Below, piece by piece: positions 1 through 62,175 of a stretch of DNA of 62,175 nt. Source of the DNA: Desulfovibrio sp. (GTDB lineage Bacteria; Desulfobacterota; Desulfovibrionia; Desulfovibrionales; Desulfovibrionaceae); assembly GCA_017450275.1 (NCBI GenBank), contig JAFSVD010000050.1, positions 1 to 62,175 on the forward strand, written 5' to 3'. Position 1 is the first letter of the stretch; each line of letters starts with the position of its first letter. The notes beneath the pieces were generated by a model. The model saw only the letters and a list, made by a program, of their open reading frames with translations, was not told the origin of the DNA and did not search any database. Position numbers and translations under genes: made by a program.

Positions 1-169
1 AGGTAATACACGAACAATGGGGTTGGAAGAGCATCACAGGCATAGCCAAATCTAAAGCCTGGATAGTTCTCGGCTACTAAGGAAACATCTAAAGCATTCA
101 AGAACCGCCGTGATGCGAGAACCGCACGTCCGGTGGTGTGGTAGGAGGGGGCAACCCCTCCTACCCGAT
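1..169 (+). mobile_element. 3' end of a group II intron (domains V and VI)
   Basis: The segment 102-137 folds like group II intron domain V: a GAACCGCCG arm pairs with CGGTGGT, with an upper ATGCG/CGCAC stem closed by AGAA and a two-base GT bulge. It is followed by a perfect 10-bp stem (GTAGGAGGGG, loop GCAA, CCCCTCCTAC) that fits domain VI, and by the tail ACCCGAT. The A in that tail would be the branch point, seven bases from a 3' splice site at about 169. Upstream, frame 3 reads to a stop at 78-80 and may be the last residues of the intron reverse transcriptase/maturase, but it is too short to confirm. The intron ends 17 bases beyond the stop codon of the minus-strand gene that follows. 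Confidence 0.78.
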
Positions 170-186
170 CATACATGGCCTCATCG

Positions 187-744
187 TTAGCGAGGTTGAA
201 GATAGTTGGGCTGGAAAAAGAGTCTGTAGCGTTTGGTTTTCGGAAGAGCCTTGGGAAATTGGGCGCGGCCTTCGATTTTGACGGGCTTTTCCGAAAAACC
301 AAAGGGCATCAGCGCTTGCGGAGCCAGTGTTTTTTGGAGATAGCCAAGATCGGTGATCACAAGCACGGGCATGTTGACGTTTGTGTCACCCGCGTGCAAG
401 ACAGTTTGGGATTTGCTGGGACGCGTGGCGTTCTGGGCTGTTTTTTTCAGGAGGCTCGGGAGCTGAAATTCGGTGCGGTGCAAAATCTCCAGGAAATCAT
501 TGCCCGTACGACCGACAAAGGTCAAAAGCGATTCCCCGTCGTCTGAAACCAGGAGGCTCACAGGCATAGTGCCTCCATGGATGCCCATAAAGGTCGGTCG
601 AGCACCCTGGGGCATTTTGACCCAGGGATCTTCCAGCGCTTTTACGTTGCAGGGGAGAAGAAGAGAGAGAAGAAGAGTGAGGTACGCGAATAGGTGGCGA
701 GTGCGCAAGGGAAAGTCCTTTTCAAAGAGCGGTGGCTCCCTCAT
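187..744 (-). CDS. Exported hypothetical protein (about 185 aa)
   Basis: I do not recognise this family. From the ATG at 744 the protein begins with a basic stretch, then a hydrophobic segment (about residues 20-36, LFAYLTLLLSLLLPC) ending near VKALED, which looks like a signal peptide or N-terminal anchor. The rest is a soluble domain of about 145 residues with no cysteine pair or catalytic motif I can name. An in-frame TTG at 774 would extend it by ten residues, but ATG is preferred. It is divergent from the PHP phosphatase gene and the two upstream regions overlap. A group II intron end lies just beyond its stop. Confidence 0.6.
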   Translation of the reverse strand: MREPPLFEKDFPLRTRHLFAYLTLLLSLLLPCNVKALEDPWVKMPQGARPTFMGIHGGTMPVSLLVSDDGESLLTFVGRTGNDFLEILHRTEFQLPSLLKKTAQNATRPSKSQTVLHAGDTNVNMPVLVITDLGYLQKTLAPQALMPFGFSEKPVKIEGRAQFPKALPKTKRYRLFFQPNYLQPR

Positions 745-785
745 AAAAAGTCGTTTAGACAATGTCAAGCGCAAAAAGGATTGTT

Positions 786-1631
786 ATGCTGTACGCAGAT
801 CTGCATATCCATACCAAGTATTCCCACGGCAACAATACGCCAGCGGAGATGTACGCCAAGGCGTGCTCGCTGGGACTCCGCCTCGTGGGTTTTACCGAGC
901 ATTCTCCCAGACCCAAGGGCTTTGACTATACCCACGAATACCGCGATGCCTTGACAGCGATGCTCCCAACCTATGTCCGGGAGGTGTGTGCCTTACGGGA
1001 CAATCCCCAAAAGGGCGCAAACCAGGAGATCTGTCAGGTCTTGTTCGGGATGGAAATGGACTGGTTGGAAGACGAAGAGGATTTTGCCAGAGCCAGTGCC
1101 AAAGCCTTTGATTTTGATTATTTGCTCGGCAGCGTGCATTTTATTGGCCATTGGGGCTTTGACGATGGGGTAGATCCTTGGCTTACTGCCTCGCAGGAGC
1201 AGTGTGAAACCTGGTATGAGGACTATTTTACGGCCTGGGAAGCGATGATTTGCTCAGGCCTCTATGCCATTGCCGCGCATCCTGATTTGATCAAGATTTT
1301 TTCGGTTGACCAGTTCCACATCTGGCTGCAAAAACCCCAAGCCCAAGCGCAGGTTGGTCATGCGCTTGACTGTCTGCGCAAGCAGGGGATGGCGATGGAG
1401 ATTTCTTCGGCAGGGCTCAGAAAACGCTGCCATGAGATCTATCCGTGTGAAGCCATCATGGCCATGGCAGCCAGTCGGGAGATTCCCATCACCTTTGCCT
1501 CAGACGCTCACGGAGTCAACGATATTGCCTATGGCTTTGATATCTTGGAACGCTATGCTGCGCGTTTTGGCTACCGCGAGCATTGTGCGTTTCAGCACGG
1601 CAAAACACGCACATTTCCTTTTGGTGAGTGA
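786..1631 (+). CDS. Histidinol-phosphatase-like PHP-domain phosphoesterase
   Basis: This is a PHP-fold metal-dependent phosphoesterase of the HisJ/HisK type, which removes phosphate from L-histidinol phosphate in histidine synthesis. The metal-binding motifs appear in order: DLHIHTKYSHGN near the N terminus, GFTEHSPR at about 40, GMEMDW at about 95, GSVHFIGHW at about 120, AAHPD at about 165, and FASDAHG near residue 240. The 281-residue length fits the family. The ATG at 786 has an AAAAGGA ribosome site six bases upstream; an in-frame ATG at 762 has none. No other his gene is nearby, so the exact substrate is inferred from the family. Confidence 0.85.
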   Translation: MLYADLHIHTKYSHGNNTPAEMYAKACSLGLRLVGFTEHSPRPKGFDYTHEYRDALTAMLPTYVREVCALRDNPQKGANQEICQVLFGMEMDWLEDEEDFARASAKAFDFDYLLGSVHFIGHWGFDDGVDPWLTASQEQCETWYEDYFTAWEAMICSGLYAIAAHPDLIKIFSVDQFHIWLQKPQAQAQVGHALDCLRKQGMAMEISSAGLRKRCHEIYPCEAIMAMAASREIPITFASDAHGVNDIAYGFDILERYAARFGYREHCAFQHGKTRTFPFGE

Positions 1632-1637
1632 GGCTCT

Positions 1638-3134
1638 ATGGCTGCTATCGTCAATGCAACGAATGTGTCGCTCTATCTTCCCAAAGATATCCATCACAAC
1701 GATGTCTTACACGATATTACCTGGTCGATTGCAAGAGGGGAGCACGCAGCTGTTGTTGGGAGCAACGGGAGTGGCAAATCGACATTCCTTCGGCTGTTGG
1801 GTGGTTTTTTGTGGCCGCGCACAGGAACCATTGTCTGGGAGGATGAACAGGGCTCCATGCAGACATCCCCGCTTGTGGGACGCCGCATAAGCGCGCTTGT
1901 CTCTCCCGCCGAACAGATGCGCTACCAGAAAAATGCCTGGAGCATCGATGGTCTCACCTTGGTTTTGACCGGCTTTGAGGGCACGCCTTTTCTCTACGCA
2001 AAAAAACCCAAGCCCGAGATGCTTGGGCGTGTGCGCACCCTTGCCCGGGAATTGTGCTGCGAGGATCTCTTATACCGGGATAGTGCCCAGCTTTCCCAGG
2101 GGCAGTTGCGCATCCTTCTTGTGCTGCGGGCGCTTTGCAAGGAACCCACATTGCTCTTGCTCGATGAATGCACAGACGGTTTGGATAGCACCCATTCGCG
2201 GGCGGTCTTGGACTGTCTTTGTGCCGTAGCCCAAAAAACCACCATTGTCTTTGTGACCCATACGCCCGATCGTATCCCCGATTTTTGCACCTGCTTTTTC
2301 CAGATGGAGGATGGACGGATACACGGGATACCAAGACCCACGCAGACATCGCCCACGGTCTTCGCCCAATCGAGCGCTGACACAGAACACAACCATCCGG
2401 TCTTTGTGCTGAAAAACGCCTCCTCGTATCTGGATCGTGTCAAAATTCTCCACGATATCACCTTCACCATCCGGCTCGGAGAGCGGTGGCTTGTTGTTGG
2501 CGACAACGGGAGCGGTAAATCGACCTTTTTGCGTTTGTTGCTTGGGGATGTGTTTTGTGCGGCGGGGGGAACGGTTGAGCGGTGGCTGCCCTCCTTGGCC
2601 AATGGCAGAGGGGCTTTTGTGGAGAGTCTTGAGCAGATCAGGCGGAAGATGAGTCTTGTCTCAGCTCTCACCGAGGTGGAGTACGACTATCCTGTGACCG
2701 CCTTGGAGGTGGTGTTGAGCGGCTTTGAAAACAGTGTGGGACTCTATCGGGACTACGCTGGGGAGGAGGTTGAGCGAGCGAAAGCCTTTGTGCAGCGTTT
2801 TTTTGCCGAGCTTGCACCCCAGGCCTTTGAGGCGCTTTTGAGAACGCCGATCACCTTTCTCTCCACAGGGCAGCTGCGCAGGCTTTTTTTGGCACGCGCT
2901 CTGATCTGTGATCCCGATGTCTTGCTGCTCGATGAACCAACGAGCGGTCTCGATGCGGAGAGCAGAAAGCTCTATCTGGCTCTGCTCGATGCCATAGCGA
3001 GCGCAAAACCCACGCTCACCATGTGCTTTGTCTCGCATGAAATGCAGTATGTGCCCTCCTGCATCAACAAATGCGCCCGCATGGAAGCAGGGCGCATTGC
3101 GTGCATGCCGTGGCCTTTGGTCGTTGATCGTTGA
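1638..3134 (+). CDS. Tandem ABC ATP-binding protein (ModF/PhrA-like)
   Basis: Two complete ABC ATPase domains sit in one 498-residue chain. The first has Walker A GSNGSGKST (about 42), signature LSQGQ and Walker B LLLLDECTDGLD. The second has GDNGSGKST (about 290), signature LSTGQ and VLLLDEPTSGLD. There is no membrane segment and no permease gene beside it, as in ModF/PhrA-type soluble double ATPases whose role is poorly defined. The signatures carry SQGQ and STGQ instead of LSGGQ, and the first half has DECTD in place of DEPTS, so the first site may be weaker. It starts six bases after the PHP gene and abuts the convergent prmA stop with no spacer. Confidence 0.82.
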   Translation: MAAIVNATNVSLYLPKDIHHNDVLHDITWSIARGEHAAVVGSNGSGKSTFLRLLGGFLWPRTGTIVWEDEQGSMQTSPLVGRRISALVSPAEQMRYQKNAWSIDGLTLVLTGFEGTPFLYAKKPKPEMLGRVRTLARELCCEDLLYRDSAQLSQGQLRILLVLRALCKEPTLLLLDECTDGLDSTHSRAVLDCLCAVAQKTTIVFVTHTPDRIPDFCTCFFQMEDGRIHGIPRPTQTSPTVFAQSSADTEHNHPVFVLKNASSYLDRVKILHDITFTIRLGERWLVVGDNGSGKSTFLRLLLGDVFCAAGGTVERWLPSLANGRGAFVESLEQIRRKMSLVSALTEVEYDYPVTALEVVLSGFENSVGLYRDYAGEEVERAKAFVQRFFAELAPQAFEALLRTPITFLSTGQLRRLFLARALICDPDVLLLDEPTSGLDAESRKLYLALLDAIASAKPTLTMCFVSHEMQYVPSCINKCARMEAGRIACMPWPLVVDR

Positions 3135-3962
3135 TTAGGCGTGAGTGCAAAGCAGCGCAGACCACTCTCCGTCTTCATATTGTGTGCAGTGAAAACCCAG
3201 ATCAGTATAGAGTGCGCTCAGGCTCTCGCATTGTATATCGAGAAAACCCGAGAGAATGAGGGAGCCTTCTTCCGCCACACAGGCAGCGAGGTCGTTGGCC
3301 ATGGATCGAAGGGGGTTGGCCAGGATATTGGCAAAGACAAGGCCAAAGCGTTGTCCGTGTACCTCCTCGATTGAGCCCTGCTTGAGGGATATGGCGTGGG
3401 CGACCGCATTTTTTTCCGCGTTTTCCCTGGCGCATTGGATCGCATCAGCTTCAATATCAAGGCCGACTCCGTCCAAGCCCAGTTTTGCCGCTGCAATGGC
3501 CAAAATCCCCGATCCCGTGCCAAGATCCAGAAAGGGGGTTTTGAGAGTCTTGGTGGTGGCGAGATGGGAGAGAATGCGAAGACAGAGGGCTGTTGTTTGA
3601 TGCTCACCAGTCCCAAAGGCGTTTTTGGGCTCGATATAGAGAGGGATATGGTCGGAGGAGTCTTCCACCTTGCCATGGGGCACCACGATAAAGGCGCCGA
3701 TTGTCCGAGGATGCAGTGAATCGAGCCACTGTTTTTGCCAGTCACGCTCTTGGCATTCCGATTGCTCTGCCTTGAGGATGAGAGGGGAGAGATCTTTGGC
3801 AAGGGTATCAAGCAGCTCTTGATTGGTATCGTAGAGCGTTATGCGGATGTCGCCAGATGAGAGGGTTTCTTCTTGCCAGCCTGTTGGTACGTATACAGAT
3901 AAGAGGCCTGTGAGCTGGTCATAGGATTCGTGAGGAGCTGTGATTTGGAGACAAAAGAGCAT
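3135..3962 (-). CDS. prmA: Ribosomal protein L11 methyltransferase
   Basis: PrmA is an S-adenosylmethionine-dependent enzyme that trimethylates ribosomal protein L11 in the cytoplasm. Visible family marks are GTGEHQTT (about 117), the SAM-binding loop FLDLGTGSGILAIAAAK (about 143), an acidic LDIEADA strand end, and the catalytic-type NILANPL (about 213). The 275-residue length is normal and includes the N-terminal substrate domain. It is the last gene of a minus-strand run with three small exported proteins. The gene upstream stops at 3964, so the two are probably co-transcribed. Its stop abuts the convergent ABC gene. Confidence 0.93.
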   Translation of the reverse strand: MLFCLQITAPHESYDQLTGLLSVYVPTGWQEETLSSGDIRITLYDTNQELLDTLAKDLSPLILKAEQSECQERDWQKQWLDSLHPRTIGAFIVVPHGKVEDSSDHIPLYIEPKNAFGTGEHQTTALCLRILSHLATTKTLKTPFLDLGTGSGILAIAAAKLGLDGVGLDIEADAIQCARENAEKNAVAHAISLKQGSIEEVHGQRFGLVFANILANPLRSMANDLAACVAEEGSLILSGFLDIQCESLSALYTDLGFHCTQYEDGEWSALLCTHA

Positions 3963-3963
3963 G

Positions 3964-4599
3964 TTAGCGCAGCCGTGTAAAGGTGTTTGGTGAATGGGCT
4001 CTGCGTTGGGAGCCTGTCAGAGGGGATTCATCGAGCAGGGGGAGAATGTCGTCGGTGATGGGAACGGTTGCCAGGGCTTTGGCAATGACTTCGTTGGTTT
4101 CCGGCCGCAGGATGCTGTAGGTGAAACGGACGTGCGTATCGCTGATCACATAGGTTCCGGCAATAACTGCCTGTCCGAAGCCGTAGGGTGTTTTCAGCTG
4201 GCGAACATTTCTCGTGAGAATGAGTTCTCCTCCGGCTGCTCTGTCGAAGCGGATATCGCGCCCCATGCGCAATTCTTCATAGCGGTAACCCATGTCGATC
4301 AGACGCGAGGAGAGTTCTTCGGTCATTTGACGGGAGAGAGGGCAGGTCTGGAGGAGGTTGTTGACATTGACAGCGGTTGTGCCCATGACCAGGATGGCTG
4401 CCCTGACATTGGCAGGGCTCTGCTCCTTGGAGTCTTCCTTGGCAAAGCGCATCATCAGTTGCTCATCGATCGAATTGGCAAGGGTTTTGGCGGCATAGGG
4501 AATATGGCCTGTTATGCGCGATTCCACAGGCCCAAAAACACTGCATCCCATAAGCACGACGAGGAGGCATGGCACAAGCAATTTGATAGGCGAAAACAT
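3964..4599 (-). CDS. FlgO-like lipoprotein
   Basis: The protein starts with a lipoprotein signal: a hydrophobic stretch ending in the lipobox LMGC at about residue 19. The mature part resembles the FlgO domain of flagellar outer-membrane lipoproteins: a helical start, a conserved region with YRYEELRMGRDIRF, and a C-terminal strand pattern (AGTYVISDTHVRFTYSIL) that recalls the VGTY...V..NARL strands of FlgO. FlgO proteins sit at the outer membrane around the flagellar rod and help outer-membrane stability and motility. It lies two bases from prmA and ten bases from a small exported protein. Assignment is by pattern only. Confidence 0.65.
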   Translation of the reverse strand: MFSPIKLLVPCLLVVLMGCSVFGPVESRITGHIPYAAKTLANSIDEQLMMRFAKEDSKEQSPANVRAAILVMGTTAVNVNNLLQTCPLSRQMTEELSSRLIDMGYRYEELRMGRDIRFDRAAGGELILTRNVRQLKTPYGFGQAVIAGTYVISDTHVRFTYSILRPETNEVIAKALATVPITDDILPLLDESPLTGSQRRAHSPNTFTRLR

Positions 4600-4609
4600 G
4601 ATGACTTCC

Positions 4610-4882
4610 TTAGCGAAGGGTGCGCAAGAGGAGTTCGAGACCGTCTAATTCATGACGAATTATTTCCAGCCTTTTTGTATTGGTGCAAATGGAGAGCGCA
4701 AGAACATAGCTTTGACGAGCCAGTTCGTATCGCCCTTCGGCACGGTACGCTCTTGCCTCTCTGAGATAGCGCTGTTCGAGCATGCGCGTACTCTGGCTGC
4801 TCATGGCAAGGAGCGTTTGGCTTTGGGCTGGAGTGAGGCTTACGCAAAAAAGAACAAGCAAAAGAGAACAAAGCAGACGCAT
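4610..4882 (-). CDS. Small exported TPR-like protein (90 aa)
   Basis: The first 20 residues are a clear signal peptide (hydrophobic LLCSLLLVLFCVSL, then AQSQ). The mature part of about 70 residues reads as helix-turn-helix: REARAYRAEGRYELARQSYV matches the spacing of one tetratricopeptide repeat, followed by another helix. It is probably periplasmic. It lies between two FlgO-like lipoprotein genes in the same direction with ten-base gaps, so a role with them is likely. No specific family name is claimed. Confidence 0.65.
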   Translation of the reverse strand: MRLLCSLLLVLFCVSLTPAQSQTLLAMSSQSTRMLEQRYLREARAYRAEGRYELARQSYVLALSICTNTKRLEIIRHELDGLELLLRTLR

Positions 4883-4891
4883 ACGCCACCT

Positions 4892-5518
4892 CTATCGTTG
4901 CTGGATAATGGGGATGACGTTCCCCTTTGTGGGCTGTCCATAGGGACCTGACACCCAGGAATCGGATTGTGCCAGGCGTTCAATAAGGGGGGTGTTGAGG
5001 AGAACGAGCTGGGCTGTGCGCTGCACAACCCCGTCAGAGGCTCGAACAAGCCGGGCATTGATAAAGGTCACATCCTCGTCCACCAAATAGGTGCCGAGCA
5101 CGAGACTCGCCCATTTTTGGTTGGCTCGGATGCTGGCATTGGGGATGAGAACAAGGTCATCCTTTGCTCCTGTCACCGTGATATTGCCGGTCAAGCGGTA
5201 TTCGCGGGTGGGAAAGCCGCGCTGGTTGAATTCATAAAACATGGATTCGGCGATCAGGCGTCCCAGTTGCGAGGAGCGGGAGGTGTTGTTTTGATCCACA
5301 AAGGAGGTTGGCATCCCAATAAAGCCCTCAAGCAGGGCATTGGGCATGGTGGTCAGCATTTGATCGGCCAGTTCGCGGAACTTGAGCTTGAGCTCAACGG
5401 CATTCACATACTCTTGCCCACGCACGCTTTTGGACTTTACCCTCGATGAGCAGCCGAAACCGGCGCCAAGCGCAAGGCAGAGGATGAGGGCACAACAGAA
5501 AAATACGGGTCTTTTCAT
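4892..5518 (-). CDS. FlgO-like lipoprotein, first gene of the cluster
   Basis: A lipoprotein signal (hydrophobic core LALGAGFG, then lipobox GFGC at about residue 23) is followed by about 185 residues. The C-terminal part (LGTYLVDEDVTFINARLV and the ASDG turn) fits the FlgO domain well. The middle contains SQLGRLIAESMFYEFNQRG, which matches the typical FlgO helix. The ATG at 5518 is chosen because it starts the signal peptide; a longer frame to 5665 would bury it. No good ribosome site is visible, and the leader contains a GGTGG/CCACC hairpin. It probably heads the operon of three exported proteins and prmA. Confidence 0.7.
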   Translation of the reverse strand: MKRPVFFCCALILCLALGAGFGCSSRVKSKSVRGQEYVNAVELKLKFRELADQMLTTMPNALLEGFIGMPTSFVDQNNTSRSSQLGRLIAESMFYEFNQRGFPTREYRLTGNITVTGAKDDLVLIPNASIRANQKWASLVLGTYLVDEDVTFINARLVRASDGVVQRTAQLVLLNTPLIERLAQSDSWVSGPYGQPTKGNVIPIIQQR

Positions 5519-5850
5519 ACAGTATTGAGCGGCAAAACCCACCCACAGGGTGGAACCGCTCCCCTCCGTTCTGGTAGAATATAGTGTATAATAGTGTATA
5601 GTTGATAGAAATTGTATCCCCGCCTCCATGGCGTGCGCGTGTATAGGATCCCTTTGGCTACGCACTCTCGGTCAATTCCAGCTGTCTCTGGAAAAGTATG
5701 CAAGAACTATTCCTTCTTTTCAAGCGCAATCCCTGGTATCCGCTGTTTTGCTTGATTCACAAAATTCTCTTGTGTAGAGTATTACGCGGTCAGGAGCATG
5801 GCGCAAGCGCCGCACAGGTTATTTGATGCTTGTTTGATTTGGGAGTGTAT
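5519..5850. other. Divergent intergenic region, 332 bp
   Basis: No gene is seen. It separates the FlgO-like operon (minus) from ispG (plus). It contains a perfect tandem repeat of the 10-mer ATAGTGTATA at 5581-5600, which includes a TATAAT-like element across the junction, and a GGTGG...CCACC hairpin next to the minus-strand start. It must carry promoters for both directions. Confidence 0.5.
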
Positions 5851-6942
5851 ATGCATCATCGTACAAAAGCCCTCCGTCTGGGGGCTCTCACCCTCGGAGG
5901 AGGGGCGCCGGTTCGGGTACAGAGTATGACCAAGACCGACACCAGGGACGTCGCAGCAACCCTTGCGCAGATACGCAAGCTTGCCCTTGTCGGCTGTGAA
6001 CTTGTCCGTCTGGCAGTGCCTGATGATAGAGCTGCAGCGGCCTTGCCAGCCATTCGCGCGGGCACCCATATGCCCTTGATTGCCGATATCCATTTTGACT
6101 ACCGGCTGGCGATCGCGGCCATGGATGCGGGATTTGAGGGGATACGGATCAATCCCGGCAATATCGGGGGGCGTACGGCTCTCTTGAATGTGGTTGCCTG
6201 TGCCAAAAGCCATAAGGCTGTCATTCGCGTTGGGGTGAATTCGGGATCCGTTGAAAAACAGCTTTTGGCAAAATACGATGGTCCGACTCCCAGGGCAATG
6301 GTTGAGAGCGCGTTGAACCATATCCATATGCTCGAAGATATGGGATTTGAGGATATGAAGGTTTCGATCAAATCCTCCAATGTGCTGGCAACGGTTGAAA
6401 GCTATCGACTCCTCCATGCCCAGTGCTCCTATCCTTTGCATATCGGGGTGACGGAAGCCGGCACCCGCATGCGCGGAACCGTCAAGTCTGCTGTTGGGCT
6501 TGGCATGTTGTTGGCAGAGGGTATTGGGGATACGATACGGGTTTCTCTGACCCAGGATCCGGTTGAAGAAGTGGCTGTGGCCTACGAAATTTTGCGTGCC
6601 GTTAACGTGCGGCACAGAGGTCCTGAAATCATCAGCTGCCCCACCTGTGGACGCACTGAAATCGATCTCTTTGCCTTGGCGCAGGCTGTGGAAGAGGCTG
6701 TTGCCAAAACAACCCTTCCGTTGACCATTGCGGTGATGGGCTGTGTCGTCAACGGCCCTGGTGAGGCCAAGGAAGCGGATCTTGGGATTGCCGGTGGCAA
6801 GGATAAGGGGATTATTTTCCGCAAAGGCCAGATTGTGGAGACTGTGCGCGGGCAGAAAGCCTTGCTCGCAGCCTTTCTGAAATACTTGGATCAGCTTGTT
6901 CGTGAACAGGATGCGCTGCGCGGGGAACGAGAAGCATTGTGA
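5851..6942 (+). CDS. ispG: 4-hydroxy-3-methylbut-2-enyl diphosphate synthase (flavodoxin/ferredoxin)
   Basis: IspG (GcpE) is the iron-sulfur enzyme that converts methylerythritol cyclodiphosphate to HMBPP in the MEP isoprenoid pathway. The N-terminal TIM barrel shows VRVQSMTKTDTRD and IADIHFDYRLA. The C-terminal cluster domain shows SCPTCGRTEID (two cysteines) and the third cysteine in MGCVVNGPGEAKEADLG. The 363-residue length fits the two-domain bacterial form. The ATG at 5851 has GGGAG seven bases upstream; the TTG at 5830 is an unlikely start. proS follows after 45 bases, and ispA and dxs of the same pathway lie farther along the same strand. Confidence 0.96.
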   Translation: MHHRTKALRLGALTLGGGAPVRVQSMTKTDTRDVAATLAQIRKLALVGCELVRLAVPDDRAAAALPAIRAGTHMPLIADIHFDYRLAIAAMDAGFEGIRINPGNIGGRTALLNVVACAKSHKAVIRVGVNSGSVEKQLLAKYDGPTPRAMVESALNHIHMLEDMGFEDMKVSIKSSNVLATVESYRLLHAQCSYPLHIGVTEAGTRMRGTVKSAVGLGMLLAEGIGDTIRVSLTQDPVEEVAVAYEILRAVNVRHRGPEIISCPTCGRTEIDLFALAQAVEEAVAKTTLPLTIAVMGCVVNGPGEAKEADLGIAGGKDKGIIFRKGQIVETVRGQKALLAAFLKYLDQLVREQDALRGEREAL

Positions 6943-6987
6943 CGGTGTTGTTGGAATTGTTTTATAATACGGCCAAAAGGATAGGGC

Positions 6988-8721
6988 ATGCGATTTTCAC
7001 ATACGTTTATACCGACCCTCAAGGAGAGTCCTGCCGAGGCAGAGGTGATCAGCCATAAGCTTTTGTTGCGAGCTGGCATGATCAGAAAACTCACAAGCGG
7101 TTTGTACACCTATTTACCCTTGGGGCTAAAGGCTCTCAACAAGGTTGCCACGATTGTTCGGGAAGAAATGGATCGGGCGGGCTTTTTGGAAGTGCTTTTC
7201 CCCATGGTGCAGCCAGGGGATCTGTGGAAGGAGACTGGCCGCTGGGAGCATTACGGCAAGGAACTCTTGCGTTTTGTCGATCGCAATGGCAGGGACTACT
7301 GTTTGGGGCCAACCCACGAAGAGGTTGTGACCGACCTTGTGCGGGGTGAAGCCCGCTCCTACCGGGATCTTCCGCTGCGCCTCTACCAGATGCAGACGAA
7401 ATTCAGGGACGAGATCCGCCCCCGTTTTGGTCTTATGCGCGGTCGCGAATTTCTCATGAAGGACGGCTATTCGTTTGACATCGATGTCGATGCGGCGAAG
7501 CAGTCCTATCAAACGATGTACGATTGCTATACCCGTATCTTTACGCGGCTTGGGCTGCGTTTTCGGGCTGTTGAGGCTGATACGGGCTCTATTGGTGGCA
7601 ATTTCTCCCATGAATTCATGGTCTTGGCGGATTCTGGCGAAGATACCATCTGCTATTGCGACAAATGCTCCTACGCAGCCAATGTCGAACGGGCACAGGT
7701 TGTAGGCTGTCAGGAGATTGCGCACACCCCGTGTCCCCCCTTGGAATGCGTTGATACGCCCAAACAGCATACGGTTGCCGAGGTGGCGGCTTTCTTGCAC
7801 GCCAAGCCCAGCCAGGTCATTAAGACCATGCTCTTCCGTTGTGATACCGAGGTGGTTGCTGTCTTGGTGCGGGGGGATCATGCTGTTAATCCCATCAAAT
7901 TAGGGCATCTTTTGCACGCAACCAGCGTCGAATTGGCGGATCAAGCCTGCGTTGAATCGGTCACCCATGCGCCGCTTGGCTTTGCCGGTCCTGTGGGTCT
8001 TTCTCTGCCCATCTATGCCGACCAATCGCTTGCCAATGGATCGGACTATATTGTGGGAGCCAATGCCCAGGATCGCCATATGATGCATGTGGATTTGGCA
8101 CGCGATGTCACCATAACCGCTTTTGCCGATCTTCGAACCATCACCGAAGACGATCCCTGTCCTCTGTGTGGAGGATGCATCCATCTGACTCGCGGCATCG
8201 AGGTTGGGCATATCTTTATGCTGGGCACCAAGTACAGTGACGCTATGCACGCCGATGTCTTAAACGAAGAGGGCAAAGAGACCACCATGATCATGGGCTG
8301 CTATGGCATAGGGATTTCCCGTACCGTTGCTGCCGCTATTGAGCAAAACCACGACGACAAGGGCATGCTCTTCCCGTGGGCCATAGCCCCCTATCGCTGC
8401 ATCCTGCTCAACCTCGATGTGCGTAAGCAGGATGTGACCAGTGTGTGTGAAGATCTCTATCAGCGTTTGTGTGACCAGGGGATAGATATTCTCTATGACG
8501 ATCGCGATGAACGCGCTGGCGTGAAATTTAAAGACGCGGATCTCTTAGGTATTCCTGCGCAGCTGATTGTAGGCGCAAAAGGCTTGAAAAACGGCACCAT
8601 TGAAGCTGTGAATCGAAAGACCGGGGAAAAGACAAGCCTTGCTCTTGCGAGCTTTGACCAGGACTTTGCGGCCTTTTGGCAATCGGTTGCCCGGTCGTGG
8701 GGTGATGGACGCGAGTCATAG
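6988..8721 (+). CDS. proS: Prolyl-tRNA synthetase, bacterial type with editing domain
   Basis: This class II aminoacyl-tRNA synthetase charges tRNA-Pro. Class II motifs are visible: the motif 2 arginine region [21 protein letters not shown] (about 135), and motif 3 [13 protein letters not shown] (about 440). Between them sits the inserted YbaK-type editing domain (about 230-390), with the lysine in QVIKTMLF, that hydrolyses Ala-tRNA-Pro. The C-terminal anticodon-binding domain ([19 protein letters not shown]) completes the 577-residue prokaryotic form. It is followed after three bases by xseA. Confidence 0.97.
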
Positions 8722-8724
8722 GCA

Positions 8725-10338
8725 ATGGCAGCCCCAGATGTTTTTTCGGTATCGCAGATTGCTGATCTTTTGAAAAAGAACCTTGAGACCCTCTTCCCCT
8801 GGGTGTGGGTGAGGGGAGAGGTCTCAGGGGTTCGGAAAACCGTGCTTGGGCACACGTATTTTACCCTGAAAGACGCGCAGGCACAGCTCAGCTGTGCCTG
8901 GTTTCGCAATCGGATCCTTGCCCAGCGGGCGAGCTATACTTATGGAAAGGTTGATCCTGTGACCGGTGAAGTGAGGAGCCTGCAAAGGCTTCCGACGGTC
9001 ACCCCAGAGATTCTGGCACAGGGAGGGGAATTTTGCTGTTTAGGCAAAATTTCCTTCTACCCCCAGCGGGGTTCCTGCCAGATGATTGTGGAACAGATCA
9101 CCCGGTCAGGCATTGGTTTTTTGACACAGGCCTTTGAAGCGTTACGGCAAAAGCTCGATCAAAAAGGGTATTTTGCCAGGGAGCGCAAACGTCTCTTGCC
9201 AGACAATCCGCGCCGCGTTGCCTTGGTGACCAGCGAACAGGGCGCTGCTATCAAGGATTTTCTCAAAATTGCCCGCAATCGGGGCTTGGGTTCTGAGATT
9301 CGTCTCTTTCCCAGTCTTGTGCAGGGCAATGAGGCAGCGCAGTCGCTCGCCCTTGCTATCCAACAGGCCTGTGCCCAGGGCTGGGCAGAGGTTGTTGTCG
9401 TGATTCGGGGCGGAGGCTCGATCGAAGATCTCTGGTGTTTTAACGAAGAAATTGTGGCTGATGCGATTTTTCATGCGACCATTCCTGTCTTGGCAGGGAT
9501 TGGGCATGAAATCGATGTCACCTTGGCTGATATGACCGCCGATGTGCGCGCAGCCACCCCAACCCATGCGGCGGAATTGTTGTGGAAGCCCCGAGACCAT
9601 TTTCGCAGGGATATCGCCCTGTTGACAGAACGCATGGGGCAGTCGATGGAACGCATGCTTGGCACCTTGTCCACCCATCTTCTCCATGAAACACGGGCTC
9701 TGAGGGATCGATCGCCCATGGCAAAGCTTCGTATGCTAAACGATCGCCTTGCCATGGCTGCTTCCACCTTGCATGCTGCCATCCAAAAGCATCTCGAACG
9801 TCTGGATCGGGGCTTTGAGCAGCTTTGGCTGCGTTTCAGTGCGAGCATGTCAGAGACAGAGCTGCAACAAAAGATCACCCATATCGATCTTTTGCAACGA
9901 ACGCTCATCCAATGCATTTTGAAGATGCAGCAAGGGCAAAGCCAGGCGCTTGTTGCCCTGCAAACCCGTCTTATGGCAGCCATGCCCTTGGAACGGCTGT
10001 TGAAGGAATTGGCAACGCTCTCCATGCTTGAAGAGCGCCTTGTGCAGCGAGAGACACTGCTTCTTGACCAATGGGAGCAGCAGTGTACGCAGCTGACAAC
10101 AAGGCTCTTGCAGGCCATGCGGCGTTTTCTTGAAGATCGTATGGCGTGTTTGGCCAAAGAGGGCGCGCTCTTGCAAAGCGCCAATCCTCTGGCATTGCTC
10201 GGACGCGGCTACGCGATTGTGGAACAAAGCGATGGCAGCGTTGTGCAGTCCATTGCCGATCTTTCGCAGGGGACTCCCCTTGTTGTGCGGCTCAGGGATG
10301 GGTGGGTACACGTCTTGGTTGTCTCAACCCACGCTTGA
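8725..10338 (+). CDS. xseA: Exodeoxyribonuclease VII large subunit
   Basis: XseA is the catalytic large subunit of exonuclease VII, which degrades single-stranded DNA in both directions. The N-terminal OB-fold is seen as WVRGEVSGVRKT and HTYFTLKDAQAQLSC. The catalytic core has RVALVTSEQGAAIKDF, VVVVIRGGGSIEDLWCFN, IPVLAGIGHEIDVTLAD and AATPTHAAEL. A long coiled-coil follows and the C-terminal segment contains GYAIVEQSDG. At 537 residues it is somewhat longer than the E. coli protein, mainly through the coiled coil. xseB starts 34 bases after its stop. Confidence 0.95.
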   Translation: MAAPDVFSVSQIADLLKKNLETLFPWVWVRGEVSGVRKTVLGHTYFTLKDAQAQLSCAWFRNRILAQRASYTYGKVDPVTGEVRSLQRLPTVTPEILAQGGEFCCLGKISFYPQRGSCQMIVEQITRSGIGFLTQAFEALRQKLDQKGYFARERKRLLPDNPRRVALVTSEQGAAIKDFLKIARNRGLGSEIRLFPSLVQGNEAAQSLALAIQQACAQGWAEVVVVIRGGGSIEDLWCFNEEIVADAIFHATIPVLAGIGHEIDVTLADMTADVRAATPTHAAELLWKPRDHFRRDIALLTERMGQSMERMLGTLSTHLLHETRALRDRSPMAKLRMLNDRLAMAASTLHAAIQKHLERLDRGFEQLWLRFSASMSETELQQKITHIDLLQRTLIQCILKMQQGQSQALVALQTRLMAAMPLERLLKELATLSMLEERLVQRETLLLDQWEQQCTQLTTRLLQAMRRFLEDRMACLAKEGALLQSANPLALLGRGYAIVEQSDGSVVQSIADLSQGTPLVVRLRDGWVHVLVVSTHA

Positions 10339-10372
10339 ATCTGTTCAAGAGGCGTTTGAGGAGGATTGTTTT

Positions 10373-10657
10373 GTGAGTAGAAAATCGACAAAGGCATCCT
10401 TGCCTGAAGCAGAAAGCGAAACACCGAGTATGAAGGACTTTGAGACAATCTTTCAGCGCTTGCAGGAGATTGTCCGAGAGCTTGAGTCAGGCACAGTGAC
10501 CCTGGATCAGGGGATGCAGCTGTTTCAGGAAGGGGTTCGGTGTTCGAATGCGTGTCGCAGTATGCTCGAAACAGCGCGGCACACCCTGCACAAATGGCAA
10601 AACGGTGAAGCAGAGCCGATCCCTTTGCCGGCTGATGAGCAGGGGGAAGCATTTTGA
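10373..10657 (+). CDS. xseB: Exodeoxyribonuclease VII small subunit
   Basis: XseB is the small helical subunit that wraps the coiled-coil of XseA. The family pattern is clear: FETIFQRLQEIVRELESG, then LDQGMQLFQEGVRCS. The chosen start is the GTG at 10373, with GAGGAGG about eight bases upstream. Longer frames would run inside xseA. The 94-residue product is slightly longer than usual because of about 18 polar N-terminal residues. Its stop codon overlaps a palindrome at 10653-10670. Confidence 0.9.
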   Translation: MSRKSTKASLPEAESETPSMKDFETIFQRLQEIVRELESGTVTLDQGMQLFQEGVRCSNACRSMLETARHTLHKWQNGEAEPIPLPADEQGEAF

Positions 10658-10670
10658 TCATGTGATCAAA
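10653..10670. promoter_or_regulatory. 18-bp palindrome TTTGATCA-TG-TGATCAAA
   Basis: The two 8-base arms are perfect reverse complements around TG. The site overlaps the xseB stop and lies about 210 bases upstream of the ispA start. Its form recalls CRP/FNR-family operators, but the spacing is not the standard FNR one. It is not followed by a T-run, so it is not an ordinary terminator. Confidence 0.35.
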
Positions 10671-10882
10671 GAAATTGGAATTTGCAACAAACGCATTGCT
10701 TTAAAATAAAAAATATTGACCTATTCAATTGTAGCTGAAAAAGAATTATCTCTAAAAAATACAATGCGATAGTGCAAGCGTGTGGTTTTGTCCACGCTCT
10801 TGTATACTGTGATTTCTTTGTGCATCACCCATCAGAGCTTGTTTGGATGGTGTCTTGTTTTTCGCAGAGCCCGGAGGCTTCG

Positions 10883-11764
10883 ATGCTTGCCCTGGAACCC
10901 CTCTTTTCGAATCGAAGAGCCATGGTTGAGGAATATATATCGCATCTCCTGCTTGAGGAAACGATCCCGACGCATCTCAAGGAGGCGATGCGCTATAGCC
11001 TTTTGGCCGGTGGAAAAAGACTCAGACCTGTTTTGTGTTTGAGTTCAGCCCAGTTGTTTGGGGGGGAAGAAGAGGATATCCTCCCCTTTGCCTGTGCCAT
11101 TGAAATGGTGCACACCTATTCGCTCATCCACGACGATTTGCCCTGTATGGATGACGATGATCTTCGCAGAGGAAGACCTTCCAACCATAAAGCCTTTGGG
11201 GAGGCGACAGCGCTTCTGGCGGGAGATGGGCTGCTCACCGAGGCCTTTGCGCTTATGACACAAACGAAGCGGAAGCCAGCTCTGGTTCTGCACGCCATCG
11301 CTGTTTTTGCCAAGGCCGCAGGAGCCCACGGTATGGTTGGCGGCCAAGAGGTGGATCTCTCCTTTGTGGGCAAGACCCAGGTGTCCTTGGATGCGGTGAA
11401 AACCATGCACGCTATGAAGACCGGAGCCATTTTAGAGGCCTCCTGTACAACAGGAGCCATTCTCGCCGATGCCGATACCGAAAGTCTGGCAGCCATTGCC
11501 CAGTATGGCCGTGAACTGGGTATAGCCTTTCAGATTGTGGACGATATCTTGGATGAAACCGCTGATCCAGCGGTCTTGGGCAAGCCTGTCCACAGCGATC
11601 GTGACAAGAATAAAGCAACCTATCCTGCCTTAGTCGGTCTTGATACCAGCAGACGTTTAGCCAAAGAACACGCGGATCGGGCAAAAAAGGCGCTTTTGTC
11701 CTTTGATGCCGGTGCGGATTTCCTTCGTGCTTTGGCAACATTTACCGTGGAAAGGGTCTCCTGA
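10883..11764 (+). CDS. ispA: Farnesyl/geranylgeranyl diphosphate synthase
   Basis: This short-chain trans-prenyl diphosphate synthase joins isopentenyl diphosphate to allylic diphosphates. The first Asp-rich motif is DDLPCMDDDDLRRGRPS (about 80), the second is FQIVDDILD (about 215), and GGKRLRPVL near residue 40 binds diphosphate. The ATG at 10883 has CGGAGG six bases upstream; the frame is open to 10772 but the added residues do not look like family sequence. The AT-rich region before it holds TTGACC and TACAAT elements that could be a promoter. The stop codon is immediately followed by the dxs start. Confidence 0.94.
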   Translation: MLALEPLFSNRRAMVEEYISHLLLEETIPTHLKEAMRYSLLAGGKRLRPVLCLSSAQLFGGEEEDILPFACAIEMVHTYSLIHDDLPCMDDDDLRRGRPSNHKAFGEATALLAGDGLLTEAFALMTQTKRKPALVLHAIAVFAKAAGAHGMVGGQEVDLSFVGKTQVSLDAVKTMHAMKTGAILEASCTTGAILADADTESLAAIAQYGRELGIAFQIVDDILDETADPAVLGKPVHSDRDKNKATYPALVGLDTSRRLAKEHADRAKKALLSFDAGADFLRALATFTVERVS

Positions 11765-13663
11765 ATGCAGCCAACACCTCTTCTTGATTCCATCCAACAC
11801 CCATCGGATCTGAAATCCTTTGCGGAAAGCGATCTTTGTCAATTGGCGAACGAATTGCGAGAGCGCATTGTCGATGTTGTCTCGCAAAACGGGGGGCATT
11901 TAGCGCCGTCATTAGGGGTTGTAGAGCTGACCCTGGGTTTGCTTTCCGTGTTTGATGTGGAGAGGGATCGGCTTATTTGGGATGTTGGACATCAGTGTTA
12001 TGCGTATAAATTACTGACAGGCCGCCGCGATCGATTCGCTACCCTCCGAACTCTTGGGGGGATCAGCGGTTTTCCTCGTCGCGATGAAAGTCCCTACGAT
12101 CATTTTGGCGTTGGCCATTCATCGACCTCCATCTCAGCAGGGCTGGGTATGGCTATGGCCAGGGATCTTGACGGCGAAGACTATCATATCATTGCCGTGA
12201 TTGGCGACGGGGCGTTGACAGCCGGAGAGGCCTTCGAAGGCTTGAATTTGGCTGGTCATATGGGACGGCGTTTGATTGTGGTCTTAAACGACAATGAAAT
12301 GTCGATTTCACCCAATGTTGGCGCGCTTTCTCTGATTTTGAGCCGTACCTTATCGAGGCAGTGGGTTCGGCAAAAAAGACGCGATATTCTACGTTTCTTG
12401 CGTTCGATCCCCCATATCGGTGAAAATCTTGCGCTCTATGCAGAACGCGGCGAAGGGAGCTTTAAATCCTTTTTTACGCCGGGCATGCTCTTTGAGGCAC
12501 TCCATTTTACCTATATTGGACCTGTGGATGGGCACGATATTGGCGCGGTGCAAAAGCATCTGCAGATGGCAGCCCGCGTTGAAGATGGGCCTGTCTTATT
12601 GCATGTGCGCACTATCAAGGGCAAAGGCTATCCGCCTGCGGAACAAAATCCCACAAAGTACCATGGTGTTGCCTCGTTTTTGCCTGAGACCCATGCCGTT
12701 GCGAAGAAGCACTTTCCATCCTTTACGCAGGTTTTTGGCGAAACCTTAGTTGCCTTAGGAGCCGATGATCCCAAAATTATCGCCATCACAGCGGCTATGC
12801 CCGAAGGGACAGGAACAAACCTTTTTCGGGAACAGTTTCCAGATCGTTTCGTAGACTGTGGCATTTGCGAACAGCATGCCGTAACCTTTGCCGCTGGTTT
12901 GGCTACACAAGGCTATCACCCGGTTGTGGCCATTTATTCGACCTTTCTTCAGCGCAGCTACGATCAGGTGATTCACGATGTCTGCTTGCAAAATCTTCCG
13001 GTGACGTTTTGTATCGATCGTGCGGGTCTTGTCGGCGAAGACGGAGCAACGCATCACGGTATTTTTGATATTGCCTATATGCGGTCGATTCCAGGCATGC
13101 ATATAGTGGCTCCTCGCGATGAAGATATGTTGCGGCATGCGGTGAAAACAGCCATAGCGCTTTCATTGCCCTGTGCCGTGCGCTATCCGAGAGGGCCGGG
13201 CTTTGGTGTTCCCATGACACAGCCTTTGCGTGTGCTTCCCGTAGGCATTGGGGAAACTGTGCAGGAAGGCTCGACGATCGCGATTTTTGCTTGCGGCAAT
13301 CGAGTGCATCCTGTTCTTGAAGCATCGCCCTTGATTGCAGAAGCCTTGGGAATAACACCGCTTGTTTTTGATCCTATTTGGCTTAAACCCTTGCCGCTCG
13401 CTCAGATACGCGATCTTTTTGAACGGTATTCTTTTGTGGTGCTTGTCGAAGACGGTGTTTTGGCTGGTGGATTTTCGTCATCGGTTCTTGAGCAGATGGT
13501 TGATCAGGATTTGGTGGAAGGGCATCATATTCTTCGTATTGGTATTCCAGATACCTTTGTGGAACATGGAACACAACTTGAACTTCGTGAGCGCTATGGA
13601 CTTCGCGGTTATTTAATTGCAAAAAGAATTATAGAATTCTATAAAAAGCATCAAGAACATTGA
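11765..13663 (+). CDS. dxs: 1-deoxy-D-xylulose-5-phosphate synthase
   Basis: DXS is the thiamine-diphosphate enzyme that opens the MEP pathway by condensing pyruvate with glyceraldehyde 3-phosphate. Family marks are DVGHQCYAYKLLTGR (about 75), the GHSSTSISAGLG segment, the TPP-binding GDGALTAGEAFEGLN through LNDNEMSIS, and the pyrimidine-domain CDS block GICEQHAVTFAAGLA and DRAGLVGEDGATHHG. The 632-residue length is normal. It follows ispA with no gap, so the two are co-transcribed, and a hairpin overlaps its stop codon. Confidence 0.97.
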   Translation: MQPTPLLDSIQHPSDLKSFAESDLCQLANELRERIVDVVSQNGGHLAPSLGVVELTLGLLSVFDVERDRLIWDVGHQCYAYKLLTGRRDRFATLRTLGGISGFPRRDESPYDHFGVGHSSTSISAGLGMAMARDLDGEDYHIIAVIGDGALTAGEAFEGLNLAGHMGRRLIVVLNDNEMSISPNVGALSLILSRTLSRQWVRQKRRDILRFLRSIPHIGENLALYAERGEGSFKSFFTPGMLFEALHFTYIGPVDGHDIGAVQKHLQMAARVEDGPVLLHVRTIKGKGYPPAEQNPTKYHGVASFLPETHAVAKKHFPSFTQVFGETLVALGADDPKIIAITAAMPEGTGTNLFREQFPDRFVDCGICEQHAVTFAAGLATQGYHPVVAIYSTFLQRSYDQVIHDVCLQNLPVTFCIDRAGLVGEDGATHHGIFDIAYMRSIPGMHIVAPRDEDMLRHAVKTAIALSLPCAVRYPRGPGFGVPMTQPLRVLPVGIGETVQEGSTIAIFACGNRVHPVLEASPLIAEALGITPLVFDPIWLKPLPLAQIRDLFERYSFVVLVEDGVLAGGFSSSVLEQMVDQDLVEGHHILRIGIPDTFVEHGTQLELRERYGLRGYLIAKRIIEFYKKHQEH

Positions 13664-13674
13664 TGAGCTTTTTG
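13649..13674 (+). terminator. Terminator of the dxs transcript
   Basis: CATCAA and TTGATG pair around a five-base loop and are followed by AGCTTTTTG. The stem overlaps the dxs stop codon. Confidence 0.6.
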
Positions 13675-13822
13675 ATAAGCAAAAGAATGATATTTTTTTC
13701 TTTATCAACAAATGCTTCTTTGTTCTTATTGAACAGTAAACGAAAATACGCATTAGAGATATACTTGTATTAAAGACAGGGATTTTGTTCTCGTTTCTTG
13801 TCATTCAAATGGGGGGAGAGCC

Positions 13823-14548
13823 GTGCAAGATATCGTATGGAATCCCTGGCATGGCTGTCACAAGATAAGCCCTGGGTGCAAGCATTGTTATATGTATAGA
13901 AGGGATGCTGAGTTTGGAAAAGACAGCTCTATTGTAACTAAGACAAAGAATTTTTCTTTGCCAGTGATGAAAAAAAGAGATGGTTCATATAAAATTCCCC
14001 CTCAATCTCATGTCTATGCGTGTATGACTTCAGATTTTTTTCTTGAAGATGCTGATCCGTGGAGGGATGATATCTGGGCAATGATTGATCAACGCCGTGA
14101 TCTCCAATTTACTATTATAACAAAACGTATTAGTCGAATGCGTGTTTGTCTCCCGAGAGATTGGGGGGAAGGCTATAATCATGTGCGTATTTGCGCAACC
14201 TGTGAAAACCAAAGTACTGCAGATGCTCGTATTCCACACCTTCTTGCCCTATCTATCAAACATCGAAGTCTCATTCATGAACCCATGCTTGAGGCGATTG
14301 ATATCGAACCGTATCTCAAAACTGGGCTTATTGAACGTGTCATCTGCGGGGGTGAATCAGGTCCAGAATCTCGCCTTTGTGATTATGCGTGGATTTTGCA
14401 AACAAGAGAGCAATGCTTAAAATATAATGTTGATTTTATTTTTAAGCAAACAGGAAGATTGTTTAAAAAAGATTCCCGTATTTATGTTATTCCACGAAAA
14501 ATCCAAATGAGTCAGGCAAGAAAAGCAAATATAAATCTCTATTTTTAA
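13823..14548 (+). CDS. DUF5131 family protein (phage Gp37/Gp68-like)
   Basis: The N terminus WNPWHGCHKISPGCKHCYMYRR carries the three-cysteine CX7CX2C arrangement typical of DUF5131 (phage Gp37Gp68-like) proteins, a family related to radical-SAM/spore-photoproduct-like folds and common on phages and mobile DNA. Later family marks are MTSDFFLEDADPWRDD, TKRISRM and the motif ICGGESGPESRLCDYAW. The biochemical role is not established. A GTG start at 13823 has a GGGGGGAG ribosome site. The gene is clearly more AT-rich than its neighbours, stands alone, and is closed by its own terminator, which suggests horizontal transfer. Confidence 0.85.
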   Translation: MQDIVWNPWHGCHKISPGCKHCYMYRRDAEFGKDSSIVTKTKNFSLPVMKKRDGSYKIPPQSHVYACMTSDFFLEDADPWRDDIWAMIDQRRDLQFTIITKRISRMRVCLPRDWGEGYNHVRICATCENQSTADARIPHLLALSIKHRSLIHEPMLEAIDIEPYLKTGLIERVICGGESGPESRLCDYAWILQTREQCLKYNVDFIFKQTGRLFKKDSRIYVIPRKIQMSQARKANINLYF

Positions 14549-14567
14549 TTCTCGCTATAAAATATTT

Positions 14568-14604
14568 AAACTCTGTTGAGTAGCACTTGACAGAGTTTTT
14601 TTAT
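14568..14604 (+). terminator. Terminator after the DUF5131 gene
   Basis: AAACTCTGT and ACAGAGTTT form a stem followed by a run of T (TTTTTTTATTT), shortly after the stop codon at 14548. Confidence 0.75.
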
Positions 14605-14639
14605 TTACAGTGCTTTATATAGATCGATAAGGGGGAATA

Positions 14640-16250
14640 ATGCGTTTCTATCTTGCTTTTGCACTTTGTCTTTGCTTTTTGCTGGCTGGCTGTAGTGGAA
14701 AAAGAGCGGAGAATATAGAACCGCACGCCGATCTCCTCCTTCTTCATACCAACGATACGCATTCGTATTTGGCAGGCTTGGATGCTCATGGACGGGTATG
14801 TCTTGATGATGCCCCATGCTTTGGTGGCTATGCCAGAATAGCCTATGCGATCAACGATGCCAAAAAGCGCGGAGAAAATGTCCTTGCTCTTGATGCCGGC
14901 GATATGTTCCAGGGCACCTTGTTCTATTCGCAAAATAAGTGGCCAATTCTTGCCAAGATCCGGGAACTCCTTCCCTACGATGCCCAGACATTGGGGAATC
15001 ACGAGTGGGATGAAGGCTGTGGCGAACTCGCCAAATTTCTCAATGCCAAACACCATTTCCCCATGCTTTGCGCCAATCTCTCGCCTCGTAAGGGCTGTCC
15101 CCTGCTTGGAAGCGATACAGCGCCGTATCACATTTTCCGCATAGGCGGGCATCAGGTTGCTGTCATCGGTCTTGCCAACGATGGTGTGCAAGGGCTTTCC
15201 GCTGCCTGTCGCTGGACGTTTTTTGACGACAGAGTTGAGAGTGTCCAACGGGCTGTTGCTGCTCTTGAAAAACAAGGGGTTCAGCGCATTATTTTGCTCA
15301 CCCACATTGGTTTGTCTGATGACATCCGTCTTGCGCAACGTGTCAATGGTGTGGATGTCATTGTGGGAGGGCATAGCCATTCGTATTTGGGCAGTGATTC
15401 GACAGAAGGCCCCTATCCCATTGTTTTGAAAACGCCCAAGGGTGAGCCTGTGCTTGTTGTGACAGCGAAATGGGCAACCCAGTATCTTGGAGAACTGGCT
15501 TGTTTCTTCGATGCCCAGGGGGTGTTGACGCATTGGCATGGCCGATTGCGGCTGCTTCGCCCCGAAGAGCCGAGAGATCCTGCGGTTTCGGCCTTTGTCG
15601 CTCGCTACGCTCAGCCTTTGCAGTCCTTTCTTGACAAAAGCATCGGATACCAAGAATGGAATATGGGGGATGACGGCCACGATATCTGCGTTAAAAAGGA
15701 ATGTTTGAGCGCAACCATTATGGCGGATGCCATGCTTGCCTATGGCAAACAATACGATGCCACACTGAGTCTGTTTAACAGCGGTGGGGTGCGTGCCGCT
15801 CTTCCAAGGGGACGAATCAGCATGGGGGATATTTTGAATGCCTTCCCCTTTGGCAATACCATAGAGGTGCGAGAATACCGTGGTGAGGATATTTTGAAAG
15901 CCCTGGAATGGGGGGTGAGGGAAGAAAAGGCGAGTGGCTCTGCCATGCTTCAGACGGCGGGTCTTCGCTATCAGGTCATAGCGTCCAATCCCCCTGGAAA
16001 ACGCGTGCTTGATGCCACTCTTTTGCTGCCCAACGGCTCAGAGGAACCATTGCGCAAAAAGAGTCGGTATAGGGTTGTTTTGTCGAATTATTTAGCCCAA
16101 GGCGGGGATCATTTTCGCATGTTGGTCAAGGGAAAGAGCCTTGTACACAAAAAACCCAAAGATGTGGATGTGCTCGCCAACTACCTTGCCATCCACAATC
16201 CCTTGCCCAAGCCCCGGATGGGACGCCTGATTCAAAAGAATGTGCCGTAG
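14640..16250 (+). CDS. 5'-nucleotidase/2',3'-cyclic phosphodiesterase lipoprotein (UshA-like)
   Basis: A lipoprotein signal ends in the lipobox LLAGC at about residue 19. The metallophosphatase domain has the full motif set: LLHTNDTHSY, ALDAGDMFQGT, TLGNHEWDEG, ILLTHIG and VGGHSHSYL. A C-terminal 5'-nucleotidase domain follows, with LFNSGGVRAALPRGRISMGD and VLSNYLAQGGDHF. UshA-type enzymes hydrolyse nucleotides or related phosphoesters in the periplasm; here the enzyme is probably anchored to a membrane. It is monocistronic between the DUF5131 terminator and the convergent tilS, only 13 bases away. Confidence 0.93.
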   Translation: MRFYLAFALCLCFLLAGCSGKRAENIEPHADLLLLHTNDTHSYLAGLDAHGRVCLDDAPCFGGYARIAYAINDAKKRGENVLALDAGDMFQGTLFYSQNKWPILAKIRELLPYDAQTLGNHEWDEGCGELAKFLNAKHHFPMLCANLSPRKGCPLLGSDTAPYHIFRIGGHQVAVIGLANDGVQGLSAACRWTFFDDRVESVQRAVAALEKQGVQRIILLTHIGLSDDIRLAQRVNGVDVIVGGHSHSYLGSDSTEGPYPIVLKTPKGEPVLVVTAKWATQYLGELACFFDAQGVLTHWHGRLRLLRPEEPRDPAVSAFVARYAQPLQSFLDKSIGYQEWNMGDDGHDICVKKECLSATIMADAMLAYGKQYDATLSLFNSGGVRAALPRGRISMGDILNAFPFGNTIEVREYRGEDILKALEWGVREEKASGSAMLQTAGLRYQVIASNPPGKRVLDATLLLPNGSEEPLRKKSRYRVVLSNYLAQGGDHFRMLVKGKSLVHKKPKDVDVLANYLAIHNPLPKPRMGRLIQKNVP

Positions 16251-16263
16251 TTGTGATACGCAC

Positions 16264-17346
16264 TTATCCTTGGGAGGAAGTGGGGCGTCTTGCTTGCAGG
16301 GTGAGGCCGTCTTTGGCAACACGGGCGCAAATACCCCCTGGAAGCGGGAGTGTTTTTGTGCCTTTTGCCTGGGTGATAAGGTGGTCAAGCGCAAAAAGAT
16401 GGGATGCTGTTGCCTGCTTCGAATCCAGCTGCCACTGTTTTTGTACGCACCCAAGGATAGTAAGGCAGAGGCGAAGGATGCGCAGGCGCTCCGCTGGGAG
16501 CAGGCCTTGAATGGCTGCCGGAAAGTGGATCTGAACCAGGCTTGGTTGGAAGGAGAAAGAGCAAGGGAGGGAGTGGAGAAGGGTTGTGAGGTGGGCATCC
16601 CAAAAGGCTCGATCGTAGGATGCCATGGTGGAAAGGTGGGTGATTGTTTGGGGAAAATGGGGATTTTCCCGGTGGAAGAGTGGCAGAATTGTTGTGCGGA
16701 AGCGGTTGCGGGTATAGCGGAGATCGTTGTTGGATTGGTCAAAAAACCATTCTTGCTTAAGACTTTGCACAAGAGCCGTCAGTTTGGCCTTGTTCCAGGG
16801 GAGAAGCGGGCGCAGGATATGGCGCTCTTCGTCATAGTCTCGCATGCCACCGAGCGCTGGCCAGCCGCAGCCCCGTGTCAGGCGCATAAGGACGTCTTCG
16901 GCCAAATCGTCGGCGTGGTGGGCAATCACAATATAGTCTGCCTGAAGCAGTGTGCGTTCGTGGGCAAGGCATTGATAGCGAAGGGTGCGGGCAGCTTCTT
17001 CAAGGCCAATGGCATGGGCTAAGGCATAGTCTTTGACAGCGATGGTTCGTACACGGCAGGGAATGGCGAGGCGTTCGAGAAAGGCTTTTGTTCCTGCCAC
17101 TTCCTCTTCCGCTTCAGGTCTGAGACCATGATTGATGGTAATAGCGGAAAGGGTTGCGTCCAGGCGTTTTTGCACAAGGGCGAAGAGAAAGGCGCAGGCC
17201 GTTGAATCAACACCGCCGGAACAGGCCAAGAGAAAATGGCTTCCCTGGGGAATGTGAAGATGCTTTTGGATATGGCTGGCAACTTCAAGGGCAAAGCGGG
17301 CACAGGGGGTGGGGACGCTTGCGAGCGTGACGGCTTTTGTTGGCAC
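16264..17346 (-). CDS. tilS: tRNA(Ile)-lysidine synthase
   Basis: TilS modifies C34 of tRNA-Ile(CAU) with lysine so that it reads AUA codons. The PP-loop ATPase motif is LLACSGGVDSTACAFLF near residue 45. Further family marks are NHGLRPEA, AHHADDLAEDVLMRL and RHILRPLLPW. At 360 residues it is shorter than the E. coli enzyme and carries a reduced C-terminal domain. Its start abuts the hemA stop, so it is the last gene of the rnc-siroheme-hemX-hemA-tilS run, an order typical of Desulfovibrio relatives. Confidence 0.93.
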   Translation of the reverse strand: MPTKAVTLASVPTPCARFALEVASHIQKHLHIPQGSHFLLACSGGVDSTACAFLFALVQKRLDATLSAITINHGLRPEAEEEVAGTKAFLERLAIPCRVRTIAVKDYALAHAIGLEEAARTLRYQCLAHERTLLQADYIVIAHHADDLAEDVLMRLTRGCGWPALGGMRDYDEERHILRPLLPWNKAKLTALVQSLKQEWFFDQSNNDLRYTRNRFRTTILPLFHRENPHFPQTITHLSTMASYDRAFWDAHLTTLLHSLPCSFSFQPSLVQIHFPAAIQGLLPAERLRILRLCLTILGCVQKQWQLDSKQATASHLFALDHLITQAKGTKTLPLPGGICARVAKDGLTLQARRPTSSQG

Positions 17347-18603
17347 TTAGTCGAGTCCAAAGACGCTTCGAATGGTGTGGATGCGTTCAATCTGATCGAT
17401 ATGGGTGTTTTCATCCTTCAGATACATCAGCGGATTGTGGTGTATTTTATGGAGGATGGAGGAAATCATGACCTCAAGGCTCTGTTTGGTGGCCTCATCA
17501 CACTGTAAATGTTTACAGGTGTGTTCGAGTTCCGCACGCGCTATGCTTTCATGGCTTGCCAGAAGATCGAGAATGGTTGGTTGGACGGCAAGGCTTTTGA
17601 GCCATTGTTCGTAGGAGACGACCTCGTCGTTGACGATCGTTTGGGCTTTTTGGGCTTCGTCGTGGCGGTTGTTGATATTTTCTTCGACGATTTCTTTGAG
17701 ATCGTCGATATCGTAGAGATAGACGTTGTCGAGACTGTTGACATCGGGGTCGACATCCCTGGGAACGGCGATATCGATAAAGAACATGGGGCGATTTTTG
17801 CGCAAACGCAGGGCTGCTGCAACGGTTTTGGCGTGGATGATCGGTTCCACAGACCCTGTTGAGGTGATGATGATGTCAACATGGAGAAGGCTTTCTTGGA
17901 TTTGCTCAAAGTGCAGCGGATGTCCATGGAAGGATTCAGCCAGGCTTTGGGCGCGGGAAAAGGTTCTGTTGGCCACATAGAGATCCTGGATGCCAAAATG
18001 GAGCAGATGTTTGGCAGCCAGTTCGGCCATCTCGCCTGCTCCGATCAGCATCGCCTTGTGCTTGTTCATGTCGCCAAAGATCCGTTTGGCCAGCTCGACC
18101 GCAGCGTAGCTGATGGAAACAGCGTTGCTGGCGACAGCGGTTTCCGTGCGGACACGTTTGGCAACCGAAAAGGCCTTGTGCAGCAGGCGGTTCAAGATAG
18201 GGCCTGTGGTGTGAGCCTGGCTTGCTTGCACATAGGCTTTTTTCAATTGCCCCAGGATCTGGGGTTCGCCGATGACCATGGAGTCAAGGCTCGAAGCAAC
18301 ACGGAACAGATGCTCTACGGCTTCGGCGTTGGTATAGGTGTAGACATAGGGCTCAAGCTCTTTGACCGATTGGTTTTTGGCAGAAGCCCAGGCAGAGAGA
18401 ATTTCCTGCTCCCTATTCGGCTGGCCTGCAGCCACGATCTCGACGCGATTACAGGTCGAGAGAATAACATTTTCCCGAATGGTTGGCGTTATCGGAATAG
18501 CCCAGAGATCCTTGGAACACTGGTTGGCCAGCGCGAAGCGTTCACGGATATCAACACCAGCTGTACGGTGATTGAGACCAATAAGATAGATTGTACTCTG
18601 CAT
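17347..18603 (-). CDS. hemA: Glutamyl-tRNA reductase
   Basis: HemA reduces glutamyl-tRNA to glutamate-1-semialdehyde, the first committed step of tetrapyrrole synthesis. Signatures are IGLNHRTAGVDIRERF at the N terminus, the catalytic cysteine in ILSTCNRVEI, LFRVASSLDSMVIGEPQILGQ, and the NADPH-binding MLIGAGEMAELAAKHL with VANRTFSRA. The C-terminal dimerisation helix completes 418 residues, a normal length. Neighbouring siroheme dehydrogenase and hemX/ccsA-like genes indicate a tetrapyrrole operon. Confidence 0.96.
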   Translation of the reverse strand: MQSTIYLIGLNHRTAGVDIRERFALANQCSKDLWAIPITPTIRENVILSTCNRVEIVAAGQPNREQEILSAWASAKNQSVKELEPYVYTYTNAEAVEHLFRVASSLDSMVIGEPQILGQLKKAYVQASQAHTTGPILNRLLHKAFSVAKRVRTETAVASNAVSISYAAVELAKRIFGDMNKHKAMLIGAGEMAELAAKHLLHFGIQDLYVANRTFSRAQSLAESFHGHPLHFEQIQESLLHVDIIITSTGSVEPIIHAKTVAAALRLRKNRPMFFIDIAVPRDVDPDVNSLDNVYLYDIDDLKEIVEENINNRHDEAQKAQTIVNDEVVSYEQWLKSLAVQPTILDLLASHESIARAELEHTCKHLQCDEATKQSLEVMISSILHKIHHNPLMYLKDENTHIDQIERIHTIRSVFGLD

Positions 18604-18616
18604 GCGCGATACCGAT

Positions 18617-19444
18617 TTACTTGAGCGAAAACGTATGATGCGAAGGCATCAATGTGTTGATGATGAGAAAGGAAAACAAACTCAACAGAAAGACAATCAG
18701 CATGGTGATTGCAGGTTTTTTTCCTGTCCAGGATCGTGCGAGACGATTGTGAAAGACAAAGGCTAAGAGCAGCCAGACAAGGATGCTTGTCAATTCTTTG
18801 GGATCTCCTGTGAAGGTGTTCCCGAAGATGGGTTTTGATCGCACAAGCCCGCTCACTATACCGATGGTATAACAGGGGAATGTTGCCAAAATGCAAAAGC
18901 CGTTGATGGTGTCGAGCAGGCTGAGCGCAGGCATATCTTCCATAAAGCCTTTGACGCGTTCTTTGCGTTTGATGCGTCTTTCAAGCACAAGAAAGAGCCC
19001 GCTGACAATAAAGGAGATGGCCATAAGAGCCAGGCTTCCGAAGAGGGTCGCGATATGGAGAATATAAAACGAGGCATCCAGGGAGGTCGGAAGGACGATT
19101 GAGCGTTCGATATAGGGCAGGGAGAGAGCAAAGAGAAGCGCGCATAAGGGGGCTGCAAAGGATACAGCGGCCTGCTGTTTGAGTTTGACCGACAACAAGA
19201 TCGCAGCAAGACCGACAAACCAGGCAACCAGCTGCATATAGGCGCCGCCGCTTAAGCCCTGGCCAAAGGTTTTATGGAAGCCAAAGAGCAGGCCTAGGGT
19301 TTGGAGCGCCAATGCGCACCAAAAGAAACGTGCTCCGTATCGGAGCACGGCTTGTTTTCTGCTGAGAAGTCCATACAGACACAGTATCGTACTGAGCGTC
19401 AAAATCGCCAGGGTACCCAGGCTTACGAACTCATGTGAGATCAT
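18617..19444 (-). CDS. HemX/CcsA-like cytochrome c assembly membrane protein
   Basis: The protein has about eight hydrophobic segments over 275 residues and matches the CcsA/HemX group. A histidine lies in the loop GFHKTFGQGLSGG, and the WLLLAFVFHNRLARSW segment near the C terminus fits the conserved late helix. The group includes heme-handling proteins of cytochrome c maturation and HemX, which lowers HemA levels in Bacillus. Placement between the siroheme dehydrogenase (14-base overlap) and hemA (13-base gap) supports a tetrapyrrole-linked role. The tryptophan-rich WWD motif of full CcsA is not obvious. Confidence 0.8.
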   Translation of the reverse strand: MISHEFVSLGTLAILTLSTILCLYGLLSRKQAVLRYGARFFWCALALQTLGLLFGFHKTFGQGLSGGAYMQLVAWFVGLAAILLSVKLKQQAAVSFAAPLCALLFALSLPYIERSIVLPTSLDASFYILHIATLFGSLALMAISFIVSGLFLVLERRIKRKERVKGFMEDMPALSLLDTINGFCILATFPCYTIGIVSGLVRSKPIFGNTFTGDPKELTSILVWLLLAFVFHNRLARSWTGKKPAITMLIVFLLSLFSFLIINTLMPSHHTFSLK

Positions 19445-20126
19445 TGACTATCTCCGGGAGAACGTCCTTCAGATGCGGGGGAAGATGGGTGGTGAGATAC
19501 TGCAGTGCCTTGGCAGTCTCCCCCTGGTGCAGGTACGTTTCAAGAGGACCATTGGCAAGAGTGGTGAACAAGGCCGCGTTTTCTTCGGAAGACATGGTGG
19601 CAACAAGGAGGGGGCGCAGCCGTGCCATGCAGCACAGCATGGCGTGTTTGCTGGCAGCCCAGACCTCGAGTTCTTTGCGCCATTTTTTGGCAAGGGCTGG
19701 ACTTGTCCCCTGGGTGGAAAGCGTCAAACACAAGGGGTCGGCATCGATAATGGCCGGAAGCGCCACATCGCCATTGTCAGGGTCGCTCGCTGCATTGCAC
19801 AGGACGTGTTTGGCACGGCAGAGGGCACAAATCCGAGCATTTTCGTGGGGATCGTTGGTGCAGGCAAAGACAATATCTGCCCTGTCGATGCAGGTTTCGT
19901 CGAGGGTTTGCTGGTAGACAGTCAGATTGGGGGCTTTGGGGACTTCTTTGATCTGAGGGTCAAAGACCATGATGGAAGCAGGTCCAAAAGAACCCATCGC
20001 AAGCAGGCGTTGGAGTTTTCGTTGTCCGACCCGGCCAAAGCCGACAAGAACACAGCATTTTCCCCGAAGAGAGAGATGGATGGGATAGTATTTTCGTGCC
20101 ATACTTTTTTTTGCGCTAGCGTCCAT
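19431..20126 (-). CDS. Precorrin-2 dehydrogenase/sirohydrochlorin ferrochelatase-type (CysG N-terminal/MET8-like)
   Basis: The Rossmann start YPIHLSLRGKCCVLVGFGRVGQRK is the NAD-binding region of the CysG-N/MET8/SirC family, which oxidises precorrin-2 to sirohydrochlorin for siroheme and heme. ADIVFACTNDPHENARICALC and LCNAASDPDNGDVALPAI are the next conserved blocks, followed by LTLSTQGTSPALAKKWRKELE. The start is uncertain: the ATG at 20126 overlaps rnc by 11 bases and the ATG at 20102 would remove eight residues. It overlaps the hemX/ccsA-like gene by 14 bases. Confidence 0.9.
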   Translation of the reverse strand: MDASAKKSMARKYYPIHLSLRGKCCVLVGFGRVGQRKLQRLLAMGSFGPASIMVFDPQIKEVPKAPNLTVYQQTLDETCIDRADIVFACTNDPHENARICALCRAKHVLCNAASDPDNGDVALPAIIDADPLCLTLSTQGTSPALAKKWRKELEVWAASKHAMLCCMARLRPLLVATMSSEENAALFTTLANGPLETYLHQGETAKALQYLTTHLPPHLKDVLPEIVNDLT

Positions 20127-20844
20127 ACTGCTTGGAAAAGTAGGCAAGAGCACGGCCGGCAGCCTCTTGTTCGGCTCTCTTAAAGCTCGATCCCTCAGCG
20201 GTGAAGTTTGTGCCGTCGGGCAGGGTCAGGGTGATGGTAAAGATTTTGGCGTGTTCAGGACCTACGCTTCCGATAAGGGCATAGCTTGGGACGGCTTTAA
20301 AGCGTTGCTGAACCATTTCCTGCAGTAAGGTTTTATTGTCTTTGTGGAAAGCGAGTACCTCTTCTGGCTTGGGGAGGCTTGGGGCGAAGATCGCTGTTGC
20401 GATCTCAAGGGCTTTGGCAAAACCCGCATCCACATAGATCGCTGCCAAAACAGCCTCGAAGGTGTCGCTCAAGATGGAATCGCGGTTTCGGCCACCTTGC
20501 ATTTCTTCGCCGTGCCCCAATTTGATAAAGCGGTCAAGGGTGAGCGATCGGGCGACCGCAGCAAGCCCCTGGGCGCTCACCAGGGCTGAGCGGATCTTTG
20601 TCAGGGCGCCTTCCCTGAGGGAGGGGTAGGTATGGAAGCACAGATGCGAGATGCATAACTCCAAAACCGCATCGCCGAGAAATTCCATGCGTTCGTTGTG
20701 TTCAATGGGGGTGTCCACCATTTCATTGGCGTAGGAGCTGTGGGTTAAGGCTTGTTCCAGGAGTTTGGGATTGGTGAAGGTGTATCCCAGACAGGCCTCA
20801 ATCGATTGCAGATCGTTGTGGGTCTGGGGGGCATGGTTTTCCAT
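20116..20844 (-). CDS. rnc: Ribonuclease III
   Basis: RNase III cleaves double-stranded RNA in rRNA and mRNA processing. The catalytic signature ERMEFLGDAVLEL is at about 50 and the second acidic motif DTFEAVLAAIYVDAG at about 125. A C-terminal double-stranded-RNA-binding domain ends in SSFKRAEQEAAGRALAYF. The 242-residue length is normal. The ATG at 20844 is preferred over an upstream extension. It is the first gene of the minus-strand tetrapyrrole run and is divergent from the small protein at 20955. Confidence 0.96.
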   Translation of the reverse strand: MENHAPQTHNDLQSIEACLGYTFTNPKLLEQALTHSSYANEMVDTPIEHNERMEFLGDAVLELCISHLCFHTYPSLREGALTKIRSALVSAQGLAAVARSLTLDRFIKLGHGEEMQGGRNRDSILSDTFEAVLAAIYVDAGFAKALEIATAIFAPSLPKPEEVLAFHKDNKTLLQEMVQQRFKAVPSYALIGSVGPEHAKIFTITLTLPDGTNFTAEGSSFKRAEQEAAGRALAYFSKQYGR

Positions 20845-20954
20845 CTTGATTTTTTGCCTCGTATGCTGTAGGGAAAACAATTTTGGATCGCACTGTAGCC
20901 TTTTAGAGGCAAAGCAGCGCGTTGATCAGAGACTTTTCTATTTGGGGAATCAAT

Positions 20955-21287
20955 ATGTATGAGGTTCGTTTGGCTAAATTAGTGAATGGTGAACTTGTCC
21001 TTGGTAAATACGACAAGGACAAAGATTGTCTGAATGAGGTGGCTATCTTGCAGGTCATCCCGACGCAGCAAGGGGTGCAAATGCTTCTCTTGCCCTATGG
21101 GCATCCCTTTGAATCAAAGTTTGTTGCCTCCATTGCCTGCAAGCACATAGTCTACCTCTACAGCGAGCTGCCCAAGGAAATCGAGAACAAATATATTGAA
21201 GCGGTGTCCAATATCACGATTGCCGGAGGACTTGGTAGTCTGAAGTTTGAATCCCAGACTATTCCCGCTTCAAAACTGCATCTGTAA
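20955..21287 (+). CDS. Conserved-looking small hypothetical protein (110 aa)
   Basis: I do not recognise a named family. The product is soluble, starts MYEVRLAKLVNGELVLG, and alternates short strands with loops (QGVQMLLLPYGHPFE), giving a small beta-rich domain. The ATG at 20955 follows GGGGAATCA. The last 29 bases overlap the end of the convergent xerC gene, and a terminator for this transcript lies inside the xerC coding sequence. Confidence 0.65.
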   Translation: MYEVRLAKLVNGELVLGKYDKDKDCLNEVAILQVIPTQQGVQMLLLPYGHPFESKFVASIACKHIVYLYSELPKEIENKYIEAVSNITIAGGLGSLKFESQTIPASKLHL

Positions 21288-22203
21288 GCGGACGTGTGTC
21301 CGTCTTTTTTTGGGTGCCCTTGGGATGAGCCTTGTCGTACACAGCAATCAATTCATTCATGCTGACATGAGTATAGTGCTGGGTTGTCGACAATCGTCGA
21401 TGACCCAGCAATTCCTGGACACTGCGCAGATCCATGCCGCTTTCAAGCAGATGGGTGGCAAAGGCGTGCCGCATGCTGTGGGGAGAGAGGTGAATCGGCA
21501 TCCCACTGGCTTCAGCGCGTTTTTGCACAATCCGCCACGCTTCCTTCCTATCAAGTCTCTTTCCTCTTGTTCCCACAAAGAGCGCTTCTTCCCCAGGATT
21601 GGCTAGAGCTCTTCGTGCATGGATCCATGCATTGATGCGGTTCACAGCCATATCTGTCAGCGGAACCAGCCTCTCCCGCGATCCCTTTCCCATGACCGTA
21701 ATAACCTGTTTGTTGCGCACATCATCGATATTGAGCTGTAAAGCCTCTTGGATGCGAAGCCCTGAGCCATAGAGAAGCTCTAAAAGGGCTGTATCGCGCA
21801 TTGTTTGGGGATCGATCGATGGAACGCTCTCCAAAAGGCCAATCATAGCATCGACATTGGGAATGCGCGCTTCAATCTTGTCCTGTTTGGGATTGGCAAT
21901 ACCCGCGCAGGGATCTGTTGCGATCACTTTTTCATGCAAAAGATAGTGGAAATAGGTGCGCAGCGACGACAATTTTCGGGCGATCGAGCGTTTGCTTATG
22001 CCCTGGTGGAAGAGGCCGGCCACAAAGTGTTCGACATGGCGCGGAAGAATACGCTCTGGCTGGGCAGGATCAATGCCCTGTTCAGCCACGTGCACGAGGA
22101 ATTGCTCTACATCACGCTGATAGGCTTCCCGGGTTTTGCTGGCATAGGTGGTTTGCAGCCAGACAAGGAAGGGTTGCTGGCAGCTGCTTGCAAACACATC
22201 CAT
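21259..22203 (-). CDS. xerC: Tyrosine recombinase XerC/XerD type
   Basis: This site-specific recombinase most likely resolves chromosome dimers at dif during division. The N-terminal SAM-like DNA-binding domain has SKTREAYQRDVEQFL. The catalytic domain shows LLYGSGLRIQEAL (first Arg), the SPHSMRHAFATHLLESG block (His-x-x-Arg), the LGHRRLSTTQHYTHV block with the final His, and the nucleophilic Tyr in HYTHV. The 314-residue length is normal and the position beside core genes suggests a housekeeping enzyme, not an integrase. Whether it is XerC, XerD or a single XerH-like protein cannot be settled here. Confidence 0.92.
   Translation of the reverse strand: MDVFASSCQQPFLVWLQTTYASKTREAYQRDVEQFLVHVAEQGIDPAQPERILPRHVEHFVAGLFHQGISKRSIARKLSSLRTYFHYLLHEKVIATDPCAGIANPKQDKIEARIPNVDAMIGLLESVPSIDPQTMRDTALLELLYGSGLRIQEALQLNIDDVRNKQVITVMGKGSRERLVPLTDMAVNRINAWIHARRALANPGEEALFVGTRGKRLDRKEAWRIVQKRAEASGMPIHLSPHSMRHAFATHLLESGMDLRSVQELLGHRRLSTTQHYTHVSMNELIAVYDKAHPKGTQKKTDTRPLTDAVLKRE
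21289..21312 (+). terminator. Terminator inside the 3' end of xerC
   Basis: CGGAC, loop GTGT, GTCCG and then TCTTTTTTT: a compact intrinsic terminator two bases after the stop of the 110-residue protein gene, located within the antisense strand of xerC. Confidence 0.75.
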
Positions 22204-22208
22204 CGTAT

Positions 22209-23180
22209 TTAGTGGCTCTTTCTGGCACGGGCAGCGGCTTCGGATTTCGGGAATGTTGCCTGCAGTTCAGAGTATTTTGCCCTGGCACTGGATTCGTCGC
22301 CCAAGCGCGTGTAGGACATGCCGGATTTCAGCAAGGCATCGGCGCTCTTGTGGTGGGTTGGGTATTTGGCGTTGACGTTTTCGTATTGTCCCAAGGCTTC
22401 CCGGTATTTGCCCTGGGAATAATAGCATTCCCCAATCCAGAATTCGGCGTTGGGCGCGTATTTGCCATTGGGGTATTTGGCCAGATATTCGGAGAATTTC
22501 TGGATGCCTTCCTTGGAGCGTCCCTGACGAGCCAGACGCAAGGCCTGTTGATAGCTCGCCTCTTCCCCTGCCTTGGCGGTTCTGGCAACAGGAGCTGGCG
22601 TGTGCTTTTGCACAGGTACAACAGGAGCCGCTTGTTCCTGGGGAAGAGCCAGGCTTGGGGCTGCTTCGAGCGGCAGTGTCGGAGGCAAGCCAGGCTGTGC
22701 CTGCTCTTTTGCCTGCACCATCTGCGGATTACTTGTTCCCTGGGGCGGAAGCGAAAACGTCGGTTGCGGTTGGGCTGCAAGCGGTGGTTCGGGCGCTTTT
22801 ACCGGTGGCTGGCTTTTGACAACTTTCTTGGGCTGCGTTTTGGCTTTGTGCTTGGCCGCAGGAGCTTGGGCAGGCTTTTGCTGGATGGGTGGCGTGTGAT
22901 AGGTTGCGATTTGCTGGGGTGGCGTCTGAGGAGAGGCCACAGCGACCTGTGGTGTTACGGGCACCACTGTCATGCCTGTTTTCCGACCTTTTGCCCCGCG
23001 GACTTCATAGACCCGGTTGTTCAGCATGGAAATTTGTTCGTTCAATTCTGTGATATTTTTTTCAACCGAATCAATCCGCCGTTCATTCATTTCCAATAAT
23101 TTTTCTTGATGCTGATCCTGGGCAGCACAGCCAGGGGCGAGGGATGCGATACACAGGGCAAGGATGAGTGTTTTTTGCAT
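22209..23180 (-). CDS. cpoB: Tol-Pal cell division coordinator, YbgF/CpoB-like lipoprotein
   Basis: CpoB couples Tol-Pal outer-membrane constriction to peptidoglycan synthesis in the periplasm. The N terminus has a lipobox (LAPGC at about 18), unlike E. coli CpoB, which is soluble. A short coiled coil follows (LLEMNERRIDSVEKNITELN, trimer-forming in CpoB). Next is an unusually long Pro/Ala/Gln-rich linker (about 75-210). The C terminus has three TPR units: ASYQQALRLARQGR, AEFWIGECYYSQGKYREAL and ADALLKSGMSYTRLGD. xerC lies six bases downstream. Confidence 0.87.
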   Translation of the reverse strand: MQKTLILALCIASLAPGCAAQDQHQEKLLEMNERRIDSVEKNITELNEQISMLNNRVYEVRGAKGRKTGMTVVPVTPQVAVASPQTPPQQIATYHTPPIQQKPAQAPAAKHKAKTQPKKVVKSQPPVKAPEPPLAAQPQPTFSLPPQGTSNPQMVQAKEQAQPGLPPTLPLEAAPSLALPQEQAAPVVPVQKHTPAPVARTAKAGEEASYQQALRLARQGRSKEGIQKFSEYLAKYPNGKYAPNAEFWIGECYYSQGKYREALGQYENVNAKYPTHHKSADALLKSGMSYTRLGDESSARAKYSELQATFPKSEAAARARKSH

Positions 23181-23362
23181 GACGGCTATTCAGAGCGGAA
23201 ACTCTGCCTCGTTGCTGAATGGATGAGATGGGATGAACGCAGCGGCTTGTGCTTGCCTTGCGTTAGCCTAAAAAATTCGGCAAAAAGATGAACAGCTTTT
23301 TACCGACGATTGTTTAAAAGTGCAAGCCTGACGACCCTATTACCGCTAAATGAGACTGTTCA

Positions 23363-24406
23363 ATGGATGTGTTGCAAACTTTGTTCTCCCGCCTGGCCCT
23401 TGCTTGGCGTTTTGATACGCTTGTTTTTTGGCTTCCCTGGCTTTTTTGGACGCTCTTTGCCGCAGCGCCGCTCTTTCTTGCCCAGGGGCGCACGCTGGCA
23501 AAAGCTGTGCGACGCACCTCCTACGACAAGGGAGCCAGGCAATTTGCCTGGGTTTGCTGTGTGCTTGCTAGTCTTGGTCTTCTCGCCGGCAAAGGGCTGC
23601 TGTTTTGGCACTATCAGGCAATGTTTCCCCCCCATCTGGCAGCTCTTTGTCTGGATTGCGTGTGGCTGTTGGGCTTGCTTGTTGTGATACCCCTGTGGAT
23701 CCATTGTCTTGGGTGGCGCTTTCTCGGGAACCATCCTCTGCTGCAGTTTCTGTGCACAAGCACAGGCTTTCTTGCTGGGCTTTGTGGCAGTTTCCTCTTT
23801 TGGTGTCTTTTTCCGCTTCTTTCGCGTATGCCTCAAACGCCCCTGACTCCTGATTGGCCGGTCGTACGGGATGCCATCGTTTCTCTTCTGCCCTTTATGA
23901 AGGATATTGTGCTCAATCAGGTGAAACCCCTGCTTTTAGGCGATACCATCACGTTTTTGGGTATTCTGGCAAGCCCTGCTTCCTTGGCTCTGCTCATGGT
24001 TTTTCCCGTGCTCTTTGGGATGCCCGCGGTTTTTGCCAGCCTCAGTTTTCTTATGTTGCGTCCCTTCCACGACTATGGCCGCGATCACTATACGATTGTT
24101 CTCACCTGGAGCGCGCGCTACGCACGAGCCATGGGTATTGTCGTAAGTCTGTGCTGTATGGGCTGTCTGGGGGTTTTTGGCTACCGGTATTGGATGGGGC
24201 TTGATGTATCTGATGTATCTTCCCATGTCTCTATGGATGGTCTTCTCTTCCACGGGCTGCTCTTGCTGCTCTTTGGAGGGGCTACAGGCGTGTGGAGCTC
24301 TGTGTGTAGAAGCAGCTATCCCTTGCGGCAGAAGGTGTGGTTGAGTTTGGCCTCGTGCATGGCCTTGTTGGGCACAATTGTGCTTGCGTGTGCCTGGATT
24401 GCTTAG
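23363..24406 (+). CDS. Polytopic membrane protein of unknown function (347 aa)
   Basis: The protein has about eight hydrophobic segments separated by short loops, for example WLPWLFWTLFAAAPLFL, WVCCVLASLGLLAG and FLGILASPASLALLMVF. It is rich in Trp, Leu and Cys. I see no transporter signature or catalytic motif. The central loop DAIVSLLPFMKDIVLNQVK resembles an amphipathic stretch. It starts at the ATG at 23363. Its stop overlaps the stop of the convergent CgeB-like gene by four bases. The 182-bp region upstream separates it from divergent cpoB. Confidence 0.65.
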   Translation: MDVLQTLFSRLALAWRFDTLVFWLPWLFWTLFAAAPLFLAQGRTLAKAVRRTSYDKGARQFAWVCCVLASLGLLAGKGLLFWHYQAMFPPHLAALCLDCVWLLGLLVVIPLWIHCLGWRFLGNHPLLQFLCTSTGFLAGLCGSFLFWCLFPLLSRMPQTPLTPDWPVVRDAIVSLLPFMKDIVLNQVKPLLLGDTITFLGILASPASLALLMVFPVLFGMPAVFASLSFLMLRPFHDYGRDHYTIVLTWSARYARAMGIVVSLCCMGCLGVFGYRYWMGLDVSDVSSHVSMDGLLFHGLLLLLFGGATGVWSSVCRSSYPLRQKVWLSLASCMALLGTIVLACAWIA

Positions 24407-25674
24407 CGCTTAGTACCGTATTGTTTTTGCCATTCATCGAGAAAGAGGAGGCTAGCCTCAAGGGGATCTAAAGCACCGCTTTGTTTGCGAAGCCTGCCAA
24501 TCACGTCGCTGAAGCTGGCATTGGGGCTTGCCCCGAGTTTGGCCAGAAGCTGATCAAGAGCCTGTTGCAGAGTGGCATCCAGTTGTGTTTTGGGGGCGAT
24601 ATCGTTGGCAAAGCGTGGCCAGCCAAGATGCGCATCAATCCATTGGATGAGGGTTTCCATGCGCTTTTGATAGGTATGCTCTTTGAGAACGCGAGCCTGC
24701 GCCTTTGCGCAAAAGGCCTCGCGTTCTTCTTTATGATGGAGGTAGTAGTCGATTTTTTGATAGCATTCTTCCATGGTGGAAAAGGTGGCTATGCATTGAT
24801 CGTCAAAGAGTTCGGGGAGGAGGGTGCGTTTGTCCACCAATTGAAAGGCGCCGATGCTGGCCAATTCAAAGGTGCGTGGATTGACAAAGTCGCCGTGGCT
24901 CACCAGGGTATCGCGGCGCAGGCTGGAGTGCAGATTGAGATTGATGGTTGTTGCGGAATAGATTTTGAGGCTTTCTTCGCTGTTTATGCGTTTGCCCCCT
25001 TCCTGGATATTGTTTGCAAGGAGGGGTTCTTCTTCCCACTCCGTGCCCCATATTTTAAAATCCTTGCCCGCCAAGGGACGGAAGGCCAGGCGTCGGTTGG
25101 GGTAGCCTGCTCCTAAAAAGCCGATAGAGGCTCCGTAGTAGCGTTGCTCCTTGGGGGTGAGAGGCACGCGTTTATGGAAGGAGGGAAGGGCTGCTAAGGG
25201 CAGATAGAGGACATTGGGTTGATTGATGCTTTTGAGTTCTTCGATAAAGGGTTCTTTTTGGATAATGGCAAAGGCATCGTAGAGCGGAGCATAGGATCGC
25301 CAATAGGAAAAAACCGTATAGTCTTCCACAAACCACATGACGGTTCGTATCCCCAGTCGTTTGAGCCGGCTGAGGATGTTTTTGGGCAGAGGCGCTTGCG
25401 CCATGGCCAAGACGAGATGGGGTTCAAAGTCCTGGACATGGTTGAAGATCGCCTGGCTCACCACATTGAGAAAGCTGTGTTCAAGGCTTGTGATGTGTTC
25501 GGGCGCAAGATCGAGGGTGCGCAATTGGGTGAAGGTGGAATGGAAGATCGGCGCTTCAAAGACCCGAACCTGCATACCCAGAGATTCCAGGGCGGTTGCG
25601 CAATAGCGGCCGATAGGAAGCGAGCCACCGTACATGGGAAGCACAAGAAGAACACGCAGAGGGGTGTCGAGCAT
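24403..25674 (-). CDS. CgeB/DUF3880-like glycosyltransferase
   Basis: The fold pattern is a GT-B type: an N-terminal domain with LRVLLVLPMYGGSLPIG and HLVLAMAQAPLPKNILSRLKRLG, then VMWFVEDY, a mark of the CgeB/DUF3880 group. The C-terminal domain has SIGFLGAGYPNRR and the nucleotide-sugar segment RTFELASIGAFQLVDKRTLLPELF. It ends in HTYQKRMETLIQWI. The likely role is adding sugars to a surface structure. Neighbouring GT9 genes and flagellar hook genes make flagellar or lipopolysaccharide glycosylation a reasonable inference, but the acceptor is unknown. Confidence 0.78.
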   Translation of the reverse strand: MLDTPLRVLLVLPMYGGSLPIGRYCATALESLGMQVRVFEAPIFHSTFTQLRTLDLAPEHITSLEHSFLNVVSQAIFNHVQDFEPHLVLAMAQAPLPKNILSRLKRLGIRTVMWFVEDYTVFSYWRSYAPLYDAFAIIQKEPFIEELKSINQPNVLYLPLAALPSFHKRVPLTPKEQRYYGASIGFLGAGYPNRRLAFRPLAGKDFKIWGTEWEEEPLLANNIQEGGKRINSEESLKIYSATTINLNLHSSLRRDTLVSHGDFVNPRTFELASIGAFQLVDKRTLLPELFDDQCIATFSTMEECYQKIDYYLHHKEEREAFCAKAQARVLKEHTYQKRMETLIQWIDAHLGWPRFANDIAPKTQLDATLQQALDQLLAKLGASPNASFSDVIGRLRKQSGALDPLEASLLFLDEWQKQYGTKR

Positions 25675-25728
25675 GGGGTTCCTTCCTCGCTGAGTCTGTT
25701 TTCTAAGGGTGTTTTCTGAGGCTGTTTT

Positions 25729-26979
25729 CTATTGATACTGGGGATTGTCGAGCATCCAATCCTGATCAGGGGAAAAAAGCAGGGCAAGCTCTGCTTGGGT
25801 AGAAGGCGAGAGATGGCTGGCAGGGAAGGGTGTGCCAAGCAGGGTATGGCTCACAAAGTCTCGTTCTGCCTGGCGGAGGATTTTTTGGGGATCAGACCCA
25901 AGGACAGGTCTATAGGTTACCCCCAAGGCGTCGGTTGTGCTCGTTAAACACACCAGTCCTTCGGGAAGTGCAACAGCCTTGGCCGTGTGCTGGGCAACAA
26001 GGGTACGGAGAAAGGTCGGCTGGGCAAAGAGAGAGAGGCAGGCGGTCTTTGCGGGGCAGGGGCTTTTCTCGAGGCAGGGGTGGCACGAGGGCATGGCCTG
26101 CCAGATGGTGTGCCCTATGCCATAGGGACCTGTTTCAAAGACAGAGGCGGAGGAGAGAAAAAAGGCGCATACGGGCACTCCCAGATGGGCTGCCAGATGC
26201 ATGGTGCCGGTGTCTGGGGTGATCAAAAGATCGAGCCCTGTGAGCGCTTCCACAAGATCAGGCCATGTTGTTTTTCCGCACAGATCCAAGACAAGGGCTT
26301 GGAGGGCAGAGGGGAGAGCGCGGCGCAGTTCATGCGATCGCTGTTTGTCAAAGGCTGTGCCAAGGAGGACAATGTGCTTGGCGCCATAGAGGTTGGCATA
26401 GACGCGAACAATGTCTGCCAAAAGCGTTGGCGGAAGCGATCTGCGCGATTCTCGGCCTGCGATGACCACGCCAATGCCCTTGCCATCGCCCTTGGGGCGC
26501 GGATTGACAAGGCTTGGATCGAGAGGGGGATGCTCTGTATCCGCATGCGCCCACACATCTTCGATATTGATGCATGCGCTTGTTCGACAGCGTGTTATGC
26601 GGGAGACCATGGTGAGCAGGGGGGAACGGAGAAGGCCTTTGGGGATTGCAGGACGGTACCCATAGACCGTCTTGGGATCAAAGGCGCGGCAAAAGGCTTC
26701 GGTGAGCGGCGAAAAATTGCAATTGTAGATACGGGCAAAGGGAATATTGGCAAGCGATGCAATGGTTTCGTGGATGGCACCAATATCGTTTGCTTCCAAT
26801 TTCCCGTGGAAGGGAAAACCATAGATCGTGGTGTCTGGGTAGAGAATGTGGGCAAGGTCAGCCAAGGTTCTGTCAACAACGAGGGAGACCGTTGAATGGG
26901 CTTTCAGCGAGAGGATGAGGCGTTTGGTCTCAACAAGATCCCCGAAGCGTGCTGCCTGAATGACAAGGGCGTGTTCCAT
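25729..26979 (-). CDS. Glycosyltransferase family 9 (heptosyltransferase-like)
   Basis: ADP-heptose-LPS heptosyltransferase fold: N-terminal VIQAARFGDLVETKRLI and the C-terminal donor-site motif LLITPDTGTMHLAAHLGVPV. A cysteine-rich stretch (PSCHPCLEKSPCPAKTAC) follows the motif, as is usual in the Desulfovibrio-type GT9 proteins that accompany flagellar genes. The ATG at 26979 is preferred over the preceding in-frame codon. The gene lies between a CgeB-like glycosyltransferase (54-base gap) and the flgD terminator. Confidence 0.83.
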   Translation of the reverse strand: MEHALVIQAARFGDLVETKRLILSLKAHSTVSLVVDRTLADLAHILYPDTTIYGFPFHGKLEANDIGAIHETIASLANIPFARIYNCNFSPLTEAFCRAFDPKTVYGYRPAIPKGLLRSPLLTMVSRITRCRTSACINIEDVWAHADTEHPPLDPSLVNPRPKGDGKGIGVVIAGRESRRSLPPTLLADIVRVYANLYGAKHIVLLGTAFDKQRSHELRRALPSALQALVLDLCGKTTWPDLVEALTGLDLLITPDTGTMHLAAHLGVPVCAFFLSSASVFETGPYGIGHTIWQAMPSCHPCLEKSPCPAKTACLSLFAQPTFLRTLVAQHTAKAVALPEGLVCLTSTTDALGVTYRPVLGSDPQKILRQAERDFVSHTLLGTPFPASHLSPSTQAELALLFSPDQDWMLDNPQYQ

Positions 26980-27035
26980 CAAAAATCCTCACAGTTGTGA
27001 GGAAAAATTGTACGGTGTCTGCGCGCAAAGCGCAA

Positions 27036-27070
27036 GAAAAAGGCTCCAAACGCTTGTTCGGAGCCTTTTT
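27036..27070 (-). terminator. Terminator after flgD (bidirectional form)
   Basis: AAAAAGGCTCC and GGAGCCTTTTTT pair around a 12-base loop. Both ends carry A/T runs, so it can work in both directions. It lies 20 bases beyond the flgD stop on the minus strand and before the start of the GT9 gene. Confidence 0.85.
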
Positions 27071-27090
27071 TCATCAGTCTCAATCGGATT

Positions 27091-27855
27091 TTAGCTTTGC
27101 TTTGTTGTCTCGGTGCCTGTTGTGCTTGTTTGGCTTTTCTCCGGCACCTGGATTTGTTTGGGGGTGGAGACTTGGCGCACATTGGCCAGTTCCATCGTCT
27201 GTCCGCCATCCAGGCCGATATACACGGTGTCTTCGTTTCTGACCACACTCGTCACCGTGGCATCAACCACTTGGTCGGAAAGCACGGCCTCGCCAGCGCT
27301 GTTGTAGGCAGACAAACCAATGCGGTAGGTGCCATCGGGAGCCGCAACACCCTTGTCGTTTAAGCCATTCCAGTTGAATTCAAAGGTGGTATTGGCTGCC
27401 TTGCCGTTCAGGGGTTCTGTGTAGACCGTATTACCTGTTGCATCCATGACAGTGAGCACGCCTTCTTTGACAGCATCGCCAAAGGCGTAGCGGAAGGTGC
27501 TGATCGTGCTCGTGCCGTCGGCATTGGTGACCTTGCCAATGGTATTGCCCGAAATGCTGACCTGTTTGCCGATGTAGGAGGTGGCGTTCAGCATCTGTTG
27601 GTTTTCAGTGGCATTGGTCAGGCTGTCCATGCCTGAATTGAGGTTCATAAGTTGTTCAAGGCTCGAGAATTGTGCCATCTGGGCAACAAATTCCTGGTCT
27701 TCCATGGGATTCAAGGGATCTTGGTATTGGAATTGGGTCACAAGAAGAAGCAGGAAATCCTCTTTGTCCATGTTGTCGCCCTTACTCGATTGGGCGGCGA
27801 GAGCCTGTGAGAATTCTTTGCTTGTCTGGGTGAGGGCTGATGAAACGCTGGTCAT
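27091..27855 (-). CDS. flgD: Flagellar hook assembly cap FlgD
   Basis: FlgD is the scaffold that caps the growing hook outside the cell. The N-terminal signature KEDFLLLLVTQFQYQDPLNPM followed by QMAQFSSLEQL is diagnostic. A central FlgD Ig/tudor-like region follows, with FEFNWNGLNDKGVAAPDGTYRI. The ATG at 27855 has GGAG seven bases upstream; an in-frame GTG lies at 27867. The 254-residue length fits. It follows fliK on the same strand, and the expected flgE hook gene does not follow: a terminator does. Confidence 0.93.
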   Translation of the reverse strand: MTSVSSALTQTSKEFSQALAAQSSKGDNMDKEDFLLLLVTQFQYQDPLNPMEDQEFVAQMAQFSSLEQLMNLNSGMDSLTNATENQQMLNATSYIGKQVSISGNTIGKVTNADGTSTISTFRYAFGDAVKEGVLTVMDATGNTVYTEPLNGKAANTTFEFNWNGLNDKGVAAPDGTYRIGLSAYNSAGEAVLSDQVVDATVTSVVRNEDTVYIGLDGGQTMELANVRQVSTPKQIQVPEKSQTSTTGTETTKQS

Positions 27856-27873
27856 GGTAGACTCCACACTGGC

Positions 27874-29499
27874 TTAGGCCACGCGGTCGAGAATACGGGT
27901 GGCTCGATTATTCGTTTTGCCCTCAGAATGCATATTCTGTTCCACATTTTCGGTCTTGCCCTCAACAGCGGCCAAGGTTCTCAGCCTGCGCAGATGATCC
28001 CGTCTGGCATTTTCTTCCTGGAAGGCATTGTGGTTGTTCATATCCTGCAAAAATTGCTGGTCACCATTTGCCTGGTCGCTGGAATTTTTGAGTTCGATTT
28101 CCAGTGAGTCGATCTTAATCCCTTGTTGCTCAAGGCTCATCTTGATGGCCTCAGCCTGACGGTTGAGCATTTCAACGGTTTCGGCCTTGTCAGCGCGGAT
28201 GACGGCATTGATGGAGCCGTTGTTGGAAACCAAGGAGATGGCAAGGGTTCCGAGTTCTTGGGGATGGAGCTGGATGTCAAGGCGTGTGGTGCCATTGGCC
28301 AAGCTCGTCATAAGCCCTGACTGCACCTGATTGCTCAGATGCTGCGCAAGCGGCATGGTGGCTTTGGGCTGCATGGTGGGCAGAGGCTCAAACAAGGCGG
28401 GCTCAGCCAGAAGGAGGGGCATGCGATCAAAGCCCCGTTGGAAGAGGCTCTCTTCGCCGTGATCGCGAGATCCCTTGTCGTTGAAGGAGGAATCAGGGTT
28501 TTTCGGCTGCGCGCCTTTGAAGCGCAGGATATCCAGCTGGGAGATCCCGAAGTGTTCGAGATCTTCGTGGCTTGCTTCGGTGAGATCGAGATCGGCATGC
28601 TCTTTGGCAGCATGCAGTTGGTTGCGATTCTGGGCATCCAGGATGGTGTCGAGGGTTTTGCGGCTTTCGCGCTGCACGGTTTTATCGATCATCACCTGGC
28701 TGTGCTGCGCGTTGCGATCCTTGATGGTGACAGCAGCCTGTTCCTGCTCCATACGCTTTTTGGCGTTTTTGAGCAGCGGATCCAGGGTCTTGGCCAGGGC
28801 TTGGTCGAGCGCCTGCTGGTTGGTCTTGGCGGTTAAAATCTCTTCGGTCGCAGGAGCGAGAAGCTTTTGCATCTGGCTTGGGGTGACCTCACCGCTTTGG
28901 GCATCGCCAAAAAGAGCGGCCAATTTTTCCTGGCTTTGTTCGGAGAGCCCCAAGGCGCGTCCCAGCGCAAGGACATCGTCTTTGTCCACATGGATGCGTG
29001 CATTGGCATCCATCTCTTCCAAGGCCTTGCCAAGGGCGCGAAGGGCATCCAGAGGCTTGTTGTCGTAGAGTGCTTGGAGCATCTGGTTGGCCAGAATACC
29101 CGAAGGATCGATGGCATCGGCAAAGCCTGTGATGGCGTTTGCGTCTTCGTCTGAGAGATCGGAGGCCTTTTTCGAGCCTTTGAGCGCCTGCATGACCTGT
29201 CCCAGACTGGCGCCGTCCGGCAGTTCGGTCAGCTTTTGGAGCTTTTCCAGGCTCTTTTGCGGCGCGTTGTTTTGGACAAGATCGTTGACCAAGGTCTTGA
29301 GTTCATTTTGCGTGAAGGAGACTTCGTCGAGGGTATAGGTATGGCCGTTTTTTGCGTGCTTGGCATACACATTCTCTTGGAGGGATTCGGCGGAGAGTTC
29401 TTCTTCGCTGAGCACATCGTCAAAGGATGTGGACGAGGATGCTTGGTTTTGCGCAACGAGTGGTGTAATGGGCTCTGAAGAAAGCGGAAGAATTTGCAT
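27874..29499 (-). CDS. fliK: Flagellar hook-length control protein FliK
   Basis: FliK measures hook length and switches export substrate. The C-terminal Flg_hook domain is clear (about 400-465): LDIQLHPQELGTLAISLV, VIRADKAETVEMLNRQ and SLEQQGIKIDSLEI. The long N-terminal part is polar and helical, as usual for the ruler region. At 541 residues it is longer than the Salmonella protein. The ATG has AAAGGAG in front and a sigma-54-like element 28 bases upstream. It heads a two-gene fliK-flgD transcript. Confidence 0.93.
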   Translation of the reverse strand: MQILPLSSEPITPLVAQNQASSSTSFDDVLSEEELSAESLQENVYAKHAKNGHTYTLDEVSFTQNELKTLVNDLVQNNAPQKSLEKLQKLTELPDGASLGQVMQALKGSKKASDLSDEDANAITGFADAIDPSGILANQMLQALYDNKPLDALRALGKALEEMDANARIHVDKDDVLALGRALGLSEQSQEKLAALFGDAQSGEVTPSQMQKLLAPATEEILTAKTNQQALDQALAKTLDPLLKNAKKRMEQEQAAVTIKDRNAQHSQVMIDKTVQRESRKTLDTILDAQNRNQLHAAKEHADLDLTEASHEDLEHFGISQLDILRFKGAQPKNPDSSFNDKGSRDHGEESLFQRGFDRMPLLLAEPALFEPLPTMQPKATMPLAQHLSNQVQSGLMTSLANGTTRLDIQLHPQELGTLAISLVSNNGSINAVIRADKAETVEMLNRQAEAIKMSLEQQGIKIDSLEIELKNSSDQANGDQQFLQDMNNHNAFQEENARRDHLRRLRTLAAVEGKTENVEQNMHSEGKTNNRATRILDRVA

Positions 29500-29525
29500 A
29501 GCGCACTCCTTTGATACCCGTATAA

Positions 29526-29541
29526 TTCAAAGACCGTGCCT
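29526..29541 (-). promoter_or_regulatory. Sigma-54-like promoter for fliK-flgD
   Basis: Read on the minus strand the element is AGGCACGGTCTTTGAA. The -24 GGCAC is perfect, but the -12 part has TTGAA where TTGCA is expected. Its distance to the fliK start (28 bases) and the presence of better sigma-54 sites before fliE and fliF support it. Confidence 0.4.
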
Positions 29542-29611
29542 CTTTGGCATGGAGAAAGAGGGCGGAATACAAGGGGTGGCAGAAAAAACGCAGGCAGATT
29601 TTGCCGCTTAT

Positions 29612-31012
29612 CTAGATGGAAGCCTTGGGATGGCCGAAAAAGAGCTTGGTTTGGGCAAGCCAGACAAAAACCTGCTCCCAGGCCTTTGGGGTCTCTTGGG
29701 CGTTGTCCAGGTAGAGGTCGATAAAGCTGGCAAAAAGCCGAAGCGAGGGCGGAATAGAGGCAAGGGAGGAACGTGTGCTTCCATGGTATCGGGCTGCCAT
29801 GAGCTGCTTGGCATAGCTGGCAAGACTTTGCTGCATATGGTCGAGTAGGCGGGGATACTGTTGGCCTAAGGCTGTTAGGGTTTTGTGGATGTCTTGGGGG
29901 GAGAGAAAGCTGGGATCAAAAAAGCCCAGAAAGAGCTTTCGCCACAGTCCATCGAGAAGGGTGGGGAGAGAGTCTCGTGCGGGATTGGGGACAATGGTTG
30001 CCAGGGCGTTTTCTCTGGCAGAACAAGAGAGGGTGAGGCCGTGCGGGTGATGGAGGGGGGATGCACGGAGTAGGGCAAGGAGGGTTTTGGCCACGTTTCC
30101 TGGGGTAAAGTGCTGTTTGCAGCGGAAGTTGTTGTTTTGGCACTGCCAGCATCCGGCACAGCTTATCCTGGGCGTCAGGATCCATTGGCCTTTGGAATAA
30201 GGTCCTGTTTCATAGGCGCGGACATCGCCCATGGAGAGATTGAGCACAGGAGTCCCTATCCAGTCGCACAGATGCATAGGTCCTGTGTCAGGGCTTATGC
30301 ACAGATCCAGTGTTTTGAACCACGTTGCCACCTGCGCGAGAGAGAGTTTGCCCGCGAGATTGGCCTTGGGGAGCCCAAGGCGTCTGGCAATAGAGTCCCC
30401 CATAGCCTCTTCATTCTTGCCCCCAAAGAAGAAGGGATAGAGGCCTTGTTTGAGGAGGATGCGGGCGAGGGTGAACCAGAAATGGCTGTCAGGGTGTTTG
30501 TGGATGGTGCTCGCACCGAGCACAAAGCCAATGCGTTTGGAGGAGAGAACCGGGGGGCGTAGGGTGTGGCCGCGTTTTTTGATAGCAGCCACGGAGGAGA
30601 CGAGATCCAAGCGGTTGAGATCTGCCCAGTGAAAGGTGTTGTGGCGGTTGTTTTGGGTGAGGGCATAGCGGTAGAGATGCCAAAAGCCGCGTACTTCCCG
30701 TTGCGTGCTTGTTGTGCGTTCCCCAAGGATGCAGTCTGCCTTGGCTTGGCCTGCAAAGAGGGCTGCTTCGGGGCGCGAGCTGACATTGATGATGAGGGAA
30801 AAGGGATGGTGTACGAGTTTGGGGAGGTGGTGGGGGGAGAAAAAGGTGACGTGGGGAGCGAGAGAGAGCAGGGGAGTGAAGAAGATTTCTTCGGCAACAA
30901 GCCAGATAGGGGTGTTTGGCCATGTTTGGGAGAGATCAATAATCAAGGGGAAGGTCAGAATGAGATCCCCCATGCGCTGCATCTGCAGAATAAGGATGGG
31001 AGCGGAATCCAT
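29612..31012 (-). CDS. Glycosyltransferase family 9 (heptosyltransferase-like)
   Basis: Starts with ILILQMQRMGDLILTFPLI, the typical N-terminal GT9 strand-turn, and carries the donor-site motif CISPDTGPMHLCDWIGTPV. The cysteine cluster ISCAGCWQCQNNNFRC follows the motif, as in the other GT9 protein in this window. A C-terminal helical extension of about 120 residues is not part of the core fold. It starts nine bases after a CgeB-like gene and is the last gene before fliK on this strand. The acceptor is unknown; a flagellar or lipopolysaccharide glycan is inferred from the context. Confidence 0.83.
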   Translation of the reverse strand: MDSAPILILQMQRMGDLILTFPLIIDLSQTWPNTPIWLVAEEIFFTPLLSLAPHVTFFSPHHLPKLVHHPFSLIINVSSRPEAALFAGQAKADCILGERTTSTQREVRGFWHLYRYALTQNNRHNTFHWADLNRLDLVSSVAAIKKRGHTLRPPVLSSKRIGFVLGASTIHKHPDSHFWFTLARILLKQGLYPFFFGGKNEEAMGDSIARRLGLPKANLAGKLSLAQVATWFKTLDLCISPDTGPMHLCDWIGTPVLNLSMGDVRAYETGPYSKGQWILTPRISCAGCWQCQNNNFRCKQHFTPGNVAKTLLALLRASPLHHPHGLTLSCSARENALATIVPNPARDSLPTLLDGLWRKLFLGFFDPSFLSPQDIHKTLTALGQQYPRLLDHMQQSLASYAKQLMAARYHGSTRSSLASIPPSLRLFASFIDLYLDNAQETPKAWEQVFVWLAQTKLFFGHPKASI

Positions 31013-31021
31013 GAGCTCCTC

Positions 31022-32707
31022 TCACTGTCCATAGATCGAACGCATGGTGGCAAGCAGGCTCTGCACCCTGTGCTGCCAGGTGTGGCAGGAGAGCACGCGT
31101 TTTCTGGCGCGTCTGGCAAAGGCCTTGCGGCTTGATTCGTGGGATTGGTAGAAGCGAATGCAGTCGGGAATTTCTTCGGGAGAACGGTAGGAGACCATTT
31201 CATTGGGGGTAAAGAGCGCGTCCATCTGTTTGCGCCAGTCGGTGAGAACAAAGCCACCGCTGGCTGGGCAATCAAAAACGCGCTGGTTGACCGCACCCTT
31301 CATTTGCACGCTTGTGCAGTTAAAAGAGATGTCTTGGCAGGTATAGAAGCGGGGTAAATCGGCGTAGTAGTTCATTTCCGGAAGATAGAGAGGTTGGATG
31401 GGTTCTCGAGCCAAATCGATTTTCCACCCTGGATCGCCGGCAATGGTTGGATGAAAGGGCAAGAGGTGCTTGATGCAGGTTTGGCGATAGAGGCGTGTGG
31501 CCTGCCAGGTTATGGCGGTTTCATAGGCCAATTCCGCTTCCGAATCGTTGAGGGCGTTGAGGGTTGCAAAGAGGCTTGGATGGTGTTCGGCGAGATAGGT
31601 GCGAACCGATGGCTCGGCACTTTCTAAAAAGTCTTTGGCAACTGTTTGAAAAGGAAGGGTGAGGGATGGGGGAAAGTGGGCGCTTCGCAAGCGGCCGCCC
31701 ACCTTATAGAGCATGGAATTGCCCACAAAGGAGAGTTTGGCATGCCAATCTCTTGGTGCCTTGTTGTTTTTGGGGGTAAAGCGTTTGGGATTGGTGCCAA
31801 GGGGGAGGTAGAAGACGTGGGGAAAGCCAAAATCGAGCAGGGTTTTGACATTGTCTTCGTCGAAGGTGAAGAGGCATGTCCAGGGGCTGATGCACTTGGT
31901 GTAGAGATGGATGATCAAGTGGGGGTTGTCGACAAACCAGGAGGCGAGAGGAAGTTCCAGACGGGCGAGCAGATCCATGAGTACGCCTTCGCGGTCAATA
32001 CCCATGTGATTGAGCGTTATGCAGCAATCGGGCTTAATGGTGAGAACAGCCTGCAGGATGGATTTGACAAAATCCTCCTGGCCGATTGTATCGTTGTCTA
32101 TGGTGACAAGGTGGGCGTCGATATCAAGCGCCTGACAGGCCTCAACCAGTTCGCCCATGAGAAAATACTTGCTCGTGAGCAAAAGCACACAGGGTTTTTT
32201 GGTGCGAAAGCGGGGGTGTTTGACCTTGCTCCAAAAATCAAAGTGGGCACTGGCTTCCAGGGTTTTGCGAAGCGTTCCGTAGAAGGCGGGATCGATGCGC
32301 TGGTAGAAAGGGTGGATCAGAGGAATGAGCCGTTTTTGGCCGTTTGCCTGCTGCCAATGGGTGAGATCGCGAAGCACATCGTTCGGATCGGTTGCCGTGA
32401 GCAGCAAAAGATCCTTGCGGCGATCGGCAGGGATTTTGTCGAGGCTGTGGGTGAGATTGCTGAGATCCGTCTCTTTTTCAACCACAGCAAAAGAACCGTG
32501 GTAGCAGGCGCACAAGGCTTCTAAGGCATAGCCCATACCCGCCCCCAGAAAGACGGGGAGCCCTTCCAAGGCGTTGGATACAAAGGCGTCGACAATATGG
32601 CTTTCTCGTTGGGCGCCTCCTGCCCCCAGCATCAGGATGCGACGGGTGCCAGTGAGAGCGGCAATATCAAGACCAGCCTCTGTTGTCGTAGCTTCAAAGC
32701 GTACCAC
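31022..32707 (-). CDS. Large CgeB-like glycosyltransferase with N-terminal extension
   Basis: The 561-residue protein has an N-terminal domain with the glycine-rich loop ILMLGAGGAQRE and LPVFLGAGMGYALEAL. The CgeB-type core follows, with LASWFVDNPHLII (the WFxD motif), CLFTFDEDNV, SFVGNSML, and a late VFDCPASGGFVLTDW donor-side motif. It starts with GTG three bases after the fapA-like stop. Together with the following GT9 gene it probably forms a glycosylation unit. The N-terminal extension recalls proteins of the motility accessory (Maf-like/DUF115) type, but that is only a resemblance. Confidence 0.75.
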   Translation of the reverse strand: MVRFEATTTEAGLDIAALTGTRRILMLGAGGAQRESHIVDAFVSNALEGLPVFLGAGMGYALEALCACYHGSFAVVEKETDLSNLTHSLDKIPADRRKDLLLLTATDPNDVLRDLTHWQQANGQKRLIPLIHPFYQRIDPAFYGTLRKTLEASAHFDFWSKVKHPRFRTKKPCVLLLTSKYFLMGELVEACQALDIDAHLVTIDNDTIGQEDFVKSILQAVLTIKPDCCITLNHMGIDREGVLMDLLARLELPLASWFVDNPHLIIHLYTKCISPWTCLFTFDEDNVKTLLDFGFPHVFYLPLGTNPKRFTPKNNKAPRDWHAKLSFVGNSMLYKVGGRLRSAHFPPSLTLPFQTVAKDFLESAEPSVRTYLAEHHPSLFATLNALNDSEAELAYETAITWQATRLYRQTCIKHLLPFHPTIAGDPGWKIDLAREPIQPLYLPEMNYYADLPRFYTCQDISFNCTSVQMKGAVNQRVFDCPASGGFVLTDWRKQMDALFTPNEMVSYRSPEEIPDCIRFYQSHESSRKAFARRARKRVLSCHTWQHRVQSLLATMRSIYGQ

Positions 32708-32710
32708 GTC

Positions 32711-33856
32711 TTATTTTTCCCCCATTGTCGGCTGCACTGCTGTAATGGGTTCGGAAACAACTTCATGGTGGGCAATATGGAAGACCACGTTTTCGTAGAT
32801 TTTTTCAATGGGTCGAAAGAGTTTGCCGATGGAAATTTCCACCCCGGGATAGACGATGCCAGGCACGATCAAACGGCAGTTCTTAATGGTCATTTCATCA
32901 TCTGAGAGCTTTTTAAAAAATTCTCGGCGTTGCTGGATCAAATTATCTCTCTGGGTGATGAGCTGCTGAAGGCGGGCTGTGGTGGCGTTGGCATCGGGCG
33001 GAAGATCCCTTGTTATGGCCTTCAAATGCGAAATCGCTTGGGTAAGCGAAGAGATAAAGGATTCCTGCTTTTCCATGCGACGAACAATCAAGGGATCGTA
33101 GCCAATGGAGATTTGAGTCGGAATGCCGGCCTTGTTGCCCAACTGCTTGCCCACATAGAGGGAGGAAAAAACATTGACCTTGCCGCCGTAGAGATGCTCT
33201 TTGACGAGCATATTGTTACCGGCATAGACCGTGCTGTAGAGGCAATATTTATTGATAACGATATTGCCCTTGGCTCTGGCTTCCGCACGCTCCAGGAAGC
33301 TCATCATCAACTTGCCCCCGGAGTCGACAAGGCAGTGGTCACTGGTATTTCCCCGAACGCCGCCGTCGATGAGCATATTCCTCGTTGAGTGGGCAATCCC
33401 CCCTTCCACAAGGCCTGATATGCGGACATTGTTAGCCAAGATGGAAAAGCCCGAGCGCACGGCGCCAAAGATCGCCATGTCACCGACAAAGTTGATATTG
33501 CCGGTGTGAAAACTGACGTCTTGGCGAACGTTCAGCAAGGCTTTTACCGTGATGCGGCCTTCGTTGTAGAAGACATAGCCGTTGATGGCCGCAAGCAGGT
33601 ACTGGGGATAATTGGGATCGATATAGGTGTTTTGCCCAGCTGGAAAGTCGATGGTTTCTAAGACGAAACGAGGATCAGGTTCCGTGTCAAGCGTCTCTAT
33701 CGGGACAATCTGCGCAAGGATTTGTCCTTTGATGACGTTTTGCACGTACCCAAGGTTAAAAAGATCCAGGCTGTCTTTTTTGATTGCATTTTCGTCTGGT
33801 TTTCTCTTGGTATGATCAAAATCTGGATCAAAGAAATGTTGAAGATAATAACGCAA
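32711..33856 (-). CDS. FapA/DUF342-like polymer-forming protein
   Basis: The central part (about 85-270) is a run of short repeats rich in Gly, Asn and Val (GNINFVGDMAIFGAV, NNVRISGLVEGG, GNIVINKYCLYSTVYAG). This is the right-handed beta-helix of the FapA/DUF342 family. A coiled coil follows (ATTARLQQLITQRDNLIQ) and then the conserved end NCRLIVPGIVYPGVEISIG. FapA-type proteins are cytoplasmic and linked to flagellar assembly and surface glycan export, but their chemistry is unknown. The start is probably TTG at 33856, with GGAGG five bases upstream. It sits between a STAS protein and the CgeB-like gene. Confidence 0.82.
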   Translation of the reverse strand: MRYYLQHFFDPDFDHTKRKPDENAIKKDSLDLFNLGYVQNVIKGQILAQIVPIETLDTEPDPRFVLETIDFPAGQNTYIDPNYPQYLLAAINGYVFYNEGRITVKALLNVRQDVSFHTGNINFVGDMAIFGAVRSGFSILANNVRISGLVEGGIAHSTRNMLIDGGVRGNTSDHCLVDSGGKLMMSFLERAEARAKGNIVINKYCLYSTVYAGNNMLVKEHLYGGKVNVFSSLYVGKQLGNKAGIPTQISIGYDPLIVRRMEKQESFISSLTQAISHLKAITRDLPPDANATTARLQQLITQRDNLIQQRREFFKKLSDDEMTIKNCRLIVPGIVYPGVEISIGKLFRPIEKIYENVVFHIAHHEVVSEPITAVQPTMGEK

Positions 33857-33909
33857 TCGAACCTCCGCATAGGCTCAAGCGAGTGATCAAGGAATATGAT
33901 GGTAGAAGA

Positions 33910-34305
33910 TTATTCTGAATCACTGAGTCTGTGATTATGCAATTCTTCGTAATTTTCAAAAATTGGGAAGAATTTTTCAATACCGATTTCCTTGATAAGT
34001 GCTTCAATATGTTTTGCGGGATGAAAGAGGAACAAACGACGACCTTGGGTTGAGTAGAGCGTACTCAAGGTCACAAGAATGCCTAAGGCAGCATTGTCCA
34101 TTTTGCCAATCTGGTTGAGATCAATGATGACTTCGGGCAATTTCTTGGCATAGACCTGTTTGTTGATCTCTTCTTCGAAACTGATGGCAACCGGGAGAAG
34201 AATGTCTCCTGTCACATGGAGTATAAGCATGTTGCCAATTTCTTCGGATTGAATATCAAACATAAAGCGTCCGTAATCATGCGCCTCCGAGCGCTGGCTG
34301 ATCAT
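33910..34305 (-). CDS. STAS-domain anti-sigma-factor-antagonist-like protein
   Basis: A single STAS domain of about 110 residues. The strand ILHVTGDILLP is followed by VIIDLNQIGKMDNAALGILVTL, which contains the phosphorylation-site loop; here the usual Ser after the conserved Asp is an Asn (MDNAALG), so control by phosphorylation is doubtful. The C-terminal helix has HIEALIKEIGIEKFFPIF. The start could be ATG at 34305 or a later ATG at 34263, and no strong ribosome site decides it. It heads the fapA-glycosyltransferase set. Confidence 0.8.
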   Translation of the reverse strand: MISQRSEAHDYGRFMFDIQSEEIGNMLILHVTGDILLPVAISFEEEINKQVYAKKLPEVIIDLNQIGKMDNAALGILVTLSTLYSTQGRRLFLFHPAKHIEALIKEIGIEKFFPIFENYEELHNHRLSDSE

Positions 34306-34371
34306 GTCTAACAAACACAGTCATATACCATACAAAGCCAGAAAAAGAAAGTTTGCCGAAGGCGTGAATTT

Positions 34372-36027
34372 TTACGATGGCTGCAAAGCCCCCTCCTTGG
34401 CCGCGTTCTTTTCCTTTTGCTTGGCCATTTCCTCATCGCGGAGATGGCGTCGCAAAATCTTGCCAACGATTGTGCGTGGGAGGGCGTCGCGGAATTCAAT
34501 TTGGCGCGGTACCTTGTAGGATGCCAATTTGGTGCGACAGAAGGCCACGATTTCACTCTTTGTCAGATGCTCGCCTGCTTTTGGCACAATATAGGCTTTC
34601 AAAATTTCGCCGCGGAGGGGATCGTCAAGCCCCACGCTCACAGCCTCGAGAATCTTGGGATGCGAGGCCAAGACCTCGTCGACCTCGCGGGGGAAGACAT
34701 TGTAGCCGCCCACAATAACCATGTCTTTTTTTCGATCGACAATATAGAAATAGCCATCTTCATCCATCATGGCAATATCGCCGGTATAGAGCCAATCGTT
34801 GCGCACAGCACTGGCGGTTTCATCGGGATTGTTGAGATAGCCCTTCATGACCTGAGGCCCTCTGACAACAAGTTCGCCTTTTTTGCCAGGCTCAAGGGGT
34901 ATGGCACCCGCTTCCATGTCAACGATGCGGGCATCGGTTGCCGGAAGCGGAATGCCGATGGAGCGCTGTTTTGTTCCTTCTGCTCCCAGAGGGATGAAGT
35001 GGGTGACCGGGGATGCTTCGGTTAAGCCATAGCCTTCAACAATGGAGGCCCCGGTTATATGCTGGAATCTCGTGAAAATTTCCTGGGCAAGAGGCGCTGA
35101 GCCTGACATACAGATGCGTATGCTTTTGAGATCGTATTTGGGCAGATCTTTTTGTTGGAGTAGGGAAATATACATGGCCGGGGCGCTTGGAAAGATGGTG
35201 GGTTTGCATTCGGAGATGGTTTGTAAGGTTTCCCTGGGATCGAAGCGGATCAAGGGGATGGTTGTTGCGTGGATGCAAACCGGTTGCACAAGACCCAGCG
35301 AGAGGCCGTAGACGTGGAAAAAGGGCAGGATGGAGAGAAAAATTTCAGGCGTATCTGGGTTGAGGTGAAAGAAATGTTGGATTTGTTTGGCGTTTGCGCC
35401 CATGTTGCCGTGCGTTAAAATGACGCCTTTGGAGGTGCCGGTTGTGCCACCGGTGTATTGGAGCAAAAGGGTTGTGTCGCCCGTGATGGAGACAGGCTCA
35501 GGAAAGGACGTGCCAAAGGCAAAAAGCTCGTCCCAGCATCGACAGCCGCTTGTGTCAACGTCATGCTCTTGGGGGAGTTTTTCCGGCGATTCACTGCTTT
35601 TGACAAGAAAAAAGGTGGTGAGCGGCAAGTCTTTGCGCAGGGGCTCGATCTTTGGCCAGAGTTGTTCCTGCACGATGATCGCTGTTGCCTGGGAATCGGT
35701 GATATTTTGGACGATTTCTTTTTCCCGATACAGGGGGTTCATCATTTGGATGACGCCCCCGAGCTTGGCAATCCCCCAAAACGCGATGATCGTTTCTGGC
35801 ATATTGGGCAGCATGAGGACGATGCGGCTGCCTTGGCCAAGGCCAAAGTGGGCAAGACCCGCAGCGAGCTGTTCAGCACGCTCTTTGAGTTCCGCATACG
35901 AGATACGTGTCGTGTGTGTCAGAATCGCTGCACGGGTGGGATGCTCCTTGGCTGCCTGGTCGAGCAGGGTCGCAAGGGATGTATCAAAGAGATACGGATC
36001 AGAGGAAGATTGCTTCGTTTTTGACAT
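34372..36027 (-). CDS. fadD: Long-chain fatty-acid-CoA ligase (AMP-forming)
   Basis: An adenylate-forming enzyme that activates fatty acids to acyl-CoA. The AMP-binding P-loop LLQYTGGTTGTSKGVILTHG is at about 190, the second motif GYGLTEASPV at about 335, and YTGDIAMMDEDGYFYIVDRKKDMVIVGG follows with the hinge. The C-terminal lysine block is LPRTIVGKILRRHLRD. The ATG at 36027 has AAGGAA upstream, and the upstream in-frame stretch is not family sequence. At 551 residues the size is normal. Substrate chain length is inferred from the family. Confidence 0.92.
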   Translation of the reverse strand: MSKTKQSSSDPYLFDTSLATLLDQAAKEHPTRAAILTHTTRISYAELKERAEQLAAGLAHFGLGQGSRIVLMLPNMPETIIAFWGIAKLGGVIQMMNPLYREKEIVQNITDSQATAIIVQEQLWPKIEPLRKDLPLTTFFLVKSSESPEKLPQEHDVDTSGCRCWDELFAFGTSFPEPVSITGDTTLLLQYTGGTTGTSKGVILTHGNMGANAKQIQHFFHLNPDTPEIFLSILPFFHVYGLSLGLVQPVCIHATTIPLIRFDPRETLQTISECKPTIFPSAPAMYISLLQQKDLPKYDLKSIRICMSGSAPLAQEIFTRFQHITGASIVEGYGLTEASPVTHFIPLGAEGTKQRSIGIPLPATDARIVDMEAGAIPLEPGKKGELVVRGPQVMKGYLNNPDETASAVRNDWLYTGDIAMMDEDGYFYIVDRKKDMVIVGGYNVFPREVDEVLASHPKILEAVSVGLDDPLRGEILKAYIVPKAGEHLTKSEIVAFCRTKLASYKVPRQIEFRDALPRTIVGKILRRHLRDEEMAKQKEKNAAKEGALQPS

Positions 36028-36154
36028 GGGAATTCCTTGGTCGCGTTCAGACAGTGGCACACAAAAGCCTCGGAGCGTGTACACGCAGATTGTGGGTGTA
36101 GGTACGCTGTTTCAAGGCCAATGGCAACAAAGACAAAGCCTAAATTTTCCTTTC

Positions 36155-37315
36155 TCAAAAAGCAAATAGCTGGCCAATGCCATCACAAAGGGGAGGCGAG
36201 GGATCTGGATTTTTTTGGCAAAGAACCACAGCCTGCGCCTTAATGCCTTCCAAGTGACCGGTGAAACCGAGTTTTTCTTCGGTTGTGGCCTTGATATTGA
36301 TCGAATCCCTGGGGAGATTGAGGGCATTGGCCAGATTTTTTCGTATCTGTTCCCGATAGGGCGCGATCGTGGGCTTTTGGGCAATGATGGTTGCGTCGAG
36401 GTGGAGGATCGTAAGATGGGCTTGTTTGCATAGGTTCAGAACCATATCTAAGAGCAGCATGGAGGATATCCCCTCATAGGTCGGATCCGTTGGGGGAAAA
36501 TGGTCGCCGATGTCGCCCAGAGCCAGAGCGCCCAAGAGCGCGTCCATGATGGCGTGCACCAAGACGTCGCCGTCTGAATGCGCATCGATGGTGATTGGCC
36601 CTGGAATGGGGATGCCGCCAAGCACCATGGGGCGCGCACCGCCATAGCGGTGGACGTCATAGCCTTGACCCACGGTGAGATGTTGGGCAACAGGGGGGTG
36701 GGGGAGATCGTCGGTGTTTAATATTATTGTATTGGATGGAGAGCCCATCACCGTGCTCGCGCTTTTTTTGGGGATGAAGGGAAGCAGACTCAGGGGAATG
36801 TTCTGTAGGATCTCTGGCGCAAAGCCGTGTTCGCAAAGACCTTCGAGAGCGTCCTTGGTAAAGGCAAAGGGGCTTTGGGGCAAAACGGCCTTGTCTGCGA
36901 GAGGGGTGAGATCGTGTTTGTAACACAAAAAGTCCCACTGCTTGTGGCTTGTCACAGGAATGACGATAGGAGATGTTGTCAGTTTTTCAAGAAGGGTGGG
37001 GATAAGAAACGGAGGCACAAAGGGGTATCTGGCGTCGTGGAGAAGGATATTTGTGCAGGTACGGGGAATGGCGCAACAAAGCGGATCCGATGCCGTTTGG
37101 AGAATGAGCGGAACACCAAGAGCGATATTCGTTTGATGTTTGACACGAGAGGCGTCTGGGATGCGCAGGACAATGCCTTCGATGGCAGGACAGCGTGCCA
37201 GGCGCGTGAGGGAGTGCCAGTAGAGGGGCGCCGAAGACCAGGGGTGAGTGGCAGGATTGAAGCCAGACTGGTCTTGGGGGACATCGGTATTGAGAATGAG
37301 CCAGGCTGTTTGCAT
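36155..37315 (-). CDS. ispDF: Fused IspD-IspF with a degenerate IspD half
   Basis: The C-terminal domain (about 225-386) is a full IspF, 2-C-methylerythritol 2,4-cyclodiphosphate synthase: GQGYDVHRYG (zinc ligands), DAHSDGDVLVHAI, LGDIGDHFPPTDP and ATTEEKLGFTG. The N-terminal 220 residues align only loosely with IspD, the CTP-using cytidylyltransferase. APLYWHSLTRL is kept, but the glycine-rich LAAGxGxR start is replaced by ILNTDVPQDQ, VHDAARPF has become LHDARYPF, and the QTPQ block reads LPQSP. So IspF activity is likely and IspD activity is doubtful. The ATG at 37315 is chosen; the frame is open to 37411. Confidence 0.88.
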   Translation of the reverse strand: MQTAWLILNTDVPQDQSGFNPATHPWSSAPLYWHSLTRLARCPAIEGIVLRIPDASRVKHQTNIALGVPLILQTASDPLCCAIPRTCTNILLHDARYPFVPPFLIPTLLEKLTTSPIVIPVTSHKQWDFLCYKHDLTPLADKAVLPQSPFAFTKDALEGLCEHGFAPEILQNIPLSLLPFIPKKSASTVMGSPSNTIILNTDDLPHPPVAQHLTVGQGYDVHRYGGARPMVLGGIPIPGPITIDAHSDGDVLVHAIMDALLGALALGDIGDHFPPTDPTYEGISSMLLLDMVLNLCKQAHLTILHLDATIIAQKPTIAPYREQIRKNLANALNLPRDSINIKATTEEKLGFTGHLEGIKAQAVVLCQKNPDPSPPLCDGIGQLFAF

Positions 37316-37764
37316 GGGAATCCATTGGTAAAAGGAAAAACGACTGCGTATGTACATACGGCCAAGCTGTGTGGCCGTCAATGGAGGGGCGCTGCGGTTT
37401 TTTGACACCAAGACATGGGGGAAAACGCCTTTGTCAATGCGATGACTTGCACTGCTTTTGCCAAAGGATTGTGAAAAGAAGTTGTGGAAAGCTCGAAAAA
37501 AAAGCGATGTCCATTGTGTGAGGCTTTTTGGAAATGGGGAGGCTGGATCCGGGGAGGGAGAGTGGCTCTTGCCTTCGCTCTTTGTCGAGATTTTGGCGTC
37601 GCCATGGCCAAGAGATATTCAAGAAAATGACTGTACAAGAGCCAGCCTTTTTGCAAGAGCCGTTTTAGACATTTTTTTGACATTTCCCCGAGCTTCTTTC
37701 TCGTATTTTTTGAATTTCTTCGTGCTTTACCATGCTTTTTTTGGGAAGCAATAGATAAAAAAAC

Positions 37765-37792
37765 TTGACATTTACTGGGGATGGACTACTAT
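37765..37792 (+). promoter_or_regulatory. Sigma-70-type promoter
   Basis: TTGACA at 37765-37770, a 16-base spacer, then TACTAT at 37787-37792. It points to the right and would start RNA near 37799, with no gene for about 300 bases. Confidence 0.5.
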
Positions 37793-37798
37793 CTTTCA

Positions 37799-38019
37799 AG
37801 TTTTTTGGCGAAGTGCCCGGTTTCTCGGGCTTTTGCCCTTGCTGGCTTGAGGCATTCCCTGGTTTTTCTATTGGCTGATTCTAGGGAATCTTTGGTATAT
37901 CCTACGCATTTGTCAATATTTTGAATGTGTGAGCAAGCGTCGGGATCGGAGACCCTTCCTTGACTCCGTTTTTCGAGGCAAAGCCGTTGTCGGAGCGACT
38001 TGCCGCGGGAAATTCATTT
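37799..38019 (+). ncRNA. Candidate structured RNA or fliE leader
   Basis: Between the TTGACA/TACTAT promoter and the fliE sigma-54 promoter there are several possible stems: GCCCG/CGGGC (37815-37830), TTCCCT/AGGGAA (about 37853-37890), and CTCCG/CGGAG (about 37965-37996). No open frame with a ribosome site fits. I cannot match it to a known RNA family. Confidence 0.3.
37815..37834 (+). terminator. Small hairpin with T-run just after the promoter
   Basis: GCCCG and CGGGC pair around a six-base loop, followed by TTTT. It lies about 15 bases after the predicted RNA start, so it may act as an attenuator or as the 5' hairpin of a small RNA. Confidence 0.4.
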
Positions 38020-38035
38020 TGGCATGTCTTTTGCT
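38020..38035 (+). promoter_or_regulatory. Sigma-54 promoter of fliE
   Basis: TGGCATGTCTTTTGCT matches the consensus TGGCAC-N5-TTGCA at the invariant -24 GG and -12 GC with correct spacing. It lies 70 bases upstream of the fliE start. Sigma-54 control of flagellar genes is common in related bacteria. Confidence 0.75.
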
Positions 38036-38104
38036 ATACCCCTTGTATCCTTTTGATGTTTCCACGGAAATAATACATTTTTGCGATATAGGAAGGAGTT
38101 CGTC

Positions 38105-38551
38105 ATGAGCATCCAATCAGTAGGATACAGAGCATACAGTGACGCGTTGCAGCATTTCAATCGTGTTGATGGTAATTTGAAACAAGGTGTTTCTGTTAAA
38201 AGAGATACCCTTTTTTCAAAGACTCTGGATCAAAGCCTTGTTCGTGACACAGTTGATAGAAGTGAAGCTTTTGGAGCTCAGGCTGATTTTATTCGCTATC
38301 CCGATCAGCAGCATGTCTCTGTTGTTCCGAAAAATGGTTTTGTGGACACCTTAACCTCCTCGCTGAGCAGAGTGAATGAGCTGGAAAAGGCGAAGGCTCG
38401 TTCGATCGACGATTTTGCCTCTGGTCGGAGCCAGAATGTGCACGATCTGATGATCACCATGCAGAAATCCAGCCTTGCGATGAAGATGACAAGCGCTGTC
38501 CGCAGCAAGGTTTTGGAAGCCTATAAAGAGATTTCAAAGATGCAGTTCTAG
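38105..38551 (+). CDS. fliE: Flagellar hook-basal body protein FliE
   Basis: FliE joins the MS ring to the rod and is the first substrate of flagellar export. The C-terminal 110 residues match the family: FVDTLTSSLSRVNELEKAKARSI, SQNVHDLMITMQKSSLAMKM and the ending VRSKVLEAYKEISKMQF. The N-terminal 60 residues are longer and less conserved than usual. The ATG at 38105 has AGGAAGG upstream. It stands alone: a strong terminator follows at 38643 and no flgB or flgC precedes it. Confidence 0.93.
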   Translation: MSIQSVGYRAYSDALQHFNRVDGNLKQGVSVKRDTLFSKTLDQSLVRDTVDRSEAFGAQADFIRYPDQQHVSVVPKNGFVDTLTSSLSRVNELEKAKARSIDDFASGRSQNVHDLMITMQKSSLAMKMTSAVRSKVLEAYKEISKMQF

Positions 38552-38642
38552 AAGGCCTTGGGGGCTTAGTATAAGAGACACATGCGTTACCATAAAGGAG
38601 CGTTTCTTTTGGCTGAGAGAACAACGCGCGAAAACGCAGGAG

Positions 38643-38679
38643 AAGCCTTGTATGCATAGATTCATACAAGGCTTTTTTT
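38643..38679 (+). terminator. Strong terminator between fliE and fliF
   Basis: AAGCCTTGTATG and CATACAAGGCTT form a 12-bp stem with an eight-base loop and run into TTTTTTT. It separates fliE from fliF, which then has its own promoter. Confidence 0.9.
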
Positions 38680-38768
38680 CTTGCCTGTATCGCTGTTTTC
38701 TGTCACGCTAGCGTTCTCTGGGGGCGTCTTGCGCCTGAAAAGTCCCGGAATCTGGGGCATTTACGCCT

Positions 38769-38784
38769 TGGTATGCAATTTGCT
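38769..38784 (+). promoter_or_regulatory. Sigma-54 promoter of the fliF operon
   Basis: TGGTATGCAATTTGCT keeps the invariant GG at -24 and GC at -12 with the correct 10-base interval. It lies 56 bases upstream of the fliF start and after the fliE terminator. Confidence 0.65.
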
Positions 38785-38839
38785 TTTTTCTCGTGCATTG
38801 GATAAGAGAACAGAAACGAGAGAATCCCAGAGGTCTTCT

Positions 38840-40498
38840 ATGAGTCCATTCGTTCAAAAAGCGCTTGATAGTGTGAAAGCCTTCTACGGCGGCCTGAAAC
38901 TGTGGCAGCGCATAGCCCTTGGGGCTGGCATTGTTCTCGCTCTTGCCGCTCTCATCGGCTTCTCCCTCTATCTGAGCAGACCAGAGTATAAAGTTTTGTA
39001 TTCAAACCTGAGCGCTGAAGATGCCAGCAAGGTCGTCAAGGCGCTGCAGACCGACAAAGTCGCCTATCAATTGGCCGATAACGGGGCAACCATCCTTGTT
39101 CCCAAGGAAGTGGTCTACGATCAGCGCATTAAAATCGCGGGCGAAGGTGGGCTTGTTGGTCAGGGCATCGGCTTTGAAATTTTTGACAAGATCAAGGTCG
39201 GCCAGACCGATTTTGTGCAAAAAATCAATTATACACGAGCCCTCCAGGGCGAACTCGCGCGAACAATCAGCGAATTTCCTGGCGTTGAAAGCGCCAGAGT
39301 GCATTTAGTCATTCCGCAGCGATCCCTGTTTGTGGAAGACCAAAAATCCCCCTCTGCTTCGGTTGTTGTCAATTTGGCTGGTTCAAAGCATCTCGATCCC
39401 AAGGAGATCCAGGCGATCTTGAATCTTCTTGTGATGTCGGTGGAAGGCCTTGATAAGCAACATGTTTCGATGAGCGACAATTCGGGCAAGGTGCTCTATA
39501 AGCCCGAAGAAGACGATATGGCCGGTGCTTCTGCGACCCAGATGGAGCATCGTTTGCAGATGCAGCGCAATATCGAGCGCCGCATCGAGGAATTGCTGCA
39601 GCCCATTTTTGGGCCTGGACGCGTTATTGCCAAGGTCAATGTTGACCTTGATTACAGCCAAAAGACCATACGCCGTGAGATCTACGATCCCGAAAAGGTG
39701 GCTGTTCGAAGCGAGCAGCGCAGCGAAGAATCCCAGGAAGGCCGCGCCAATTTAGAGGCCGGAGCGCCTGATGCCAATTTCCGAGGCGATGGGATTACGG
39801 GGTCGGTATCGGATCAGTCCGGATCCCGTGAAACCCGCACAACCAACTACGAAATCAATAAAGAAGAACAGCATATTGTCTCCAATTCCGGCGATGTCCG
39901 CAGGCTGACCGTTGCGGTGGTCATCGATGGCACCTACAATAAGGTGGACGGAGCATGGCAATTTGTCCCGCGCAAAGAAGAAGAAATCAAACAAGTTCGG
40001 CAATTGGTCTCCAATGCCGTGGGGCTCGATGAGGCACGGGGGGATTCGTTGGAGGTCAGCTCCGCGCCGTTTACGGATTCTGAACCGCCGGCAGATCCCG
40101 ATGCCGCGGATTTGATGATCGAATACGCGGAACGTCTTGGCAAACCCTTGCTCAACGCGCTCCTGGGCTTTTTGTTCCTGATGCTGGTTGTCCGTCCCTT
40201 GATTTTGGCGCTTATCCGACCCAAGGTTGAGTCGGGCGAGGTCGTCGAAGGCCTGGAAGGGCTGCCCGCTGCTGAGGAGCAGCTGGCGCTCTACGAAGCC
40301 ATGGAAGAGGCCGCGACCAAGAGCGAAGAAGAAGAAAAGAAAGAGGAGGATGCGGACGGCATCGAAGAATTGTATTTCAAAGATATTGAGGCCTTGAAAG
40401 CCCATATCTTCACGCTTTCCGATAACCATATGGAGCAAGTAGTTTTGCTGCTGCGAGGTTGGATGAAGCAAGATGAAACTGCCAAAGCCAAAGTCTAA
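38840..40498 (+). CDS. fliF: Flagellar MS-ring protein FliF
   Basis: FliF forms the inner-membrane MS ring that anchors the motor. A first membrane helix (IALGAGIVLALAALIGFSLY, about 25-45) precedes the YscJ/FliF ring domain with YKVLYSNLSAEDASKVV, GGLVGQGIGFEIFD, YTRALQGELARTI and ARVHLVIPQRSLF. A second helix lies near residue 440 (LLGFLFLMLVVRPLIL). The acidic C-terminal tail ends in the FliG-binding helices (NHMEQVVLLLRGWM). The ATG at 38840 is supported by length (552 aa). The stop at 40498 is followed after 19 bases by a micro-gene with a similar tail. Confidence 0.96.
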   Translation: MSPFVQKALDSVKAFYGGLKLWQRIALGAGIVLALAALIGFSLYLSRPEYKVLYSNLSAEDASKVVKALQTDKVAYQLADNGATILVPKEVVYDQRIKIAGEGGLVGQGIGFEIFDKIKVGQTDFVQKINYTRALQGELARTISEFPGVESARVHLVIPQRSLFVEDQKSPSASVVVNLAGSKHLDPKEIQAILNLLVMSVEGLDKQHVSMSDNSGKVLYKPEEDDMAGASATQMEHRLQMQRNIERRIEELLQPIFGPGRVIAKVNVDLDYSQKTIRREIYDPEKVAVRSEQRSEESQEGRANLEAGAPDANFRGDGITGSVSDQSGSRETRTTNYEINKEEQHIVSNSGDVRRLTVAVVIDGTYNKVDGAWQFVPRKEEEIKQVRQLVSNAVGLDEARGDSLEVSSAPFTDSEPPADPDAADLMIEYAERLGKPLLNALLGFLFLMLVVRPLILALIRPKVESGEVVEGLEGLPAAEEQLALYEAMEEAATKSEEEEKKEEDADGIEELYFKDIEALKAHIFTLSDNHMEQVVLLLRGWMKQDETAKAKV

Positions 40499-40517
40499 CG
40501 GAAAAGAGAAGAAGGTG

Positions 40518-40694
40518 ATGACCCTACCTATCTACCATGTGGGGTCAATGAGTCTGGATGAGCTTCGGGCACAGCACCGCGAGCGGGTTGAGACCAATCG
40601 TCGTGTTGAAGAATTGAAACTTTCGCTGTTGCGGATAACCGAGCACAATATGGATCAGGCCGTGCGTCTTATTCGGAGATGGCTTAATTCGTAA
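40518..40694 (+). CDS. Micro-protein repeating the FliG-binding tail of FliF (58 aa)
   Basis: The last 30 residues (VEELKLSLLRITE, then HNMDQAVRLIRRWL) parallel the FliG-docking tail of FliF (IEALKAHIFTLSD, then NHMEQVVLLLRGWM): same length, same hydrophobic spacing, conserved Trp and M-D/E-Q. This is direct evidence from the two sequences. In other bacteria this helix pair of FliF inserts into the FliG N-terminal domain, so binding to FliG is inferred. The N-terminal half (YHVGSMSLDELRAQHRERV) is a charged helix with no membrane segment. The ATG at 40518 follows GAAGAAGGTG; a start at 40473 would overlap fliF by 26 bases. fliG follows after 83 bases. Confidence 0.78.
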   Translation: MTLPIYHVGSMSLDELRAQHRERVETNRRVEELKLSLLRITEHNMDQAVRLIRRWLNS

Positions 40695-40777
40695 GCGATG
40701 TATCTTTTTGCGTTGTGATCGTGATTCAAGGATTGCGGAGCAAGACCGCAGTCCTTATGCTATGAAGGAGACTATTG

Positions 40778-41773
40778 ATGGAACTCACCGGCCATCAACG
40801 CACTGCCGTTCTTTTACTCGCCATGGGGGACAAATTCACTGCTGATGTGTTTAAACGCATGGAACGACAGGAAATTGCGGATGTGAGCAAGGCGATTGTC
40901 GAGCTTGAACCCGTGCCCCGAGAAGTTGTTGAAGAGGTTTTGCGCGATTTCCATGAATCGCTGACCGAAGGCGTTGACATGATCAGCGGTGGAAGTGAGA
41001 CGGCAAAGCGTATGCTTGTCAAGAATCTCGATCCGGAAACCGCAAAATTTGTCATGGACTCGCTCAGTCTGGAAACCGGACAAGAGCCCTTCCGGGAACT
41101 TTCGCAGGCAAGCCCACGATTGCTTTCACAGATTCTTCGGAACGAACACCCCCAGACCTTGGCTTTGATTATGGGGCATCTGCCCTCTGATCAGGCTGCC
41201 AGTTTGTTGTCCAATCTCCCGGCAAGTGTTCGGGCAGAGGTCTTAACGCGTTTGGCAAAACTCGAGAGCGTGCCTGAAGAGATGCTCCTTGAAGTCGACA
41301 AAGTTTTGACCAGCCAGCTGATTGCCATGGGCGGCAAGGAAGGCAAGAAAGTGGGCGGCGTCCAGTCTGTTGCGGAGATTTTGAACGCGGTTGATCGGGC
41401 GACTGGTGAAGAAATTCTGACGGAAATTGAAGAAGATTCCACCCAAATGGCCGAAGACATCCGCAATCTGATGTTTGTCTTCGAAGATTGTAAATTTATT
41501 GACGATAAGGGCGTGCGTGAATTGCTGAAAAGCATATCCAACGAAGATTTGACCATGGCGCTCAAGGGCGCAACCGAAGAGCTGAAGGAGAAGTTCCTCT
41601 CCAATATGAGTGAACGCGCCGGCAACATGATTCGCGAGGAATTGGAATTCATGGGTCCCACAAAACTGAGCGATGTTGAAGCAGCGCAGCAAAACATTGT
41701 CAAAACCGTGCGGAAACTTGAGAGCGAAAACAAACTTGTCATCAGCCGTGGTGCTGGTGAGGTCTTTGTGTAG
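40778..41773 (+). CDS. fliG: Flagellar motor switch protein FliG
   Basis: FliG is the rotor protein that meets the stator and links the MS ring to FliM/FliN. The N-terminal domain (about 1-100) begins LTGHQRTAVLLLAMGDK. The middle domain has EHPQTLALIMGHLPSDQAASLLSNLP (the EHPQ motif), and the C-terminal domain has MFVFEDCKFIDDKGVRELLKSI with the charged torque helix (EELKEKFLSNMSERAGNMIREELE). At 331 residues it is normal. The ATG at 40778 has AAGGAG upstream. Confidence 0.97.
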   Translation: MELTGHQRTAVLLLAMGDKFTADVFKRMERQEIADVSKAIVELEPVPREVVEEVLRDFHESLTEGVDMISGGSETAKRMLVKNLDPETAKFVMDSLSLETGQEPFRELSQASPRLLSQILRNEHPQTLALIMGHLPSDQAASLLSNLPASVRAEVLTRLAKLESVPEEMLLEVDKVLTSQLIAMGGKEGKKVGGVQSVAEILNAVDRATGEEILTEIEEDSTQMAEDIRNLMFVFEDCKFIDDKGVRELLKSISNEDLTMALKGATEELKEKFLSNMSERAGNMIREELEFMGPTKLSDVEAAQQNIVKTVRKLESENKLVISRGAGEVFV

Positions 41774-41829
41774 TCGGTTGGGAAGCGAATTTGCATTCTT
41801 GTAGCCATTAAGCGATTGTTGGATTGCGC

Positions 41830-43206
41830 ATGCCTTCAGATGATTTGCGAAAAAAATGGGGCGTCATCTTCATGGGGAACCGGGAGGCCACCATGGAGCA
41901 GCTCGACGCCATGCAAGAGCCTGTTTTACGGGAACGTCAGCAGAAAGATCAGCAACAAGAGTATATCGAACGCGTTCGGAAACGTGCTGCCGATCGAGCC
42001 CGGGAAATTCTGGGTGAGGCCTATCAGGAGCGGCAGCGTATTCTTGCTGAAGCTGATGCGGCTCTTGAACAGAAGCGTGCCCAGCTTGTGCATGAAATCG
42101 AGGCGATGAAGACCGAAGCAGCGACCATGCACAACGAAGCGAAAATGGAATTGGCGCGAGCCAAACAGGTTGCGCAGGAGGCTGAGGAACTCAAAAATAA
42201 GGCGCACGATGAGGGCTTTTCGCTTGGCATGGATCAGGCCAGTCAGGAACTCAAAGAATTCCGGGCGGATATGGGCAACGAACTGGCGATGATGATGCGC
42301 AAAATCGAGCATGAGTTTGAGCGGATGGTCTCCTTTTGGCGCGATGATTTGTGCGAGCTCACACGGGTTTGTGTGAGCAGTGCCACAACCTTTGTCTTAG
42401 ACACCCAGTACAAGACCATTATAACCAATCTTGTGATGCAGGCGGTCAATCTCCTTGAACAGAGGGAAGTGATCGCCTTCCGCGTGAATCCCGAAGATGA
42501 ATCCCTGGTGCAGGATCTTTTCCGGGCAGCCAGGGAAAAAGCGCCTGAGATACGCCAGTGGATCGTCACCCCGGATGAAATGATGGATCGGGGTGGGCTT
42601 GTGGCTGAAAGCGGCAGTGGCAGTGTCGATTTGCGCCGAAAGAATTTTCAGGAATTGGTCGATTCCCTTCTTGAGCATTTGGCCTTGCCGGTGCAGGAAG
42701 AAGAACGCAAGCAAAGTGCCGCTCTTGCGAGCTATGTCGAAGAGCGAGCCCAGAGCTATACCCAGACAGAGACCTTGTCTGAGCGCGATATTTTGACCGG
42801 AAAAGGCCTGCCTCTCGATGAGCCTCAGATAGAGGATGAGCCTGAAGAAGAAGAGCCTGAAGACGCTGTTCCGGCCGAGGTCGAAGAAGAGATCGAAGAG
42901 CCCGTGGAATCAGTAGAACCCGTCGAGCCCGTAGAGGAGGTTCCGCAAAAGAGTGAGCCGTCTGCTGAGGAAGAGTCGTCTCTTGAGCCTGAAAAAGTGC
43001 AGGAAATCGAAGCGGCTATGACGCAGGATCCCAATAAGCGTCGAGCCATGGATATATCGTCTGAGCATTTCACCCAAATGCCAACGCCTGAGGATGCGTC
43101 CAAGGCGCGTTTGGCCGATTTGGAAGAAGAATTGTTTCCGCTCAATCAGGACGAGGAGCATACGGTCTTAGCAAACGGCGGCTTCTTGCCCCATGGGAAT
43201 TCCTAA
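41830..43206 (+). CDS. fliH: Flagellar assembly protein FliH with long acidic C-terminal tail
   Basis: FliH regulates the export ATPase FliI and tethers it to the motor. The N terminus keeps a Trp (KKWGVIF) that in other FliH proteins docks on FliN. A long coiled coil (about 40-150) and the V-ATPase-E-like domain follow, with VVNLLEQREVIAFRVNPED-type sequence and RGGLVAESGSGSVDLRR (about 260). After residue 300 there is an unusual extension of about 150 residues, rich in Glu and Pro (EPEEEEPED, VEPVEPVEE), not part of the family core. At 458 residues it is about twice the common size. It overlaps fliI by 14 bases. Confidence 0.9.
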   Translation: MPSDDLRKKWGVIFMGNREATMEQLDAMQEPVLRERQQKDQQQEYIERVRKRAADRAREILGEAYQERQRILAEADAALEQKRAQLVHEIEAMKTEAATMHNEAKMELARAKQVAQEAEELKNKAHDEGFSLGMDQASQELKEFRADMGNELAMMMRKIEHEFERMVSFWRDDLCELTRVCVSSATTFVLDTQYKTIITNLVMQAVNLLEQREVIAFRVNPEDESLVQDLFRAAREKAPEIRQWIVTPDEMMDRGGLVAESGSGSVDLRRKNFQELVDSLLEHLALPVQEEERKQSAALASYVEERAQSYTQTETLSERDILTGKGLPLDEPQIEDEPEEEEPEDAVPAEVEEEIEEPVESVEPVEPVEEVPQKSEPSAEEESSLEPEKVQEIEAAMTQDPNKRRAMDISSEHFTQMPTPEDASKARLADLEEELFPLNQDEEHTVLANGGFLPHGNS

Positions 43207-44713
43207 CGTTATGCAGCTTGATCCCAGAACCTGTTGTTCGATCTTAAAGAAAAGCAATCCTGCCCGACTCTTCGGGAAGGTCAATAAAGTCGTTGGTCTT
43301 GTGGCAGAGGGCAGTGGCTTGCGCGCTCCTCTTGGGGCTGTCTGCCATATGCTGCCTGATACGAGCGATGAAGGGATTGCCGCCGAAGTTGTGGGATTTC
43401 GCGAAGGCAATCTTCTTTTTATGCCCTATGGCGATATGCGAGGCATTCGTCCTGGCAGTCGCATCAGAAACACCAGTCTTCCGCCGGTCTTTCCCGTTGG
43501 TCCTGAATTGTTGGGACGGGCGTTTGACGCCTTTGGTTCTCCGCTCGATGCAGGACCTCCCATCAACGCCGAACTCTACACCTCCCCCCTTCCCACCTCT
43601 TCCCACGCCCAAAATACCTTTGCCGCCCAGATGGAGGCGCAAAAAGCCTTTGTGCCAGACTGGGCTCTTTCTGCCCGCGAGCAATGGGCTCCGGAATTAG
43701 CCGCTCTCTATACCGATCCCCCCAGTCCTTTGCAGCGACCGCGTATAACCGACATCCTCGATGTGGGTGTGCGTGCCATAAACAGCCTGATAACCCTTGG
43801 CAAGGGGCAGCGTATCGGGATCATGGCTGGTTCTGGCGTTGGAAAATCGACGCTTATGGGGATGATGGCACGCTATACGCGGGCTGATGTCAACGTCATT
43901 GCCTTGATCGGCGAACGGGGGCGTGAAGTTGTCGAATTTATGGAGCGCGATTTGGGACCAGAAGGCATGGCCAGATCCGTGCTCGTGATTGCGACTTCAG
44001 ACCAGTCGCCCTTGGTACGGATGCGGGCAGCCTATGCTGCGACCGCTGTTGCGGAGTATTTTCGGGACAAGGGGATGGATGTCCTTTTGATGATGGATTC
44101 TGTGACCCGTTTTGCCATGGCAAGCCGTGAAATTGGGCTGGCTGTGGGAGAGCCGCCAACCACCAAGGGCTATACACCATCGGTCTTTTCCCAATTGCCG
44201 AAACTCTTGGAGCGAGCTGGTCGCAGTGAACGGGGTACCATAACCGGGGTCTATACGGTCTTGGTCGATGGCGACGATTTCAACGAACCCATTGCCGATG
44301 CTGTGCGCTCTATCTTGGATGGCCATATTGTCTTAACCCGTGATTTAGCGGATCAGGGGCATTTTCCGGCCATCGATGTGCTTCGTTCTATCAGTCGTCT
44401 GCGTTCTGAAATTTGCAGCAAAGACGATATTATGGCTGGACGCGTGCTCACGCGTTTGATGAGTGTGTTTCGAAAAGTGGAAGACATGGTCAATATCGGC
44501 GCCTATACCAAGGGCAATAATCCGGAAATCGACGAAGCCATTGACACCATGCCAGCCATCAACGCCTTTTTGTGTCAGGATGTTGGACTCGCTCAATCGG
44601 TTGCCGAGAGCATGGAGCAGATGCGCGCCATTGCGTATGGATCGAGCGCTGGACAGCCCAAACAGCCCCAACAAGCGGCGCAAAAGCGACCGCCGCGGGT
44701 CGCTCCACGGTAA
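43193..44713 (+). CDS. fliI: Flagellum-specific ATPase FliI
   Basis: FliI is the hexameric ATPase of the flagellar type III export apparatus. Walker A is IGIMAGSGVGKSTLMGMMAR (about 210), Walker B VLLMMDSVTRFAMASREI, and the family signature PPTTKGYTPSVFSQLPKLLERAG follows. The C terminus holds DMVNIGAYTKGNNPEID. The start may be ATG at 43193, overlapping fliH, or ATG at 43211. No fliJ follows, although fliJ usually sits after fliI; a terminator does. Confidence 0.96.
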   Translation: MGIPNVMQLDPRTCCSILKKSNPARLFGKVNKVVGLVAEGSGLRAPLGAVCHMLPDTSDEGIAAEVVGFREGNLLFMPYGDMRGIRPGSRIRNTSLPPVFPVGPELLGRAFDAFGSPLDAGPPINAELYTSPLPTSSHAQNTFAAQMEAQKAFVPDWALSAREQWAPELAALYTDPPSPLQRPRITDILDVGVRAINSLITLGKGQRIGIMAGSGVGKSTLMGMMARYTRADVNVIALIGERGREVVEFMERDLGPEGMARSVLVIATSDQSPLVRMRAAYAATAVAEYFRDKGMDVLLMMDSVTRFAMASREIGLAVGEPPTTKGYTPSVFSQLPKLLERAGRSERGTITGVYTVLVDGDDFNEPIADAVRSILDGHIVLTRDLADQGHFPAIDVLRSISRLRSEICSKDDIMAGRVLTRLMSVFRKVEDMVNIGAYTKGNNPEIDEAIDTMPAINAFLCQDVGLAQSVAESMEQMRAIAYGSSAGQPKQPQQAAQKRPPRVAPR

Positions 44714-44734
44714 AGCCACCAGTTTTTGTGTGAA

Positions 44735-44770
44735 AGTACGAGTATCGAGCATGCTCGTATTTTTCTTTTT
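44735..44770 (+). terminator. Terminator after fliI
   Basis: TACGAG and CTCGTA pair around an 11-base loop (with an inner CGAGCATGCTCG palindrome) and lead into TTTTTCTTTTT. Confidence 0.75.
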
Positions 44771-44813
44771 GCGACTCCCTTTATTGGATCAAAAAACGCA
44801 ATGGGCCTTGTCT

Positions 44814-44859
44814 GGACGCGAGCACAAAAGCGTACGCTTTTGGCGCGTCCACTTTTTTT
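44814..44859 (+). terminator. Two-tier hairpin with T-run
   Basis: An outer stem GGACGCG/CGCGTCC encloses an inner perfect palindrome CAAAAGCGTACGCTTTTG, and ACTTTTTTT follows. It is a second terminator-like structure between fliI and the receiver gene. Confidence 0.65.
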
Positions 44860-44974
44860 GAGAAGCTTGCTTGGAAGGAGAGTTTTTTGTTGGCAAAGGA
44901 ATCGTTTGACCATCCCAATTCCTCCGCGTTTTCGCATGAGGTCTGGGTGCTTTGTATTGGCATGGGGAGGATGT

Positions 44975-45343
44975 ATGCGAGCGTTGATTGTGGATGATGA
45001 CGTTGAATTTTTGACATTGATGGAAAAACGCTTGTCCAAGCGAGGCATTGTTGTTGAGACAGCCATGGATGGTGCCAAAGCGCTTGAAGCGATGGAGAGG
45101 GCAGAAAACGACGACGCGTTTTCCGTGGTTGTGATGGATGTTCGTATGCCGGGTATGGATGGCATTGAGACCTTGCGTTGTATGAAGGCCAAGGCGCCGA
45201 ATATCCCTGTCATCTTGCTGACCGGGCATGCAGCGGTTGCTGTTGCCACAGATGGGCTTGAATTGGGAGCCTTTGACTATATGTTGAAACCCGTTCCGAT
45301 TGAGGATTTGATCGCGAAGATGGAAGAAGCCATCCGTGGATGA
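44975..45343 (+). CDS. Single-domain response regulator (receiver only)
   Basis: A CheY-like receiver of 122 residues and nothing else. The acidic pair is at ALIVDDD (about 7-8), the phospho-acceptor Asp is in VVMDVRMPGMDG (about 54), the switch Thr is in VILLTGHA, and the Lys is in FDYMLKPVP. Such lone receivers pass signals by protein contact. The ATG at 44975 is preceded by GGGGAGG. It lies after the flagellar export genes, so a link to motility is possible, but no kinase is adjacent. Confidence 0.92.
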   Translation: MRALIVDDDVEFLTLMEKRLSKRGIVVETAMDGAKALEAMERAENDDAFSVVVMDVRMPGMDGIETLRCMKAKAPNIPVILLTGHAAVAVATDGLELGAFDYMLKPVPIEDLIAKMEEAIRG

Positions 45344-45393
45344 GTCTCTTTTGATCCGAACGCCCGATCCTTTTTCGCAAGTCCACGAACGCT

Positions 45394-46188
45394 ATGCTTG
45401 AGATCCATTCACTCTTTTGTGGCTATGGTTCCCGCGTGGTTTTGCGCGATGTTTCTCTCAGTATTTTGCCTGGGGAATTCGCTGTTTTGCTCGGAACAAA
45501 CGGCTGCGGGAAGACGACGCTTCTGCGTGCCATCACCCACGCTCTTGCTGTCGTACGCGGCACCATTTCTTGGCAGGGAAAGAATCTCCTCACCATGGGC
45601 TGGAAGCAACGAGCTCGCTTGTGTGCGTATGTGCCCCAGACAAGTTTGATCCCACAGGGCGTCACCGTGTGGGATTTTGTCTTTCTGGGACGGTATCCGC
45701 ACAGGACTTTGTGGGGATTTACGCAAGACCGCGACCGCGAGATTGTGTGGCAGGCACTGTGTGAGACACAGACCATTGCGCTCAAGGATCGTTTGGTGAC
45801 AGAATTGTCTGGGGGCGAGCGTAAGCGCGTTCTTTTGGCGCTGGCCTTGGCGCAGGAAAGTCCGCTCCTTTTACTCGATGAAGTGTCTGCTGGCCTTGAC
45901 TGTCAGGCTCTCTTTGCCCTCTTTGGTATTCTCAAAGCGCGGACACGCAAGGGACAAACTGTTCTTTGTGTGATGCACGACTACAATATTGCCCGTTTCT
46001 ATGCCGATCGTCTGATCGGTTTTGCCAAGGGAGGCGTCTGTTTTAATGCACCAACAAACGAGGCTTTTACCGAAGCCAATCTCTCTACGCTCTATGCCAT
46101 ACCTATTACAATTGCTACCCTGGAAAGTTCAAGAGAAGGCTCAACAATCCCCTTTGCCTATCCCACGTGTCTTAGCGCTTCTTCTTAG
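45394..46188 (+). CDS. ABC importer ATP-binding protein, FecE/BtuD type
   Basis: A single ABC ATPase domain of 264 residues in the iron-siderophore/cobalamin importer group. Walker A is LLGTNGCGKTTLLRAIT, the Q-loop segment is CAYVPQTSLIPQGVTVWDFV, the signature LSGGERKRVLLALAL, Walker B LLLLDEVSAGLD and the switch His is in VMHDYN. It overlaps the following binding-protein gene by about 95 bases. No permease gene is present upstream, where a receiver gene sits instead. Confidence 0.9.
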   Translation: MLEIHSLFCGYGSRVVLRDVSLSILPGEFAVLLGTNGCGKTTLLRAITHALAVVRGTISWQGKNLLTMGWKQRARLCAYVPQTSLIPQGVTVWDFVFLGRYPHRTLWGFTQDRDREIVWQALCETQTIALKDRLVTELSGGERKRVLLALALAQESPLLLLDEVSAGLDCQALFALFGILKARTRKGQTVLCVMHDYNIARFYADRLIGFAKGGVCFNAPTNEAFTEANLSTLYAIPITIATLESSREGSTIPFAYPTCLSASS

Positions 46189-47011
46189 CGCTCTCCTCTT
46201 GTGTCTTTGTCTGCCAAAACCGACCTCCGCTCTCCCCCGTATTGTGCCTTTGTATGCTGCTTTTACGGAAATTCTTGTGGCTCTTGATTGCCAGGATGCG
46301 CTTGTTGCACGCACCCAAACCGATACACAGCCCTCTCTTGCGAGCCTTCCTGTGATTGGCACTCATATGCAGCCCAATCTTGAGCGTCTTGTTGCTCTGA
46401 AACCCGATATTGTGCTGCAATTGGCAGGGAGATCCTTGGCTCATGCCCAGGCAGAGCGTTTGCGAAGTCTTGGCATTCGGGTGGAAGAATTGGACTTGGC
46501 CACCTTTTCGGATATTTTTGCGGTGACAGAACGGTTGGGCGCCTTGCTTGGGAGGAAGGACAAAGCATCAGCTCTTGTGGATGGGTGGAAAAAACGCCTG
46601 CATGAGGCAAAAGCGCTTCGTCCGAAAAAAACGTACCGCCTTTTTTTTGAAGTACGCTATCCAGGCCTTCTTGCTGCAGGAAGAGACAATATTGTCAACA
46701 GTATCATTGCTCTCTCTGGCGGGGTGAATGTGGTGGGGCATCCGAAGAAGTTGGTGCGTCTTGGGGAGGAGACAGTCTTTGCCCTGGATCCTGATGTCTA
46801 CGTTGTGCAAAAAGGCCCCATGAACCCCAATCCCCTGCCCTTTGCCGATCGACCGGGTTTTGATCGGCTTGCAGCCATTGCCAAAGGACATACCCTTCTG
46901 GTTCGTGAAGAGCTCTTTTCACGACCAGGGCCTGCCTCCATTGAGGCTGTGATGACGCTGAGTACGTATTTGCATGCATTGGAAGTTTCAGAATCAGAGG
47001 CAAAGAGGTGA
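46094..47011 (+). CDS. Periplasmic binding protein, cobalamin/iron-chelate type (BtuF/FecB fold)
   Basis: The BtuF/TroA-like fold is seen as RIVPLYAAFTEILVALDCQDALVA, VIGTHMQPNLERLVALKPDIVL and VNSIIALSGGVNVV. A signal peptide (VLALLLSALLLCLCLPKPTSA) precedes it. The ATG at 46094 lies inside the ATPase gene; a TTG at 46154 would place the signal peptide directly at the start and is a real alternative. Its stop overlaps the start region of the precorrin methyltransferase gene, which suggests the ligand is a cobalt corrinoid. Confidence 0.85.
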   Translation: MPYLLQLLPWKVQEKAQQSPLPIPRVLALLLSALLLCLCLPKPTSALPRIVPLYAAFTEILVALDCQDALVARTQTDTQPSLASLPVIGTHMQPNLERLVALKPDIVLQLAGRSLAHAQAERLRSLGIRVEELDLATFSDIFAVTERLGALLGRKDKASALVDGWKKRLHEAKALRPKKTYRLFFEVRYPGLLAAGRDNIVNSIIALSGGVNVVGHPKKLVRLGEETVFALDPDVYVVQKGPMNPNPLPFADRPGFDRLAAIAKGHTLLVREELFSRPGPASIEAVMTLSTYLHALEVSESEAKR

Positions 47012-47013
47012 GT

Positions 47014-47706
47014 ATGGAGGGAAGATTGTTTGGGATCGGTGTTGGACCAGGCGCTCCGGATTTATTGACACTGAGAGCTGTTTTTGTGCTCTCCACCATC
47101 GATGTGATCCTAAGCCCTGTCAGATCCGGGAATGAGAGCTCAAAGGCTTTGTCCATTGCAGCTCCCTATATTGCCAAGGACTGCACGTATCATCCCTTGG
47201 ATTTTCCGATGACCAAGGATACCAGCCGTCTTCACGATGCCTGGAATCAGGCAGCCACACAATGCATTGCTTTTATAGAGTCGGGAAAAAAGGTGGCCTT
47301 TCTCACGCTGGGGGATCCCCTGACCTTTAGCACCTTTATCTATCTTATGCGCACGGTCAAAACACGTGCTCCGCACATTCCTGTGACCGTTATTCCAGGA
47401 ATCACCTCCTATCACGCCGCGGCAGCGAAGCTCTGTCTGCCTTTGTGTGAAGGCGATGAGCACCTCCATATCCTCTCTGGCATTGCTGAGAGCGAAACCT
47501 TAGCAGCGGAACTGGCTCATGGCGACACCGCTGTCATTCTCAAAGCCTATCGGAATATCGCTGCCATCAGGGAGGCTCTGCATGCCCAAGGCCGGGATCA
47601 CAATGTTTGGCAAGTTCGGTATGTGGAGCAGGAAGAGGAGGAAATACGCTGTGGCGTGCCACAGGATGAACCACCCTATATGACATTGCTTATCAGCAAA
47701 CCTTAG
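47014..47706 (+). CDS. Precorrin-2 (or cobalt-precorrin-2) C20-methyltransferase
   Basis: A tetrapyrrole methylase of the CobI/CbiL group: GRLFGIGVGPGAPDLLTLRA at the start, VAFLTLGDPLTFSTFIYLM in the middle, VTVIPGITSYHAAAAKLCLPL, and the acceptor region TAVILKAYRN. This enzyme adds the methyl group at C-20 in cobalamin synthesis. The ATG at 47014 follows AGAGG; a GTG at 47008 is in frame. It is the last gene of the importer cluster. CbiL versus CobI specificity cannot be told from motifs alone. Confidence 0.92.
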   Translation: MEGRLFGIGVGPGAPDLLTLRAVFVLSTIDVILSPVRSGNESSKALSIAAPYIAKDCTYHPLDFPMTKDTSRLHDAWNQAATQCIAFIESGKKVAFLTLGDPLTFSTFIYLMRTVKTRAPHIPVTVIPGITSYHAAAAKLCLPLCEGDEHLHILSGIAESETLAAELAHGDTAVILKAYRNIAAIREALHAQGRDHNVWQVRYVEQEEEEIRCGVPQDEPPYMTLLISKP

Positions 47707-47829
47707 GCCTTTGGCACAATGGATTTCGCCGTCTTTGTGATTGACGTGCCCATTCCTCTTTGTCTGCAGAGAGCATATGCAGTGGAATTTGACCCGCAAA
47801 GAGGTTGACAAGAGGAGGGAAAATACGCA

Positions 47830-47868
47830 TATACAACGGACATACCCTATGGTATTGTCTGTTGTATA
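47830..47868. promoter_or_regulatory. 39-bp imperfect dyad upstream of the small basic protein gene
   Basis: TATACAAC...GACA...TACC on the left is mirrored by GGTA...TGTC...GTTGTATA on the right. Outer arms are perfect over eight bases and the inner blocks match with single changes. It lies 35-70 bases before the start codon at 47903 and overlaps possible promoter hexamers, so it fits an operator, perhaps autoregulatory. Confidence 0.5.
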
Positions 47869-47902
47869 CTCTGTATATGGTGGGAAAACACGAGGAGAAA
47901 CT

Positions 47903-48298
47903 ATGTCACAAATAACGGACGAACACGCTCGGCAAGACGGTGCAGTGAATGAACAGCCAGTGGAACACGTTGTTGAAGAAGAGATGTCTGTCTCTGAAGA
48001 AGAAGGCATGGGACGGAAACGTCGTCGTATCAGACACGCTATAGCGCGTCCGACACGGGAACAGGATGAACTGATTCGTCGTGAGCTGCGCAAAGCAACA
48101 TCAGAAAAACGCTTTACCTTGCTTGAATTGATGCGGATGTACGACAAGGAACTCCAGGACGCGAAAAGTCAGACCACATGGGATAAGATCGCTGAAATTT
48201 TCAACAAAGCACTCGGAACCACTTTGACAGGAGACTCCTGTTTGCGTGCCTACAGTGCCATGTCCAAAGGCAAGACCAAGGGCGGAGATGCCGATTAA
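47903..48298 (+). CDS. Small acidic-basic hypothetical protein, possibly DNA-binding (131 aa)
   Basis: The first 35 residues are acidic, then comes a strongly basic patch (MGRKRRRIRHAIARP, about 36-50). The C-terminal half is helical (FTLLELMRMYDKELQDAK, TTWDKIAEIFNKALG) and could be a winged-helix-like or SAP-like domain, but no family is recognised. The ATG at 47903 has GAGGAGA upstream. A 39-bp dyad precedes it and a strong terminator follows, so it is a single-gene transcript, which fits an autoregulated regulator. That role is inference. Confidence 0.7.
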   Translation: MSQITDEHARQDGAVNEQPVEHVVEEEMSVSEEEGMGRKRRRIRHAIARPTREQDELIRRELRKATSEKRFTLLELMRMYDKELQDAKSQTTWDKIAEIFNKALGTTLTGDSCLRAYSAMSKGKTKGGDAD

Positions 48299-48352
48299 AA
48301 AAACGATCCGTGCTCTGCTATGTTGTTGAGGCAGGGCACGGATCGTTTTTTG
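48297..48352 (+). terminator. Very strong intrinsic terminator
   Basis: AAAAAACGATCCGTGC and GCACGGATCGTTTTTT form a perfect 16-bp stem with a loop of about 22 bases, starting at the stop codon of the small basic protein gene. Confidence 0.92.
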
Positions 48353-48406
48353 TGGATTTTTTTTGAAAACAACTGTGCAATTCTTTTTCTATATAAAAAG
48401 AAGCAC

Positions 48407-48823
48407 TCAGAGCGCTGCTCTTCGTTTCCAGATGTGCCAGGCCGTTAAGGCTGTCATAAGCGTTCCGCACACAACATGCGCTGTCTTGCTTCCCAAAAAG
48501 CCCAGAAGGACTGTCATGCCGCAAAGGCCAAAGAGCGTCCGCACTTCCACTTTTCGAAGGGAGAGCGGCTTGGGCTCGGTCTTTTGCTGGGAGAGGGCAG
48601 CGAATTCCGGGATGCCTTGTTCCAGCGTGTGGCAAATCATATCGAGAGTGAGGGATGGATCAAAGGAGAGCAGGATCGAGGATCGGCCGGATTCCATCGA
48701 ATGGATCCTTGTATCTTGTTTGAGGATGCCTTTGACGGTGTCTTGCATCGCTTGATTGGCGAGCAGAGGGTGGCGAAGGCGCACCCTGCCTTCAAGAGCA
48801 CTGGCAACATAGGATGGGGTCAT
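48407..48823 (-). CDS. HMA-like domain protein with C-terminal membrane segments (138 aa)
   Basis: The N-terminal 80 residues resemble the heavy-metal-associated-like fold found before the P1B ATPases in this window: GRVRLRHPLL, then SILLSFDPSLTLDMICHTLEQG, without the CxxC metal site. Two hydrophobic stretches follow (VRTLFGLCGMTVLLGFLG and VVCGTLMTALTAWHIW), so it is membrane-anchored. It is divergent from the YtxH-like gene and the first ATPase. A joint role with the ATPase is inferred from proximity and shared domain. Confidence 0.72.
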   Translation of the reverse strand: MTPSYVASALEGRVRLRHPLLANQAMQDTVKGILKQDTRIHSMESGRSSILLSFDPSLTLDMICHTLEQGIPEFAALSQQKTEPKPLSLRKVEVRTLFGLCGMTVLLGFLGSKTAHVVCGTLMTALTAWHIWKRRAAL

Positions 48824-49283
48824 AGAGCACCTCCCTGTTGGGATGCATTGTTTTTATCGAAACCACAAACAACATGTTCATACTTAGAGGAAAATATATA
48901 GATTGTCAACTTTCTTTGTGTGATAGAGCATGTGCTGAAATGTACAATGGAAATCCTTTTTCATTGCTTGAATGCGAAAGTGAAAATGCTTTTTGTTTGT
49001 GTTGAGAATTGAAGTCTGTTTTCTTTTTTTATTTTAGTCTTGTGCTTTTTCTTCTTGACAAGAAACAATTGATACGTATACTTCTTTTCAGGAAGTGTTT
49101 CGGTACGTGCCTATGTCATGAGTGTTGAAATTCATATTCTTTTTTGCTCTCTTCCTTCTTGACATCAAGCAATGCTTTTTTTAGGGTGCAGGGCTCAATG
49201 CCACTGAAAGGCAGCGGAGAACTCTGCGTTCCACGGTGACATAGGAGCTTCCCATACGAGTACAATCACAATCGAGGTGGCTT
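48824..49283. other. AT-rich divergent intergenic region, 460 bp
   Basis: No gene seen. It separates the HMA-like gene from the YtxH-like gene and is rich in T-runs. It contains TTGACA-16-TATACT at 49055-49082, another TTGACA at 49159 without a good -10, and on the minus strand a TTGACA at about 48905-48910. Confidence 0.55.
49055..49082 (+). promoter_or_regulatory. Sigma-70-type promoter for the YtxH-like/ATPase genes
   Basis: TTGACA at 49055-49060 and TATACT at 49077-49082 with a 16-base spacer. About 200 bases of leader lie between it and the first start codon at 49284. Confidence 0.55.
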
Positions 49284-49529
49284 ATGAACGACTATCTGAA
49301 ATACGGACTTTCTGTTTTGGCTGGTATTGCCATTGGTGCTTTGTGCGCGAATGCGGTCAGCAAAGGCAAACTCAAACCGTATGCCTCTGACCTTATGAGC
49401 CGTGGCCTTGAGATCAAGGACGCTCTTGTTGGCAAGGTCGAAGCGCTCAAGGAAGATGCCGAGGACTTGCTGGCTGCTGCCAAGCAGAAAGCTGAGCTGC
49501 GCAAAGGCGAGCAGGTTGAAAACAGCTAA
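49284..49529 (+). CDS. Small YtxH-like membrane-anchored protein (81 aa)
   Basis: An N-terminal membrane helix (GLSVLAGIAIGALCANAV) is followed by a charged amphipathic helix or coiled coil (LEIKDALVGKVEALKEDAEDLLAAAKQ). This is the layout of YtxH/DUF6110-like small proteins, which often stand next to P1B ATPases in gut anaerobes. The function is unknown. The ATG has GAGGTGG upstream. The ATPase gene starts 85 bases later, past a small hairpin and a long palindrome. Confidence 0.8.
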   Translation: MNDYLKYGLSVLAGIAIGALCANAVSKGKLKPYASDLMSRGLEIKDALVGKVEALKEDAEDLLAAAKQKAELRKGEQVENS

Positions 49530-49531
49530 GA

Positions 49532-49549
49532 AGCCGTTACGGCTTTTGT
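49532..49549 (+). terminator. Short hairpin with T-run after the YtxH-like gene
   Basis: AAGCCG, TTA, CGGCTTTTG: a six-base stem with a three-base loop, directly after the stop codon. It may only partly stop transcription into the ATPase gene. Confidence 0.5.
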
Positions 49550-49553
49550 CTGT

Positions 49554-49585
49554 AGAAGTTCTACGCATGCATGCGTAGAACTTCT
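49554..49585. promoter_or_regulatory. Perfect 32-bp palindrome before the first ATPase gene
   Basis: AGAAGTTCTACGCATG is followed directly by its reverse complement, with no spacer. It lies 30 bases upstream of the ATPase start. It could be an operator for a dimeric regulator or a hairpin in the leader RNA. The following T-run is weak, so it is not a typical terminator. Confidence 0.6.
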
Positions 49586-49614
49586 TTGTTTCTATCATGA
49601 GAAGGGGAGCATCG

Positions 49615-51708
49615 ATGAAGTTTTGTATCAGACATGAGTTGTGCGGACTCAAAACACCCCATGATGGGAGGCTGCGTATACGCACGAGTACCCCTTTGCC
49701 AATCTTGGCGGCAGAGGATCTTGTCACAGCATTGTCCAAGATACCGGGTATACGCACTGTATCCGCCAATGCCCGTGTCGGATCCGTGCTCTTCTTCTAC
49801 GAGGATGCCCAAAGCCGTGAACAGGCCTTGCGTTTGTTGACAGAGAGCGCTGTTCCCACAGGCAAAGCCCTTCTCGGACGCCCCCTTCCTGCGCAGACAT
49901 CGAGTGGGCTCTTTCCGCTTTTCCGCTATCTTTGCATACGCCCCTTTCTCCCCATGCCCCTTCGCATCGCCTTGGCTGTGGTGGGGGCTATTCCCTTTCT
50001 CATCAAAGGCATAAGCACGCTTTTGCAGGGCAAATGCACGGTTGAGGTTTTGGATGCAGCCGCGATTACGGCCTCCTTGCTGCTTCGCGATTTCAATACC
50101 GTCTCCATGCTGACGCTTCTTTTGGGACTGGGCGACACCCTTTCTGAATGGACCAGGAAGCATTCCATCGATTCGTTGACAGAAAGCCTGACGATTACGG
50201 TGCAAAGCGTCTGGCAAAAAGTCGACGGCACAGAGATTCAAACCCCGCTTTCTGCCATTCGAGAAGGGGATTTGGTGGTTGTTCGCTCAGGCTCTTCCAT
50301 TCCTGTTGATGGCATTGTGGTGGAGGGTCTTGGTGTTGTAAACCAGGCCTCGATGACAGGGGAACCCATTGGGGTGAAGCGGGAAGCAGGCGGTGCTGTT
50401 TTTGCCGGCACTGTTGTCGAGGAAGGGGAGATCGTGATCAAGGTCACCAAGGTTGGGGATGCAACACGCTTTCGCCAAGTGGCGGCCTTTATCGAGGAGT
50501 CAGAGGCGCTCAAAGCGGGTATACAGGGACGCAGCGAACGCATGGCCGATATTGCGGTGCCCTTTACCTTTCTCCTCGCGGGTCTTGTCTATCTTGTGAC
50601 CCGGAATTGTATGCGGGCTGCTTCGGTGCTTCTGGTCGACTATTCGTGCGCCCTGAAATTGGCAACGCCCTTGGCTGTGCTCACAGCCATGCGGGAAGGA
50701 ACGCAGAGGGGGGTGGTGATTAAAGGGGGGCGTTATCTTGAAGCGTTGAGCGACGCTGACACCATTGTCTTTGATAAAACAGGCACCTTGACCAATGCAA
50801 CGCCGGTTGTTGCTGATGTCATTCCCTGTGAGGGCTATGATTCTCGAGAAATTTTGCGCACCATGGCCTGTCTTGAAGAGCATTTCCCCCATCCTGTTGC
50901 TCGCGCTGTGGTCAAAAAAGCCCAGGAAGAAGATCTGATTCACGAGGAAGAACACGCCAATGTGGAATACATTGTGGCCCATGGCATCGCTTCTTCGCTC
51001 CATGGCAAGCGTTTGCTTGTTGGCAGCAGACATTACATCGAAAACGATGAACACGTGGATGTCTCGTGCTTACGCTCCTCCATCATCGCGCAATCCAATT
51101 TAGGGCGATCGCTGCTCTATATGGCTGAAGATGGCAAGCTCGTGGGCATGCTCGCTATCGAAGATCCGCTCAGAAGCGAAGCACGTTCGGTTATAAGCGC
51201 CTTGCGCGGCGCTGGCTTCAAACGGATTGTCATGCTCACAGGCGATGATGAGCGGACAGCCAAAGCCATTGCGCAATCCGCTGGTATTACGGAATACCAT
51301 TCCCAGATTTTGCCAACCGACAAGGCAAGCATTGTCCATGCCATGGAAGAAGAAGGGTGGAAGGTGTGCATGGTTGGCGATGGGATCAACGATGCCCCGG
51401 CTTTGTCCTCATCCCTTGTCGGCATTGCCATGAGCGATGGCACGGATTTGGCGAGAGAAGTGGCCAATGTCTTGCTCACCAAGCCCGATCTTCGCGGCAT
51501 TCTCGCTGCCAGGCATTTGGCCAAATCGACCATGCAGCGTATCCATGTGAACTTTGTCGCAACCATCCTTTTAAACAGCCTCTTTTTGGCAGGTGGCCTC
51601 TTCAATATCCTTCCGGCTGCAACGTCAGCTGTGCTCCATAATTGCACAACCTTGGCTATTGCCTTAAATGCCATGCGCCCCCACAGCCAATGGAAAGATT
51701 CGGAATAG
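49615..51708 (+). CDS. P1B-type heavy-metal ATPase with SCALK membrane motif (copy 1)
   Basis: P-type ATPase of the heavy-metal class. The N-terminal 90 residues are an HMA-like fold without CxxC. Marks are the TGEP loop (MTGEPIGVK, about 262), the phosphorylation site DKTGTLTN (about 390), the P1B-specific HFPHPVARAV (about 425), MLTGDDERTAKAIA and VGDGINDAPAL. The metal-site motif in the membrane helix is YSCALKLATP instead of CPC/SPC, so substrate cannot be predicted. The C terminus has a pair of helices ending NAMRPH. The ATG at 49615 has AGGGGAG upstream. A paralogue lies at 58.3 kb. Confidence 0.9.
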   Translation: MKFCIRHELCGLKTPHDGRLRIRTSTPLPILAAEDLVTALSKIPGIRTVSANARVGSVLFFYEDAQSREQALRLLTESAVPTGKALLGRPLPAQTSSGLFPLFRYLCIRPFLPMPLRIALAVVGAIPFLIKGISTLLQGKCTVEVLDAAAITASLLLRDFNTVSMLTLLLGLGDTLSEWTRKHSIDSLTESLTITVQSVWQKVDGTEIQTPLSAIREGDLVVVRSGSSIPVDGIVVEGLGVVNQASMTGEPIGVKREAGGAVFAGTVVEEGEIVIKVTKVGDATRFRQVAAFIEESEALKAGIQGRSERMADIAVPFTFLLAGLVYLVTRNCMRAASVLLVDYSCALKLATPLAVLTAMREGTQRGVVIKGGRYLEALSDADTIVFDKTGTLTNATPVVADVIPCEGYDSREILRTMACLEEHFPHPVARAVVKKAQEEDLIHEEEHANVEYIVAHGIASSLHGKRLLVGSRHYIENDEHVDVSCLRSSIIAQSNLGRSLLYMAEDGKLVGMLAIEDPLRSEARSVISALRGAGFKRIVMLTGDDERTAKAIAQSAGITEYHSQILPTDKASIVHAMEEEGWKVCMVGDGINDAPALSSSLVGIAMSDGTDLAREVANVLLTKPDLRGILAARHLAKSTMQRIHVNFVATILLNSLFLAGGLFNILPAATSAVLHNCTTLAIALNAMRPHSQWKDSE

Positions 51709-51710
51709 AA

Positions 51711-51744
51711 AAAACAAAGGCTCCGCATTGCGGAGCCTTTGTTT
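51711..51744 (+). terminator. Terminator after the first ATPase gene
   Basis: AAAACAAAGGCTCCGC and GCGGAGCCTTTGTTT form a perfect long stem around a two-to-four-base loop, three bases after the stop codon. Confidence 0.9.
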
Positions 51745-51751
51745 AGGATGA

Positions 51752-51865
51752 GTGGTCTATTTCCTTCATTGGAGAAAATCCACGGCCGCAGATCGCACTC
51801 AGTTCCTCATCCAGCCGATACATTCCATCCTCCCATCTTCCGGCGGCTGAGGAACTGGGAAGAAC
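51752..51865 (-). repeat. Hairpin repeat copy A (minus orientation)
   Basis: Read on the minus strand this 114-bp unit matches the segment 61673-61777 on the plus strand closely: shared blocks are CAGTTCCTCAGCC, GGATGAGGAACTG, GCGATCTGCG, TGGATTTTCT and GAAATAGACCAC. Both copies form a stem of CAGTTCCTCA with TGAGGAACTG around about 35-40 variable bases. In this copy small indels break any open frame. It sits just after the ATPase terminator. Confidence 0.75.
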
Positions 51866-52023
51866 CTGAATCCGTCATTCGTGGTCTCGGAATCCGCGAA
51901 GATATGGGTACAATGCACAGGCGGAAAAAACCCCTCGTGGGAGGGGCTTACAAAATCATGATGGCTTGCTGGTCAGTCAGAAACCGACCCCACCAATAGC
52001 GAGTACAGCACAATCGATCATCG
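51866..52023. other. Non-coding stretch between repeat A and the tiny membrane genes
   Basis: Apart from the minus-strand terminator at 51924-51948 I see no gene. Together with repeat A and the ATPase terminator it makes a gene-free segment of about 315 bases. Confidence 0.45.
51924..51948 (-). terminator. Terminator of the tiny membrane protein genes
   Basis: On the minus strand GCCCCTC, CCAC, GAGGGGT runs into TTTTTT. It lies about 75 bases downstream of the 31-residue gene. Confidence 0.7.
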
Positions 52024-52119
52024 TCACCGTCCAACCTTATTGATTTTTCGCTTCAGATACATTCCGTATAAACCAAAGCCGAAACCCACAACAAGATAAA
52101 CTATCCATGCGACGGTCAT
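52024..52119 (-). CDS. Tiny single-helix membrane protein (31 aa)
   Basis: The ATG at 52119 is preceded by AGGAGGCGAGAG, an excellent ribosome site. The product is one hydrophobic helix (WIVYLVVGFGFGLYGMYL) followed by a short basic tail (KRKINK). Its ATG overlaps the TGA of the upstream small gene as ATGA, which is typical of translational coupling. Function unknown. A minus-strand terminator follows. Confidence 0.6.
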   Translation of the reverse strand: MTVAWIVYLVVGFGFGLYGMYLKRKINKVGR

Positions 52120-52325
52120 CTCTCGCCTCCTGTGAGATACAGACTGAAGAGAAAAATCGGTACGGCAAAAACTCCAAGCCAGTTTCCTTGAAAAAGAGCA
52201 AGTGCTACGCCAGCCACAGCAAGTTTCTCTAAAAAATCAGCTATGCGCTTGATCCTATGCAGTGAGAATATTGAGAAAAAGGCGACTCTGGAACGAATAT
52301 GTACGCCCGAGAAGGCATTGAGCAT
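52116..52325 (-). CDS. Small two-helix membrane protein, start uncertain
   Basis: The C-terminal half has two hydrophobic helices (VAGVALALFQGNWLGVF and VPIFLFSLYLT) after an amphipathic stretch (IKRIADFLEKLA). The only ATG is at 52325, with no ribosome site, and the first 20 residues look unlike protein. A natural start near the IKRIAD segment may have been lost, so it may be a slightly damaged gene. The coupled 31-residue gene and the terminator support a real transcript. Confidence 0.45.
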   Translation of the reverse strand: MLNAFSGVHIRSRVAFFSIFSLHRIKRIADFLEKLAVAGVALALFQGNWLGVFAVPIFLFSLYLTGGER

Positions 52326-52605
52326 AGACGTAAAATGGGAGACTCATGCAGTGCTTACCAATGGGCGCTGGCTCAATTTTGCAGAAAATGAGGCCATACG
52401 TGTCTGTAGACAGTGCGTAAAGGACGGAGTTTCCTCCGTCGAACAGGTCGCAGAGAATCTGGCTTCCTGGCAGAAAAACCGAACTTTTGTAGATTTTAAG
52501 CTTACCTTGAACCGTTTCAGGGATGTTTTTTCCATGGTTTACAGATTGGCTGATCCTCCATTGCAAAAATTTTGTAATATTGGAAATATATCTATGGTTT
52601 GTTGA
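52243..52605 (+). CDS. Doubtful hypothetical protein (120 aa)
   Basis: Open frame of 120 codons with no ribosome site and no recognised family. It contains a helical stretch (ENEAIRVCRQCVKDGVSSVE). In its favour, two hairpin-plus-T structures on the plus strand follow at 52659 and 52718. Against it, it overlaps the small membrane gene on the other strand by 83 bases. A minus-strand frame of about 100 codons covers the same stretch and is no better. Confidence 0.25.
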   Translation: MRLILCSENIEKKATLERICTPEKALSIDVKWETHAVLTNGRWLNFAENEAIRVCRQCVKDGVSSVEQVAENLASWQKNRTFVDFKLTLNRFRDVFSMVYRLADPPLQKFCNIGNISMVC

Positions 52606-52658
52606 ATATTATAATGAGAGATAAATGAGCTAAAGAAGTACAAAAAAATATAAAATAA

Positions 52659-52693
52659 CAACTCGCATTGAAATTGTTGTTTTTTTGAGGGTG
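52659..52693. terminator. AT-rich hairpin, both directions
   Basis: AACAAC and GTTGTT pair around 13 bases, followed on the plus strand by TTTTTTG and flanked on the other side by an A/T-rich run. On the minus strand it may end the sctT transcript. Confidence 0.5.
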
Positions 52694-52717
52694 GGCTATT
52701 TTTCTACAATGTAAAGG

Positions 52718-52740
52718 AGTGGCGTGTGCCACTTTTTTTA
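52718..52740 (+). terminator. Compact terminator overlapping the sctT stop
   Basis: AGTGGC, GTGT, GCCACT then TTTTTTTA on the plus strand. It points against sctT and would stop rightward transcription entering the type III operon. Confidence 0.65.
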
Positions 52741-53571
52741 GCCTGACTGAAGAAGGAAGGGCAGGTGTTCGATAAATTCATAGATATATTGGTAGATGGA
52801 GCCGGAATTGTGGATCATGAGGCTGAGGTAGAAGAGAAGCAAGACAGCGGCAAGACCGCTTTTGATGGGCATGGCCAGGATATAGGCATTTAATTGGGGC
52901 GAAAAGCGGTTGATGAGTCCCAAGGAGATATCGACAAGCAGGCAGGCAACCGTGATGGGGGCTGAGAGAAGCAGGGTGAAGGTCATCATCCACGCCACCT
53001 TGCCCGCAAAAAAGAGGGGAAGAGCCATTGAGTTGGGCATGGGAAAGAGCGATGGAACAGGCCAGATCACATAGCTTGTGTAGATAACGCTGAGAAAAAG
53101 GAGAAAGGCGCCGCTTGCGTAGAAGAGAAAGACAAGGCATTGGAACAAGACCCCGCCCATGGGGCTTACGCTCTTGCCTGTGAGGATTTCTGTGCCTTCG
53201 GATTGCGAGGCGCCCCGTTGGTTGTCGATAAAGATACCAGCGCATTCCATGGCATAAAAAGGCAGGGCAGCCAAAATCCCTAAACCAAGACCCAGGCAGA
53301 TCTCTTTGACGAAGACACAGAGGTAGAAGAGCAGGAGATCCGGCGTTATCGAAAAACCGAGGACTTGATTCGGGGAAATCTGTGCCAAAATCGTTGGGTG
53401 GATCGGCAAATAGAGTCCAAGAACCAGTGTCAGCCAGATTTGCCCCTCAAGCACACCCGTTCCCAAGAAGGGGGCAATAAGGGCAACAGCAAAAAGGCGG
53501 GGCATGCCCAGAAGAAAGGCTGTCAGATGGGGCAGGATAGAGAGATGGGCGAAAAGGGTCTCGATATCCAT
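52738..53571 (-). CDS. sctT: Type III secretion export apparatus protein SctT
   Basis: SctT (YscT/SpaR family) is an inner-membrane component of the export gate. About six to eight hydrophobic helices are seen over 277 residues. The family signature ECAGIFIDNQRGASQSE lies near residue 110, and LILLSAP-type and VDISLGLINRFSPQLNAY segments follow, as in the FliR/SctT family. The variant signature (IDNQRG, not the FliR IDxQ pattern with MG) indicates a virulence-type system, not the flagellar gate. It starts ten bases after the sctS stop. The usual sctU gene does not follow. Confidence 0.92.
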   Translation of the reverse strand: MDIETLFAHLSILPHLTAFLLGMPRLFAVALIAPFLGTGVLEGQIWLTLVLGLYLPIHPTILAQISPNQVLGFSITPDLLLFYLCVFVKEICLGLGLGILAALPFYAMECAGIFIDNQRGASQSEGTEILTGKSVSPMGGVLFQCLVFLFYASGAFLLFLSVIYTSYVIWPVPSLFPMPNSMALPLFFAGKVAWMMTFTLLLSAPITVACLLVDISLGLINRFSPQLNAYILAMPIKSGLAAVLLLFYLSLMIHNSGSIYQYIYEFIEHLPFLLQSG

Positions 53572-53581
53572 GGATCAGGAC

Positions 53582-53839
53582 TCAAAAGAGCTGGAATTTG
53601 TCAAAAATCTCTTGGCCAAAGGAGAGAATGGCTCCGCACAAAAGATCCGCCATCACAAAGAGGCTGATGGCAACAGCCACGAGTTTCACCCCAAAGGAAA
53701 GCGTCTGCTCTTGCAGCTGTGTTATGGCCTGAAAAAGGCTGAACACAATACCCACAACGGCCGCAACGATAATGGGCGGGAGGGAGAGCTGCATAACGAG
53801 CAAGAGGCATTGGGCTGCGTACGAAGTTCCTGTTTCCAT
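53582..53839 (-). CDS. sctS: Type III secretion export apparatus protein SctS
   Basis: An 85-residue protein with two membrane helices: LLLVMQLSLPPIIVAAVVGIV, then VKLVAVAISLFVMADLLCG. The polar loop SLFQAITQLQEQTLSFGVKL is the hallmark of the SctS/FliQ family. It sits in the export gate next to SctR and SctT. It starts three bases after the sctV stop and ends ten bases before sctT. sctR, normally upstream of sctS, is not in this operon. Confidence 0.94.
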   Translation of the reverse strand: METGTSYAAQCLLLVMQLSLPPIIVAAVVGIVFSLFQAITQLQEQTLSFGVKLVAVAISLFVMADLLCGAILSFGQEIFDKFQLF

Positions 53840-53842
53840 GGA

Positions 53843-55945
53843 CTAGAGCCTGATGCGGTTGAGCGGTTGGACAGAAATATCAGGGGTCAGTTCCTGGTAG
53901 GAAAGCACCATGAGGCCGAAGTGTTTGGATTCAATCAAGCGGCGCACATAGCGGCGGATGTCCATGCTGGTTAAGAGCACGGGTTTTTGGGCGTGTTTGG
54001 TGTAATCCGCTGCAGAGTCAGACACCGCATCGAGAAAACGCTTGGATGTCTGCGGATCCAAGGAGAGAAAGGCGCCCACCGAGGTTTGTCGAATGGCTTT
54101 GCGGATAATTTCCTCCACAGGGGGGTCGAGGAGAATGGCTGGCAGCATGTTGAGCCCTCGTGAGTGCTGGTAGCAGATCTGCCGTTTCAGCACGCCCCGG
54201 ATATACTCCGTGAGCATGATCATATCCTTTTCCTTGGGACTCCACTCGATAAGGCCTTCGAGAATGCCCCGAAGGTCGCGGATAGACACTTGTTCTTGCA
54301 CAAGGCGTTGGAAAACTTCGGCTATGCGCTGCACAGGGAGTAAGCGCGTTGCCTCGTGCACCAGTTCGGGTGCCCGCTGCTCCATGCGGTCGAGAAGATA
54401 TTTTGCCTCTTGCAGTCCTAAGAATTCATGGGCATGCCGGGAGAGCAGGAGGGAAAGATGGTAGGCGATGATGCGCGAATGCGACATGCAGAGAATGCCG
54501 CCTTTTTCCAGACGTTCAGCCTCTTCGTGCGTGACCCAGAGACTCGGAATATCAGGGAGAAAATCTTCTCCTTGCTTGGGGGTAATGCCCAGCATCTTGA
54601 GCGTATCAATATGCTCTCTGGCGAGATCCATGTTGGGTTCAAGAACACCGGTTCGCAAGGGGATTTCATTGATTTGCAATTCATAGGTCAGGGCTTGCAG
54701 GCGCTGGGTGACACGAAGGTTGATGCCGGGAAAGGGCACACCAAGGTCAAAATAGAGCGCACGCCGCAGACTTGAGAGCTCGTCGTTCAAGGCGTCGTAG
54801 GAGAGACTGTTGGCCAGTTCCTGCGATATATCGAGAATAATGGGCACAGTCGGAGCAAAGGTGTCTTCGCTTTGTTCGCTTTGCTGCTTGGAAGTCTGGG
54901 TCTTGGGTTGGGCTGAAGCCCGGATGGATTGTTGAAAATCCGCCTTGGCATCCCTGGGTTTGGGGGCTTTCTGGATGCGTTGCAGCACATAGGCAAAGCC
55001 GCACAGGGTCAGAGCCAGTGTAAAGAGTTGGGGTTTGGGGAAACCCGGAATCAGCGCAAACAGGAAGATCAGGCAGCCGGCAATGAGAAGCGCCTTGGGT
55101 TGGTTGAAGAACTGCCCGCCGATTTGTGCGCCCACATCGACATTGGTGTCGCCTGAGCGGGTGATCAAAATACCAGCGGATATGGCGATGATCAGCGAGG
55201 GAATCTGGGAGACAAGACCGTCACCGATGGTCAAAATGCCGTAGATATTCAAGGCCTCGCCAGCGGCAATGCCACGCTGGGTGACACCGATGACAGTTCC
55301 ACCCACGATATTGACCACAGCCACGATCATGCCGGCAATACTGTCGCCTTTGACGAATTTCATGGCACCGTCCATGGCGCCAAACATCTTGCTTTCCTGG
55401 CTTATGACCTCTCTGCGGTGTTGGGCTTCAGCCATGTCGATCACACCTGCGCGCATATCCGCGTCGATGGACATCTGTTTGCCGGGCATAGCGTCTAAGG
55501 TGAAGCGGGCGCCGACTTCGGCCACGCGTTCAGCGCCTTTGGAGATGACGAGAAATTGGACAATCGTCAAAATAAGGAAGACCACAGCACCGACGACGAA
55601 GTTGCCACCAAGCGCAAATTCGCCAAAGGTTTGGATGATTTCTCCCGCATCGGCGTTCAGCAAGATAAGCCGTGTTGTTGTGATATTGAGCCCCACCCGA
55701 AAGAGGGTTGTAAAGAGCAGCATGGTGGGGAAGGAGGAAAATTCCAGGGGGGTCTTCACATACATCGTCATCATCAAGATGGCGAAGGAGAGGGACATAT
55801 TGGCACCGATTAAGGTGTCGACCAAGAAGGTCGGAAGCGGCATGATCATGAGCGCAATCACGCTCACTAAAAGCCCCACAAGCGCAAGGTCGCTGTGCTT
55901 TGTGGTTTGCGAGACGATGGATCGGGCAGAATCGATGGGTGACAC
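53843..55945 (-). CDS. sctV: Type III secretion major export apparatus protein SctV
   Basis: SctV (YscV/InvA family) forms the nonameric ring that receives chaperone-substrate complexes. The N-terminal half has about seven or eight membrane helices and the family signature RVAEVGARFTLDAMPGKQM (about 140-160), then VIDMAEAQHRREV. The C-terminal cytosolic domain (about 350-700) includes HLSLLLSRHAHEFLGLQEAKYLLDRM-type helices. The 700-residue length is typical. The start is GTG at 55945 with AAAGGAG upstream. Sequence is closer to virulence-type SctV than to FlhA. Confidence 0.96.
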   Translation of the reverse strand: MSPIDSARSIVSQTTKHSDLALVGLLVSVIALMIMPLPTFLVDTLIGANMSLSFAILMMTMYVKTPLEFSSFPTMLLFTTLFRVGLNITTTRLILLNADAGEIIQTFGEFALGGNFVVGAVVFLILTIVQFLVISKGAERVAEVGARFTLDAMPGKQMSIDADMRAGVIDMAEAQHRREVISQESKMFGAMDGAMKFVKGDSIAGMIVAVVNIVGGTVIGVTQRGIAAGEALNIYGILTIGDGLVSQIPSLIIAISAGILITRSGDTNVDVGAQIGGQFFNQPKALLIAGCLIFLFALIPGFPKPQLFTLALTLCGFAYVLQRIQKAPKPRDAKADFQQSIRASAQPKTQTSKQQSEQSEDTFAPTVPIILDISQELANSLSYDALNDELSSLRRALYFDLGVPFPGINLRVTQRLQALTYELQINEIPLRTGVLEPNMDLAREHIDTLKMLGITPKQGEDFLPDIPSLWVTHEEAERLEKGGILCMSHSRIIAYHLSLLLSRHAHEFLGLQEAKYLLDRMEQRAPELVHEATRLLPVQRIAEVFQRLVQEQVSIRDLRGILEGLIEWSPKEKDMIMLTEYIRGVLKRQICYQHSRGLNMLPAILLDPPVEEIIRKAIRQTSVGAFLSLDPQTSKRFLDAVSDSAADYTKHAQKPVLLTSMDIRRYVRRLIESKHFGLMVLSYQELTPDISVQPLNRIRL

Positions 55946-56011
55946 GTGCTATGCTCCTTTCGGACATCACTTCGGATATCACTGTGTGCCCGAAAACGGT
56001 TGCAGTGCTTG

Positions 56012-56353
56012 TTAGGCTTTCTTTGCTTTCCAAAACGATGCCATAGCTTCCTGCGCCATGTTGGTGTCGCCAACAAGGGTATAGGCACGCGCCAGGAGCA
56101 AGGAGACAACGGCATTTCCTCCGGGGATCGGGGCATCCGGAGCAATGCCGGTGAGGGTATGGAGCGCCATTTCGCCGTCTTCCAGCTGGATCGCTGCGTG
56201 GGCAAGGGAGAGGCGGGCATTGAGATCAGCAGGATCCAAGGCCACAAGGGCTAAGAAAAGACGGCGGGCACGGGCAAACTGCCCCATGCGGAGAAAGAGA
56301 AAGCCCAGAATATGGAGGGCACGGGTGTGGGTCTTTGAAAGAGTGGGCTGCAC
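56012..56353 (-). CDS. YscY-like type III secretion chaperone (113 aa)
   Basis: A short TPR protein: ALHILGFLFLRMGQFARARRLF, then LDPADLNARLSLAHAAIQLED and LLLARAYTLVGDTNMAQEA. Its length and TPR spacing match Yersinia YscY (about 114 residues), which binds YscX and SctV. The GTG at 56353 has GGAGG seven bases upstream; the ATG at 56413 would add 20 residues with no good ribosome site and is less likely. It lies between the SycN-like gene and sctV, the place where yscY is found in the Ysc order. Confidence 0.75.
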   Translation of the reverse strand: MQPTLSKTHTRALHILGFLFLRMGQFARARRLFLALVALDPADLNARLSLAHAAIQLEDGEMALHTLTGIAPDAPIPGGNAVVSLLLARAYTLVGDTNMAQEAMASFWKAKKA

Positions 56354-56388
56354 GGGGAATCCTCCGCGACAAAGGGCAATGAGGGAAA

Positions 56389-56766
56389 TTAGTTGGAGAG
56401 AATTTTTTCGCAACTGCGCATGAGAAAGATCGAGGCGTTTTCCAGGATTTGACCGGTTGCCTGATCTTCAGCAATGCGGGTTGACACAAGAAGCATGTCT
56501 TTGTGAACACCTGCCTGGATCGGAAAGGGATGGGCATGGCGGTAGTGGGAATAGTCGAGCGCCTTGCGTTCCATATCCGGGGCATGGGGTGGAATGGGGC
56601 GGCTTACGTAGAGCAGAAGTTCCCGATATCCTCTGGCATCTGTGCTTTCAAGAGAGAGGCGGCCGGTATCGGCAATATCCATGGCTGCCACCCCCTTTTC
56701 ATCGAGGGAAAGAGAGGGCATGCCGATACGTTTGGCAAAGTCGCTGATGGCTGTTTCAAGAAGCAT
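56389..56766 (-). CDS. SycN-like type III secretion chaperone (125 aa)
   Basis: The protein follows the SycN layout over its full length: an N-terminal helix LETAISDFAKRIGMPSLSL, the beta region TGRLSLEST..LLLYVSRP, then ALDYSHYRHAHPFPIQAGVHKDMLLVSTRI and a C-terminal helix ILENASIFLMRSCEKI. SycN is a class I chaperone that, with YscB, escorts the gatekeeper YopN. The ATG at 56766 has AAAGGA upstream. It follows sctW directly, as sycN follows yopN-tyeA in Yersinia. The assignment is by layout and position. Confidence 0.72.
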   Translation of the reverse strand: MLLETAISDFAKRIGMPSLSLDEKGVAAMDIADTGRLSLESTDARGYRELLLYVSRPIPPHAPDMERKALDYSHYRHAHPFPIQAGVHKDMLLVSTRIAEDQATGQILENASIFLMRSCEKILSN

Positions 56767-56809
56767 AGAGATATCCTTTGAACTTTTCTTGTGAGCTTTT
56801 CTTTTGGGC

Positions 56810-57916
56810 TTATTCTTGGGCTGCAAGCAGGGCGTCTTCTTCGGCAACCACTTCATCGACAGCGGTTTGTACGGCATCGAGAACGCGGGAACGCCCTTCC
56901 TCCGCATCGAAGACAAGCGGAGAAAACGATCGCACATTGTTTTGGAGTTCCTGGAGAAAGAAAATGCGGTGTTCAAGATCCGGCGCCTTCGCATCCTGGG
57001 CAATGGCATGGACTTGTGAGCTGTTCACAAAATTTTGTTGACCAAGGTTTAAGATTTTCCCGAGCAGGTCGAGACTTGTCATGGCGTGGTCGGTAACGCC
57101 ATGGGTCTTTTCCCATCGATCCATTTGTTTTGAGCAGAGTTCATGGGCGCTTTGGAAACTTCTGAGGCGTCCGAAATTGTTGTTTACGCGTTCGAGATCC
57201 GCCTGCCCCGTACTGGGTGTATCGCAGGCAAGATCCTTGGCAAGAGAGCTATAGAGAAAATCAATGGCTTTTTCGACGTTGTTCCCGTATTTTTCGCTGA
57301 TAAAGGTGTATAAGTCAGAAACTTTCTGAAATTCAAGCACCGCTTTGCGGTAGGTTGCGCCGGAATCTTGGGGCAAGCCAAGCGAGACGTAGTCTTGGGC
57401 AGCTGTCAGGGTGCCGCAGACGCCAGCGCGTATGGCGGCACCGTAGCGCATGTCGAGCTGGACAATCGCTTCGTCCATGGCTTGGAGGACTTCTTTGGAC
57501 GCTCCCTGCTTGGCGAGCTCTTCCCTGGCCAAATCGAGCGCAGCCCAGGCATCAGCGGGTTCCTTGTGCTGCTCAAGGGCATCGTGGATAATGGCATCGG
57601 GATTGGGATTGCGTTCGATGGAGGAAAGAAGCTGGTTGAGGGAGTCCTGCATGCCGGTTTCGGCCATCTTACGATAGGCTTTCATCCGGTTTTTCAGGTT
57701 CTCGGCTTGGTCGCGCTCCTTTCTGTTTTTGAGGGCGTAGTCCTTGGATTTGTTGAAGACAAAGGACAATTCTTCCATGGCGTCTTCGAGAATGGATTGC
57801 GGCGTAATAACCTGCACAACCGCTTTGCCAATGAGTTTACCGTTTTCTTGCGGCACTGCTGTGTGTGCGGTGAAACTTGTGGGTGTTTGCATGTGTTGGG
57901 AAACTTCATTGATCAT
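56810..57916 (-). CDS. sctW: Type III secretion gatekeeper SctW (YopN-TyeA fusion)
   Basis: SctW plugs the export gate and controls the switch from translocators to effectors. The 368-residue all-helical protein has the HrpJ/YopN domain (about 60-250: RKMAETGMQDSLNQLLSSIE, LREELAKQGASKEVLQAM-type helices) and a C-terminal TyeA-like part (LLGKILNLGQQNFVNSSQVHAIA, HRIFFLQELQNNVRSF). The fused form is like Chlamydia CopN and Shigella MxiC, unlike the split YopN/TyeA of Yersinia. The ATG at 57916 has AAGGA upstream. It heads the operon. Confidence 0.85.
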   Translation of the reverse strand: MINEVSQHMQTPTSFTAHTAVPQENGKLIGKAVVQVITPQSILEDAMEELSFVFNKSKDYALKNRKERDQAENLKNRMKAYRKMAETGMQDSLNQLLSSIERNPNPDAIIHDALEQHKEPADAWAALDLAREELAKQGASKEVLQAMDEAIVQLDMRYGAAIRAGVCGTLTAAQDYVSLGLPQDSGATYRKAVLEFQKVSDLYTFISEKYGNNVEKAIDFLYSSLAKDLACDTPSTGQADLERVNNNFGRLRSFQSAHELCSKQMDRWEKTHGVTDHAMTSLDLLGKILNLGQQNFVNSSQVHAIAQDAKAPDLEHRIFFLQELQNNVRSFSPLVFDAEEGRSRVLDAVQTAVDEVVAEEDALLAAQE

Positions 57917-58340
57917 ATGCGCATCCTTACACTGAGGTTGATATCGCTGACAACTGCGCCCCTAAAGCTATCTGGAGTATATCCAAGGGGCAGGCTCGGA
58001 AGAGAGGGGGGCGCGGTCACGGCGAGGATCTCACGACAAAGAAAAAGCAAGCGGCTTTGCGGGGGACGGCGGTTTGCAAAGAAGACAGAATGCCTTGAGG
58101 GGATATTCAAACGTCTTTGGTAGCAATCTTTGACGGGATACGTCAACACATTGCTCTTCGCCTATGAAGCCGTATTGCGATTGCGGGGGGAGGCTATGCT
58201 TGATTTTTGTATATTTCCTCGTTAAAAAGGACTTTCATTTTCAAGAAAAGAGCAAAACATATGGCAGTGGGCAACGAACAGCGATATTGTAGTCATTCCT
58301 CTTGTCTTTTCAAGCGAAAGAGCCGAGTATAGAAGAGAAA
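57917..58340. other. Divergent intergenic region between sctW and the second ATPase, 424 bp
   Basis: No gene is seen. It must hold promoters for both the type III operon and the ATPase. It contains the palindrome TTGACG-GGATA-CGTCAA at 58130-58146 and a T-rich stretch at 58200-58260. No clear sigma-54 site is present. Confidence 0.5.
58130..58146. promoter_or_regulatory. 17-bp palindrome TTGACG-N5-CGTCAA
   Basis: Perfect six-base arms with a five-base spacer, about 215 bases upstream of sctW and 195 bases upstream of the ATPase gene. A good candidate operator for the divergent pair. Confidence 0.45.
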
Positions 58341-60476
58341 ATGGAGCAGCTTATGCGTTTTTTTCGTGTTCATGAGATTGAACCTGTTGGCCAGGCCTGG
58401 GGGCGGATGCGTTTGCGCAGCTCGGAGGCAATGAGCGTGTGTGGGGCAGAAGCCGTGCAGAAGGCCATGGCCGGTCTTGCCAATATCCGTGATGTGCGCG
58501 TGAATCCTTTGGTTGGCAGTGTCCTTTTTTTCTATGCGGACGCTCAAGCCCGTATCGACGCTTTGACGATGCTTGTCGATCTCGCCAAGAACAATATTCC
58601 GTGCCAGGAACCCGCGCCGGGTGATACACGGCGGCCTGTTGAGCAAGCAAGCGTCGCAGGATTTATGCCGCTTCTGCGCTATATCTTTATTCGTCCCCTG
58701 CTCCCTCCGTGGATTCGGATCGCTATGGCTGTGGTTGGCAGCGTGCCTTTTCTCGTTAAGGGCATTACCGCTCTTGCTCGGGGCAAGCTCTCTGTGGAAG
58801 TCTTGGATGCTGCGGCTATCACCGCGTCGCTCCTTTTGAAGGATTTCCCCACCGTGAGCACGCTCACCCTGCTCTTGGGGCTCGGCGAGACCATCGAGGA
58901 GATGACGCGTCAAAGTTCGCTCGCTTCCCTGGCTGACAGTTTGGCCACCCATATTGAGACTGTCTGGGTGCTGCGCAACGGCTGCGAAGTTTCCGTCCCC
59001 ATAGCCCAAGTGCACGAAGGCGATGCGGTGGTGGTGCTTGCGGGAAGCTCTATTCCGGTTGACGGCACTGTGATTGAGGGAGAAGGGCTGGTCAATCAGG
59101 CCTCGATGACCGGCGAACCCTTGGGGGTGCAACGCAGTCAAGGGGAATCGGTCTTTGCCGGTACGGTCTTGGAAGAAGGGCGGATTGTCGTCTCTGCGCA
59201 GCATGTGGGGGAGAGCACCCGTTTGCAGCAGGTGGTGAAATTTATCGAAGAATCCGAGGTGCTCAAGGCAGGCATCCAAGGGAAATTCGAGCGCATGGCC
59301 GATTATGCTGTGCCTGTGACCTTTCTTTTGGCGATTGTCGTCTATTGCGTGACCCGCAATTTCCGCCGCGCAGCCTCGGTTTTGTTGGTGGATTATTCGT
59401 GCGCTCTGAAGCTTGCAACCCCTCTGGCTGTTCTTTCGGCGATGCGTGAGGCAGCCCATCATGGTCTTGTGATCAAGGGCGGGCGGTATCTGGAGGCCTT
59501 GCAAGAGGCCGATACCTTGGTGATGGATAAGACCGGAACCCTCACCCAGGCCAATCCCGTGGTGGGCGAGGTCTTTCCTGCACCTGGCTATAAGAGAGAA
59601 GATGTGCTCAGAATGATGGCTTGTCTTGAAGAGCACTTCCCGCATCCGGTGGCCAGAGCAGTTGTCCACAGAGCGGAAGAAGAAAAGCTGCAGCACGCCG
59701 AAAAACACGCCCATGCCCAGTATGTGGTTGCCCATGGGGTCACCGCCATGCAAAACGGCAAGAAGCTCTGTGTGGGCAGCAGACATTTTGTGGAGCAGGA
59801 TGAAGGGGTTGATCTTTCGCCCCTCGATGCCGAGATACGCCAGGAATCCGAACGCGGTCGTTCGCTGCTCTTTTTGAGCGAAGACAATTGTGCGGCGGGT
59901 CTTGTCTCCATCGAAGACCCGGTGCGTCCGGAATCTGCCAGGGTGATCGCCGCCATGCGGGATCTTGGGATCCATCGCATTGTCATGTTGACCGGTGACG
60001 ATGCACGGACAGCCAAGGCTGTTGCCACACGCTTGGGGATCGATGAATTCCGTGCCCAGGTGCTTCCGCAGGATAAGGCAACGGTTGTACAAGAATTGAC
60101 CGACCAGGGATGTAAGGTGATGATGGTGGGCGATGGGATCAATGACGCGCCGGCGCTCTCCTGCGCCCATGTCGGTGTGGCCATGAGTGACGGCACCGAT
60201 CTCGCCCGCGAGGTCGCCAATGTCCAGCTGACCAATCCCTCTCTGGAAAGCTTGGTGGCAGCCCGTATCTTAGGCCAGCGAACCTTGGCAACCATCCACC
60301 ATAATTTTGTGATCACCATGGTGGCTAATACCCTCTTTCTTGCCGGCGGCTTGGCCATGATTTTAAGCCCTGGGCTTTCTGCGCTTTTGCACAATATGAC
60401 AACGCTTGCCGTGTCGTTGAACGCCATGCGCCCGCACCTTGGAAGCGGCGACCATGGAGCGATTTCATTGTCGTGA
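58341..60476 (+). CDS. P1B-type heavy-metal ATPase with SCALK membrane motif (copy 2)
   Basis: The same architecture as the ATPase at 49.6 kb: HMA-like N-terminal fold without CxxC (MRLRSSEAMSVCG, then VNPLVGSVLFFYAD), MTGEPLGVQ, DKTGTLTQ, HFPHPVARAV, MLTGDDARTAKAVA and VGDGINDAPALSCAHVG. The metal-site helix reads YSCALKLATP. The final helices end NAMRPHLGSGD. It is about 711 residues long; the ATG at 58341 or at 58353 could be used. It is closely related to copy 1 along the whole length but diverged, so it is an old duplication or separate acquisition. It is divergent from sctW. Confidence 0.9.
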   Translation: MEQLMRFFRVHEIEPVGQAWGRMRLRSSEAMSVCGAEAVQKAMAGLANIRDVRVNPLVGSVLFFYADAQARIDALTMLVDLAKNNIPCQEPAPGDTRRPVEQASVAGFMPLLRYIFIRPLLPPWIRIAMAVVGSVPFLVKGITALARGKLSVEVLDAAAITASLLLKDFPTVSTLTLLLGLGETIEEMTRQSSLASLADSLATHIETVWVLRNGCEVSVPIAQVHEGDAVVVLAGSSIPVDGTVIEGEGLVNQASMTGEPLGVQRSQGESVFAGTVLEEGRIVVSAQHVGESTRLQQVVKFIEESEVLKAGIQGKFERMADYAVPVTFLLAIVVYCVTRNFRRAASVLLVDYSCALKLATPLAVLSAMREAAHHGLVIKGGRYLEALQEADTLVMDKTGTLTQANPVVGEVFPAPGYKREDVLRMMACLEEHFPHPVARAVVHRAEEEKLQHAEKHAHAQYVVAHGVTAMQNGKKLCVGSRHFVEQDEGVDLSPLDAEIRQESERGRSLLFLSEDNCAAGLVSIEDPVRPESARVIAAMRDLGIHRIVMLTGDDARTAKAVATRLGIDEFRAQVLPQDKATVVQELTDQGCKVMMVGDGINDAPALSCAHVGVAMSDGTDLAREVANVQLTNPSLESLVAARILGQRTLATIHHNFVITMVANTLFLAGGLAMILSPGLSALLHNMTTLAVSLNAMRPHLGSGDHGAISLS

Positions 60477-60714
60477 TGCTTTTTTTTTGAAAAAAGATGG
60501 TGTACAAGGGGCTGTAGTGAGGGAAGCTTCCCTGCTGTCGTGTTTGTCCTTAAATAAGGATGTTCCTTTTGCAAAGGTCTTGGGGGGCTTTCGATTGCGT
60601 CGAGGGGCAACCCTTCGAAGATTTTTGGTGGAATGTCTATCGATACACTATAAGAAGCTTGCGGCTGCTTGGCGGAAAACAAGCAACAGCGGCTTGGAAT
60701 CACGGAGGAAATCC

Positions 60715-61257
60715 ATGTCACAGAATACCGAAGCAATGCAGACGCCGCATGACAAGGCAAAGGATATGGTGCAAATCATCGCTGAATTGACCGAACTACC
60801 GGTTGAAAACGTACAGGAGATGTATGACAAGGTGAGCAAAGGCGCGACTCTTGCTGAAATTTTTCATGTGCGGAGCGAATCGCTCGAAGCGGGCTATGCG
60901 CTTGCGTGCGCGCTTCTGTCAGCAGGCAAACCAAAAGACGCCGTGCATTTGTTCACCTCAGTGTGCGATCTCGACCAAAATAATGCCAAATATTGGCTCG
61001 GCCTTGGTTGTTGCTACGAAAAAATGGGCGAACTGCGCAAGGCGAGTTTGTGTTTAGCCAATGCCGCGGATTTGGAAAACTGCCAGAATCCCAAGCCGAT
61101 GTATCTTTTGGCACAATGCTGCATCGCGCTGGATGAAAAGGAGACAGCTCTCAATGTTTTGCGAGCAACCATGAAAGCGGGCAACGAGAACAATCCCACC
61201 CATATGTGGTACCGCACGCGTGCGCAAGAGATGGTGAACACGCTTTCGAAAAAGTAG
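60715..61257 (+). CDS. SycD/LcrH-type translocator chaperone (180 aa)
   Basis: A class II type III secretion chaperone with three TPR-like repeats: SLEAGYALACALLSAGKPKDAV, KYWLGLGCCYEKMGELRKASL and PMYLLAQCCIALDEKETAL. In other systems these proteins hold the pore-forming translocators (YopB/YopD type). The N-terminal helix VQIIAELTELPVENVQEMYD fits the family. The ATG at 60715 has GGAGGAAATCC upstream. No translocator gene follows; instead a repeat copy starts about 415 bases later. It is 238 bases after the second ATPase. Confidence 0.85.
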   Translation: MSQNTEAMQTPHDKAKDMVQIIAELTELPVENVQEMYDKVSKGATLAEIFHVRSESLEAGYALACALLSAGKPKDAVHLFTSVCDLDQNNAKYWLGLGCCYEKMGELRKASLCLANAADLENCQNPKPMYLLAQCCIALDEKETALNVLRATMKAGNENNPTHMWYRTRAQEMVNTLSKK

Positions 61258-61672
61258 TCAGAACGGTGTTGGCGCTGAGAGGCCTTGAACAGGTGTTTAC
61301 AATCTACTCAAAACTATGCTAACACTATCACATAAGTAGATTAGTATCGGTGAAGCAGTAAAGGCGTTGGCAGATATTGGCAAGCGTATGTATCAAGCCA
61401 TGATCAAAAGGACGATCTTGTATTCTCTTGCGCAAGACAAGTGTCGCATTTCATTCATATTCTAGAAAATAGAAATGTATGACCCGCACTTAGCCTTTGG
61501 TTAGATGCGAGTTGGGATGAAGTGTGGCACACAAAGACGTGATACGACAGGGTAAGGCGAGCGTTCTTACCCGTTCCCCCTATCGGTGGTGTCAAGCTGG
61601 TAGCTCTGGAATCGGTCGTACCCAGTCTATGGCAACTCTACCAGCACTTTCTCGTGCTGTGTTTTGTGTTAT

Positions 61673-61777
61673 GTTCTCCCCAGTTCCTCAGCCGGAAGAT
61701 GTATTATATCGGTTGGATGAGGAACTGGAGGCGATCTGCGATTGTGGATTTTCTACAATGTGAATGAAATAGACCAC
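61673..61777 (+). repeat. Hairpin repeat copy B (plus orientation)
   Basis: Matches the reverse complement of 51752-51865 (see shared blocks there). The stem CAGTTCCTCA/TGAGGAACTG encloses about 27 bases. In this copy an open frame runs through the repeat and ends at 61763 with the residues RLDEELEAICDCGF, which may be the remains of a coding region. Its pair lies in inverted orientation 10 kb to the left. Confidence 0.75.
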
Positions 61778-62050
61778 AAGGTTGAACGTATTTCCGACCT
61801 TGGCAGTGGAATGTATTATATGTTGGAGAGAGCGTTCGTCGCCTTGTCATCACGCACAAAGACAGGCTTTTGTCATATGTGAGGCAAGGGTCGAAGTCAT
61901 CCTCTTGAACAAAGGAGAGCCGTTTTGAAGAGGATAGAGTTCGTGCTTGAGATCATCACTGCTTTTTAGCCGTTCAAGAAAAAAAACAGAAGAAGTCTTG
62001 ACGCTTGTGCTAAGGCTGTCGAGAAGCGTATTAAGGTATTACGGTTCTCC

Positions 62051-62086
62051 AAAAATATCCCACCACTAAGGTGGTTGGATATTTTT
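62051..62086 (+). terminator. Hairpin 1 at the right end
   Basis: AAAAATATCC with an inner ACCAC pairs with GTGGT and GGATATTTTT. The stem ends in a T-run, so it may be a terminator, in either direction. Confidence 0.6.
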
Positions 62087-62102
62087 GCTCGTAATCAGCC
62101 TC

Positions 62103-62132
62103 AGTTCAGATGGCATTTTTGCCATCTGAACT
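62103..62132. other. Hairpin 2 at the right end, perfect 13-bp stem
   Basis: AGTTCAGATGGCA, loop TTTT, TGCCATCTGAACT. No T-run follows, so it is not a plain terminator. Confidence 0.6.
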
Positions 62133-62142
62133 ACGTTGGCAG

Positions 62143-62167
62143 GGTTTGTACGCTCTTTGTACAAACC
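62143..62167. other. Hairpin 3 at the right end, perfect 9-bp stem
   Basis: GGTTTGTAC, seven-base loop, GTACAAACC. It follows hairpin 2 by 10 bases, and the window ends eight bases later. Confidence 0.55.
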
Positions 62168-62175
62168 GATAAACG

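Follow-up and report, generated by a model that had tools for sequence, protein, structure and literature searches.

A small gene next to fliF in Desulfovibrio and three other genera encodes a protein homologous to the FliG-binding tail of FliF

Introduction

Why would a bacterium whose MS-ring protein FliF retains its FliG-binding tail also encode what looks like a second, separate copy of that tail? The question is raised by a flagellar locus of Desulfovibrio sp. (assembly GCA_017450275.1, contig JAFSVD010000050.1), of which a stretch of 62,175 nucleotides, referred to here as the window, was analysed. In the window, fliF (38840..40498, +; 552 aa; TIGR00206 E = 1.6e-95, PF01514, PF08345) is followed by fliG (40778..41773, +; TIGR00207 E = 8.1e-90), and an earlier note, made from the sequence alone, had drawn attention to an open frame of 58 codons between them (40518-40694, +), suggesting that it duplicates the tail by which FliF binds FliG. 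According to the relevant sections of PMC6079021 and PMC7355467, the N-terminal domain of FliG (FliG_N) and the C-terminal 36-46 residues of FliF co-fold, and the latter source states that this joint is said to ensure equal subunit numbers in the MS and C rings, newer maps being in agreement with such matching. For Salmonella, the portion of PMC11087270 that deals with ring counts describes 33-mer MS rings in 58% of the 34-mer C rings examined and calls the stoichiometry unsettled; in the corresponding part of PMC11481574, 34 FliF are taken as native.

Results

Resemblance of the small protein to the FliF tail

The 58-aa frame matches no Pfam or NCBIfam family at E-values up to 10, and the ring domains YscJ_FliF and YscJ_FliF_C are absent from it. 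The gapless alignment of roughly its last 30 residues with the FliF tail, on which the earlier note relied, is indeed present, but this pairwise match to the FliF of the window is weak (30% identity over 30 residues, E = 0.15 in a whole-genome search) and by itself no proof of homology. The decisive comparison comes from a profile of 37 outgroup FliF tails, taken from genera without the small gene (43 sequences, of which L047, L049, L108, L121, L134 and L135 were dropped). Among the 1635 frames of the window, this profile ranks the small frame first, with 46.3 bits, E = 2.5e-13 and a match covering 45 residues, followed by FliF itself (E = 2.2e-8) and, far behind, by a third frame (E = 0.13), whereas the best of 20,000 shuffles reached 12.4 bits. 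Duplication of the FliG-binding tail is thus borne out. The second-ranked match corresponds to the tail of FliF DIEALKAHIFTLSDNHMEQVVLLLRGWMK, which is retained at 40382..40468 (+), and the reverse profile, built from 51 small proteins, recovers it at E = 1.0e-7. In a comparison of 52 loci, the small protein scores better against the outgroup profile than the FliF tail of its own genome in 37, and the own FliF scores better in the other 15.

The matching part of the small protein is a conserved core RVEELKLSLLRITEHNMDQAVRLIRRWLNS (40602..40691, +), in which two helices around TEHN are expected by analogy. When small proteins, their own FliF and outgroup FliF are anchored on a tryptophan near the end, 30 columns align without gaps, and all three sets share their most frequent residue at -24 (E), -21 (K), -8 (Q) and -6 (V) (the outgroup set of 43 here included the broken L047 and L049, which is from Desulfovibrio; L050, having no W, was left out). 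The tryptophan is missing from one of the 49 Desulfovibrio loci, L050, and present in the other 48. At some conserved positions, the core has residues unlike those of FliF tails. Searching the PDB by sequence, with the small protein as well as with two profiles, returned chance-level matches only, and a solved FliF tail was not recovered even by the FliF-tail profile.

The core is preceded by an N-terminal arm (40473..40601, +) of variable length and sequence. The 20 residues immediately ahead of the core are basic, with a median net charge of +2 (0 to 4), as opposed to -7 for the same segment of the own FliF; outgroup FliF proteins have -6.5 (26 of 43 rows measured).

Start codon, translation and surroundings of the small gene

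The frame pointed out by the earlier note exists, but its start at 40518 is probably wrong. The 49 Desulfovibrio loci come from as many genomes and were all fetched through their match to the small gene. In each of them, the first in-frame ATG lies within the end of fliF, overlapping it by 14-32 nt: 20 nt in 32 loci, 23 in 11, 14 and 17 in two each, 26 in one (the window) and 32 in one. A second in-frame ATG ahead of the core occurs in only four of the 49. The small gene therefore probably starts at ATG 40473 and extends over 40473..40694 (+; stop codon 40692-40694), encoding 73 aa in the +1 frame relative to fliF with a 26 nt overlap. A later start is possible, and some in-frame ATG, GTG or TTG precedes the core in 37 of 49 loci. 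The fliF codon over the ATG is GAT, AAT or TAT, as an ATG at this place requires. Since just 41.6% of Asp/Asn codons in the same fliF genes end in AT, the overlapping ATG is seen more often than codon use alone would give, with the caveat that related loci are not independent.

As a group, small genes have a weak ribosome site (median -3.6 kcal/mol, compared to -3.0 for a control inside fliF and -8.3 for fliG), that of the window being somewhat better than the group median (-6.3 kcal/mol). Translation of the small gene may depend on that of fliF. Scanning 40300-40900 revealed no promoter and, on the plus strand, no terminator-like site; the minus strand has two such sites, which lie inside fliF. 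Between the small gene and fliG there is a hairpin (40728..40756, +) of 11 pairs, one of them G-U, without a terminator-like tail; the predicted fold of 40690-40780, which contains it, has -27.1 kcal/mol (z = -2.2). Elsewhere in the window, two similar large proteins (49597-51708 and 58302-60476), by eye only resembling P-type metal ATPases, are encoded about 6.6 kb apart, with apparent flagellar export genes (again by eye) between them.

Selection on the two copies of the tail

For the region after the fliF overlap, the median dN/dS is 0.31 (193 of 1176 pairs with usable synonymous divergence). It falls to 0.20 in the core (247 pairs), which sits past the fliF stop codon, so that the frame is not open merely through its overlap with fliF. 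The core is under purifying selection. In the linker, where the alignment is unsure, dN/dS is about 1.0 (291 pairs). Both other frames of the stretch are interrupted by stop codons, in 48 and 44 of the 49 loci, respectively. Over 48 loci, pN/pS amounts to 0.23 in the core, 0.12 in the FliF tail and 0.19 in FliG residues 2-100, and the corresponding values for 157 close pairs are 0.15, 0.10 and 0.12. The low values for both the core and the FliF tail indicate that both copies are maintained. Replacement of the FliF tail by the small protein is not favoured, FliF's own tail being the more constrained of the two.

Distribution, origin and linkage to fliF

The earlier note had proposed looking for homologs at the fliF-fliG junction of relatives, and these were found: in each of the 49 Desulfovibrio loci that were fetched, and in G146 as well, the small gene sits after fliF and before fliG, with a 29 nt overlap with fliF in G146. 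Among 61 Desulfovibrio genomes searched, the source genome included, 44 have the short frame. The remaining 17 comprise G004 (FliF tail only, near a contig end), G035 (decayed locus) and 15 genomes without a match. A named collection returned 38 loci, 36 of them with the small gene; of the other two, L096 has decayed, and L097 is the FliF tail of an outgroup. Titles in this collection are nearly all Desulfovibrio or Desulfovibrionaceae, several coming from goat, sheep or water-buffalo rumen or goat cecum. In Candidatus Desulfovibrio kirbyi (L048:1447-2484, L096:4935-5946) fliF was not found, and a FliF-like start (by eye) runs in frame into the small-gene end and on into fliG, as in a decaying flagellar locus.

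Beyond Desulfovibrio, the small gene is present in three genera, namely, g22 (G146, G190), g55 (G139, G166, G185) and g57 (G141, G187, G248). G248 (L195) is filed under g57 and G190 (L196) under g22, yet their FliF proteins hardly differ, pointing to a mislabelled or mixed assembly. An order-level search (150 genomes, 109 matching, every match up to E = 0.01 listed) yielded a single short frame outside the four genera, that of G317 (60 aa), a broken FliF from an assembly of 43% completeness. Likewise, a short frame of G247 (83 aa) lies inside a FliF interrupted by unread bases. At the family and class levels, the absence of the small gene holds among the best matches, which were the ones listed. 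Of 38 outgroup junctions with both genes (fliG starts extrapolated, the gap of L047 left out), 36 have a fliF-fliG gap of -11 to 48 nt, and L135 and L103 have gaps of 92 and 133 nt, respectively.

A phylogenetic tree was built from 66 FliF sequences, 46 from non-carriers and 20 from carriers (12 out of the set of 49 Desulfovibrio, eight from the other genera). In it, the 20 carriers fall into one group (100/99), recovered in all of 200 bootstrap trees. Because of this grouping, a single origin is the simplest reading, and it is likely that the small gene arose when the 3′ end of fliF was duplicated, once, in the ancestor shared by the four genera. With the profile, shuffles, selection and distribution taken together, a chance resemblance to the FliF tail is rejected.

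Six g55 and g57 genomes in which fliG lies elsewhere reveal which neighbor the small gene accompanies. In G139, a single contig, fliG is more than 1 Mb away from fliF, and in G141, G166, G185, G187 and G248 it is on a different contig. In five of the six the small gene follows fliF at about 3 to 300 nt, which argues that it goes with fliF and not with fliG; in the sixth, G187, one contig breaks off close behind fliF and another begins close ahead of the small gene, an arrangement compatible with adjacency. As the small gene does not overlap fliF in g55 and g57, the overlap is not universal. What comes after the small gene differs among the genomes of these two genera (L043, L044, L045, L046, L194, L195).

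Co-occurrence with FliG_N

In the source genome (~74% complete), fliG is the only gene matched by FliG_N (PF14842); its N-terminal domain (40781-41092, +; 99.4 bits) is the expected partner of the small protein. Of the eight carriers from other genera, G190 has no match to FliG_N, and the remaining seven reach 87-102 bits. The Desulfovibrio genomes without a small-gene match number 17 when G299 and G312 are added to the 15 of the 61-genome search, and some of these assemblies are incomplete; FliG_N has no match in 11 of them and scores 21.6-67 bits in six. None thus exceeds 67 bits, which we count in favor of a FliG-linked role. With respect to the two remaining non-carriers, G035 retains FliG_N (94 bits), and G004 (63% completeness) has none.

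A divergent FliG_N gene (54.6-67 bits) was observed in Desulfovibrio without canonical fliG, at L201 (1000-1998 and 1989-3038, both on the minus strand) and also in G006, G050 and G057, the Pfam check having been made for G057 and G006. In G312, a 349-aa gene, FliF-like by eye and ending VALLRHWLTQEDT..., precedes the divergent FliG_N gene; this pair is possibly a relict or non-flagellar one.

Discussion

Our preferred answer, to which we assign a probability of roughly 0.6, is that the small protein acts as a soluble FliF tail that would co-fold with FliG_N and occupy, lastingly or briefly, those FliG_N domains that have no FliF partner. Binding to FliG_N is inferred from homology and from the published structures of the FliF tail with FliG_N. 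The roles put forward in the earlier note, namely, capping FliG before assembly, competing with FliF or filling mismatched sites in the ring, would all require such binding. What best fits a soluble tail that accompanies fliF is an occupant of FliG_N untied to the membrane ring. In the proposed scenario, the fliF 3′ end was duplicated, probably once, to give a small separate gene, a step that sequence and tree support. Its product, judging from sequence, would consist of a flexible basic arm and a FliF tail, devoid of ring and membrane domains. It would be expressed together with fliF, from a start inside fliF in Desulfovibrio and G146 and from a few to ~300 nt after fliF in g55 and g57, the presumed coupling being read from this arrangement, and would then occupy FliG_N lacking a FliF partner in a lasting or a brief way. 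Several observations count against such a role: the weak ribosome site, the differences in the core, the opposite charge before it, the missing tryptophan of L050, the better score of the own FliF in 15 of 52 loci, and the loss of the overlap in g55 and g57.

If the occupancy were lasting, the FliG copies of the C ring could outnumber the FliF copies of the MS ring, a possibility that we regard as tentative. That the free tail is a permanent rotor part uncoupling C-ring size from MS-ring size, such that FliG and FliF copy numbers need not match in this clade, seems to us somewhat less likely still. Against the idea of mismatch, FliF and C-ring numbers are held to match at 33-34 or 34 in the relevant sections of PMC7355467 and PMC11481574. 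We know of no ring counts for the genera considered here.

The brief form of the same explanation, and part of it, is an assembly chaperone that would hold new FliG_N in the co-folded state until displaced by FliF and would be absent from the finished motor. We consider this unlikely but worth keeping in view: FliG_N changes fold upon binding the FliF tail, as described in parts of PMC6079021 and PMC7355467, and a ribosome site as weak as this one points to low amounts of the product, yet a chaperone of FliG would be expected to be encoded beside fliG, and it is fliF that the small gene follows in five of the six genomes with fliG elsewhere.

Alternatively, the small protein might be a bridge or regulator, its basic arm resting on the acidic cytoplasmic segment of FliF (or on the membrane) and its core on FliG, and so adjust switching or torque coupling. 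The reversed charge ahead of the core and the linkage to fliF are in line with this reading, but it is made improbable by the variable length of the arm and its dN/dS near 1, and by the fact that the FliF segment is about as acidic in outgroups, which do without the small gene. Even more doubtful is the proposal that the protein now binds another partner and no longer FliG; the positions at which the core departs from FliF tails would allow it, but the shared tail columns are kept, and the 17 Desulfovibrio genomes without a canonical FliG_N match have no small-gene match either. A leftover duplicate or chance open frame, with the weak ribosome site in its favor, is highly improbable given constraint on a core beyond the fliF stop, stop codons in the other frames and presence in four genera.

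For the occupant of FliG_N that we favor, the significance is that a free FliF tail under selection across a clade would provide a direct handle on the unsettled matching of MS and C rings. By removing or adding one protein of 73 aa, it could be asked whether vacant FliG sites are present and whether they matter for assembly, torque and switching. The protein may be useful, too, as a natural soluble FliG_N ligand, and the rotors of these bacteria may be built with, or helped by, an extra untethered part.

The small protein is a partial paralog of a known motor part. The earlier note knew of no described component of this kind, and we likewise found no precedent for the arrangement in the full-text literature searched, a scope beyond which most subscription papers lie. 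Its closest relative is the C-terminal tail of FliF (PDB 5TDY, named in the section of PMC6079021 concerned), to which the core is homologous over 45 residues, with a near-invariant tryptophan in common. It differs from that tail in being a separate protein of 73 aa that lacks ring and membrane domains, in having a basic segment ahead of the core where FliF has an acidic one, and in coexisting with a FliF whose own tail is retained. FlgV of Helicobacter pylori, which in the part of PMC10655999 describing it forms a ring near the MS ring and FliG_N, is likewise a lineage-specific accessory, and the small protein is expected at the same MS-ring/FliG_N junction. However, flgV adjoins flhF-flhG, whereas the small gene is flanked by fliF and fliG at every one of the 49 Desulfovibrio loci fetched. 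FlgV is described as having two membrane helices; in the small protein no long hydrophobic stretch is apparent by eye, and its net charge is positive. Finally, FliF-FliG fusions of laboratory strains, as presented in sections of PMC6079021 and PMC11481574, also alter the link between the FliF tail and FliG, but a fusion forces 1:1 tethering, whereas the small gene would supply the tail untethered.
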